Positions 1 to 39,896 of a stretch of 39,896 bases of DNA are shown here, piece after piece (position 1 is the stretch's first letter; every line of letters begins with the position of its first letter). This DNA is from Bacteroidales bacterium (GTDB lineage Bacteria > Bacteroidota > Bacteroidia > Bacteroidales > Bacteroidaceae). The notes beneath the pieces are model-generated. The model was not told the origin of the DNA. It saw nothing but the letters and a program-made list of their open reading frames with translations, and made no database searches. Location: contig SUXO01000018.1 in NCBI GenBank assembly GCA_015060885.1, positions 1 to 39,896 on the forward strand. Reading direction: 5' to 3'. The translations under genes were made by a program, and so were the position numbers.

Positions 1-96
1 AGGCTCAAATCAATAAAATCGTTAAATCTTCACCCTTTAGAATGCACCCTTAAAGGTCTATGACATATTTCTGACTTATTACGCACAAAATATTGA
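1..96. other. Non-coding stretch before a broken repeat gene
   Basis: All three plus-strand frames carry stop codons here. In the frame of the downstream repeat gene there are TGA codons at 61-63 and 94-96. No leucine-rich-repeat similarity is visible to the left of about position 115, so the repeat array ends abruptly. I see no promoter, signal peptide or ribosome binding site that would start the downstream frame. Confidence 0.6.
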
Positions 97-1800
97 GTAA
101 TAACTGGTTGCAAATACTGGAATTGCACCGGACTCACAAGCATAACAATACCAAACAGCGTAACAACGATAGGATACGATGCATTCAATGGTTGCACAGG
201 CCTCACAAGCGTAACAATAGGTAACAGCGTAACAACGATAGGAGACTATGCGTTCTATAATTGCGACGGCCTCACAAGCGTTACAATACCAAACAGCGTA
301 ACATCGATTGGAGGTAGTGCGTTCAATCTTTGCGACGGCCTCACAAGCGTAACAATTGGTAACAGCGTAACATCGATTGGAGGTAGTGCGTTCAATCTTT
401 GCATGGGCCTCACAAGCGTAACAATTGGTAACAGCGTAACATCGATTGGAGGTAGTGCGTTCCGGAATTGCAGCGGACTCACCGAAATGTATGTAAAAGC
501 AACCACCCCGCCAAGTGTTGATTACTATACATTCTACAACGTGCCCAAAAGTATTCCTGTTTATGTTCCCGCAGGCACAAAAGCGGCCTACCAAGCAGCC
601 GATTATTGGAAAGAATTTACCAATATAATAGAAATGGACTTCGGCATCAAAGGCGATGTCGATGGTGACGAAAGGGTTGACGTTGCCGACGTTACAGCAG
701 TTGTGGAAGTAATACTAAATGGCGAGGAAACAGAAGAAGTACCCACTGAACAAACTTTTGATGCGTGGGCATCGACCAATACAGCGCATAGTAGCACCTC
801 GCAGAACAGCTACACGATGGAAGCTACCAAAGGCAGCGTGCTCACTTTCGATTGGGAGGTAAGTAGCGAGAGTAACTACGATTGGTTGATTGTTACCCTC
901 GACGGTACACAAATTTTAAAGAAGAGTGGCAACGATTCGGGCAGTTACACCCACACATTCACCACAGCCGGCACCCACACTATGGTTGTAGAATACACCA
1001 AAGACGGAAGTTCGAGCAGTGGCAGTGACAAGGGGGAAATATACAATATCAAATTGAGTGGCAGCGCAAACAACAAAAGCAATCCCGCAGCCGATGTTAA
1101 CAGCGATGGCTCGGTGGATGTGGGCGACATAACCGTAGTAGTGAACATAATACTGAACCCTGACAGCGACGATGACACCCCCGCTGTCCCCGACACCCCC
1201 ACTGTCCCCGACACCCCCACAATAACCACCGGCGAAGCCATCGACCTGGGCCTCTCGGTTAAATGGGCGTCGTGCAACGTGGGTGCCACCGCCCCCGAAG
1301 AGTACGGCGGCTACTACGCTTGGGGCGAAACCGAGGAGAAGAGCGGCTACTTTTGGAGTACCTATAAATATTGCAACGGCACTTATAAATCGATGACCAA
1401 ATACTGCACAAGCAGCAGTTTTGGCACCATCGATAACAAAACCACCCTTGAACCCACAGACGATGTAGCCACCGTTAAATGGGGCGGTTCCTGGCGAATG
1501 CCCACAAGAGCCGAGCAAGACGAACTACGCAACAGCTGCACTTGGACTTGGACCACCCTTAACGGCGTAAACGGTTACCGCGTAACCGGCCCCAACGGCA
1601 ACAGCATATTCCTGCCCGCTGCAGGCTACCGCAATGGTACGGGAGTCAGCGGTCAGGGCTCATTCGGCTACTATTGGTCGAGTTCGTTGAACTGCAACGT
1701 CAGCTACTGCGCTTACGACCTGCTCTTCGGCAGCGACAGCTACAACTGGAGCAGCCTCAGCCGCAACAACGGCCTCTCGGTGCGCCCTGTGTGCCCATAA
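97..1800 (+). pseudogene. BspA-type LRR surface protein with dockerin-like and FISUMP modules, 5' end missing
   Basis: The open frame begins after an in-frame TGA at 94-96 and has no plausible start or signal peptide. The first ATG (403) lies inside a repeat, where ATGGGC replaces GACGGC. Five repeats of 69 bases (23 residues, pattern [15 protein letters not shown]) cover about 121-480 and match the BspA-type LRR_5 family of secreted surface proteins. A short beta region follows, then a dockerin-like calcium motif ([14 protein letters not shown], about 655-700), a beta-sandwich segment, a second such motif ([14 protein letters not shown], about 1093-1135), a [11 protein letters not shown] linker, and a C-terminal FISUMP-type domain (about 1234-1797: [32 protein letters not shown]). 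The reading frame is intact downstream, so either the 5' part was lost by repeat recombination or the assembly joined wrongly inside a repeat. It ends at TAA 1798-1800. Confidence 0.65.
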
Positions 1801-1805
1801 ATAAC

Positions 1806-1840
1806 AACAATAAATCCCGGTTTTGCCGGGATTTATTGTT
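1806..1840. terminator. Rho-independent terminator after the LRR gene
   Basis: A perfect 15-bp stem (1806-1820 with 1826-1840) has a TTTTG loop and begins six bases after the stop codon. The arms are A- and T-rich at the base, with a CCCGG core. Being symmetrical, it could work in both directions. Confidence 0.85.
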
Positions 1841-1971
1841 ATAGTGCCTTGATTAAAGAACGATTGAACGCAACAGAATAATTGATTTTATCGCCTACCC
1901 CCTGAGGGTACTCCCTCTTTATTACAAAAAAGATGGAGAACCCGAAAAGGAGATGTACCTTTGTTTCACCT

Positions 1972-2078
1972 TGTCATTTCGATGGAGCGAAGCGATGAGA
2001 GGTGTTGTTGAGGGCTTTGCCCGAAAAAATCTCTAACGATACATTTATGAGATTCCTCACACAAGGTTCGGAATGACA
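1972..2078. repeat. Dispersed palindromic element with TGTCAT/ATGACA ends
   Basis: The element begins TGTCATTTCGA and ends TTCGGAATGACA, so the ends are near-perfect inverted repeats. It holds the motif GAGCGAAGCGATGAGAG near the left end and GAGATTCCTCAC near the right. A related copy lies at 38142-38227. No coding capacity is visible. It resembles the short imperfect palindromes scattered between genes in many Bacteroidota genomes. Confidence 0.6.
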
Positions 2079-2161
2079 CGTTTGTCGTGTTTTTCTCTTT
2101 ATGTTCTTTGACACAAGAAAAAAGAACATATACTTTTTGTAATTCTGTTCTTCTCTCTTTT

Positions 2162-2187
2162 CCGGGCGCACACATCGGTGCGCCCGG
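2162..2187. repeat. GC-rich hairpin, possible fmt operon terminator
   Basis: A 10-bp perfect stem (2162-2171 with 2178-2187) has a six-base loop and lies 12 bases past the fmt stop. Read on the minus strand, its 22-base core (2164-2185) is identical to the hairpin core in the second and third 198-bp repeats near 23755 and 23953, so it belongs to a dispersed family. It lacks a strong T tract on either side, so a terminator role is only possible. Confidence 0.5.
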
Positions 2188-2199
2188 GGTTATAATTAG

Positions 2200-3186
2200 C
2201 TACTTCACAACTGAATACCCCTGCAAGGAGAAACCGCGCAGGAGGTCGGCAACAGGCATACGTTTCTTGCCGGGAATCTGCAACGAAAGGAGATTTATGT
2301 AACCACCATCAACGGCAACCTTTGCATAGCTCTTTCCATCGGTAAGGAGAGTGCCCACGGCCTTGTCGTGCTGTGCCGGTTCCTTTGCTACCTCATATAC
2401 CTTTATGGCAATTGTGTTGCCTGCGGCATCCTGCATCTCGTACCACGCCGCGGGATAGGGCGACATACCACGCACGAAGTCATATACTTCGCAACAGTTT
2501 CTGTTCCAGTCGATGCGGCAGGTGTCACGGAATATTTTGGGTGCAGGGCGAAGGTCGCTTTCCGAAACAAACATCTGCTCCTGCGGAACGGGTTCCACTG
2601 CGCCATTCACGATGGCCTCGACGGTGCGTAGCACTGTTTCGCCACCCTGGTACATAAGTTTGTCGTGCAATGTCCCTGCATTGTCATTCTCCTCAATGGC
2701 TACCCTGTCGCGGTATATGACATCGCCGGTGTCTATTTCGTGTTTTAGGAAGAAGGTTGTTACACCCGTCTCCTTGTCACCGTTTATTATAGCCCAGTTA
2801 ATGGGCGCGGCACCACGGTACTGTGGCAACAAAGATGCGTGCAGGTTGAAGGTTCCCAGGCGCGGCATATTCCACACGCTTTCGGGCAGCATACGGAAAG
2901 CTACTACTATCTGCAAGTCGGCACGCCAGGCGGCAAGGGCTGTGAGGAACTCCTCGCTTTTCAGCGATTCGGGCTGCAATACCGGCAACCCTTCGTTCAC
3001 GGCAAACTGCTTTACCGGGCTCATAAGAAGCTGGTTGCCACGCTTGTTTATCATTTTGTCGGGCATTGTAACGACACCCACGACCTCGTAGCCGCAGCTA
3101 TCGCAAGTGCGTTGCTTTTCGAGCAGACGTTTAAGAGGTTCCACCGCAAAATCGGGTGTACCAAGATATACTATTCGTAATTTCAT
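2200..3186 (-). CDS. fmt: Methionyl-tRNA formyltransferase
   Basis: The enzyme formylates the amino group of methionyl-tRNAfMet using 10-formyltetrahydrofolate, in the cytosol, to make the initiator tRNA. The protein has 328 residues, slightly longer than the usual 310-320. The N-terminal formyltransferase fold starts with KLRIVYLGTPDFAV. The signature SLLPQYRGAAPINWAI is present, and the catalytic set is visible as Asn114, His116 and Asp152, with the 36-residue His-Asp spacing of the E. coli enzyme. The C-terminal OB-like domain follows from about residue 215 (CRIDWNR, GMSPYPAAW). It is the last gene of a minus-strand operon, starting three bases after the ClC stop codon. The start ATG (3184-3186) fits the family N-terminus. 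Confidence 0.95.
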   Translation of the reverse strand: MKLRIVYLGTPDFAVEPLKRLLEKQRTCDSCGYEVVGVVTMPDKMINKRGNQLLMSPVKQFAVNEGLPVLQPESLKSEEFLTALAAWRADLQIVVAFRMLPESVWNMPRLGTFNLHASLLPQYRGAAPINWAIINGDKETGVTTFFLKHEIDTGDVIYRDRVAIEENDNAGTLHDKLMYQGGETVLRTVEAIVNGAVEPVPQEQMFVSESDLRPAPKIFRDTCRIDWNRNCCEVYDFVRGMSPYPAAWYEMQDAAGNTIAIKVYEVAKEPAQHDKAVGTLLTDGKSYAKVAVDGGYINLLSLQIPGKKRMPVADLLRGFSLQGYSVVK

Positions 3187-3189
3187 ATG

Positions 3190-4980
3190 TCAATCAGATG
3201 TAAATTCAAGCAATGTATTACGATAGGCCGTAAATATTGCCGATTTTGATATAAATCCTATATATTCGCCACTTATGCCCTCGACAGGGAGGTTCCAGGC
3301 GTTTGTTTCCTCGAACTTGCGCATAACCGCCTCCATTGGCTCTTCGATGCTCAACCGCACGGGAGCCTCACGCATAAGCGTTGCAACCTTGTAACGGTGA
3401 TAGAGTTCCTGACGGAACATTATATGCCTTACATCGTCGATAAAAAGGATACCCACAAGATGATTGTTGGCATTTATCACAGGAAAGATATTACGCTTGG
3501 TTTTTGCCACAACGGCTGTGAAATCGCCCAAATCCATATCGGGTGTGAGAGGCATAAAGTTTTTCTCAACCACATCCTCCACTTTAAGGATTGTGAGCAC
3601 GGCCTGGTCCTTGTGGTGGGTGATGAGCTCGCCACGCTGTGCCAGGCGCACTGCGTATATGTTATTCTTTTCGAACACCTTGACGGTGAGGTATGAGAAA
3701 ACCGACACTATCATCAACGGCAGGAAGAGTGCATAACCTCCTGTAAGTTCCGCAATGAGGAATACACCGGTCAATGGCGCGTGGAACACACCCGACATAA
3801 GAGCCGCCATTCCGAAGAGAGCGAAGTTCCTGTCCGACACCACTACCCCCCAATCCATCATATTGCATATCCCGGCAAAGAGGTAGCCCGACACACAGCC
3901 GAGGAAAAGACTGGGAGCGAAAATACCGCCACAGCCACCGCCGGCGTTCGTTGCCGTAGAGGCAAAAGCCTTGAACAGAATAATGAGGAACATATAGAGG
4001 AAGAGGAACCTTGCGTGCCCGTAGAAAAGCGAGTTGTTGAGAATGACATCGGCCGAGGAGCCGTTTATTAGGTGGTGAATCATATCGTAGCCCTCGCCAT
4101 AAAGAGGAGGGAAAAGGAATATGAGCACGCTCAATATGCTGCCACCGATAGCCAACCTCACATAAGGATTTGTGAACCTTTTGAAATAGCCCTCGACTAT
4201 CGTTGTTACTTTCGTAAAGTAAAGCGATACCAAGCCGCATACAATACCCAACAGTATTACATAGGGTACACGGGCAAGGTCGAAATGGTCTTCGAGATGA
4301 AATTCAAACGTGGCATCGGTACCCAGCCACAAATAGGAGAGTGTTGCCGCTGTCACACTCGAAATAAGCAGAGGCAGCAGCGACGACATTGTAAGGTCGA
4401 GCATAAGAACTTCGAGTGTAAATACCAACCCCGCAATGGGAGCCTTGAAAATTCCACTCACGGCACCAGCCGCGCCACAGCCGATGAGCAGCATCATCAC
4501 CTTTTTCTCCATCTTGAAGAAGGAGCCCAGATTGGAGCCTATCGCCGAACCTGTCATTACAATAGGAGCCTCGGCACCCACCGAGCCACCGAAACCGATG
4601 GTTATGGCACTCGCAATCATCGACGACCAGGTATTGTGGACACGCATCTGCCCCTGGCGGCACGATATTGCATAGAGCACTTTGCTGACACCGTGGCTTA
4701 TGTCGTCGCGCACCACTTTTCTAATGAAAAGCCCTGTTATGAAGATACCTATCACGGGATAGACCAGATAGAGCCAGTTGAAGGAGGCAATGTCGAATCC
4801 CTGTGTCAAAAGGTGCTGTATGAAATGTATCAGGCTTTTTAGAATATATGCTGCCAGCGCCGACAATATGCCCACCACAAAACTCAAAATAAGTATAAAC
4901 TTATTCAGCGATATATGTTTTTCGCGCCACTCTATAAACCTGTCGAGCAGCCCTTTTTCCTTTTTCTCCTGTGTGCTCAT
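3190..4980 (-). CDS. ClC-family chloride channel/transporter with CBS pair
   Basis: This is an integral membrane anion channel or exchanger of the ClC family, 596 residues. The membrane domain spans about 25-440. The SHGVS stretch (95-99) lies in place of the GSGIP chloride-site motif. GAEAP holds Glu137, the equivalent of the E. coli gating glutamate 148. GGIFAPSLFLG matches the GIFAP motif, and the Tyr in NNIYAVRLAQRG matches Tyr445. The segment FTLEVL places Val191 where E. coli ClC has the proton glutamate 203, as in channel-type ClCs. Two CBS domains fill about 460-590 (VEDVVEKNFMPL, VATLMREAPVRL). Its ATG overlaps the tsaC stop (ATGA), implying translational coupling. Whether it is a channel or a proton-coupled exchanger cannot be decided here. 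Confidence 0.92.
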   Translation of the reverse strand: MSTQEKKEKGLLDRFIEWREKHISLNKFILILSFVVGILSALAAYILKSLIHFIQHLLTQGFDIASFNWLYLVYPVIGIFITGLFIRKVVRDDISHGVSKVLYAISCRQGQMRVHNTWSSMIASAITIGFGGSVGAEAPIVMTGSAIGSNLGSFFKMEKKVMMLLIGCGAAGAVSGIFKAPIAGLVFTLEVLMLDLTMSSLLPLLISSVTAATLSYLWLGTDATFEFHLEDHFDLARVPYVILLGIVCGLVSLYFTKVTTIVEGYFKRFTNPYVRLAIGGSILSVLIFLFPPLYGEGYDMIHHLINGSSADVILNNSLFYGHARFLFLYMFLIILFKAFASTATNAGGGCGGIFAPSLFLGCVSGYLFAGICNMMDWGVVVSDRNFALFGMAALMSGVFHAPLTGVFLIAELTGGYALFLPLMIVSVFSYLTVKVFEKNNIYAVRLAQRGELITHHKDQAVLTILKVEDVVEKNFMPLTPDMDLGDFTAVVAKTKRNIFPVINANNHLVGILFIDDVRHIMFRQELYHRYKVATLMREAPVRLSIEEPMEAVMRKFEETNAWNLPVEGISGEYIGFISKSAIFTAYRNTLLEFTSD

Positions 4981-5549
4981 TCCCTAATTACGGTAACCGT
5001 TCCGTTTGCCGTGAGCTTTATTATGCTCGACGCCTTCGGGCGGCCTTTATCGAGTTGTTTATAATTGACCACATAATCCACAGCCTCTATAATTTCGGGG
5101 CTTATCTCGCCGAAATTGGCAGGAGTGGGTTCACCGCTTATATTGGCCGAGGTGGATACGACAGCCTTCTGGAAACGGTAGCACAACTCCTTGGAGAAGA
5201 GTTCCGACGTGACACGTATGCCCACACTGCCATCCTCGGCAAGGAGGTTGGGAGCAAGGTTACGGGCACCATCGTACACTATTGTCAATGGTTTTGTGGT
5301 GAGTTCTATCAAATCCCAGGCTACGGGATGCACGTTCGACACATAGCGGGCAAGGCGGTCGGCACTGTCGACGAGCAACAGCAGAGCCTTGCTGTCGGTG
5401 CGTCGTTTTATCTCATAGACACGCTTCACGGCCTCGGCATTTGTGGCATCGCAGCCTATGCCCCACACGGTGTCGGTGGGATAGAGAATTACCCCACCCT
5501 TGCGCATAACTTCAACAGCCTTTCTGGCTTCATCGGCAATTGTTCCCAT
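4977..5549 (-). CDS. tsaC: Threonylcarbamoyl-AMP synthase (Sua5/YciO/YrdC family)
   Basis: The enzyme makes threonylcarbamoyl-AMP from threonine, bicarbonate and ATP, the first step of the t6A modification at position 37 of ANN-decoding tRNAs. The protein has 190 residues and consists only of the YrdC domain, without the C-terminal Sua5 domain. Visible motifs are GGVILYPTDTVWGIGCDA near the N-terminus, KRRTDSKALLLLV (about 48-60) and STSANISGEPTP for substrate binding. It starts five bases downstream of prfC and overlaps the ClC gene by four bases. A YciO-type paralogue of unknown substrate cannot be fully excluded, but the KRR and STSAN motifs fit TsaC. Confidence 0.88.
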   Translation of the reverse strand: MGTIADEARKAVEVMRKGGVILYPTDTVWGIGCDATNAEAVKRVYEIKRRTDSKALLLLVDSADRLARYVSNVHPVAWDLIELTTKPLTIVYDGARNLAPNLLAEDGSVGIRVTSELFSKELCYRFQKAVVSTSANISGEPTPANFGEISPEIIEAVDYVVNYKQLDKGRPKASSIIKLTANGTVTVIRE

Positions 5550-5554
5550 AGATG

Positions 5555-7129
5555 TTAGAATTCACTTGTGAAATGGAAACGGATACTCTTGAAATCGTTC
5601 TGCGCCATCTGCAACACATAGTTGCTGTCGGCCAGGAACACATCGCGCCCTTCGATATCCTTTGCCATATATTGATATTTACGTTTCTTGAAGTTTTCGA
5701 GCTCGGCAGCATCGTCGCTCTCTATCCAGCAGGCCTTGTAGAGGTTCACAGGCTCCCAACGGCACTTTGCGTTATACTCGTTTTCGAGACGGTACTGGAT
5801 AACCTCGAACTGCAACTGCCCCACTGTACCGATGAGCTTGCGGCCGTTATGCTGGTTCACGAACAACTGCGCAACACCCTCGCCCATAAGCTGGTCTATT
5901 CCTTTGGCAAGCTGTTTGGTCTTCATAGGGTCGGCATTCTCAATGTACTTGAACATTTCGGGCGAGAAGCTGGGCAGCCCCTTGAAATGGAGGTTTTCAC
6001 CCTCGGTAAGCGTGTCACCAATCTTGAAGTTTCCGGTATCGGGCAAACCGATGATATCACCGGGGTAGGCCTCCTCAATTGTACTCTTGCGCTGTGCCAT
6101 AAACTGTGTGGGCGAAGAGAAACGCAAATCCTTGCCCAGACGTATGTGGCGATAGGGCTGGTTACGCACGAACTTTCCCGAACATATCTTGCAGAAGGCA
6201 ACACAGGAGCGGTGGTTGGGGTCGATGTTTGCGGTTATCTTGAAGATGAAGCCGGTGAACTTGGGATCTTCGGGATTAACCACGCGCTCCACAGCCTGCA
6301 CGGGGCGTGGGCTGGGCGCAATCTTTACAAAGCAGTTGAGCAACTCTTCGACACCGAAATTGTTCAGTGCAGAACCGAAGAATACCGGAGCCACACGGGC
6401 TTCGAGGTAATCCTCGACATTGAATTCGGGGTAAACGCCATCGACGAGTTCGAGGTCGGCACGTAACTTGCCTGCAAGGTCCTCACCTATATTCCTGTCG
6501 AGTTCATCGCTGTTTATGTCAATCTCCACCTTTTCGGTAACCCTCTGCTTGTTGGGGGTGAAGAGGTCGAGTTTCTGCTCATATATGTTATACACGCCTT
6601 TGAAACGGGCACCCTGGTCAATGGGCCAGCTCAACGGGCGCACTGCTATTTGCAGTTCCTGCTCCAACTCATCGAGCAATTCAAAGGGGTCGCGGCCCTC
6701 GCGGTCCATCTTGTTCACATATACAATCACAGGAGTCGAACGCATACGGCACACATTCATCAGTTTGCGTGTCTGCGTCTCCACGCCCTTTGCACTGTCG
6801 ACAACTATAATAACGCTATCGACCGCTGTGAGTGTGCGGAATGTATCCTCGGCAAAATCCTGGTGACCGGGAGTATCCAGGATGTTTATCTTATACCCCT
6901 CGTAGTCGAACTCCATTACCGATGTGGTAACCGAAATTCCACGTTGTTTTTCAATCTCCATCCAGTCGGATGTGGCTGTCTTTTTTATCTTGTTCGACTT
7001 TACGGCACCCGCAACCTGTATCTGACCGCCGAAAAGCAGCAGTTTCTCGGTAAGTGTGGTCTTTCCGGCATCGGGGTGCGATATTATCGCAAATGTTCTT
7101 CTTCTTCCAATTTCCTCGTTTACGTTCAT
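5555..7129 (-). CDS. prfC: Peptide chain release factor 3
   Basis: RF3 is a translational GTPase that removes RF1 or RF2 from the ribosome after peptide release. The protein has 524 residues (E. coli 529) and is full length. The GTP-binding motifs are clear: [13 protein letters not shown] (17-29), the GISVTTSVM switch region, [12 protein letters not shown] and [10 protein letters not shown]. The RF3-type domains 2 and 3 follow ([36 protein letters not shown]), which separates it from EF-G. It lies 29 bases after DUF4924 and five bases before tsaC in the same operon. Confidence 0.96.
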
Positions 7130-7158
7130 TTGAACCAGTAGTTTTATCGTTTCTAAAA

Positions 7159-7713
7159 TTATTCCTCGTTATCCAGATTGAGCTTGCCCTCCTCTTCCTC
7201 CTTATAGTAGAGCGAGAGCATTGATATGAACTTGCTTATCTCGGCTGTGGCCGCAGCAGTCTCCTTGTTTATCTCCCGTTTCTGCAACCTCATAAGCCAC
7301 AGCATATAAAGTGCATCGAAACAGTTCTCTATTTCACATTTATCCTTGCCGTCGCTCTTTGCCCTGAACTCCACGATAAACGGGAGTGCCTTGTAATAGG
7401 CAGCCGAGTAGAACGGCACCTTTGGCGACTTCAAAAGACGGCTGTGCAGGTCGGTGAGGTTTATTATCACATTCTTGTTTATCTGCAAATGTCCCTTCTC
7501 CTTTACCCCCTCCATACGCATCATTTCGGCAAGGTTCTCATACCACTCCACCATCTCCTTCTCGCCGTCGGCAGGGAGATTATGGGGCGCAACCAATGCT
7601 GCCGTTATCTTTTCCATCGACAGCTCATAAGCACGAAGCAGGTCTTCGACCTGCCACATGTACAGCAGATATTCTGCTATATTCCTTTTACGAAGTTCTC
7701 TTGATATAATCAA
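7159..7713 (-). CDS. DUF4924 family protein
   Basis: This 184-residue cytosolic protein fits the Bacteroidota-specific DUF4924 family, whose function is unknown to me. It opens with [29 protein letters not shown] and is almost entirely helical by composition, without a signal peptide or membrane segment. The C-terminus is acidic ([16 protein letters not shown]). It sits between the LysE-like gene (12 bases upstream) and prfC (29 bases downstream), so it is probably co-transcribed with translation genes. Confidence 0.8.
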
Positions 7714-7725
7714 AACCTATAAGAT

Positions 7726-8418
7726 TTAATGAAAAGAATATATACCGGTAATAATCAGCACCGCACCAATGAATGCGCCTATCATCACCAATGTACCGAT
7801 AACCTTGTTGATTATCCACACACCGCGCACATCGAAACGTTCTCTCAACTTGCTCACCACATAGGTTATGAAGAACCACCACAACATAGCACCGCCGAGA
7901 ATTGCCGCATAGCCCATAAACTGGTTATAGAGCGGTTGTTCGGGCAACATAAAATTCAGCGGAGTGAAAAGGGCAAGGAAGAGCAGAATGAGCAGTGGGT
8001 TTGAGAAAGCAAGGAAAAAGCCTGCCACACCATTATTCACAAGACTGCTCTTGTTGCGGCTCACATTATGTGTCTTTTGAGTGGGATTACTCCTGAATGT
8101 GTGAACACCGAATATGAACATAAGCACAGCCCCTATAAGCTGCAACCAGAAAAGTGCCGTGCGGTTATGTATGAATTCATATATGAACGAAAGGCCGTAC
8201 CCCGTTATAAGGGCATATATTATGTCGCTTATTGCAGCACCGCAACCTGTCACCAAGCCATAGATGCGCCCTTTATTGAGAGTACGCTGCACGCAAAGTA
8301 TACCCACGGGGCCCATAGGTGCCGATGCGACAATACCTATCAGCATACCTTTGAGGACTATCTCCAAGAGTGATATCTGCGAAACAAACTGCAAGAAAAA
8401 TTCATTAATTTCGTTCAT
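7726..8418 (-). CDS. LysE/RhtB family transporter
   Basis: A 230-residue inner-membrane protein with about six hydrophobic helices, fitting the LysE/RhtB superfamily of amino-acid or small-metabolite exporters. The hallmark near the N-terminus is GIVASAPMGPVGILCVQRTLNKGR, followed by GLVTGCGAAISDIIYALI; FFLAFSNPLLILLFLALF matches the conserved central N-P motif helix. The substrate cannot be read from the sequence. It is the first gene of the minus-strand operon that runs on to fmt. A 5' leader of about 70 bases precedes it. Confidence 0.85.
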   Translation of the reverse strand: MNEINEFFLQFVSQISLLEIVLKGMLIGIVASAPMGPVGILCVQRTLNKGRIYGLVTGCGAAISDIIYALITGYGLSFIYEFIHNRTALFWLQLIGAVLMFIFGVHTFRSNPTQKTHNVSRNKSSLVNNGVAGFFLAFSNPLLILLFLALFTPLNFMLPEQPLYNQFMGYAAILGGAMLWWFFITYVVSKLRERFDVRGVWIINKVIGTLVMIGAFIGAVLIITGIYSFH

Positions 8419-8520
8419 GGATATGTAAATCTTTTACATAAATAATCCTACGCAGCCCCGGCATTGCCGGAACAGGCGTATTATAATATGCAAAGATGTC
8501 ATTTTTTCGCGAGAAAACAT
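8419..8520 (-). promoter_or_regulatory. Leader and possible promoter of the lysE-prfC-fmt operon
   Basis: On the minus strand CATCTTTG (8491-8498) is one base off the Bacteroides -7 consensus TAnnTTTG; no clean TTTG lies 20 bases upstream. The leader contains a small CCGGCA-T-TGCCGG palindrome (about 8459-8471). A role for the hairpin is not demonstrable from the sequence. Confidence 0.35.
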
Positions 8521-8619
8521 ACATAATCGTATGCTTTTTTTAGCAAACCATTTAAGTTTTTTAAACTTTCAGGGAGCGGCTGCAAAAAAACGGGAGAGAG
8601 CGACAACTTTACGCGCACA

Positions 8620-9216
8620 TTATTCAAGCCTGCGGGAACGCCTTGCTATGTAAAGGGCCGAAACGAAATCGGACAGCCCCGAAAGGATTGCTGCAACTCC
8701 CACAATGAGGAAAGGAACACCGGCAGCCTCAAATGGGGCGGAGAGAACCACCACACCCGCAACGAGCAACAACAAGGGTACCACATACATAATGAAAGGC
8801 ACCCCCACCCGTCTGTGCGCAAGCATCAAGGTTATCAGCTGGTAGAAACCCGCTGCAAGCAACAGCAGGCCAAGCAGTGTCATCAGCAGCGAAAGGAAGA
8901 ATGCGGGCGACAACAGCAGCCACGCTCCCAACCCCACACCGGCAATACCCACAAAGGCAAGCACAACAAGGTCGAACGCTTTTGCAAGCCCACGTTTGTA
9001 TATCACATATATGTTAAAGAGGGAAATTGCACCCGACAGCATAAAGGCTGCACCGATAAACTGCACTATAAGCGGCATAAACGCCTCGCGCATAACCACC
9101 ATAAGAACACCCAAAAGAATAACGCACAGACTGCGCACAACAACGTTAAGCATATTTTCCAATATTAAGTAACCAACTATCAAACAAACGGGCAACAGAA
9201 TAAAGCGCACCCGCAT
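8620..9216 (-). CDS. DUF308 (HdeD-like) membrane protein
   Basis: A 198-residue membrane protein with about six hydrophobic helices in three pairs and a short basic C-terminus (ALYIARRSRRLE). The paired-helix pattern and segments such as GVLMVVMREAFMP and FIGAAFMLSGAISLFNIYVIYKRG fit the DUF308/HdeD family. HdeD is linked to acid resistance in E. coli, but that role should not be transferred without data. It is the last gene of the ssb operon, 31 bases after the phosphopantetheinyl transferase. The 8419-8619 gap after it shows no clear terminator. Confidence 0.7.
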   Translation of the reverse strand: MRVRFILLPVCLIVGYLILENMLNVVVRSLCVILLGVLMVVMREAFMPLIVQFIGAAFMLSGAISLFNIYVIYKRGLAKAFDLVVLAFVGIAGVGLGAWLLLSPAFFLSLLMTLLGLLLLAAGFYQLITLMLAHRRVGVPFIMYVVPLLLLVAGVVVLSAPFEAAGVPFLIVGVAAILSGLSDFVSALYIARRSRRLE

Positions 9217-9247
9217 ATACTAATTAAAGTGAAAAGAGGCTAATTTT

Positions 9248-9910
9248 TCAAACATCCACGGCCCGCAAAGGTTCAGCGGCTGCCTCTTGGCAGACAACAA
9301 GCAGTAGAGGCCCGGCAAAAAGGTATGAAACCCCGAACAGCCCATTGCCACGTCGCAGCCCCACAAGCGATAACTGCAACACGCCGTTTTCCCGCAAAGG
9401 CATCGCAACATCCAAAACTATATTTTCACGGTAGGAGCCGCCCAGATTGCCTACAAGTTTATATACAGCCTCCGATGCAGTCCAACGCAACAGCTTCACA
9501 CTGTTCTCTAATTCGGCCGGTACACCTGCAAGTTCGTCATCGCGCATAAAACGGCGGCTGACAGCACCCACCTCACGCGACAAAAGCTCCACATCGAGCC
9601 CCACGGGACAAGAATGCGACACCGCCAATGCCACGTAGCCACGGGTATGGGAGATGCTTATATGCGCACCGCCGCCCTCCAACGAAGGCTTGCCATCGCT
9701 GTCATATACAATACGTGCAGCATCGCCAAGAACCATTTTCAACAGCTTGCGCACCGCCAGCCATTCGGCACGGCGTTCTATACCGGAAAAAGCCTGCGCC
9801 TCAACAAGCAAGGAGTTGTCGACACCCGCCGACAACTCTTCTATGGATTCTGTCATTTCCCAAACGGAAATTTCAACATCACTGCTTATATATCTACCAT
9901 ACAGGGGCAT
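9248..9910 (-). CDS. 4'-phosphopantetheinyl transferase superfamily protein
   Basis: The family transfers the phosphopantetheine arm from CoA to a serine of carrier proteins. The protein has 220 residues, the size of the Sfp-type pseudo-dimer. Motifs in order are HISISHTRGYVALAVS (83-98), VGLDVE with the magnesium ligands Asp106 and Glu108, and WTASEAVYK (143-151) with Glu147 and Lys151. The usual lysine of WxxKEAxxK is Ser146 here. It starts six bases after the gldE-like stop. Whether the partner is the fatty-acid acyl carrier protein or another carrier is not shown; no carrier protein gene is nearby. Confidence 0.85.
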   Translation of the reverse strand: MPLYGRYISSDVEISVWEMTESIEELSAGVDNSLLVEAQAFSGIERRAEWLAVRKLLKMVLGDAARIVYDSDGKPSLEGGGAHISISHTRGYVALAVSHSCPVGLDVELLSREVGAVSRRFMRDDELAGVPAELENSVKLLRWTASEAVYKLVGNLGGSYRENIVLDVAMPLRENGVLQLSLVGLRRGNGLFGVSYLFAGPLLLVVCQEAAAEPLRAVDV

Positions 9911-9916
9911 ATTGAA

Positions 9917-11269
9917 TCACCCTTCGTTCCCTTCCTCGGCCGCGCTCTCCAAGAGAGTAGCCTTTATTTTCACTATACGATGTTTATCCTTGACCATCAC
10001 TTCAAACTCCACACCCGAACATACAATCTTTTCGTGCAGGCGCGGAAACTCGCCCTTGACTTCCAGGAGAAGGCCTGCCAATGTGTCGGCTTCACCGGCA
10101 AAATCCTTGAATTCATCGCCGTCGAGCGACATTATCTTAAAGAAATCGGCAAGCATAGTCTTGCCCTCGAAGATTATGGTACGTTCATCGATACGCTCGT
10201 AAGAGGTATCGGGTTCGTCAAACTCGTCGTTGATTTCGCCCACAATCTCCTCAATTATATCCTCCAATGTAATGAGGCCCGACACTCCGCCGAACTCATC
10301 GACCACAATGGCCATATGCACACGCACGGTCTGGAAATCACAAAGAAGGTCATCGATTTTCTTTGTTTCGGGCACAAAATAGGGCTGGCGTATGAGCGAC
10401 TGCCAACGGAAATTGGCACTGCGGTTAAGGTAAGGCAAGAGGTCCTTTATATAAAGGACACCTCTTATCTCGTCTTGCGTTCCGGCATATACGGGGATAC
10501 GGGAGTATGCATTGTCGGCAGCGCAACGGAGCACTTCGGTGTAGGAGGCGCGAATATCGAGCATCACCATATCCATACGCGATGTCATAATGCTGCGTAC
10601 CGTTTCGTCACCGAAACGTATTATACCTTCAAGCATATTCTTCTGCTCGCCAATCTCCTTTTTATCGGTAAGTTCGAGTGCCTGTTCCAACTCATCGACC
10701 GACAAGGAGTAGCTTGCCTTCGACGCTATGCGCTCCGTGAACAGGGTGGAACGCACGAGCAGTGACGAGAAGGGCCTCAACAGGCGGAACATAAGATAGA
10801 GCGCGTCGGCAACCGTGTAGGCAAACTTGCGCACATTGTTCTTGGAGTATATCTTGGGCATTACCTCGCCGAACAGCAGCAACAGGAAGGTGAGCACAAC
10901 CGTGAGCAAGAGGAACTCCACCCACTTTGCACTCTCGCCGAAAGAGAGAATTGACAAAAAGAAATAGTTGAGCAGCATAACAATGCCCACATTCACAAAA
11001 TCGTTTATAATGAGAATGGTGGCAAGCAAGCGTTCGGGCTCTTTCAGCATCGCCAGGATGTGCTGTGCCGTCACCGACTTGCTCTCGGCAGCATCGTCAA
11101 GTTCGGCGCGCGTGAGCGAGAAGAAAGAGATTTCGGAGCCCGACGCAAAACCTGAACATATCAACAGCACAACAGCAAACACAAGAGCCACTATCGCACT
11201 CATTGACGGAGGCGTGAATGCAACCTCCGGAAGCGCGAATGCAAGAATCTGCGAACAAGCAGTAATCAT
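9917..11269 (-). CDS. GldE-like CNNM/CorC family membrane protein with CBS domains
   Basis: A 450-residue protein of the haemolysin-C/CNNM type: an N-terminal DUF21 membrane domain (about 15-200, with SGSEISFFSLTRAEL and LLLFGEVMPKIYSKNN), a CBS pair (about 215-345, RSIMTSRMDMVMLD, MAIVVDEFGGVSGLITLEDI), and a C-terminal CorC/HlyC FAD-fold domain. Related proteins take part in magnesium or cobalt movement. The immediate ssb neighbour fits the GldE branch, named for gliding motility in Flavobacterium but widespread in non-gliding Bacteroidales. It starts 22 bases after ssb. Confidence 0.85.
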   Translation of the reverse strand: MITACSQILAFALPEVAFTPPSMSAIVALVFAVVLLICSGFASGSEISFFSLTRAELDDAAESKSVTAQHILAMLKEPERLLATILIINDFVNVGIVMLLNYFFLSILSFGESAKWVEFLLLTVVLTFLLLLFGEVMPKIYSKNNVRKFAYTVADALYLMFRLLRPFSSLLVRSTLFTERIASKASYSLSVDELEQALELTDKKEIGEQKNMLEGIIRFGDETVRSIMTSRMDMVMLDIRASYTEVLRCAADNAYSRIPVYAGTQDEIRGVLYIKDLLPYLNRSANFRWQSLIRQPYFVPETKKIDDLLCDFQTVRVHMAIVVDEFGGVSGLITLEDIIEEIVGEINDEFDEPDTSYERIDERTIIFEGKTMLADFFKIMSLDGDEFKDFAGEADTLAGLLLEVKGEFPRLHEKIVCSGVEFEVMVKDKHRIVKIKATLLESAAEEGNEG

Positions 11270-11291
11270 TTACCAGGAAACTTTTCTTGAA

Positions 11292-11678
11292 TTAGTAAAT
11301 AGAACTGTCTGTCGCAGGCTCGTCAACGGGTGTGGCAGTTGTGCCACGCGAAGAGAGCATCTCCATTGTTTCGGCAAGAATCTCGGTGCGATAACGACGT
11401 ATACCGTTCTGGTCCTCGTAGGTATTTGTCCTTATTTTTCCCTCGATGTAAATGCGGTCACCCTTGTGGACATACTTTTCGGCAACCTCGGCCAAACCGC
11501 CCCACAGCACAACATTATGCCACTCTGTTCGTTCGGGCACCTGTGTGCCGTTCTGCAAAGTATAAGCGCGTTCAGTTGTCGCAATAACCATATTAGCCAC
11601 AGCCACATTGCGGTCCAGATGACGCACGTCGGGGTTCTTGCCCACGTTACCAATCAAAATAACTTTATTAACTGACAT
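11292..11678 (-). CDS. ssb: Single-stranded DNA-binding protein
   Basis: SSB coats single-stranded DNA during replication and repair and docks partner enzymes through its C-terminal tip. I start at ATG 11676-11678, which gives the family N-terminus MSVNKVILIGNVGKNPDVR; an in-frame ATG seven codons upstream would add an unlikely extension. The OB domain covers about 1-105 (ERTEWHNVVLWGGLAEVAEKYVHKGDRIYIEGKI). The tail is very short, and the protein (128 residues) ends DSSIY in place of the usual acidic DDxPF tip. It heads the operon ssb-gldE-PPTase-DUF308. Confidence 0.93.
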   Translation of the reverse strand: MSVNKVILIGNVGKNPDVRHLDRNVAVANMVIATTERAYTLQNGTQVPERTEWHNVVLWGGLAEVAEKYVHKGDRIYIEGKIRTNTYEDQNGIRRYRTEILAETMEMLSSRGTTATPVDEPATDSSIY

Positions 11679-11726
11679 ATTCAAAAAAATTAAATTCAAT
11701 AAAAAAATGCTAACTGATTCTCACTG

Positions 11727-11758
11727 CAAATATAGTACAAGAGAGAGCCTGCTGCAAA
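11727..11758 (-). promoter_or_regulatory. Bacteroides-type promoter of the ssb operon
   Basis: On the minus strand a perfect TTTG (11755-11758) is followed after exactly 20 bases by TATATTTG (11727-11734), matching both boxes of the primary Bacteroides sigma factor. It lies about 50 bases upstream of the ssb start codon. A second TACTTTTG (11801-11808) further upstream could be an additional -7 box, without a good -33. Confidence 0.75.
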
Positions 11759-11919
11759 TATTTATATTAATAAGTAATATTTAATTAAGATATTTCGCTG
11801 CAAAAGTACTAATTTTATTCACACCGAGCGAGAAAACGGCAACAAAAGACAAAAAAAGCGAAAAAAACTGCTCAAAGAAGGCCAAAACAATGATTTTTAC
11901 GTAAAAAAAGCATATTATA

Positions 11920-11951
11920 TTTCGGTAAAAGCAAAAAAAGCTATATATTTG
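11920..11951 (+). promoter_or_regulatory. Promoter of the HU gene
   Basis: TATATTTG (11944-11951) matches the -7 consensus, and TTTC (11920-11923) lies 20 bases upstream as a one-mismatch -33 box. It sits about 50 bases before the HU start codon. Between this and the ssb promoter the 325-base intergenic stretch is A-rich and holds nothing else I recognise. Confidence 0.6.
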
Positions 11952-12003
11952 CCTTCCGAAATTTGGAACAATATTTCATTACAACATAAAATATACAAAC
12001 AAA

Positions 12004-12279
12004 ATGACAAAAGCAGACATTGTAAACGAGATTGCAAAGAAGACAGGTATTGAGAAAGCAGTGGTTCTTGCATCGGTAGAATCATTCATGGAGGTTGTGA
12101 AGACATCTTTGGCAAATCACGAGCCGGTATATTTACGTGGTTTCGGCAGCTTTATCATCAAGCAGAGAGCCGAAAAAACCGCCCGCGACATACACAAGGA
12201 GAAAACAATAATCATCCCCGCGCACGATATCCCCGCATTCAAACCCGCAAAAACATTCTTGAACGAAGTTAAAAAGTAA
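12004..12279 (+). CDS. HU-family DNA-binding protein
   Basis: A 91-residue histone-like protein that bends and compacts DNA as a dimer. The N-terminal helices are MTKADIVNEIAKKTGIEKAV, followed by the HU signature GFGSFIIKQRAEKTARDI and the beta-arm and C-terminal part IIIPAHDIPAFKPAKTFLNEV. The arm carries IHKEKTIIIP where NPQTGE is common, and IPAFKPAK matches the invariant PAFKAGK. It lies upstream of a small basic protein gene (28 bases away) and shares its terminator, so the two are probably one transcript. Confidence 0.95.
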   Translation: MTKADIVNEIAKKTGIEKAVVLASVESFMEVVKTSLANHEPVYLRGFGSFIIKQRAEKTARDIHKEKTIIIPAHDIPAFKPAKTFLNEVKK

Positions 12280-12307
12280 TATTTATTAATTCATAATTTT
12301 ATAAACC

Positions 12308-12397
12308 ATGCCTAGCGGAAAAAAGAAAAAAAGACATAAGATGTCTACGCACAAGCGTAAAAAAAGATTGAGAAAAAACAGACATAAGAGCAAGTAA
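12308..12397 (+). CDS. 29-residue very basic protein (AURKAIP1/COX24-like)
   Basis: This short frame runs from ATG 12308 to TAA 12395-12397 and encodes 29 residues, beginning MPSGKKKKRHKMSTHKRKK and ending NRHKSK. More than half of the residues are lysine, arginine or histidine. Peptides of this type between HU and RNase G in Bacteroidota are annotated as AURKAIP1/COX24-domain proteins, related to the mitochondrial ribosomal protein mS38, so a ribosome- or RNA-binding role is likely but inferred. The position 28 bases behind HU and just before a strong terminator supports a real gene. Confidence 0.8.
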   Translation: MPSGKKKKRHKMSTHKRKKRLRKNRHKSK

Positions 12398-12416
12398 GCT
12401 CGTCTGAACAGGACAC

Positions 12417-12459
12417 AAAAAACAAACTTGCAAGACACACCGCTTCAAGTTTGTTTTTT
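12417..12459 (+). terminator. Terminator of the HU transcript
   Basis: A 14-bp perfect stem (12417-12430 with 12446-12459) has a 15-base loop. The 3' arm ends in a run of T with more T after it. It lies 20 bases after the small basic protein gene. Confidence 0.8.
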
Positions 12460-12555
12460 GTTTTAGCACCAACAGCCACGGCTGCCCTACACAAGGTCTA
12501 TGAACCTCACCTTTTATATAAAGAGGCTCACTGAATCAAAAAAAAAGAAGAAATT

Positions 12556-14133
12556 GTGACAAGCGAACTTATTGTTGACGTTCACTCCAATGAAGTAGCC
12601 ATTGCCATCACAGAAGACAAGCAACTGGTGGAATTTCAAAGGGAGGAACAGACAGAAACCTTTTCGGTGGGCAATATCTACCTCGGGCGTGTAAAGAAGA
12701 TTATGCCCGGGCTCAATGCCTGCTTTGTTGACGTAGGTTCCGATAAAGACGCATTCCTCCACTATTTGGATTTAGGCCCGCAATTTTACTCTTTACAGAA
12801 ATATCTGAAACAGATTACAAGCGACCGCAAGAAGACATTCCCCATATCAAAGGCATCCATAATGCCCGAAAAGAAAAAAGAGGGGAACATTGCCGAAACA
12901 TTGCAGACCGGGCAGGAGATACTTGTACAGGTAACCAAAGAGCCCATAAACACCAAAGGCCCCCGTCTCACTTGCGAAATTTCCTTTGCCGGACGATTTC
13001 TGATACTAATCCCATTCGAAGACAAGGTATCGGTATCATCGAAGATCAAATCGCCCGAAGAGCGCACAAGGCTCAAACAGCTGCTGCAAAGCATTAAGCC
13101 GAAAAACTTCGGAATAATCGTACGCACCGTTGCCGAAGGCAAGAAGGTAGCCGAACTCGATGCCGAACTTCGCAGCCTTGTAAACAGCTGGGAATCGCTT
13201 GTAGGCAAAGTACAGAAATGTACAAAACCTCCCGGCATTGTTCACGCCGAATCGGACAGGACACTTGCTCTGCTACGCGACCTCTTCAACCCGTCGTACG
13301 AGAGCATACACGTGAACGACATTGAGGTTTACAAGAAAATAAGGGATTACGTGTCGGTTATAGCTCCCGAAAGCATAAACATTATAAAGCTATACCGCGG
13401 TGAACTGCCAATATTCGACCACTTCGCTATAACCAAGCAGATAAAATCGTCGTTTGGCCGCATAGTATCGTTCAAAGGTGGCGCATACCTGGTAATAGAA
13501 CACACCGAAGCCCTTCACGTTGTCGATGTGAACAGCGGCAACAGAACACGCAACAACGCCAGCAACCAGGAGGAGAACGCCTTGGAGGTGAACCTGGGAG
13601 CGGCCGATGAACTTGCACGACAGTTGCGCCTGCGCGATATGGGTGGCATTATAGTGGTCGACTTCATAGATATGGACAAGGCCGAACACCGCCAGGCACT
13701 CTATGAGCGTATGACCGAAAATATGAGCCGCGACAGGGCCAAACACAACATTCTGCCGTTGAGCAAATTCGGTCTTATGCAGATAACACGCCAAAGAGTG
13801 CGCCCCGCTATAAATATGCCTGTCGAGGAGACCTGCCCCGTATGCTTCGGCAAGGGGAAGGTGCAATCATCGATACTGTTCACCGACCAGTTGGAGAGTA
13901 AAATAAGTACACTTACAGGAACCATAGGGTTAAAATCGTTCACACTGCACGTGCACCCCTACGTGGCATCCTACATTAAGAAAGGTATAATATCGTTATA
14001 CCGCAAATGGCAATTCAAATATGGGTTCGGAATACGTATCATACCCAACCAGAAACTGGCCTATCTGGAATATCATTTCTACGACAAAGCCGGCAAGGAG
14101 GTCGATATGAAAGAAGAATCGGAATTGAAGTAA
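12556..14133 (+). CDS. rng: Ribonuclease G/E family endoribonuclease
   Basis: The enzyme cuts single-stranded RNA in rRNA maturation and mRNA decay. The protein has 525 residues, close to RNase G, and lacks the long RNase E scaffold tail. It starts at GTG 12556; no ATG lies nearby and the N-terminus TSELIVDVHSNEVAIAI fits the family. An S1 domain covers about 38-125 (VGNIYLGRVKKIMPGLNACFVDVG). The catalytic region has DVNSGNRTR with Asp324 and DFIDM at about 369-373, the magnesium site. CPVCFGKG (Cys427 and Cys430) is the zinc link. The gene ends at a terminator shared with pgm. The 12460-12555 gap shows no clear promoter. Confidence 0.95.
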   Translation: MTSELIVDVHSNEVAIAITEDKQLVEFQREEQTETFSVGNIYLGRVKKIMPGLNACFVDVGSDKDAFLHYLDLGPQFYSLQKYLKQITSDRKKTFPISKASIMPEKKKEGNIAETLQTGQEILVQVTKEPINTKGPRLTCEISFAGRFLILIPFEDKVSVSSKIKSPEERTRLKQLLQSIKPKNFGIIVRTVAEGKKVAELDAELRSLVNSWESLVGKVQKCTKPPGIVHAESDRTLALLRDLFNPSYESIHVNDIEVYKKIRDYVSVIAPESINIIKLYRGELPIFDHFAITKQIKSSFGRIVSFKGGAYLVIEHTEALHVVDVNSGNRTRNNASNQEENALEVNLGAADELARQLRLRDMGGIIVVDFIDMDKAEHRQALYERMTENMSRDRAKHNILPLSKFGLMQITRQRVRPAINMPVEETCPVCFGKGKVQSSILFTDQLESKISTLTGTIGLKSFTLHVHPYVASYIKKGIISLYRKWQFKYGFGIRIIPNQKLAYLEYHFYDKAGKEVDMKEESELK

Positions 14134-14142
14134 GAACCTTAA

Positions 14143-14186
14143 CACACTAAAAAAGCCTGCTGAAATCAGCAGGCTTTTTTAGTGTG
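14143..14186. terminator. Bidirectional terminator between rng and pgm
   Basis: A perfect 21-bp inverted repeat (14143-14163 with 14166-14186) has only two bases between the arms and a core of GCCTGCTGA flanked by A and T runs. It lies between two convergent genes and can end both transcripts. Confidence 0.9.
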
Positions 14187-14201
14187 CATACGGGAAAGCT
14201 A

Positions 14202-15941
14202 TCAGATACCCATAGCCTTTTTCATCTCTTCGATGATGGCATCGGCCTTCTCACAGGCTGCAAGATAGTCGTTGCGTGTGGGCATAGATGCCTTTGCCTC
14301 CATATAGAACTTGATTTTGGGCTCGGTACCCGAGGGGCGTACAGAAACCTTGTTGCCGCTCTCGGTGAAGTACTGCAATACGTTTGAGGGTTCGGGCATA
14401 TCGAGGTCGGTGACATTGCCGTCGCCATCGACAGCCTTCAACGCCTTGAAGTCCTTGTAGCATACAACCTTCTCGCCTGCCATCTCCTTCAAAGGATTGG
14501 CGCGGAAGTTCTCCATCATCTGACGTATTTCGTCGGCACCGCTCTTGCCGGGCTTAACCACGTTAACAGTAATCTCCTTTGAGAAACCATACTCAACGTA
14601 GATATCCATAAGCATTTCGTAAAGGCTCTTGCCGTTCTCCTTTGCCCATGCAGCAATCTCGGCAATGAGGCTGCAAGCCGATACAGAGTCCTTGTCGCGG
14701 CAGAAGTCCTCGGCCAGGAATCCGAAGCTCTCCTCACCGCCACCGATGTAACGCATAATACCCTCGTTGTCGCGGATAACTTTGGCAATCCACTTGAAAC
14801 CGGTGTAGCAGTCGTACATCTTTATATTGTTCTTTTCGGCAATATTCTTGATAACCTCGGTTGTAACAATGGTCTTTACAACGAACTCCTTGCCTGTCAT
14901 CTTGCCCAACTTTGTGTACTGGGTAATGATGTAGTAAAGGAATATCATACATGTCTGGTTACCATTCACAATAACCCACTCGCCGTCGAAGTTCTTGCAG
15001 GCAATTGCGATGCGGTCGGCATCGGGGTCCGAAGCCATAACAAGGTCGGCATCTATTTTCTTTGCAAGGTTCACGGCCATTGTCATAGCCTCGGCATTTT
15101 CGGGGTTGGGCGATACCACTGTGGGGAAGTTTCCATCCTTAATCATCTGCTCCTCTACGCAGTGGATATTCTCAAAGCCCCAACGGCGCAACGATGCGGG
15201 AATGAGCACGCGGCCACAACCGTGAATAGGAGTGTAGACAATCTTCAAATCCTTATTCTTCTTTATTACTTCGGGTTCGATTGAGAGTGTCTGTACGCGG
15301 TCGAGATAGACATTGTCAATCTCCTCGCCGATAATCTCAATGAGAGCAGGGTTGCCCACGAACTTGATATCCTCGACCTTTACTTTCTCCACATACTCGA
15401 TGGTCTTTACATCGTGGGGAGCAAGCATCTGTGCGCCATCGTCCCAGTAAGCCTTGTAGCCGTTATACTCTTTGGGGTTGTGGCTTGCAGTGATGTTCAC
15501 ACCGCTCTGGCAGCCCAGATAGCGGATTGCGAAAGATACCTCGGGTGTGGGACGCAAATCCTCGAAGAGGTACACCTTAATGCCATTGGCCGAGAAGATG
15601 TTTGCTGTAATTTCGGCAAACAGACGGCTGTTGTTACGGCAATCGTGGCCGACAACCACTGAAATCTGTTCACGGTCTTTGAACACCTCGTTCAAGTAAT
15701 CGGCCAGGCCCTGTGTGGCTTTACCTACGGTATATATGTTCATACGGTTGCTGCCTGCACCCATAATACCGCGCAAACCACCGGTACCGAATTCCAATTC
15801 GCGATAGAAGGCATCGATAAGAGGAGTCTTATCCTCGTTGTCGAGCATAGCCTGAACCTCTTTACGGGTCTCTTCGTCATAAGCGGGAGAAAGCCACTCG
15901 GTAGCTTTGTCCGTAACCATTTTAATAAGTTCCAAATCCAT
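14202..15941 (-). CDS. Phosphoglucomutase/phosphomannomutase family enzyme
   Basis: A 579-residue cytosolic alpha-D-phosphohexomutase that interconverts hexose 1- and 6-phosphates. The active-site serine loop TASHNPKEYNGYK places the phosphoserine at Ser153. The metal loop DPDADRIAIA follows at about 305-315, the sugar-specificity loop GGGEESFG at about 400, and the phosphate-binding loop RPSGTEPKIKFY near the C-terminus. The length and GEESFG motif are of the long PGM2-like type rather than the 450-residue ManB type. Substrate preference (glucose, mannose or ribose phosphate) cannot be decided. It appears monocistronic. Confidence 0.93.
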   Translation of the reverse strand: MDLELIKMVTDKATEWLSPAYDEETRKEVQAMLDNEDKTPLIDAFYRELEFGTGGLRGIMGAGSNRMNIYTVGKATQGLADYLNEVFKDREQISVVVGHDCRNNSRLFAEITANIFSANGIKVYLFEDLRPTPEVSFAIRYLGCQSGVNITASHNPKEYNGYKAYWDDGAQMLAPHDVKTIEYVEKVKVEDIKFVGNPALIEIIGEEIDNVYLDRVQTLSIEPEVIKKNKDLKIVYTPIHGCGRVLIPASLRRWGFENIHCVEEQMIKDGNFPTVVSPNPENAEAMTMAVNLAKKIDADLVMASDPDADRIAIACKNFDGEWVIVNGNQTCMIFLYYIITQYTKLGKMTGKEFVVKTIVTTEVIKNIAEKNNIKMYDCYTGFKWIAKVIRDNEGIMRYIGGGEESFGFLAEDFCRDKDSVSACSLIAEIAAWAKENGKSLYEMLMDIYVEYGFSKEITVNVVKPGKSGADEIRQMMENFRANPLKEMAGEKVVCYKDFKALKAVDGDGNVTDLDMPEPSNVLQYFTESGNKVSVRPSGTEPKIKFYMEAKASMPTRNDYLAACEKADAIIEEMKKAMGI

Positions 15942-16027
15942 AAATTATACTATTAAGTTTATACTGTTACAACAATTCAAATGCCAATTGTTCCCGTGCT
16001 ATACATAACACGTTCGTTATTAAAAAG

Positions 16028-16035
16028 CAAAGATA
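16028..16035 (-). promoter_or_regulatory. -7 box upstream of pgm
   Basis: On the minus strand TATCTTTG lies about 90 bases upstream of the pgm start, matching TAnnTTTG. The expected -33 position is only a partial match (TTTC about 18 bases upstream). Confidence 0.5.
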
Positions 16036-16068
16036 TACAATTATATTTATTTTGAAAGCAGATTGCAT

Positions 16069-17712
16069 TTATTTTGAAACCGGCATCAGATATTTATCTC
16101 CTGTCTCTTCGACCAAGCGTTTCAAATATGCTTTGGGATAACCGGGGCGAACAACCGTGGCACCAAGACCGGTCGATGAGCGTTCGAACTTCCCGTTCTT
16201 TTCGGGCTTCACCACCAGGTCGTTGTACTTAACAATGATATACTCGCCGAACTTCTTCCACTCGGCAAGAGCCTCTTCGGCACAAGCACACGAAAAGTCC
16301 TTTATTGCCGCAAGAGCATATTTGGGCGACTCTTTGAGCGAGGGGCCGTAAGCAGCCTCCAACGCCACGCTGCCGTCATAGAATTTCTTTTCAAGCTCCC
16401 CTTGCACACGCTTCATATCGTCGACAACAAGCGAGTACTTGGGGTATATCATATTGGAAACCCAGTTGAACACCCAGAACGACGAGTTCCACGAGAAGGT
16501 CACAGGGTCGGCATTCTCGGCCGAATAGCAGGCCGGCACACGGTCGAGGCAGCAGTACACGGGAGTGTATACAATCATATTTGCATCGTCGCAGCCGAAC
16601 CACAGCACACCGCCTATCTCACGGGGCAGGTGAGAACGCAGCTGCGCCACAAAGGTAAAGGCCGACTGATAGGTCGACACGGGACGTTCATTGAAGTACT
16701 CCTTGCCCTCGTACTCGAATGTAAGGGGCGAAAGACGATAGGGCATGTTATAGATGCCGCCGCCCAGGTCGGTGGTAACATCAAAGGGAGTACCCTCGAA
16801 GTGGTCGCGCATGGCAGCCTGCACATTCTGCAAGGTAAGCGGCTGTTTAGGCTTGAAGAAAAGAGGCATAGGGGTTGCTGTGGCATCGCCCGACACCCAG
16901 GGGAGATATTCATTCATATCGGCATCGGCATACATATTGAAGAATGTCCACGCACGGGCATCGCACCAGCGCAAAGCTCCGAAATCGGGCGGGCAATAGG
17001 CCATTGCAAAACTGAAATCCTCGTCCTTGCCGCTGAAATAACCCTTTTTGCGGGCAAATTTTATGACATCCTTGGAGTACATCACGTTCTCCTTGTCCTT
17101 CATATCGAATTTATGTATACGCGACTGGTTGGCGTGAGCCGATATGCAGTCGTCGGGAACACGCACGGCTACCCACACCGTTCCCTTCTCACTACCCTTG
17201 CCTATCATTTCGAGAATCCAGGCCTCGTTGGGGTCGGCAATGGAGAAACTCTCGCCCGAACTGTAATAGCCATACTCCTGTGTAATGGTTGTCATAACCT
17301 TGATGGCCTCACGTGCGCTCTTTGAGCGTTGCAGGGCAATATACATAAGCGAACCATAATCTATTACACCTGTTGTGTCCACAAGTTCGGAACGGCCGCC
17401 GAAAGTGGTTTCGGCAATGGCCACCTGATGCTCGTTGATGTTTCCAATCACATTGTAGGTAACGGGAGCCTCGGGGATGGAACCCAGATAGCGTCCGCTA
17501 TCCCAGTCATACACTTCGCGCATTGTACCCGCAGGATGCACACCGGCCGGAAAGTGAGCCAGGAAACCACTCATACCGAAACTGTCGGCACTGTACGAAA
17601 TGAACACCGAGCCGTCGGCCGAGGCCTTCTTGCCAACCAAAAAGTTGGTACAAGCGGCAGCACCCTGCACAAACAATGCAAAGAGCGCGATTACTGTAAA
17701 AATTCTTTTCAT
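16069..17712 (-). CDS. Secreted C69-family dipeptidase
   Basis: The protein has 547 residues. A signal peptide (1-20, MKRIFTVIALFALFVQGAAA) is followed directly by Cys21 in CTNFLVGKKASADGS, the N-terminal nucleophile of C69 (PepD-type) peptidases, which become active when this cysteine is exposed. Conserved parts include NEHQVAIAETTFGGR, PNEAWILEMIGKG and ANQSRIHKFD. The Cys follows AAA, so a lipoprotein reading is less likely because no LxxC lipobox precedes it. It acts outside the inner membrane, probably on di- or oligopeptides. It lies 13 bases after the M23 peptidase gene, suggesting a shared transcript for peptide turnover in the envelope. Confidence 0.88.
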   Translation of the reverse strand: MKRIFTVIALFALFVQGAAACTNFLVGKKASADGSVFISYSADSFGMSGFLAHFPAGVHPAGTMREVYDWDSGRYLGSIPEAPVTYNVIGNINEHQVAIAETTFGGRSELVDTTGVIDYGSLMYIALQRSKSAREAIKVMTTITQEYGYYSSGESFSIADPNEAWILEMIGKGSEKGTVWVAVRVPDDCISAHANQSRIHKFDMKDKENVMYSKDVIKFARKKGYFSGKDEDFSFAMAYCPPDFGALRWCDARAWTFFNMYADADMNEYLPWVSGDATATPMPLFFKPKQPLTLQNVQAAMRDHFEGTPFDVTTDLGGGIYNMPYRLSPLTFEYEGKEYFNERPVSTYQSAFTFVAQLRSHLPREIGGVLWFGCDDANMIVYTPVYCCLDRVPACYSAENADPVTFSWNSSFWVFNWVSNMIYPKYSLVVDDMKRVQGELEKKFYDGSVALEAAYGPSLKESPKYALAAIKDFSCACAEEALAEWKKFGEYIIVKYNDLVVKPEKNGKFERSSTGLGATVVRPGYPKAYLKRLVEETGDKYLMPVSK

Positions 17713-17725
17713 AAAAAACTATCTT

Positions 17726-19402
17726 TTAATATTTTATTCTCTTTTCCAATTCCACCTTGTTTCCCACCCTGTCGGTAGCCGTAATCTTCAAACGGTGCGA
17801 ACCGCGCGACACCTTTTCGCGTTTCAGGTCACACACAAGCCGCCCGCTCTTGCTGCTATATTCAAAAAGCACGAAACGGCCGTCGATATAACACTTATAG
17901 GAGTGGAGCCCGCTCCCTTTATCGCCAAGAGAGAAGACTACCCTCCCGTTGCGCGCCCAACGCTTCTCATTCACCGGTTTCAAACGGGGAGCAATGGTAT
18001 CGACCGCCACTGCATATTTGTCGAGCACACTCACAGAGGTTGTAATGAACCCTCCATCAACAACACCGCCAACCGGACTGCCACCTTTTGACGAAAGACG
18101 TTCCACATAACATTTCTCTGCATACGGGAGCAGGTGTGAGGGTATCTCCAAAGTCAGCCCGGCACTATGCCACAGAGGCGTTTTCTTATCGCCGAATATA
18201 TATACGGGCGAGCCTGCTGCCGTTACGCTGTCGCGCACCTCCACGCATACATCGTCGAACAGCGAGCCCCTGGGAATCACAAGCGAGAAGCCGCCACCCG
18301 TTATCTCGTTTGTCAAATACCAGGAGAGCCTATACCCCTTCGATAACAATACAGGAATTTCACTGCGCACACCCCTCACCACAAACTTATAGCAGCTGCT
18401 GTTGCCGTGATAGTCGCGCAAACGGTACTCAACCTTATAGAGCCTCTCCTCACACACATTCACCCATCCACACGCGGCATCGGCCTCCAATGCACGCAAC
18501 GGATTATTCCCTGCCAGGAACGAACGCAGGAACCAGCCGTTGCCATTCGTGAGCCTCTCATAGTCGGCCCAGGCATTTATAAGCCTGTTCTCGGAAAACG
18601 ACACGTTGTCCATACGCGAAGAGAAACGCAAAGAGTCATCCACAAGGAGTTCCATCTCATACACGCCATATTTGTTATGGGTTCCTGTCATATAATCGAT
18701 GGCTTTGATGCCAAAACCCACCTTGCCCCATACATCGAGCGTGTCGCAGACCGCACCCTGCTCCACCTTGCACACCACAGAGCGTGAACCGCCATCGACC
18801 GCACCCTCTCCGCTGCGGGGATAAATAGCGACAGCCTGCGCCACAGGCGGCCTGTCATCGGCAACAATGTCTTTATAGAACAGCAACGGATTGTAGAGTT
18901 CTTCACCGTCGGGCGAACGCACTTCGAAATGCAGATGCGGCCCGAAAGAGTAACCCGTGTTGCCCGCGTGAGCAAGCACATCGCCCCTTTTTACCCTGAA
19001 ACGGCCCGGCTCAAAGGTTATATCGACCGGAAAACTCTCACTGCTGTACTGCTTGGCGCGGACCTCGGCATCAATGCCGGCAGGAAAACGGTCGAGATGG
19101 CCATACACTGTCATATAGCCATTGTCGTGCATCACATAAAGCGCACGGCCATAACCGCCATACTGCACTTTCGCCCTTGCCACATAGCCGTCGGCAACCA
19201 CATTTATGGGCTTGCCCGACACGCCTTGTGTCTTGAAATCGAGCCCGGCGTGAAAATGATTGCTGCGCAGTTCCCCGAAATTGCCGCTCAAAAAATGCGC
19301 AAAGCCGAAAGGAGGGATAAACATCTTATCCGCTCCCTGCCCCTTTGCAGCCACAACCGGCAACAGGAGTATATAAAGTATCAGAAACCTTTTCTTTATC
19401 AC
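17726..19402 (-). CDS. Secreted M23-family metallopeptidase
   Basis: I choose GTG 19400-19402 as start: AGAGGG lies seven bases upstream and the product then begins with a clean signal peptide (MIKKRFLILYILLLPVVAAKG). The frame stays open for 24 codons further upstream, but those residues precede the signal. The protein has 558 residues. The zinc site of the LytM/lysostaphin fold is visible: HAGLD with His51 and Asp55, and GPHLHFEVR with His156 and His158. The remaining 400 residues are beta-rich. The family cuts peptide crosslinks of peptidoglycan. It is divergent from the glycosyltransferase operon and upstream of the C69 dipeptidase. Confidence 0.9.
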   Translation of the reverse strand: MIKKRFLILYILLLPVVAAKGQGADKMFIPPFGFAHFLSGNFGELRSNHFHAGLDFKTQGVSGKPINVVADGYVARAKVQYGGYGRALYVMHDNGYMTVYGHLDRFPAGIDAEVRAKQYSSESFPVDITFEPGRFRVKRGDVLAHAGNTGYSFGPHLHFEVRSPDGEELYNPLLFYKDIVADDRPPVAQAVAIYPRSGEGAVDGGSRSVVCKVEQGAVCDTLDVWGKVGFGIKAIDYMTGTHNKYGVYEMELLVDDSLRFSSRMDNVSFSENRLINAWADYERLTNGNGWFLRSFLAGNNPLRALEADAACGWVNVCEERLYKVEYRLRDYHGNSSCYKFVVRGVRSEIPVLLSKGYRLSWYLTNEITGGGFSLVIPRGSLFDDVCVEVRDSVTAAGSPVYIFGDKKTPLWHSAGLTLEIPSHLLPYAEKCYVERLSSKGGSPVGGVVDGGFITTSVSVLDKYAVAVDTIAPRLKPVNEKRWARNGRVVFSLGDKGSGLHSYKCYIDGRFVLFEYSSKSGRLVCDLKREKVSRGSHRLKITATDRVGNKVELEKRIKY

Positions 19403-19428
19403 ATTAATCCCTCTAATGGTTATAATTG

Positions 19429-19436
19429 CGAAGATA
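19429..19436 (-). promoter_or_regulatory. -7 box of the M23 gene
   Basis: The minus strand reads TATCTTCGCA 27 bases upstream of the GTG start, the same -7 variant seen before the glycosyltransferase, ferredoxin and fabG genes. The -33 position is poor. Confidence 0.5.
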
Positions 19437-19525
19437 CAGAAAAAATGGGATAAAACAGCCTTTTCGCCCCACAAAAAGCGACAAAGAAAAAAAGCCGCCG
19501 AAAATGCAAAATAACCATCACTTTT

Positions 19526-19557
19526 TTTGTTAATACGCTCGGCTTTTAATATCTTCG
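19526..19557 (+). promoter_or_regulatory. Promoter of the glycosyltransferase operon
   Basis: TTTG (19526-19529) and TATCTTCG (19550-19557) are separated by exactly 20 bases, a good Bacteroides promoter. It ends 27 bases before the first start codon. Confidence 0.75.
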
Positions 19558-19584
19558 CAGTATAAAAGAATCACGAGCAGATAA

Positions 19585-20556
19585 ATGAAATTAAGCATCA
19601 TAGTACCGGTATACAAAGCACGACGACACCTGCAAAATTGCATAGAAAGCATATTGCAGCAGACATACACCGACTATGAACTTATCCTCGTCGACGACGG
19701 CTCGCCCGATGGTTGCGGTGCAGTGTGCGACCGTTACGCACAAGAGTGCGACAAAGTAAAGGTAATACACAAGAAGAACGGCGGCCTCTCCTCGGCACGT
19801 AACGCCGGCATATCGGTTGCAAGAGGGGAATATATCACATTCGTCGATGCCGACGACATCATCGCATCGGGTACATATTACTACAATATGCGCATTCTGC
19901 TTGCCAACCCCGACATCGACATAATAGAGTACCCCGTAAACACCCATTATGAGTCGCCCAGGAGCGAAATAACATCCTTCAAGCCCGAAAAAGTCACAGG
20001 CAACGACAAAATATTCATCGACTGGGTAAAGCGCAAGGGCTACAACCACGCATACGCCTGGAACAAGATATACCGCGCCGACCTCTTCGCGTTCGTACGC
20101 TTCCCCGAAGGGGAGGTTTTTGAAGACCTCTACACCACCCCCATGCTTTACGAAAGCAGCGACAGCGTCTATTACTCCGACTGCGGTTTCTACTATTACC
20201 TCGACCACGAAAAGAGCATATCGAACACGCACACCTTCAAAGGACACTACTTCATATACCGCAACACCGTGGCACTCTACAAGAAGGTAAAAGAGCAATA
20301 CAAGCTCGAAGCCGAGGCCAACGACCTGCTTCTCAAATGCGCCGACCGCCTCACCGACCTCTACCGTTGCAGCGACGGCACAAAGGAGGAGTACAGCAAA
20401 GCAGCAGCAATGATGGGCAACGAAAAGATAGATATAAAAGCACTGTACAAAATGGAAATCCCCCTCGCAAGCAAGATAAAATTCACTACTCTTGCCCTGC
20501 TGGGGACAAGACTGCATTGCCGCCTTCACGCAATATTCAACCGCAAACTCTGCTAA
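19585..20556 (+). CDS. Glycosyltransferase family 2
   Basis: A 323-residue GT-A-fold glycosyltransferase, the inverting type that moves a sugar from a nucleotide donor to a growing glycan. MKLSIIVPVYKARRHLQNCI begins the Rossmann-like half, with DDGS at 37-40, NGGLSSARNAG (65-75) and the metal-binding DADD (88-91). No membrane segment is evident, so it probably works at the inner face of the membrane. First of three genes with 18 bases to the next. The sugar and acceptor are unknown; cell-surface polysaccharide is the likely target. Confidence 0.9.
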   Translation: MKLSIIVPVYKARRHLQNCIESILQQTYTDYELILVDDGSPDGCGAVCDRYAQECDKVKVIHKKNGGLSSARNAGISVARGEYITFVDADDIIASGTYYYNMRILLANPDIDIIEYPVNTHYESPRSEITSFKPEKVTGNDKIFIDWVKRKGYNHAYAWNKIYRADLFAFVRFPEGEVFEDLYTTPMLYESSDSVYYSDCGFYYYLDHEKSISNTHTFKGHYFIYRNTVALYKKVKEQYKLEAEANDLLLKCADRLTDLYRCSDGTKEEYSKAAAMMGNEKIDIKALYKMEIPLASKIKFTTLALLGTRLHCRLHAIFNRKLC

Positions 20557-20574
20557 ACGAAAAATAACGGGAAG

Positions 20575-21579
20575 ATGCTCCTCTCCATAATCATATCCAA
20601 CTACAACCTCCAGCAAGAACTGCTGAAACGTTGTATCGACAGCGTACTTGCAACCGGCATACAGGCCGAGGAGTACGAAATGGTAGTTGTCGACGACGGC
20701 TCGGCCGAACCGCCTGTGTGGATAAAGGAGAAATACCCCTTTTCCAATATAAGATTATTGGAGTGCGAACACGGCGGGTTAGGCTCGGCACGCAACAACG
20801 GCATTGATGCAGCCGAAGGCCGCTACATAATATTCCTCGATGGTGACGACACCCTGCACACCGGCAACGCCCTCCAACCGTGCCTCGACAGGCTGAAACA
20901 GGAACGCCCCGATATTCTGCGTTTTCGGTTCCGGTACATTGCGGAAGGGCAACCGGCCGACAACAGGAAGAAACAGAAGGTACACTTCGGCAACACCATA
21001 AGCGGCGCTGCTTATATGGCAAACGGCAACCTCCCCGGCAGCAGCTGCTGTTACTTCATACGAAAAGAGTTCATAGAGAACAAAAGAATACGCTTCACCC
21101 CGCATATATACCACGAGGACGAAGAGTTCACCACAATGGCGCACTTCCACGCACAGACACTCATCGACAGCGATGCCATCATATACAACTACCACATAAG
21201 GGAGAACTCCATAACACGCAGCAAGTCACCCGCCGACATTGCAAAGAGGGAAGCCGACCACCTTGCCGTAATAAAAAGGCTATGCAAATTCAGGAGCGAC
21301 ACCCTTGAACACAGCAACAGCATACAGAGAAGAGCCCTGCACCGCAAGCTCACGATGCTTGCCGTGGATTACATCATAAACAGCATCAACAACGGGAAAA
21401 GCATTAAAGAGATACACAGGACCTGCAACGAAGAACTTGCATCGGTAGCCCTGTACCCATTCATAAAGCATGGTTACGGGATAAAATACAACATATTCCG
21501 CAAACTTGCGAACAGCACAACAGGGCAGCGCATACTGCGCTTGCTGTTACCTTCACCACCAAAAGCCGGCAAACAATGA
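20575..21579 (+). CDS. Glycosyltransferase family 2
   Basis: A 334-residue GT-A-fold enzyme, similar in layout to its upstream neighbour but clearly different in sequence. MLLSIIISNYNLQQELL opens it, followed by VVDDGS (38-43), HGGLGSARNNG (66-76) and DGDD (89-92). The C-terminal half is helical and basic. Its stop overlaps the start of the third gene (ATGA at 21576-21579), so translation of the two is probably coupled. Confidence 0.9.
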   Translation: MLLSIIISNYNLQQELLKRCIDSVLATGIQAEEYEMVVVDDGSAEPPVWIKEKYPFSNIRLLECEHGGLGSARNNGIDAAEGRYIIFLDGDDTLHTGNALQPCLDRLKQERPDILRFRFRYIAEGQPADNRKKQKVHFGNTISGAAYMANGNLPGSSCCYFIRKEFIENKRIRFTPHIYHEDEEFTTMAHFHAQTLIDSDAIIYNYHIRENSITRSKSPADIAKREADHLAVIKRLCKFRSDTLEHSNSIQRRALHRKLTMLAVDYIINSINNGKSIKEIHRTCNEELASVALYPFIKHGYGIKYNIFRKLANSTTGQRILRLLLPSPPKAGKQ

Positions 21580-22670
21580 AAATACTCCTCATAGGCGAAT
21601 ACAGCAATGTGCATTGGACACTTGCCGAGGGGCTGCGCTCGCTCGGCCACGAAGTGTGTGTCGCAAGCAACGGTGACTTCTGGAAGAACTACAAGCGCGA
21701 CATATCACTCACACGCAAGGAGGGCAAGATCGGCGGCATAAAACTCTTGCTGAAAACCCTGCTCACGCTACCCAGGTTCCGCGGCTACGACGTGGTACAG
21801 CTCATTAACCCGATGTTCCTGGAACTGAAAGCCGAAAACCTTGCCCACATATACCGCTACCTGCGCAAGAACAACAAAAAGATATTCCTGTGCGCAATGG
21901 GAATGGATGCTTATTGGGTAGAAGGCTGCACCGCAACCCCACCCCTGTTCCGCTACTCCGATTTCAACATCGGCAACACCCCCATAACAAACCCCTACAT
22001 TGAGGCACAAAAGAGCGGCTGGACCGGCACCCCGAAAGCCAAGCTCAACAGACACATTGCCAACGACTGCAACGGCATAATAGCCGGGCTATACGAATAC
22101 TACGCGGTGTACAAGAAAGCACACGGCGACAAACTCACATATATCCCCTTCCCCATAAACAAGGAGGAGGCCTGCCCCACATACGCCAACAACCGCAAGA
22201 TACGTTTCTTCATTGGCATAAACCGTGAACGCAGCAGCTACAAAGGAACCGACATAATGCTGCGGGCACTCGAACGCATTGCGCACGATTTCCCCGAGGA
22301 TTGCGAAATTGTGAAAGCCGAGAGCGTTCCGTTCGAAGAATACCGCAGAATGATAGACAGCAGCGATGTCCTGCTCGACCAGCTATACGGCTATTCACCC
22401 GCAATGAACGCGCTCCTGGCAATGAGCAAAGGAAAGATTGTTGTCGGCGGTGCCGAACAGGAGTGCTACGACATTTTAGGCGAACAGGAATTACGCCCTA
22501 TGGTCAATGTAACACCCAGCGAACAGGATGTTTATGAAAAACTGAAAACCCTCATTGAGCACAAGGAGATGATTGCCACAATGCAGCAGGAGAGCATAAC
22601 ATTCGTAGAACGCCACCACAACCCACAAAAAGTTGCGCAGCAATATCTTGATTTTTGGGAGAAACGATAG
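21576..22670 (+). CDS. GT-B glycosyltransferase (family 4-like)
   Basis: A 364-residue protein with the two-lobed GT-B layout. The N-terminal lobe starts MKILLIGEYSNVHWTLAEGLRSLGHEV, with the glycine and histidine of the acceptor side. The C-terminal donor lobe includes IRFFIGINRERSSYKGTDIMLRALE and the late region YGYSPAMNALLAMSKGKIVVGG, equivalent to the ExxG-type donor loop although the classical EGFG motif is changed. It closes the three-gene operon and converges on the ferredoxin gene only 13 bases away, with no obvious terminator between. Confidence 0.82.
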   Translation: MKILLIGEYSNVHWTLAEGLRSLGHEVCVASNGDFWKNYKRDISLTRKEGKIGGIKLLLKTLLTLPRFRGYDVVQLINPMFLELKAENLAHIYRYLRKNNKKIFLCAMGMDAYWVEGCTATPPLFRYSDFNIGNTPITNPYIEAQKSGWTGTPKAKLNRHIANDCNGIIAGLYEYYAVYKKAHGDKLTYIPFPINKEEACPTYANNRKIRFFIGINRERSSYKGTDIMLRALERIAHDFPEDCEIVKAESVPFEEYRRMIDSSDVLLDQLYGYSPAMNALLAMSKGKIVVGGAEQECYDILGEQELRPMVNVTPSEQDVYEKLKTLIEHKEMIATMQQESITFVERHHNPQKVAQQYLDFWEKR

Positions 22671-22683
22671 CAGAAGAGTCTTA

Positions 22684-23451
22684 TCAAATTTCCTTTGCAA
22701 ACCACATTTCGGGCTCACGCCGCGCCGCAAATGCCGAATTGAAACGGCCGGCTGCAAGCGAATACTTTATACCATAAAAACGACGTGCTTTTGCCGGGCA
22801 CACAACAATGCAACGCCCGCATTTTATACACTTCTCTTTATTCACACCCTTTGGCGCAAGCGGGTCAATGGCACCCGCCGGGCAGAGCCTTGCACACACC
22901 CCGCAGGCAGTACACTTACGCGACGCAGTGGGCCATATCGGAATACCGCCGGGCACCTTATAAGGGCGATTTCCCGAAATTTCAATATCGCCGAAGCCAC
23001 CGGCAAGCAACTCCTTTGTTTTTGAGGCAAAATTCTCAATAACCACCATATCCCCCGCATCGGGACGCGCCTTGCCCACTTTTGGGAATATCGAGTGCTG
23101 CGCCACAAAAGCACCGGCCGAAACAATGCGGAAGCCGCATTCACTCATAATATCGTGAAGCTCCAACACCGCATCATCGTAATGTCTGTTACCATAAACA
23201 GCCACGACAACGGCAGGGGCCTGCTCCCCCTTGAAACGGCGCAGACGCTCAACAGCCATAGCCGGCACACGGCCTGCATAAACAGGCACACCAACCACCA
23301 AAAGCTCACCGGCAGGGATTGTCACCTCGTCGGTTGTCTTGTCGTTCGTTATATCGTACGACACAATATCATTTGAGAACTGTGCTGCCACGGCCTCAAC
23401 CACACGCCTGGTGGTATATGTAGCACTGAAATAGAGTGTTGTTACCTTCAT
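22684..23451 (-). CDS. EFR1-type flavodoxin-ferredoxin fusion
   Basis: A 255-residue cytosolic electron-transfer protein. The N-terminal flavodoxin-like domain (1-150) has the FMN phosphate loop FSATYTTRRVVEAV (8-21) and VVGVPVYAGRVPA (52-64). Two 4Fe-4S clusters follow: Cys180, 183, 186 and 190, then Cys208, 211, 214 and 218, each in CxxCxxCxxxCP spacing. This order matches the EFR1 family, in which a flavin and two iron-sulphur clusters share one chain. Its redox partner is not visible in the window. The promoter reaches into the first 198-bp repeat. Confidence 0.88.
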   Translation of the reverse strand: MKVTTLYFSATYTTRRVVEAVAAQFSNDIVSYDITNDKTTDEVTIPAGELLVVGVPVYAGRVPAMAVERLRRFKGEQAPAVVVAVYGNRHYDDAVLELHDIMSECGFRIVSAGAFVAQHSIFPKVGKARPDAGDMVVIENFASKTKELLAGGFGDIEISGNRPYKVPGGIPIWPTASRKCTACGVCARLCPAGAIDPLAPKGVNKEKCIKCGRCIVVCPAKARRFYGIKYSLAAGRFNSAFAARREPEMWFAKEI

Positions 23452-23468
23452 TTTGCCATTGTTTTATG

Positions 23469-23500
23469 CGAAGATAGTAATAAATGTGCTCACCTGCAAA
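23469..23500 (-). promoter_or_regulatory. Promoter of the flavodoxin-ferredoxin gene
   Basis: On the minus strand TTTG (23497-23500) and TATCTTCG (23469-23476) are separated by exactly 20 bases. The -33 box lies in the left edge of repeat copy 1. Confidence 0.7.
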
Positions 23501-24050
23501 TTCCAGGAGCTTACTCAAAACTTCTCCGTATCATTCTCGGCTATTCTCTTATGTAGGGGCGCACCGGTGTGTGCGCCCAACCATTGCGTGGCTTTCATCT
23601 GGGCAGACACACCGGTCTGCCCCTACGGCAAAACTGCAAACATCCTGTGCTAAACACTTTGCTTTCGCACGACGGGAAAAAGAGGCTTACCTGCAAATTC
23701 TAGGGGGCTTACTCAAAACTTTTCGGTGTTATTATCGGCTATTCTCTTATGTAGGGGCGCACCGATGTGTGCGCCCAACCATTGCGTGGCTTTCATCTGG
23801 GCAGACACACCGGTCTGCCCCTACGGCAAAACTGCAAACCTCCTGCGCTAAACACTTTGCTTTCGCACGACGGGGAAAAGAGGCTTACCTGCAAATTCTA
23901 GGGGGCTTACTCAAAACTTTTCGGTGTTATTATCGGCTATTCTCTTATGTAGGGGCGCACCGATGTGTGCGCCCAACCATTGCGTGGCTTTCATCTGGGC
24001 AGACACACCGGTCTGCCCCTACGGCAAAACTGCAAACATCCTGTGCCAGA
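23488..24050. repeat. Three tandem 198-bp repeats with a hairpin core
   Basis: Copies start near 23488, 23685 and 23883; the GTAGGGGC landmarks at 23553, 23751 and 23949 give a period of 198. Copies 2 and 3 are almost identical, copy 1 is more diverged at its left side, and copy 3 is cut short near 24045. Each unit holds GTAGGGGCGCACC, a GCGCAC/GTGCGC hairpin, a middle part, and GGGCAGACACACC to GGTCTGCCCCTAC, so the ends are inverted. As 198 is divisible by three, it keeps a frame open for 197 codons, but I see no real protein. This fills the gene-free stretch 23452-24156 together with the tRNA terminator. Confidence 0.88.
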
Positions 24051-24080
24051 ACCTACGCCACTCACCCTTCGATATAAGAC

Positions 24081-24128
24081 AAAAAAAAATGCGAGATTTC
24101 CGTTTACTGAATGTAACGAAAATTTCGC
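24081..24128 (-). terminator. Terminator of the tRNA operon
   Basis: A 14-position stem with one mismatch and one G-T pair (24091-24104 with 24115-24128) has a ten-base loop and is followed on the minus strand by a run of nine T (24081-24089). It lies about 30 bases after the last tRNA. Confidence 0.8.
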
Positions 24129-24156
24129 TAATTAAATAATTTTGAAAATTTTAGAG

Positions 24157-24240
24157 TGAAGAAGATGAGACTCGAACTCACACGACCCAACGGTCACTAC
24201 CCCCTCAAAGTAGCGCGTCTACCAATTCCGCCACTTCTCC
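24157..24240 (-). tRNA. tRNA-Leu (GAG)
   Basis: The minus strand folds as an 84-nt class II tRNA with a long variable arm. The acceptor pairs GGAGAAG with CTTCTTC (one G-T), the D-arm is TGGCGGAATTGGTAGACGC, the anticodon stem is CTACT/GGTAG with loop TTGAGGG (anticodon GAG), and the T-arm has GTTCGAGT. The discriminator base is A, as expected for leucine. The 3' CCA is not encoded. Confidence 0.93.
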
Positions 24241-24269
24241 ATTCTACTCACTATGCAGTGCAGCACCGG

Positions 24270-24350
24270 TGCCCAGAACAGGACTCGAACCTGCACGTCT
24301 CTCAACACTCGCACCTGAAACGAGCGCGTCTACCATTCCGCCACCTGGGC
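24270..24350 (-). tRNA. tRNA-Leu (CAG)
   Basis: Minus-strand class II tRNA of 81 nt: GCCCAGG acceptor, D-arm TGGCGGAATGGTAGACGC, anticodon stem CTCGT/GCGAG with loop TTCAGGT (anticodon CAG), long variable arm, T-loop GTTCGAGTCC and discriminator A. CCA is not encoded. Confidence 0.93.
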
Positions 24351-24381
24351 AACATACACGCACGGGTGCACTCATCGAAAG

Positions 24382-24454
24382 AGCGGAAAACGAGGCTCGA
24401 ACTCGCGACCCCAACCTTGGCAAGGTTGTGCTCTACCAACTGAGCTATTTCCGC
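24382..24454 (-). tRNA. tRNA-Gly (GCC), copy 2
   Basis: Minus-strand 73-nt tRNA: acceptor GCGGAAA, D-arm TAGCTCAGTTGGTAGAGC, anticodon loop TTGCCAA (anticodon GCC), T-arm with GTTCGAGC and discriminator T, as usual for bacterial glycine tRNAs. It is identical to the copy 161 bases upstream in the operon. Confidence 0.95.
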
Positions 24455-24542
24455 AGTTTCTTGAAAACTTGGGATTTTCTGCTGCACTCGCTGGCAACGA
24501 AAATTCCGCAGTTTCTGTATAGTTAAATTTTCAAAGAATGTG

Positions 24543-24615
24543 AGCGGAAAACGAGGCTCGAACTCGCGACCCCAACCTTGGCAAGGTTGTGCTCTACCAA
24601 CTGAGCTATTTCCGC
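24543..24615 (-). tRNA. tRNA-Gly (GCC), copy 1
   Basis: Same 73-nt sequence as the neighbouring copy, with anticodon GCC. Spacer fragments (ATTTTCTGCTGCACTCG and GGCAACGAAAATTCCGCA) are also shared, so tRNA and flanks were duplicated in tandem with a 161-base step. It is the first tRNA of the operon. Confidence 0.95.
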
Positions 24616-24772
24616 GTTTTTTTTCAAAAACGCGAGATTTTCTGCTGCACTCGGCATAAGAATAAATTCTTCTGCACTCGTTGGCAACGAAAATTCCGCA
24701 TTATTACAACATTAGGATTTTGCTTTTACGCAGTAGCACTCTCGACAGAGCGTCATTCCCGTGTTGCGAGTG

Positions 24773-24802
24773 CAAAGGTAAGTCTTTTTTCTTATCTACA
24801 AA
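24773..24802 (-). promoter_or_regulatory. Promoter of the tRNA operon
   Basis: The minus strand shows TACCTTTG (24773-24780), a full -7 match, with TTTG 18 bases upstream (24799-24802). It lies 158 bases before the first tRNA. The stretch 24616-25007 otherwise holds spacer repeats, A/T-rich sequence and the flavin reductase promoter. Confidence 0.6.
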
Positions 24803-24936
24803 AGAAAATGGGACTTTTTTTTCAAAAATATTTAAAACTTCACCTCAAAGAGCAAGAAAAGCAGGTTTTTCAAACGTTTTAATAATCGATTATCCCACTA
24901 TTTTGCGGATTTTACGAATTTAAACCCGCATCGGAT

Positions 24937-24964
24937 GGCAAAAAACATTTTTTGCCTACCTTTG
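24937..24964 (+). promoter_or_regulatory. Flavin reductase promoter with a 20-bp palindrome in its spacer
   Basis: TACCTTTG (24957-24964) is a full -7 box 43 bases before the start codon. Immediately upstream, GGCAAAAAA and TTTTTTGCC (24937-24945 and 24948-24956) form a perfect inverted repeat filling exactly the 20 bases where the spacer should be. The -33 position (24933-24936) reads GGAT and does not match TTTG. A regulator bound at the palindrome is a reasonable inference. Confidence 0.55.
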
Positions 24965-25007
24965 TAAATAATCACAAAAAAGGACACTTTTAACATTATT
25001 ATATATT

Positions 25008-25565
25008 ATGCGCAAGAATTTTGGAAAAAAGAGTTGGCTCTACCCTATGCCGGTACTGATTGTCGCGGCATATGACGAGAACGGCAAGCCCAACGTAATG
25101 AATGCTGCTTGGGGCGGAATTTTTACCGACGACACCATTGGGGTATGTATATCCATTGGACACAAGACAACCGGGAATATCCTCGCCACAAAGGCCTTTA
25201 CGGTGAGCATTGGCACTGCCGATAAAGCAGCTGAGTGTGATTTTGCAGGCATTGTTTCGGGGAACAACGAACCCGACAAATTTGCAAAAGCAGGGTTCCA
25301 CGCCGTGCGTTCGCAGTTTGTCAACGCACCAATCATTGAGGAACTGCCAATGACTTTGGAGTGTGAAATGATTAGTTACGATGAAGAGAGCAACCACCTT
25401 GTGGGCAACATTGTAAACATAAGTGCCGATGAGAGAATACTCACCGACGGAAAAATTGATGTTACAAAACTGCGGCCCATAACCTACGACCCGATAAACA
25501 ACAATTACATTGAACTTGGCGCAATTGCCGGCAAGGCCTTTTCCGATGGAAAGAAGTTGAAATAG
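25008..25565 (+). CDS. Flavin reductase-like (flavoredoxin-type) protein
   Basis: A 185-residue cytosolic protein with the split-barrel FMN-binding fold of flavin reductase-like enzymes. Visible signatures are the N-terminal YPMPVLIVAAYDENGKPNVMNAAWGG, the CISIGHKTTGNI flavin-contact strand, FTVSIGTADKAAECDFAGIVSG, and the C-terminal ELGAIAGKAFSDGKKLK. Members either reduce free flavin with NAD(P)H or carry FMN in electron transfer; the substrate cannot be told here. It is monocistronic, between its own promoter and a terminator. Confidence 0.87.
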   Translation: MRKNFGKKSWLYPMPVLIVAAYDENGKPNVMNAAWGGIFTDDTIGVCISIGHKTTGNILATKAFTVSIGTADKAAECDFAGIVSGNNEPDKFAKAGFHAVRSQFVNAPIIEELPMTLECEMISYDEESNHLVGNIVNISADERILTDGKIDVTKLRPITYDPINNNYIELGAIAGKAFSDGKKLK

Positions 25566-25572
25566 AAGCAAG

Positions 25573-25611
25573 AAAATGAGGGTGACATCACAGAATGTAC
25601 ACCCTCATTTT
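25573..25611. terminator. Terminator between flavin reductase and nspC
   Basis: A 12-bp perfect stem (25573-25584 with 25600-25611) has a 15-base loop and a run of T at the plus-strand 3' side. The genes on both sides converge, so it may serve both. Confidence 0.8.
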
Positions 25612-25631
25612 TTCTATATATACCAGCCCTA

Positions 25632-26801
25632 TCAACACATACGGTCGCGGTAATCTTCGTAGGTAAATGTGCGCAAGACCTGTAACTCCCCGTTCTCACG
25701 CAAAAAAGCTATCGAGGGGTGCGATATACCATTGAACATATTTGTCTTAACAGTGGTATAGTGAATCATATCCTCAAATATAACCTTGTCACCCACCTTT
25801 AATGGCTCACAGAAACGCCAACTGCCCATATAATCGCCGCTCAAACAACTGTTCCCGCCCAAACGGTATATGTTCTCTTCGAACGATGCTCCCTTCACCG
25901 CATCGGCATCGAGCGACTCTGCGCCACGCACTCTCGGCTGATAGGGCATTTCAAGACAATCGGGCATATGGCAAGTGAAGCTAACATCGAGTATTGCTGT
26001 ACGTATACCACGGCTCTCCACCACATCGACCACAGAGGAAACCAACGTGCCGGTCTGCCAGGCAAACGCCGAACCGGGTTCCAGTATAATGTGCAGACCG
26101 GGATAACGGCTGTGCAGCCCTTTGAGCAGGGATATAAGATGCTCCACATTGTACCCCTCGCGTGTCATAAGGTGACCGCCACCAAGATTGAGCCACTTTA
26201 CACAAGGCAACCAACGGCCGAATTTCTCTTCGATATGCTCCAATGTGTGTTCCAGAGCATAGGAGTCGGACTCGCAGTGGCAGTGGCAATGGAAGCCCTC
26301 TATCCCCGCAGGCAGACAGGCCGGGAGCAGGTCGGCCGTAACACCGAAACGGCTGCCGGGAGCGCAAGGGTTGTAGAGTTCCGTTTCAATCTCGGAATAT
26401 TCGGGATTTATCCTTATGCCACAGGATATATTGTGCCCTGCCTCTTTTGTACGGTCGTAGAAGCGTTCGTACTGCGAGAGAGAATTAAAAGAAATGTGAC
26501 TGCTGCAACGCATAATTTCGGGGAACTCACTTTCGGTATATGCCGGAGAGAATGCGTGTACCGGGCTACCGAACTCCTCGAAACCCAAACGGGCCTCATT
26601 GACAGAACTTGCGGTTACCGAGCCAATATACTCGCGAAAGACAGGGAAAGTTTTCCACAAGGCAAAAGCTTTGAAAGCCAATATGATTTCGACATCGGCC
26701 TCTTTTGCCACACGGGCTATGAGCGCGAGATTCCTGCGCAACAACGCCTCCTCCATAACATAACAGGGCGATGGCACCCCATTCAAAATATTCTTGTCCA
26801 T
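25632..26801 (-). CDS. nspC: Carboxynorspermidine decarboxylase
   Basis: A PLP enzyme of the alanine-racemase-fold (group IV) decarboxylases that turns carboxyspermidine or carboxynorspermidine into the polyamine in the alternative spermidine route common in Bacteroidota. It has 389 residues. Lys44 in ILAFKAFALWKTF is the PLP lysine. GFHCHCHCES, LNLGGGHLMTREGY and EPGSAFAW mark the phosphate-binding and barrel strands, and GNSCLSGDYMG holds the active-site cysteine from the partner subunit. Its ATG overlaps the uvrD stop by one base (TAATG), so translation is probably coupled. The partner carboxyspermidine dehydrogenase is not in this window. Confidence 0.92.
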   Translation of the reverse strand: MDKNILNGVPSPCYVMEEALLRRNLALIARVAKEADVEIILAFKAFALWKTFPVFREYIGSVTASSVNEARLGFEEFGSPVHAFSPAYTESEFPEIMRCSSHISFNSLSQYERFYDRTKEAGHNISCGIRINPEYSEIETELYNPCAPGSRFGVTADLLPACLPAGIEGFHCHCHCESDSYALEHTLEHIEEKFGRWLPCVKWLNLGGGHLMTREGYNVEHLISLLKGLHSRYPGLHIILEPGSAFAWQTGTLVSSVVDVVESRGIRTAILDVSFTCHMPDCLEMPYQPRVRGAESLDADAVKGASFEENIYRLGGNSCLSGDYMGSWRFCEPLKVGDKVIFEDMIHYTTVKTNMFNGISHPSIAFLRENGELQVLRTFTYEDYRDRMC

Positions 26802-29161
26802 TATCCTATAATTTTCAGTTTAGCAAATTTAAGCAAGAGTGTCTTTTCGCCTGCATTCTTGAACCTTATTACAGCCTTTGCATTCTCGCCTGCACCCTCC
26901 GACGAAAGCACCTGGCCCACACCAAACCTGTCGTGCTGCACAATGGCACCGGGCCTTAAAGCGGTGGCACCGGCAGGCGACGGGGAGAAATCACGGGTTA
27001 CGTCGGACACGCGGCGCAGATTAGGTTTCTCATTGAAAGCCGACACGTGTATTGTGCGCTGCTGCACAGGGCGTTCTGTGGCACCGCGCGACGGCGAATC
27101 GCCGAAGGTACGTGCCCTCGTTGCGGTAAATGTTGTGCCACGCGAATTGGTACCGGCAAACAACCCTCCGCCACGCTGCGCCCCTTGCGAAGAGGAACCC
27201 GACAGATATTGCGGGTCTATCTCCTCTATGAAACGGCTTGGTTCGTGATATTCGGTACTACCATAATGGTAACGCGTCTTGGAGTACGACAGTATGCAGT
27301 AATCCTTTGCGCGGGTTATCGCCACATAGAAAAGGCGGCGTTCCTCCTCCAACTCCCGCAGCGAGGTCTGCGCACATTGGTTGGGAAAGAGTTCCTCTTC
27401 GAGCCCCACCACAAAAACCGTTCTGAATTCCAGCCCCTTTGCCGAGTGCACGGTCATAAGGGTTATGTGGTTCTCGTCATCCTCTTCGCCGCTTGTATCC
27501 TGGTCCGAGAGCAAAGAGACCTCAGCAAGGAAATCGGGCAGATGGTTGTATGCATTACCCTCTTCAATGCGCATATCGACAAACTCCTTTATGGCATCCA
27601 TAAGTTCCTCCACGTTCTCCTGACGGGCCTTGCCCTCGACGCTGTTATCGCGGAAGATATCGCTCCATACACCGCTCTCGCGAACCACTGCCTTCGCAAG
27701 TTCGAAGGCATCCTTCTCGGCAACATCGGCCGATAAGGCCTCTATGAGCCCCACAAAGCCTTGTAATTTCGCAAACGTTCCCTTGTTCACATCGAGCGCG
27801 TAGGTGAGAGGCTCTTTCAACACACTCCACACTGCAACTCCGTGAGTCGATGCCACAGCCCTCACCTTCTGCATTGTGGTATCGCCAATGCCTCGCGCAG
27901 GGTAGTTTATAATGCGTTTAAGTGCCTCATCGTCATAATTGTTGCAAATAAGACGGAAGTATGCGATTATATCCTTCATCTCCTTGCGTTGGTAGAAGGA
28001 GAGACCGCCGTAAATGCGGTAAGGGAATGAACGTTTGCGGAAAGCCTCCTCAAATATACGTGACTGGGCATTGGTGCGGTAGAGCACTGCTATGTCACTG
28101 AATTGCAAGCCGGCCCGACGGCGCAGTTCCGACACCTTGTTGGCAACAATCTCGCCCTCTTCAAAATCGGAGTAGGCCGAACAGACCTGCAAAGGCTCAC
28201 CGGTGGACCTTTGCGAATAGACAGTCTTTTCTATCTGGTTTGCATTCTTTTTTATAAGGCTGTTGGCCGCGCCCACAATCATCTTGGTGGAGCGGTAATT
28301 CTCTTCGAGTTTGAATATCCTTGCATTCTCATAACGGCGTGTAAAGCCGAGAATATTGCCGATGTTTGCCCCGCGGAAAGCGTAGATACTCTGCGCATCA
28401 TCGCCCACTACGCACACCGCCTGACGCTCCTTTGTCAGTTGCCACACGATGGCCGCCTGCAACTGGTTGGTGTCCTGATACTCGTCGACCAAGAGATAAC
28501 GGAACCTGCGCACATATTTTTCAAGCACTTCGGGGAACTCGTCGAAAAGACGGTATGTGTTGAGCAACAGGTCGTCGAAGTCCATAGCATTGGCCTGACG
28601 GCAACGCTCGCAGTAAATACTATATATATGGCATACCGACGGGATGCGCGCCCGCTGGTCGTCGCCCATAAGCCCGGCATTGTTCGAATACTCCCGGGGC
28701 GATATGAGGTTGCTCTTCGCACCCGATATACGCTCACCCACAACAGCAGGCTTATAGACCTTGTCGTCCAATTGCAGTTCCTTAATGATACTCTTTATAA
28801 GACTGCGCGAGTCGGCCTGGTCATATATGGTAAAATTGGGTTCATAGCCAAGCAGTTGTGCCTCTTTGCGCAATATCTTGGAAAAGACCGAGTGGAACGT
28901 ACCCATCCATATTGCCGAAGCATCAATCTTGCCAACGCTGGCGGCAATGCGTTCCTTCATCTCCCTGGCTGCCTTGTTTGTAAATGTGAGAGCAAGTATG
29001 GACCACGGTTCATAGCCCATCTGCAACAGATAGGCTATCTTATATGTAAGCACTCTTGTCTTGCCCGAACCCGCTCCTGCAATAACCAGCGAAGGACCAT
29101 CGCAATAGGTAACGGCCGCCAACTGCGCCGCATTAAGTTCTTCCTCAAAATTTATTCCCAT
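26801..29161 (-). CDS. UvrD/PcrA-type ATP-dependent DNA helicase
   Basis: A superfamily 1A helicase moving 3'-5' along DNA, acting in repair and in clearing replication obstacles. The protein has 786 residues from ATG 29159-29161; a GTG directly upstream is an alternative start. Walker A is AGAGSGKT with Lys34, the Walker B region VDEYQDTNQLQ lies near 230, and later motifs include GDDAQSIYAFRGA, LEENYRST, VHSAKGLEF and YVAITRAK. The C-terminal tail (HDRFGVGQVLSSEG) is the PcrA-type Tudor-like end that binds RNA polymerase. It leads a two-gene operon with nspC. Confidence 0.94.
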   Translation of the reverse strand: MGINFEEELNAAQLAAVTYCDGPSLVIAGAGSGKTRVLTYKIAYLLQMGYEPWSILALTFTNKAAREMKERIAASVGKIDASAIWMGTFHSVFSKILRKEAQLLGYEPNFTIYDQADSRSLIKSIIKELQLDDKVYKPAVVGERISGAKSNLISPREYSNNAGLMGDDQRARIPSVCHIYSIYCERCRQANAMDFDDLLLNTYRLFDEFPEVLEKYVRRFRYLLVDEYQDTNQLQAAIVWQLTKERQAVCVVGDDAQSIYAFRGANIGNILGFTRRYENARIFKLEENYRSTKMIVGAANSLIKKNANQIEKTVYSQRSTGEPLQVCSAYSDFEEGEIVANKVSELRRRAGLQFSDIAVLYRTNAQSRIFEEAFRKRSFPYRIYGGLSFYQRKEMKDIIAYFRLICNNYDDEALKRIINYPARGIGDTTMQKVRAVASTHGVAVWSVLKEPLTYALDVNKGTFAKLQGFVGLIEALSADVAEKDAFELAKAVVRESGVWSDIFRDNSVEGKARQENVEELMDAIKEFVDMRIEEGNAYNHLPDFLAEVSLLSDQDTSGEEDDENHITLMTVHSAKGLEFRTVFVVGLEEELFPNQCAQTSLRELEEERRLFYVAITRAKDYCILSYSKTRYHYGSTEYHEPSRFIEEIDPQYLSGSSSQGAQRGGGLFAGTNSRGTTFTATRARTFGDSPSRGATERPVQQRTIHVSAFNEKPNLRRVSDVTRDFSPSPAGATALRPGAIVQHDRFGVGQVLSSEGAGENAKAVIRFKNAGEKTLLLKFAKLKIIG

Positions 29162-29182
29162 CACCCTGAAATATATCTTTTA

Positions 29183-29190
29183 CAAAGGTA
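29183..29190 (-). promoter_or_regulatory. -7 box of the uvrD-nspC operon
   Basis: The minus strand reads TACCTTTG 21 bases before the helicase start, a full TAnnTTTG match; the -33 region is weak. Confidence 0.55.
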
Positions 29191-29267
29191 ATGAAAAAAG
29201 AGAGAATTCCGAACATAAAAGAGCGCAGCTTTGTTTATTTGAATAAAATACAAACTTATTACCCATT

Positions 29268-29885
29268 ATGAGCACAATAGTTAAAAGCAACATCACAGGC
29301 TTTCAAATGCCACCACTCCTCTACCCCGCAAGCGCACTTGCGCCTGCAATAAGCCAGACAACCATCGAGTACCACTACGGCAAGCATCTGCAAGCCTACA
29401 TCGACAAGCTCAACGAGCTTATCGCCGACAACGAATATGAGTTTATGACCTTGCGCGAAATTGTGGAGCAGGCACCCGACGGACCACTTGCCAACAACGC
29501 CGGACAGGTACTGAACCACTCGCTCTACTTTGAGCAGTTTACCCCCACCGCGCCGGGCAACAACCGCCCCAACGGCATTCTGCACAACTCAATAAGATTC
29601 GATTTCGGCAATTTCGATACCTTGAAAAAGAAGATGGAAGAGGCTTGCGCATCGCTTTTCGGTTCGGGCTGGGTGTGGCTCGCACAGGACGAAACGGGCA
29701 AGCTGCGCATAATAAACTGCCCAAATGGCGACAACCCCATACGCCACCATATGACACCTCTCTATGGCATTGATGTGTGGGAACACGCCTACTACATCGA
29801 CTACCAGAACCGCCGTATGGAACACGTAAAGCAGCTGTGGAGCATTGTCGACTGGGAGATGGTGGAAAGCCGAATGAATATGTAA
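29268..29885 (+). CDS. Superoxide dismutase (Fe/Mn family)
   Basis: The enzyme converts superoxide to oxygen and hydrogen peroxide in the cytosol. It has 205 residues. Metal ligands are His36 (EYHYGKH), His84 (LNHSLYF), Asp169 and His173 (DVWEHAYYIDY). Gln80 matches the second-shell glutamine of iron SODs, so iron or cambialistic use is likely. Compared with E. coli SodB, His31 is Leu41 and the conserved His17 is an alanine (APAIS), while Tyr34 is kept as Tyr44. FGSGWVWLA is the usual central motif. It is divergent from uvrD and ends at a strong terminator. Confidence 0.95.
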   Translation: MSTIVKSNITGFQMPPLLYPASALAPAISQTTIEYHYGKHLQAYIDKLNELIADNEYEFMTLREIVEQAPDGPLANNAGQVLNHSLYFEQFTPTAPGNNRPNGILHNSIRFDFGNFDTLKKKMEEACASLFGSGWVWLAQDETGKLRIINCPNGDNPIRHHMTPLYGIDVWEHAYYIDYQNRRMEHVKQLWSIVDWEMVESRMNM

Positions 29886-29897
29886 CCACCACACACA

Positions 29898-29943
29898 ATT
29901 ATAACAGCCGGTAGAATGCGCGCATTCTACCGGCTGTTATAAT
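29898..29943. terminator. Perfect 46-bp palindromic terminator
   Basis: The two 23-base arms (29898-29920 and 29921-29943) are exact reverse complements with no spacer, so the hairpin tip is formed by GCGCGC. It lies between the convergent SOD and nuclease genes and probably ends both transcripts. Confidence 0.85.
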
Positions 29944-29953
29944 GTCAAAAAAA

Positions 29954-30997
29954 TCATTCCTTTATCTCCTTTACAAGATATATTATCACAGGCAAGTGGT
30001 CGCTGTAACCATTGAGCCAGACACCGCCCGCGTGAGTACGCTTGGGCGAGCCCTTATACTTTCCTTCGGTCTGGAACATATAGTTGCGTGAAAATATTTC
30101 GGGCTTGTAGTACTTCAATGTAGAGCGGTCCTTTCCCACAAGGTTGCCGGTAAACACCACCTGGTCGAAGAGGTTCCAGTTGCCCCTGTATTTCAAGGTT
30201 CCCACGCCATCCTCGCGCAGGATTTTCCACCACGGGTTATAGAGGTCGGCAGGTTCTTTGAGTTCCTTGCGGTCGCGCACGGCGCCCAAACAGGTTTTCA
30301 TACTCTTGTCATCGGGATCGTCGTTCATATCGCCCATAATTATCACCTTTGCATCGGGGTTCGCCTTCATAATGGAATCCTTCAAGGCACGCACCTGAAC
30401 ACCTGCACGCTCACGGGCAGGGGATTTCGCATAGCGCGAAGGCCAGTGGTTCACAATCATATGAACATGCTCGCCGCTCATCATACCGCTCACCACAAGG
30501 AAACCACGTGTGCGGTACTCGTCGCTGCCATTCTCCAAGAGATAGGGAGCAAGTTTATAGGCATAGGGCTGATAGAGTGCCGGGTTGTACAGCAAGGCAC
30601 AATCGACACCGCGGGCATCGGGGCCTTCGACGTGAATGAACTTCCAGCCACGGGGAGCAAGTGCTTCCGACTCTATCAAAGCCTGCATCACTCTGCTGTT
30701 CTCAATTTCCGAAACTCCCACGGCAGCCATTCCCACAGGCAACATATCGGTAGCCATTTCGGCAAGCACTTCCGACATATTCTTCACCTTGTTTACATAT
30801 TTCATAGTACCCCACTTGTTGGTACCGTCGGGCAGATACTCAAAATCGTTCTTTCCCTCATCGTGAATGGTATCGAACAGATTTTCAAGGTTATAGAAAC
30901 CTACACCATACAACTCGAAACGTTTCTGCTGTGCCAACGACTGCGACATAAAAGCCACACAGCACAACAACACAACTACACTGATAAATCTTTTCAT
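29954..30997 (-). CDS. Secreted endonuclease/exonuclease/phosphatase-fold protein
   Basis: I start at ATG 30995-30997, which gives a signal peptide (MKRFISVVVLLCCVAFMSQSLA); an in-frame ATG 27 codons upstream would bury it. The product has 347 residues and the DNase I-like phosphoesterase fold: GFYNLENLFD near the N-terminus (the metal-site asparagine), VGVSEIEN (metal-site glutamate), HWPSRY (histidine), GDMNDDPDD (Asp/Asn pair) and YSDHLPVI (the Asp-His end). The family cuts phosphodiesters in nucleic acids, sugar phosphates or lipids; the substrate is unknown. It works in the periplasm or outside, and it is divergent from a TonB-dependent receptor operon. Confidence 0.88.
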   Translation of the reverse strand: MKRFISVVVLLCCVAFMSQSLAQQKRFELYGVGFYNLENLFDTIHDEGKNDFEYLPDGTNKWGTMKYVNKVKNMSEVLAEMATDMLPVGMAAVGVSEIENSRVMQALIESEALAPRGWKFIHVEGPDARGVDCALLYNPALYQPYAYKLAPYLLENGSDEYRTRGFLVVSGMMSGEHVHMIVNHWPSRYAKSPARERAGVQVRALKDSIMKANPDAKVIIMGDMNDDPDDKSMKTCLGAVRDRKELKEPADLYNPWWKILREDGVGTLKYRGNWNLFDQVVFTGNLVGKDRSTLKYYKPEIFSRNYMFQTEGKYKGSPKRTHAGGVWLNGYSDHLPVIIYLVKEIKE

Positions 30998-31042
30998 AAA
31001 CTCTTTTTCTTGACTAAAAGGGCCATCAAACCCAAATTGCGC

Positions 31043-31175
31043 CGTAAAAGTAACACAAATTATTAACAATAGCCACAAAAAGGAACAAATTTTGAATCAT
31101 TCCGACATTAACACTCCATTACAGAAAAAAAGGGTTGTTTTATTTCTTTAAATAAATTTATTTTGCCTATTTTCG
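31043..31175. promoter_or_regulatory. Divergent promoter region of the nuclease and receptor
   Basis: Towards the receptor, TTTC (31143-31146) and TATTTTCG (31168-31175) are 21 bases apart, giving a plausible promoter with a leader of about 90 bases. Towards the nuclease, TACTTTTA (31045-31052, minus strand) is a weak -7 candidate. The 268-base gap holds A/T-rich sequence and no gene. Confidence 0.45.
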
Positions 31176-31265
31176 CAAGAATTTAAGAGCCATTGGATGC
31201 CATTGCTCCGTAAACAATAACATTTTAAACCGATAAAAGTTTAAACATTAAGATATTATAACAAG

Positions 31266-34200
31266 ATGAAAAGATTTTTCAAGTACACGGCACTCTTTCT
31301 TGTCTGCCTCGCCTGGTGCAGCAATGCCCAAGCTATTACCGACAAGAATGACCCCATACAGGTCGTTTTTCGATTTGTAAAAGGGAACGACATGTTCTAT
31401 GTACCTTTAAAGGAGAATGCCGAGAACCTCGACAACCTGTGCAAGGTTCTCAAAGAGAATGCAGCCGAGAACGGTTCGGTATCGGTCGATGGATACAGCG
31501 ACACCAAAGCCCTCTCCAAGATTCGCTGCAACAGAGTAAAGTCGGAGCTGATACTGCGTGCAGGAGTCACCGAAAACACCTTCACCACAACCAACAACAC
31601 CGGCGAGTTCAATGGTATGAAGGATGTGGTGGTGATTACAGTCACCGTTCCCGAAGAGACAAATGAGGTTATCGCAGCTGCGCCTGCCGCAACCGAAAAG
31701 AAGGTTGAAGCAACTGCTGCCACTGAACCCACAAAGATGCAGGAGCACGTTGTAGGCCAGCTTGTACAGCTACCCCCTGCCGGCAACGTAACAACCATCG
31801 TTCCCGAATTCACCGGCATTGGCGGAGTTGACAAGGACCAGTTTACCTTTACCGAGAGTATGCTCGACGAAGACGAGGATGTAATTCAGGGAGCATCGGC
31901 AATGACAACTTCGAGCGACGACTACTTCCTCTCCGAAGTCGGCTACCGTTGGAGTTCAATGCGTTTCAAGGTACGCGGTTACGACTCGCAATATAATAGC
32001 GTGTATGCCAACGGCGCACTCCTCAACGATGCCGAGCGCGGTACATTCAGCTATGGTATGATTGGAGGACTTAACGATGCTACCCGTAACCAGGAGAGCA
32101 GCATCTATCTCGAAAACAGCAATTTCGGTTACAGCACCGTGGGCGGCGCAAGCAACATAAATATGCGAGCAAGCCAATATGCAGCCGGACACAAGATGTC
32201 GTTCGTCGCTTGTAACCGCAACTACCTGGCACGCCTTATGTACACCTACTCCACCGGCCTGATGGACAACGGATGGGCATTCACAATGTCGGCATCATAC
32301 CGCTGGGCCAATGAGGGTGTCATCGAAGGAACCTTCTACAACTCACTCGGTTACTATTTCAGCGCGCAGAAGGTTATAAACGACAAGCACAGCATCTCTA
32401 TTGCAACCTGGGGCTCACCCACAGAGCGCGGACAGCAAGGTGCCGCCACCGAAGAGGCCTACTGGCTTGCCAACGACCACTACTACAACCCCAACTGGGG
32501 ATACCAGAACGGCGAGAAGCGTAACGCACGCGTGGTGACATCGTACGAGCCCACCGCCCTCTTCACTTGGGACTACAAGATAAACCGCGAGACAAAGCTC
32601 ACCACATCGGCAGCTTTCAAATACGGCATATACGGCACAACAGCCCTCGGCTGGAACGGTAACGCCGCCGATCCCCGCCCCAACTACTACAAGAACCTGC
32701 CCAGTTCGGCATACAATGTTTGGGATCTCAACTATTACAATGCCGAAATAAACCCCGAAAACGCAATATACCAGGAGGACAACCGTGCCGAATGGTGGCG
32801 TCTTTACAACCACTGGACAAGCAGCAAGGCCAACCGACAGCTCAACTGGGATTATATGTACTTAGCCAACCGACAGGCCAATGCCGTGGGCGGCGAGTGT
32901 CTCTACTATGTCGAGGAGCGTCACAACGACCAGATGATGTTGAGCATAGGTTCGGTTCTCGACCACGAATTCAACAAGAACAACCGTGCCAACATTGGTG
33001 TGAACATAAACACCACCAAAGGTATGCACTACAAGAAGATGGACGACCTCCTGGGCGCACACAAATATACCGATATCGACAAATTCTCGGTAGGTGACCA
33101 CGGAGCAAGCAGCTATATTGTGCAGAACGACCTTGACAACCCCAACCGCCTCATACGCGAGGGCGACAAGTTCGGTTACGACTATAATATATATGTTAAT
33201 AAGGTAAACCTCTTCGCGCAATACCAGTACGACAAGAACAATATCCACTTCTATGCAGGAGCCAACATCGACGGTACAACAATTCAGCGCGAAGGTAATA
33301 TGCGTAACGGCCGTGCCGCCTGGATTGACGCAAACGGTGTAATGCACGACATTTCCAAAGGCAAGAGCGATGTTGCCCGCTTCCTGGGCGGTGGCGCAAA
33401 AGCTTCATTGCTGTGGAACATAAACGGCAACAACAAGGTAATGATTGGTGGAGGTTACTCGCACCGCGCTCCCCTCGCCTACAACTCATTCATTGCACCC
33501 CGTATACGCGAGGACTTTGTCAACGGGCTCGAAACCGAGAAAGTGTGGAATGGTGAAATATCTTACGCAGTGAAATATGGCCCCGTTGCAGCCAAAGTAA
33601 GCGGTTTCTACACACGCGTACAGGATGCCGTTCAGCAGAGCGCATTCTACAATGACAGCGAAGGCAAGTTCACATACCTTACAATGACCGGTGTTGAAAA
33701 GAGCTACTTCGGCGGAGAGTTCGCGCTCGTATATAATGTAACATCGGCACTATCGTTCAACATACTTGCATCTATTTCCGAGGCACAATACACAAAGAAC
33801 ACCAACGGTACATCTATGACTGAGGACCAGCAAGAACTGAAATACAAGAACTCAACCGTATATATGGACGGAGCAAGAGTGGGCGGTTCACCCCTCACTG
33901 CATTGAGTTTCGGTGTCGACTACAACACCAACGGCTGGTATTTGAGTGCAAACCTCAACTACTACGACCGCATTTATGTAAGCCCCTCGCTCTATGCACG
34001 CCTCGAAAGCACCGTGACCGGCGAAGGAGGAGTTGACATCAATGGCAACACAGTAAAGAACCTTCCCTCGCAGTTCCGTGGCGATGGCGGTTTCCTGCTC
34101 GATGCATCGATAGGCAAGAGCATCAGACTCAAAGGTGGCAAACAGCTCAACATCAACCTCAGCCTCAACAATATACTCAACAACAAGAAGATGGTTACAG

Positions 34201-34331
34201 GTGGATATGAGCAGAACCGTGGCGACTACAACGAGGACAACGAGCAGAAGATTTACAAGTTCTCAAAGAACCCCTTCCTGTACTACGCCAACTCATTCAA
34301 CGCATACCTTAACATTGGATTACGTTTCTAA
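31266..34331 (+). CDS. TonB-dependent receptor with OmpA-like N-terminal domain
   Basis: A 1021-residue outer-membrane protein. A signal peptide (1-23, ending CSNAQA) precedes an OmpA-C-like domain (about 30-130: NLDNLCKVLKENAAENGSV, VDGYSDTKALSKIRCNRVK), where such receptors normally carry a carboxypeptidase-regulatory-like domain. An Ala/Thr/Glu-rich linker follows (about 135-165). A plug domain is indicated by FKVRGYDSQYNSVYANGALL and GGLNDATRNQES, then comes a barrel of about 700 residues ending LNIGLRF with the usual terminal phenylalanine. I see no clear TonB box. It heads an operon with two lipoproteins, 23 bases before the next gene. TonB-driven import or a docking role is likely; the substrate is unknown. 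Confidence 0.85.
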   Translation: MKRFFKYTALFLVCLAWCSNAQAITDKNDPIQVVFRFVKGNDMFYVPLKENAENLDNLCKVLKENAAENGSVSVDGYSDTKALSKIRCNRVKSELILRAGVTENTFTTTNNTGEFNGMKDVVVITVTVPEETNEVIAAAPAATEKKVEATAATEPTKMQEHVVGQLVQLPPAGNVTTIVPEFTGIGGVDKDQFTFTESMLDEDEDVIQGASAMTTSSDDYFLSEVGYRWSSMRFKVRGYDSQYNSVYANGALLNDAERGTFSYGMIGGLNDATRNQESSIYLENSNFGYSTVGGASNINMRASQYAAGHKMSFVACNRNYLARLMYTYSTGLMDNGWAFTMSASYRWANEGVIEGTFYNSLGYYFSAQKVINDKHSISIATWGSPTERGQQGAATEEAYWLANDHYYNPNWGYQNGEKRNARVVTSYEPTALFTWDYKINRETKLTTSAAFKYGIYGTTALGWNGNAADPRPNYYKNLPSSAYNVWDLNYYNAEINPENAIYQEDNRAEWWRLYNHWTSSKANRQLNWDYMYLANRQANAVGGECLYYVEERHNDQMMLSIGSVLDHEFNKNNRANIGVNINTTKGMHYKKMDDLLGAHKYTDIDKFSVGDHGASSYIVQNDLDNPNRLIREGDKFGYDYNIYVNKVNLFAQYQYDKNNIHFYAGANIDGTTIQREGNMRNGRAAWIDANGVMHDISKGKSDVARFLGGGAKASLLWNINGNNKVMIGGGYSHRAPLAYNSFIAPRIREDFVNGLETEKVWNGEISYAVKYGPVAAKVSGFYTRVQDAVQQSAFYNDSEGKFTYLTMTGVEKSYFGGEFALVYNVTSALSFNILASISEAQYTKNTNGTSMTEDQQELKYKNSTVYMDGARVGGSPLTALSFGVDYNTNGWYLSANLNYYDRIYVSPSLYARLESTVTGEGGVDINGNTVKNLPSQFRGDGGFLLDASIGKSIRLKGGKQLNINLSLNNILNNKKMVTGGYEQNRGDYNEDNEQKIYKFSKNPFLYYANSFNAYLNIGLRF

Positions 34332-34340
34332 TTAAACGAA

Positions 34341-34345
34341 GGAGG
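34341..34345 (+). promoter_or_regulatory. Strong Shine-Dalgarno before the DUF5689 gene
   Basis: GGAGG lies nine bases before the ATG. Most genes in this window lack such a site, so this lipoprotein may be translated efficiently behind the long receptor gene. Confidence 0.6.
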
Positions 34346-34354
34346 AATAAAGAT

Positions 34355-35197
34355 ATGAAATCACTGAAATACCTGTTCATAACAGCACTCGCGGTATTCA
34401 CATTCACATCGTGTATGAATGACCACGACGAGCCCGACAGCGACATACCCGCCTATGGCAACAACCTCATAGGCATACCCAATATGTCAATCACCGAGTT
34501 CAAGACAAAATACAAACAAGCAATGTCGAGCACAGCCCCCACTACCATCACCGACAATGTAATAATAAAAGGTGTGGTTGTGTGCAACGACGAAACAGGC
34601 AACATCTACAAACAGATTGTGATAAACGACGGTGGCGACGCAATGCTCATTTCCGTGAACGATGTAGGCCTATACTCACAACTCCCTCGTGGCCAGATGG
34701 TAGCCATCGACTGCCAGGGCCTCGCAGTGGGTGCATACGGCAAACTGCCCCAGCTGGGCCTCCCATACACCAACAAATATGGTGAGATAGCCATAGGGCG
34801 TATGAACAAGCAAGCGTTCCAAAGCCACATAAAACTGCTTGGAACCCCCAACCCCTATTACAGCGAACTGGTACCCGAGGACCTCACTGCCGAGTTCCTT
34901 TCCAACGATGCCAACAAAGATTTGCTCCCCCGCTATGTACGCCTCAAAGGAGTATCGTTCCAGGAGGCCGACGGCACCACAATGTATGCTCCCGAAGAGG
35001 AGGTGCAGAACAGCGCAGTGGAGAGAACCGTAAAAGTGGGTAACACCAAAATCATATTCCGTTTGAGCTCTTATGCCGACTTTGCCTACGAGATACTGCC
35101 CCAGGGCACATTCGACATTGTGGGCGTGCTCACACGCTATAACAGCGATTGGCAGTTTATGTTAAGTTCCACAAGCGACATAACACCCGCCGAATAA
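34355..35197 (+). CDS. DUF5689 family surface lipoprotein
   Basis: A 280-residue lipoprotein. The signal peptide ends in a lipobox (FTFTSC, lipidated Cys20), followed by an acidic stretch (MNDHDEPDSD) that resembles export signals for surface lipoproteins in Bacteroidetes. The body is beta-rich: VIIKGVVVCNDETGNIYKQIVINDGG and MVAIDCQGLAVGAYGKLPQLG are typical of DUF5689, which has an OB-like outline. It lies between the receptor and a large OB/DUF6359 lipoprotein in one operon. The function is unknown; a binding role with the receptor is inferred. Confidence 0.82.
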   Translation: MKSLKYLFITALAVFTFTSCMNDHDEPDSDIPAYGNNLIGIPNMSITEFKTKYKQAMSSTAPTTITDNVIIKGVVVCNDETGNIYKQIVINDGGDAMLISVNDVGLYSQLPRGQMVAIDCQGLAVGAYGKLPQLGLPYTNKYGEIAIGRMNKQAFQSHIKLLGTPNPYYSELVPEDLTAEFLSNDANKDLLPRYVRLKGVSFQEADGTTMYAPEEEVQNSAVERTVKVGNTKIIFRLSSYADFAYEILPQGTFDIVGVLTRYNSDWQFMLSSTSDITPAE

Positions 35198-35230
35198 TAA
35201 AAGGAAGTATAATTAAAAACACAAATAACA

Positions 35231-38026
35231 ATGAAAACATTTAAGTATCTATTCATTGCAGCGTTGGCTATATTCAGTTTCAACGCTTGCGAAGATGTAC
35301 CCGCGCCCTATGACATACCGGCAATGAGCGGACAGAGCGGCAGCGGTAGCGGTAGCGGAAGTAGCGAAAGTACACCAGAAGGTGAAGGCACATTGGAAAG
35401 CCCCTACAACCCCGCAGCGGCAAACGCCTACATAAGCACCCTGGAAGCCGACGTAAATTCGGATAAAGCAATTTATGTAAAGGGTATAATATGCAGTATC
35501 AAGGAAGCACCAAGCAGCCAATATGGCAATGCAACGTTCTATATCTCGGCCGACGGCAAAAACGCAGGCGAGAAGTTCTATGTATATCGTTGCTACAACC
35601 TCGGAAACCAAAAATTCACCGATAGCGATGTTCTGAACGTAGGTGATGAGGTAATCATCTATGGTAAGGTGGTAAATTACAGAGGCGACACCCCCGAAAC
35701 TGTGCAGAAGGAAGCCTACATATACTCGCATAGCGGTGCTACCGACGACGATGGCGGCGAAGAAGAAGAACCAGGCGAAGTTATGACAGTAGCCCAAGCA
35801 CTTGCTGCCTTTACCGGTACCGCGAAACCGGCAATAGTCAAAGGTTGCATTGTAGGTTTCATTCCCGACAAGAGCATCGACGAGGCTACATTCAACGGCA
35901 ACGCAACTGCAAAGACCAATATCATCATCGCCGATACACCCGACGAGACAGATATAACAAAATGTATGCCCATACAGTTGCCCAGCGGCAATATCCGCAG
36001 CAAAGTAAACTTGCAGGAGAACCCCGGCAACTACAAGAAGGTTGTAACCCTCACCGGTTCACTTGAAAAATATTTCGGCGTAACAGGCTTGAAGAGTGTT
36101 TCAAAAGCACTGTTCGAAGGCGAAGAAGATGACAGCGACGACGAGAACAAAGGCAACGTATATCTCGACGAGAAATTTGCCGACGGACTCGGCTCGTTCA
36201 CCACAGCACAGATTGTCAACGACTATGCCTGGAAACACGAGGTATACAACGACAAAGCATACGCAAAAGTATCGGGTTATGCCAATGGCGCAAGCCAGGA
36301 TGCCGAAAGCTGGCTCATTTCGCCCGCTATCGACTTCACCGGCGAAACAACAGCTTCTATCAGCTTCGACTATGTGATTAACAAGGGTGATGCAAGCCTT
36401 GCAGCAGCCAACCATAAGCTGATGATTACTGACAACTACACCGGCGACTTCTACACCACCAACTGGGACGAGATAGAGTTCGGTGCAACAAACGACAACA
36501 CTTGGAACTTCCGCAGCACAGGCAACATCGCCATTCCCGAATCATATATGGGCAAAGAGGCTGTGGTAATTGCATTCAAATATGTATCGACCACATCGGC
36601 TTCAAGTACCTGGGAGGTTAACAACGTACTTGTAACAGGCGAGAAGGGCGGCTCGGTTGAAGGTGGCGATAACACAGGTGGCGACAATACCGGCGGTGAT
36701 GATAACACAGGAGGTGACGATAATACCGGCGACGGCACATTGGAAAGCCCCTATACCCCCGCAGGAGCCAACGCTTTTGCAAGCACATTGGCTTCCGGCA
36801 GCAACTCCGATAAGGAAGTTTACATCAAAGGTATAATTTGCAGTATCAAAGAAGCACCAAGCAGCCAATATGGCAATGCAACGTTCTACATCTCGGCCGA
36901 CGGTTCTACCGGAAGCGAGCAGTTCTATGTATACCGTTGCTACAACCTCGGGAACCAAAAATTCACCGGCAACGAGCAACTCAACGTCGGAGATGAGGTT
37001 ATCATCTGCGGTAAAGTAACCAACTATATGGGCAACACCCCAGAAACTGTGCAGAACGCAGCTTACATCTATTCTCTCAACGGGGAAACAGGTGACGACA
37101 ATACCGGTGACGACAATACCGGTGACGATAACACAGGCGATGCCAACACAGGCGACGGCACATTGGCAAGCCCCTATACTCCCGCAGGAGCCAACGCTTT
37201 TGCAAGCACATTGGCTTCCGGCAGCAACTCCGATAAGGAAGTTTACATCAAAGGTATAATATGCAACGTGAAATATCAGCCCGATGCTCAATACGGAAAT
37301 GCAACATTCTATATCTCTTCCGACGGTACAACCGGAAGCGAGCAGTTCTACATATTCCGTTGCTACAACCTCGGAAACCAAAAATTCACAGGTAGCGAGA
37401 AACTTAACGTTGGAGATGAGGTTATCATCTGCGGTAAAGTAACCAACTATATGGGCAACACCCCAGAAACTGTGCAGAACGCAGCCTACATCTATTCTCT
37501 CAACGGGAACACAGGCGGCGACAACACAGGTGACGACAATACAGGTGGCGATGACACAGGTGACGACAACACCGGTGGCGATGACACAGGTGACGACAAC
37601 ACCGGTGACGACAACACAGGTGGCGATGACACAGGTGGCGATGACACAGGCGATGACAACACCAACCTACCCGAAGGCTCAATGAGCGTTGCACAGGCTA
37701 TCAGCGCATACAATGGTGGAACAACCGGTGAGGTTACCATTACCGCCTACATTGTAGGTTACGCGAAAAGCGCAGGCAGCGGTTTTGTGGGTGAGTTCAG
37801 TACCGGCACTGTACTTTCAAATATTATCATTGCCGACAACCCCGATGAGACCGACTCGGCAAAATGTATGCCCGTGCAGTTGAAAAGCAAGACCGATATA
37901 AGAACAGCTCTCAACATTTCTGAAAATCCCGGCAACCTGGGCAAGAAAGTTACACTCACAGGCTCACTCGAAGAGTATTTCAAGTCACCCGGTCTTAAAG
38001 AACTCACAGCCTACTCTTTTGAATAA
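35231..38026 (+). CDS. Modular lipoprotein with repeated OB-like and DUF6359 domains
   Basis: A 931-residue lipoprotein with lipobox FSFNAC (Cys20) and a Gly/Ser linker. Modules in order: an OB-fold-like unit (about 53-167, YVKGIICSIKE, FYVYRCYNLGNQKF, LNVGDEVIIYGKV); a DUF6359-type unit (184-298, IIIADTPDETDITKCMP, YFGVTGLK); a jelly-roll or choice-of-anchor-like unit (305-475, WLISPAIDF); two further OB-like units (about 501-617 and 642-757); and a second DUF6359 unit (817-931). GDDNTG-rich linkers separate the later ones. Units two and three are nearly identical in DNA with a 423-base step. Repeated OB-like units suggest multivalent polymer binding at the cell surface. No catalytic motif is evident. 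Confidence 0.82.
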   Translation: MKTFKYLFIAALAIFSFNACEDVPAPYDIPAMSGQSGSGSGSGSSESTPEGEGTLESPYNPAAANAYISTLEADVNSDKAIYVKGIICSIKEAPSSQYGNATFYISADGKNAGEKFYVYRCYNLGNQKFTDSDVLNVGDEVIIYGKVVNYRGDTPETVQKEAYIYSHSGATDDDGGEEEEPGEVMTVAQALAAFTGTAKPAIVKGCIVGFIPDKSIDEATFNGNATAKTNIIIADTPDETDITKCMPIQLPSGNIRSKVNLQENPGNYKKVVTLTGSLEKYFGVTGLKSVSKALFEGEEDDSDDENKGNVYLDEKFADGLGSFTTAQIVNDYAWKHEVYNDKAYAKVSGYANGASQDAESWLISPAIDFTGETTASISFDYVINKGDASLAAANHKLMITDNYTGDFYTTNWDEIEFGATNDNTWNFRSTGNIAIPESYMGKEAVVIAFKYVSTTSASSTWEVNNVLVTGEKGGSVEGGDNTGGDNTGGDDNTGGDDNTGDGTLESPYTPAGANAFASTLASGSNSDKEVYIKGIICSIKEAPSSQYGNATFYISADGSTGSEQFYVYRCYNLGNQKFTGNEQLNVGDEVIICGKVTNYMGNTPETVQNAAYIYSLNGETGDDNTGDDNTGDDNTGDANTGDGTLASPYTPAGANAFASTLASGSNSDKEVYIKGIICNVKYQPDAQYGNATFYISSDGTTGSEQFYIFRCYNLGNQKFTGSEKLNVGDEVIICGKVTNYMGNTPETVQNAAYIYSLNGNTGGDNTGDDNTGGDDTGDDNTGGDDTGDDNTGDDNTGGDDTGGDDTGDDNTNLPEGSMSVAQAISAYNGGTTGEVTITAYIVGYAKSAGSGFVGEFSTGTVLSNIIIADNPDETDSAKCMPVQLKSKTDIRTALNISENPGNLGKKVTLTGSLEEYFKSPGLKELTAYSFE
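36731..37500 (+). repeat. In-gene 423-bp duplication encoding OB-like modules
   Basis: GACGGCACATTGG begins at 36731 and again at 37154, and most of the following 340 bases match closely. The more diverged first module of the same type begins near 35386. The high DNA identity of the last two points to a recent duplication. Confidence 0.8.
37500..37670 (+). repeat. Asp/Gly/Asn/Thr linker microrepeat
   Basis: Units such as GGTGACGACAACACA and GGTGGCGATGACACA recur about ten times and encode GDDNTGGDDTG. Shorter arrays lie near 36660-36735 and 37090-37155. All units are multiples of three bases, so slippage would change linker length without breaking the frame. Confidence 0.8.
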
Positions 38027-38052
38027 TTAAGCAACTATTCAATAGACATAAT

Positions 38053-38094
38053 AAAAAAGTGAACGCACACCTGCAAGTGTGCGTTCACTTTTTT
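38053..38094 (+). terminator. Terminator of the receptor-lipoprotein operon
   Basis: A perfect 18-bp stem (38053-38070 with 38077-38094) has loop CTGCAA and ends in a run of T. It starts 26 bases after the lipoprotein stop. Confidence 0.9.
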
Positions 38095-38141
38095 TTAGTA
38101 ATAATATAGATGTGACCCGCAACAACATTTCTTCCCGAAAA

Positions 38142-38227
38142 TGTCATCCAGACAGAGCGGAGCGACGAGGGATCTCAAAAAAAGCATCGTTGAGATATCT
38201 CAGTCGCTATGCTTCTTCGATATGACA
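38142..38227. repeat. Second TGTCAT/ATGACA palindromic element
   Basis: It begins TGTCAT and ends ATGACA, with GAGCGGAGCGACGAGGGATCTC inside split by imperfect pairing to GAGATATCTCAGTCGCTATGC. It is related to the element at 1972-2078 in ends and GAGCG core but differs in the middle. Confidence 0.55.
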
Positions 38228-38287
38228 TCAACCAAACAATTTTTGGGTCAACTGCTATATTATTGCTTTTTTTATGCAACAAAGCGT

Positions 38288-38596
38288 TTACTTCTTGTCC
38301 ACAATACCGAACGAGAGCCAGGTTTCGGGCGGGAACTGTTGCTTTACAGGAGATTTCATCGCAGTGTAACACTCTTTGAGTGCAGTCAAACAATTGTGAG
38401 CCACGGCACGTGCCTCCTTTAACTTTGCCTCGGCATCGTCTTGTGCTGCACCTGCTGCGGCAAGTTCATTGCACAGAAACTGCAACTTCTCAACATCGGC
38501 TGCAATCCCGTTCTTCGACAACACATCGGCTTGCGCCTTAAACCCCTTAATCAAACTCCCGGCCTTCTGCATAGGCTCCAAATAAATCTTGTTCAT
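38288..38596 (-). CDS. Small helical hypothetical protein
   Basis: A 102-residue protein I do not recognise. The sequence is rich in alanine, lysine and glutamate and looks entirely helical (AQADVLSKNGIAADVEKLQ, DDAEAKLKEARAVAHNCLTA), without a signal peptide or membrane segment, so it is probably a cytosolic helical bundle. It stands alone, with no co-oriented neighbour. Codon use matches the surrounding genes and no longer competing frame covers it, which supports it being real. Confidence 0.6.
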   Translation of the reverse strand: MNKIYLEPMQKAGSLIKGFKAQADVLSKNGIAADVEKLQFLCNELAAAGAAQDDAEAKLKEARAVAHNCLTALKECYTAMKSPVKQQFPPETWLSFGIVDKK

Positions 38597-38697
38597 AATA
38601 ACACTTTTTTAGTTAGTAATACAGGCCTGTAAGCATATTGCAAAAGCCTTTTACACAAATTTAGGCAAAAAAAGCACAGATTGTAACCCCTGACATC

Positions 38698-38721
38698 TGC
38701 TGTACATTACAAGGTACAGCA
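38698..38721. other. Inverted repeat upstream of fabG
   Basis: TGCTGTAC (38698-38705) and GTACAGCA (38714-38721) form an eight-bp perfect inverted repeat with an eight-base gap. It could be an operator or a small hairpin. It lies in the gap between the divergent hypothetical gene and fabG. Confidence 0.4.
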
Positions 38722-38817
38722 TAGATAAAATATTAAAAACCAACAAATTACCACGATGTTAATTATTCTTAAAAAGACAAACTCGCTACCTTACATAAAT
38801 TATTTTTAGGGCAAAAA

Positions 38818-38850
38818 TTAGAAAATGTAACCGCGAAGAATTATCTTCGC
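38818..38850 (+). promoter_or_regulatory. fabG promoter with an inverted repeat over the -7 box
   Basis: TATCTTCG (38842-38849) is the -7 variant used elsewhere in this window, with TTAG 20 bases upstream. GCGAAGA (38833-38839) and TCTTCGC (38844-38850) form an inverted repeat across the -7 box. Confidence 0.6.
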
Positions 38851-38888
38851 AGTATATAAAGGACTAAACCATAAAACTATTATAAGAT

Positions 38889-39635
38889 ATGAAGCTATTA
38901 GAGGGAAAAACAGCACTTGTAACAGGTGCTACACGAGGAATAGGCCGTGCAATAGCAGTAAAATTCGCCGAGGCAGGAGCCAACGTGGCCTTCACCTACC
39001 GACAGATAAACAACAACGCGCAGGAACTTATTGAGGAGATTACTGCAATGGGTGTAAGCTGTAAGGGATATGCAGCCGACGCTTCCGACTACACAGCAAC
39101 CGATGAAACCGTGAAACAGATAATAAGCGATTTCGGTAAAATTGATATTCTTGTAAACAACGCCGGAATAACCAAAGACGGTATGTTAATGAGAATGACC
39201 GAGGAGCAGTGGGACAGCGTCATAAACGTGAATCTTAAATCGGCATTCAACTTCACACGTTGCGTGGTGCCCTTTATGGCAAAACAAAGAGGTGGCAGCA
39301 TAATAAATATGACCTCCATTGTGGGCGAGCACGGCAATGCCGGACAATGCAACTATTCGGCATCGAAAGCCGGTGTTATAGGCCTTGCAAAGTCGGTAGC
39401 CAAAGAGATGGGCCCCCGTGGCATAAGAGCCAACTGCATAGCCCCCGGTTTCATTCTCACCGATATGACCGGTGCCATTCCCGAACAGATGCGCGAGGAG
39501 TGGGCCAAAAGCATCCCCCTGCGCCGTGCAGGCGTTCCCGAAGATGTTGCCGGCGTGGCACTGTTCCTTGCCAGCGACCTCTCGGCCTATGTAAGCGGGC
39601 AGGTCATCAACTGCTGTGGAGCAATGAGTTGTTGA
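38889..39635 (+). CDS. fabG: 3-oxoacyl-ACP reductase
   Basis: A 248-residue short-chain dehydrogenase that reduces 3-oxoacyl-ACP with NADPH in fatty-acid elongation. The N-terminal TGATRGIGRAIAVKF is the TGxxxGIG cofactor loop, NNAGI lies near 88-92, and the catalytic set is Ser in MTSIVGEHG, then YSASK (Tyr and Lys). APGFILTDMT is the substrate loop region. The end YVSGQVINCCGAMSC is intact and family-like. Other short-chain reductases are possible, but the close match to FabG motifs throughout favours this call. The gene is followed after 18 bases by a structured RNA-like segment. Confidence 0.9.
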   Translation: MKLLEGKTALVTGATRGIGRAIAVKFAEAGANVAFTYRQINNNAQELIEEITAMGVSCKGYAADASDYTATDETVKQIISDFGKIDILVNNAGITKDGMLMRMTEEQWDSVINVNLKSAFNFTRCVVPFMAKQRGGSIINMTSIVGEHGNAGQCNYSASKAGVIGLAKSVAKEMGPRGIRANCIAPGFILTDMTGAIPEQMREEWAKSIPLRRAGVPEDVAGVALFLASDLSAYVSGQVINCCGAMSC

Positions 39636-39653
39636 CGGTTCAGTAGAAATTTA

Positions 39654-39896
39654 GTGTGGACAAATTGATTCTTTAATAAGTTGTGCTCCCTCACGCTGCC
39701 CTTTGTGTAACGAATTATCTCCTGCAATGGTAATTCTCAAAAAAGGAACCGGCACCGTTAAAATCACAATGTTTATCCGAGCATTTGCAGGAGAGAGTGC
39801 GAGGAATGTTTGCCCGTGAGTTAGGTGCCGCAAGGCGACTAACTGAGGAAGTCCCGCAGCACCCTGCAAATGTGAGAAAGATAAACACGGCAAGGG
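39654..39896 (+). ncRNA. Structured RNA, possibly the 5' part of a group II intron, cut by window end
   Basis: Several exact long-range pairings are visible. TGTTTATC (39770-39777) pairs with GATAAACA (39880-39887), and CATTTGCAGG (39782-39791) pairs with CCTGCAAATG (39863-39872), giving one continuous helix with an internal loop. TCTCCTGCAA (39718-39727) can also pair with TTGCAGGAGA (39785-39794), an alternative. Inside the main helix AGTTAG and CTAACT (39819-39824, 39839-39844) close a GCC-GCAA-GGC hairpin with a GNRA loop. GTGTG at 39654-39658 fits the GUGYG 5' end of group II introns. No reverse transcriptase or domain V is in the window, so the class is a guess; the folding is not. Confidence 0.45.

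What the first reader, a model, noticed from the sequence alone, without database searches (positions are those of the whole stretch)
29954..38026. Candidate envelope system: secreted nuclease-fold enzyme, OmpA-fused TonB receptor, DUF5689 and OB/DUF6359 lipoproteins
Seen: a signal-peptide phosphoesterase of the DNase I-like fold is divergent from an operon encoding a TonB-dependent receptor and two lipoproteins rich in OB-like modules. Known: TonB receptors import large or scarce ligands, OB folds often bind nucleic acids or oligosaccharides, and the phosphoesterase fold cuts phosphodiesters. Inferred: the set may capture, cut and import a phosphodiester polymer such as extracellular DNA or RNA, perhaps for phosphate or nucleosides. 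I know of no experimental description of this combination.
Basis: partly seen in the sequence, partly recalled or inferred. Interest (0 to 1): 0.75.

Follow-up and report, generated by a model that had tools for sequence, protein, structure and literature searches.

The report
Bacteroidia DNA-import gene cluster
A conserved set of envelope genes in a Bacteroidota bacterium is related to the outer-membrane genes that a duck pathogen needs to take up DNA, so it is probably a DNA-import system, here with unusual changes.

Summary
In detail: a secreted DNase I-fold enzyme (PF19580), a TonB-dependent receptor and two OB-rich lipoproteins lie where stated. Receptor plus DUF5689 lipoprotein, usually with the enzyme upstream, recurs across many families. 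It is not undescribed: in Riemerella anatipestifer the homologous adjacent pair is essential for natural transformation (PMC8459023), and a named R. anatipestifer record has the same three genes in order; window proteins match them at E 2e-93, 2e-26 and 7e-60. The DUF5689 model is OB-fold, closest in Foldseek to HIN-200 DNA-binding domains. DNA import is the best reading. Against it: the gene naming this lipoprotein family, M949_1556, is also reported to affect LPS and virulence, and the HHH DNA-binding protein that Riemerella needs is strongly matched in 72 of 72 other Bacteroidia genomes but in none of 37 of this genus. The OmpA-like fusion is local (4 of 21 loci, sub-threshold); the enzyme persists in 9 of 12 genomes without DUF5689. 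Verdict: variant of a known, little-studied DNA-uptake module.

The parts
29954..30997 (-). Secreted or periplasmic DNase I-fold enzyme (Exo_endo_phos_3, PF19580), likely nuclease; homolog of the gene next to the transformation receptor in Riemerella
   Evidence: PF19580 E 1.1e-99; N63, E65, E126, H211, D250, N252 kept in 43 of 43 and D360, H361 in 42 of 43 aligned sequences (374-aa frame numbering); 32% identity, E 7e-60 to R. anatipestifer L139
30998..31265 (.). Shared divergent intergenic region between enzyme and receptor genes
   Evidence: ORF coordinates
31266..34331 (+). TonB-dependent receptor (plug + about 22 barrel strands, counted by eye), putative outer-membrane DNA channel
31359..31649 (+). 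OmpA-like N-terminal segment of the receptor (tentative)
   Evidence: PF00691 17.3 bits, cut-off 27.2; seen in window, L063, L066, L075 only, 4 of 21 same-genus loci
34355..35197 (+). DUF5689 OB-fold lipoprotein, putative DNA-binding surface partner
   Evidence: PF18942 E 4.6e-59; model pLDDT 82.6; Foldseek top matches HIN-200 domains; 31% identity, E 2e-26 to R. anatipestifer L139
35231..38026 (+). Multi-module lipoprotein: DUF6359 (two stretches), OB-fold modules (two stretches), choice-of-anchor-J, Gly/Asp/Asn/Thr-rich linkers
   Evidence: Pfam and NCBIfam
36218..36634 (+). choice-of-anchor-J / DUF5017-like domain, fused to DUF5689 in one protein in Riemerella
   Evidence: NF038128 E 2.2e-9 in the window, E 1e-12 in L139
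29268..29885 (+). Neighbour: Fe/Mn superoxide dismutase (context only)
   Evidence: PF02777/PF00081; next to the enzyme gene in 16 of the 17 same-genus regions that hold that gene

Best explanation
The receptor-DUF5689(-DUF6359) operon is an outer-membrane DNA-import module, homologous to the pair that R. anatipestifer needs for natural transformation. Proposed working: surface OB-fold lipoproteins bind extracellular DNA and hand it to the TonB-driven receptor, which passes it to the periplasm; the divergently encoded DNase I-fold enzyme processes it there (cutting it, or making the single strands that ComEC takes). Shown by others in Riemerella: both homologs are essential for transformation. 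Shown here: homology, gene order, conservation, predicted folds. Inferred: DNA as ligand in this organism, passage through the barrel, the enzyme as the processing nuclease. Whether the DNA is recombined or digested in this genus is not settled (about 0.4 transformation, 0.35 feeding, given DNA import).
For: Markerless deletions of RA0C_RS04915 and RA0C_RS04920 take transformation below detection (PMC8459023). A record titled Riemerella anatipestifer (L139) has comEC, a 145-aa ORF, a carboxylase, the enzyme, the receptor and DUF5689 in that order, consistent with locus numbers RS04895 (ComEC) to RS04920 in steps of five. Window proteins match these at E 2e-93, 2e-26 and 7e-60. DUF5689 model: HIN-200 DNA-binding domains lead Foldseek (E 5.6e-6), RPA and POT1 entries follow. 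Receptor model with plug and barrel. tonBA and tonBB mutants of Riemerella transform less (PMC8383284, passages), though its authors explain tonBB by iron. In L097, L098 and L107 an enzyme of this family is on the same strand directly upstream of the receptor. Most operon-linked enzymes fall in one tree group apart from unlinked order-level copies (support values not examined). ComEC and DprA are in the window's genome, but these are near-universal.
Confidence: 0.62

Rival explanations
1. Nucleic-acid feeding: DNA or RNA is bound, imported and digested for phosphate or nucleosides; recombination is not involved.
For: Nuclease-fold enzyme beside the operon; no genome of 37 in the genus has a strong match to the HHH protein needed for transformation in Riemerella, yet DUF5689 is kept with an intact frame in 25 of 37.
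Against: No phosphatase, nucleosidase or nucleoside permease among the six ORFs scanned; the experimental record seen for the homologs is transformation and antigenicity/virulence, not feeding; a paper search on extracellular DNA, TonB-dependent receptors and Bacteroidetes listed nothing on this cluster (listing only).
Confidence: 0.22
2. The system imports or handles an unrelated ligand, or shapes the cell surface (glycan, LPS-linked, vitamin, metal complex), and the transformation phenotype of Riemerella is indirect.
For: M949_1556, which names the lipoprotein family that L139's DUF5689 protein belongs to (590.8 bits, cut-off 475), is listed among genes associated with LPS synthesis and acts on antigenicity and virulence (passages of citing papers). 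The receptor model matches vitamin and siderophore transporters, B. theta BtuB-lipoprotein complexes included. OB folds are general; identity to Riemerella is low.
Against: Markerless deletion of either gene drops transformation from 5.4e-5 to below a limit of 4.2e-10, alongside comEC, dprA, comF and recA; a nuclease-fold neighbour is conserved over many families; DUF5689 resembles DNA binders most.
Confidence: 0.27
3. The enzyme is not part of the system: it is an old neighbour of the SOD gene that happens to lie beside the operon.
For: Kept in 9 of 12 same-genus genomes without DUF5689; near SOD in 3 of 7 fetched regions of that kind; SOD neighbours it in many Chryseobacterium loci too.
Against: An enzyme of the family is directly upstream on the same strand in L097, L098 and L107, though of another tree branch; in 61 of the 62 named loci that show it, it lies within 0.8 kb of the receptor on the opposite strand (L188's receptor is split into two frames); 25 of 25 same-genus genomes with DUF5689 have it.
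Confidence: 0.3

Closest known systems
Riemerella anatipestifer natural-transformation pair RA0C_RS04915 / RA0C_RS04920 (PMC8459023; NCBIfam M949_1556 lipoprotein family)
   Same: Receptor followed by DUF5689 lipoprotein, enzyme divergent upstream; homologous over receptor barrel, DUF5689 and enzyme.
   Different: Riemerella's receptor has a CarboxypepD_reg N-terminus (PF13620), the window's has an OmpA-like segment; anchor-J is fused to DUF5689 in Riemerella and sits in a separate OB-rich lipoprotein here; no strong match to the HHH protein in this genus.
SusC/SusD-type nutrient importers of Bacteroidota
   Same: TonB-dependent receptor with lipoproteins in one operon.
   Different: No SusD family match in either lipoprotein at E up to 1.
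B. theta BtuB-lipoprotein vitamin B12 complexes (8bmx, 8blw)
   Different: The window's partners are OB-type; that BtuG differs in fold is recalled; ligand differs by inference.
ExeM/NucH extracellular DNases
   Same: Weak local similarity of the enzyme (NF033681 E 0.021 in the window, 7.5e-5 in L139).
   Different: Far below that family's cut-off of 300 bits.

Membership tests
R. anatipestifer-type outer-membrane DNA-uptake pair | Receptor homologous to RA0C_RS04915 | tested here: met
   28% identity over 864 columns, E 2e-93 to the receptor of L139; that L139's gene is RA0C_RS04915 follows from order and domain
R. anatipestifer-type outer-membrane DNA-uptake pair | DUF5689 lipoprotein directly downstream of the receptor | tested here: met
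   24 of 24 fetched same-genus loci
R. anatipestifer-type outer-membrane DNA-uptake pair | Anchor-J/DUF5017 domain in the same protein as DUF5689 (M949_1556 family, 475-bit cut-off) | tested here: not met
   Window DUF5689 protein 107.5 bits on NF052645; anchor-J lies in the next gene
R. anatipestifer-type outer-membrane DNA-uptake pair | CarboxypepD_reg N-terminal domain on the receptor | tested here: not met
   PF13620 in L139, none in the window at E up to 1
R. anatipestifer-type outer-membrane DNA-uptake pair | Multi-HHH protein (RS02645 type) in the genome | tested here: not met
   No strong match in 37 of 37 same-genus genomes, best E 3.4e-10 in a 711-aa frame; short N-terminal matches in 29 of 37, eight of them inspected
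R. anatipestifer-type outer-membrane DNA-uptake pair | ComEC and DprA in the genome | tested here: met
   G000:C23 and G000:C18; present in 60 and 57 of 61 genomes, so not diagnostic
R. anatipestifer-type outer-membrane DNA-uptake pair | Needed for DNA uptake or transformation in this organism | not testable with these tools
   No genetics
SusC/SusD nutrient importer | SusD-family lipoprotein partner | tested here: not met
   No SusD match for either lipoprotein at E up to 1
TonB-dependent transporter | Plug plus 22-strand barrel | tested here: met
Exo_endo_phos_3 enzyme | PF19580 score and active-site residues | tested here: met
   333.9 bits, cut-off 27; residues kept in 42-43 of 43; that these are active-site residues is recalled
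OmpA peptidoglycan-binding domain | PF00691 over cut-off with Asp and Arg of the binding site | tested here: inconclusive
   17.3 bits, cut-off 27.2; Asp and Arg seem present by eye against the recalled motif; model there under pLDDT 50

The most novel reading that the evidence does not exclude
In this genus the outer-membrane half of the Bacteroidia DNA-uptake machine has been uncoupled from transformation: the HHH DNA-binding protein was cut down to a membrane-anchor micro-protein, the receptor lost its CarboxypepD_reg domain (in one clade for an OmpA-like wall anchor), and an extra OB-rich lipoprotein was added, giving a DNA-feeding importer in which the periplasmic nuclease digests the load.
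Probability: 0.23. Interest if true: 0.75.

Novelty: new variant of a known kind. Interest (0 to 1): 0.57.

Why it matters
How Bacteroidota move DNA across the outer membrane is poorly known; the Riemerella authors found no similarity of this pair to known machinery. The data tie a conserved TonB receptor, an OB-fold lipoprotein and a nuclease-fold enzyme together over at least 11 family labels, offer the enzyme as a candidate for the 'unidentified protein' that makes single strands in the Riemerella model, and show a genus that keeps the module without a recognisable HHH protein. Each step can be tested with single deletions and purified proteins.

Tried and rejected
SusC/SusD glycan importer: rejected for lack of a SusD match. 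Sequence searches of PDB: none for DUF5689, the enzyme or the DUF6359 protein, two chance-level rows for the receptor (E 0.21 and 0.55); profiles gave nothing convincing for DUF5689 (best E 0.038) and for the receptor only cellulosomal scaffoldin at the homologs' N-terminal domain (E 5.6e-5); so folds were compared instead. ComEC and DprA as a competence test: useless, near-universal. HHH protein as a partner of the operon across the class: not discriminating, since all 72 other Bacteroidia genomes match it (E 2.8e-32 or better) whether DUF5689 is strong (E up to 1e-20; 45 of 72), weaker (7) or unmatched (20); some of these HHH matches cover part of the model only. DUF5689 as a marker on its own: rejected; 8 of 8 fetched regions of weak matches (L109-L116) show no receptor or enzyme of this type. 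Enzyme as an obligate part: weakened. The OmpA-like and DUF6359 regions were not modelled apart (two structure jobs only).

Full report
What is there. The enzyme reads from an internal ATG at 30997 down to 29954 on the minus strand, with a signal peptide and no evident lipobox by eye. The receptor (31266-34331), the DUF5689 lipoprotein (34355-35197) and the DUF6359/OB/anchor-J lipoprotein (35231-38026) follow on the plus strand with gaps of 23 and 33 bases. Both lipoproteins have a cysteine at position 20 after a hydrophobic start (sequence). Families: PF19580 E 1.1e-99; PF18942 E 4.6e-59; PF19886 E 9.2e-68 and PF01336 42.5 bits; anchor-J E 2.2e-9. The receptor has no Pfam family over cut-off; its OmpA match is 17.3 bits against 27.2.

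Conservation. The window's DUF5689 protein matched 34 of 61 genomes: 25 of 37 in its genus and 9 of 24 in the rest of the order, without stops in the listed matches. In 24 of 24 fetched same-genus loci besides the window, the receptor is upstream and a DUF6359-type protein downstream. In 20 longer same-genus regions the enzyme is divergent upstream in 17 (not in L070, L073, L076), with SOD next to it in 16 of these 17 (L068 is cut); for the genomes of L070 and L073 it lies elsewhere beside SOD (L255, L256). Of the 20 best-scoring regions from the phylum sample, the receptor is adjacent in 19 and the enzyme beside the receptor in 15. Of 12 family or order regions from 11 genomes, 10 have the receptor and 8 the enzyme; L102, L104 and L108 are cut by contig ends, while L105, a partial DUF5689 at a contig end, has 8.8 kb upstream without the receptor. 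In L097, L098 and L107 an enzyme is on the same strand directly upstream of the receptor. Together the trio is seen under at least 11 family labels. Eight weak DUF5689 regions (L109-L116) have neither partner. In 64 named loci, found with a receptor as query and so not an independent sample of receptors, DUF5689 follows in 64; the enzyme is seen in 62 (L183 and L200 start inside the receptor), on the opposite strand in all 62 and within 0.8 kb of the receptor in 61 (L182 is 6 kb off; in L188 the receptor is split into two frames).

Link to natural transformation. PMC8459023 (abstract, sections 18, 20 and 21, and passages read) reports a transposon screen in R. anatipestifer; markerless deletions of RA0C_RS04915 (receptor-like) and RA0C_RS04920 (DUF5689 + DUF5017) abolish transformation. 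RA0C_RS04910 is mentioned once, as the upstream gene whose transcription did not change; no mutant of it is in the passages and tables seen. The record L139, titled Riemerella anatipestifer, carries comEC, a 145-aa ORF, a carboxylase, the enzyme, the receptor and DUF5689 in that order. By position the enzyme would be RA0C_RS04910; this is inference. Window against L139: receptor 28%, E 2e-93; DUF5689 31%, E 2e-26; enzyme 32%, E 7e-60. The DUF6359 protein has no real pairwise match to L139's DUF5689 protein (E 0.037), though both carry anchor-J by profile. comEC was found next to the cluster only in L139 among the 64 named loci.

Other literature. PMC8383284 (passages only): tonBA and tonBB mutants transform less; the authors relate tonBB to iron. 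PMC7965970 (passages only): R. columbina is competent, F. johnsoniae was not under the same conditions. The lipoprotein family is named after M949_1556; L139's protein scores 590.8 bits on it, cut-off 475. Twelve papers hold that gene name; in passages of three (PMC12566107, PMC11481396, PMC6142336) it is cited as acting on antigenicity and pathogenicity, used for an attenuated strain, and counted among genes associated with LPS synthesis. The original study (Vet. Microbiol. 2015) was not seen; that M949_1556 is the same gene as RA0C_RS04920 is inferred from the family name. This is a second phenotype and could mean an indirect effect on transformation. Searches: DUF5689 in 1 paper, DUF6359 in none, the RA0C numbers in 1 paper; searches listed nothing further on the pair (listings only). 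The library holds open-access papers only.

The enzyme. Asn63, Glu65, Glu126, His211, Asp250 and Asn252 are kept in 43 of 43 and Asp360 and His361 in 42 of 43 aligned proteins; from general knowledge of the DNase I fold these are active-site positions. It is far below the ExeM/NucH cut-off. Same-genus genomes hold the family in 34 of 37: 25 of 25 with DUF5689 and 9 of 12 without; three of seven fetched no-operon regions (L249, L250, L252) still show it near SOD. In the tree (midpoint-rooted, supports not examined) most operon-linked enzymes, with those of the no-operon genomes of this genus, form one large group apart from unlinked order-level copies; the same-strand enzymes of L097, L098 and L107 branch apart, the other copy of L098 falls in the window's group, and the copy labelled linked in L092 is not adjacent to its receptor. 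So the association is old, perhaps made by more than one enzyme lineage, but not obligatory.

Evidence against plain transformation in this genus. The multi-HHH protein is essential in Riemerella. A model of seven such proteins (A1) matches all 72 other Bacteroidia genomes of the phylum sample at E 2.8e-32 or better, some over part of the model, and 20 of 24 other-family genomes of the order at E 1.7e-20 or better (not G047, G049, G053, G057, three of which are 61-79% complete). In the 37 genomes of this genus the best match is E 3.4e-10, in a frame of about 700 aa; 29 of 37 also list a short N-terminal match. Eight of these, picked because they had the match, hold a 32-36 aa ORF with an F-S/T-K-G/S-QRRG anchor and a hydrophobic stretch; codon-position differences of 223, 33 and 320 over 28 pairs fit coding constraint, though a membrane helix alone also favours quiet second positions. 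The assemblies are 55-98% complete, which does not explain absence in 37 of 37. A replacement too divergent for the model is not excluded.

Local changes. The receptor's N-terminus is CarboxypepD_reg in Riemerella and looks so by eye in many other-family receptors; it is not evident in the 21 same-genus receptors read, and the window, L063, L066 and L075 carry the OmpA-like segment instead. Anchor-J is split from DUF5689 here.

Reading. I commit to DNA import across the outer membrane (0.62), with the enzyme as a possible periplasmic processing nuclease (about 0.5). Transformation or feeding in this genus is undecided. The tool counts the Riemerella-type genome G400 (receptor 93% identical to L139's) as 'same class' as the window; that class is Bacteroidia in the GTDB sense as I recall, while NCBI puts Riemerella in Flavobacteriia. 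I did not name the organism further.

Noticed in passing
L238:2688-2798 (G000 contig 53), also L239-L245: A 32-36 aa membrane-anchor micro-ORF resembling the N-terminus of the multi-HHH protein, with no HHH part found, in eight inspected same-genus genomes; 29 of 37 list such a match; codon pattern fits translation.
   Followed up: partly
29268-30997: The SOD gene and the PF19580 enzyme gene are neighbours in this genus and in many Chryseobacterium loci, so the pairing is old.
   Followed up: partly
L127:11994-17432 and L139:15664-19863: In both Riemerella-type loci ORFs that look like type II CRISPR genes (a large Cas9-like ORF) lie downstream of the DUF5689 gene; named from sequence by eye only.
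   Followed up: no
L109-L116: DUF5689 domains with weak scores occur in unlinked, often large proteins of other Bacteroidota; role unknown.
   Followed up: no
35231-38026: The DUF6359 lipoprotein varies from 522 to 1237 aa within the genus regions, with Gly/Asp/Asn/Thr-rich linkers between modules in the window.
   Followed up: no
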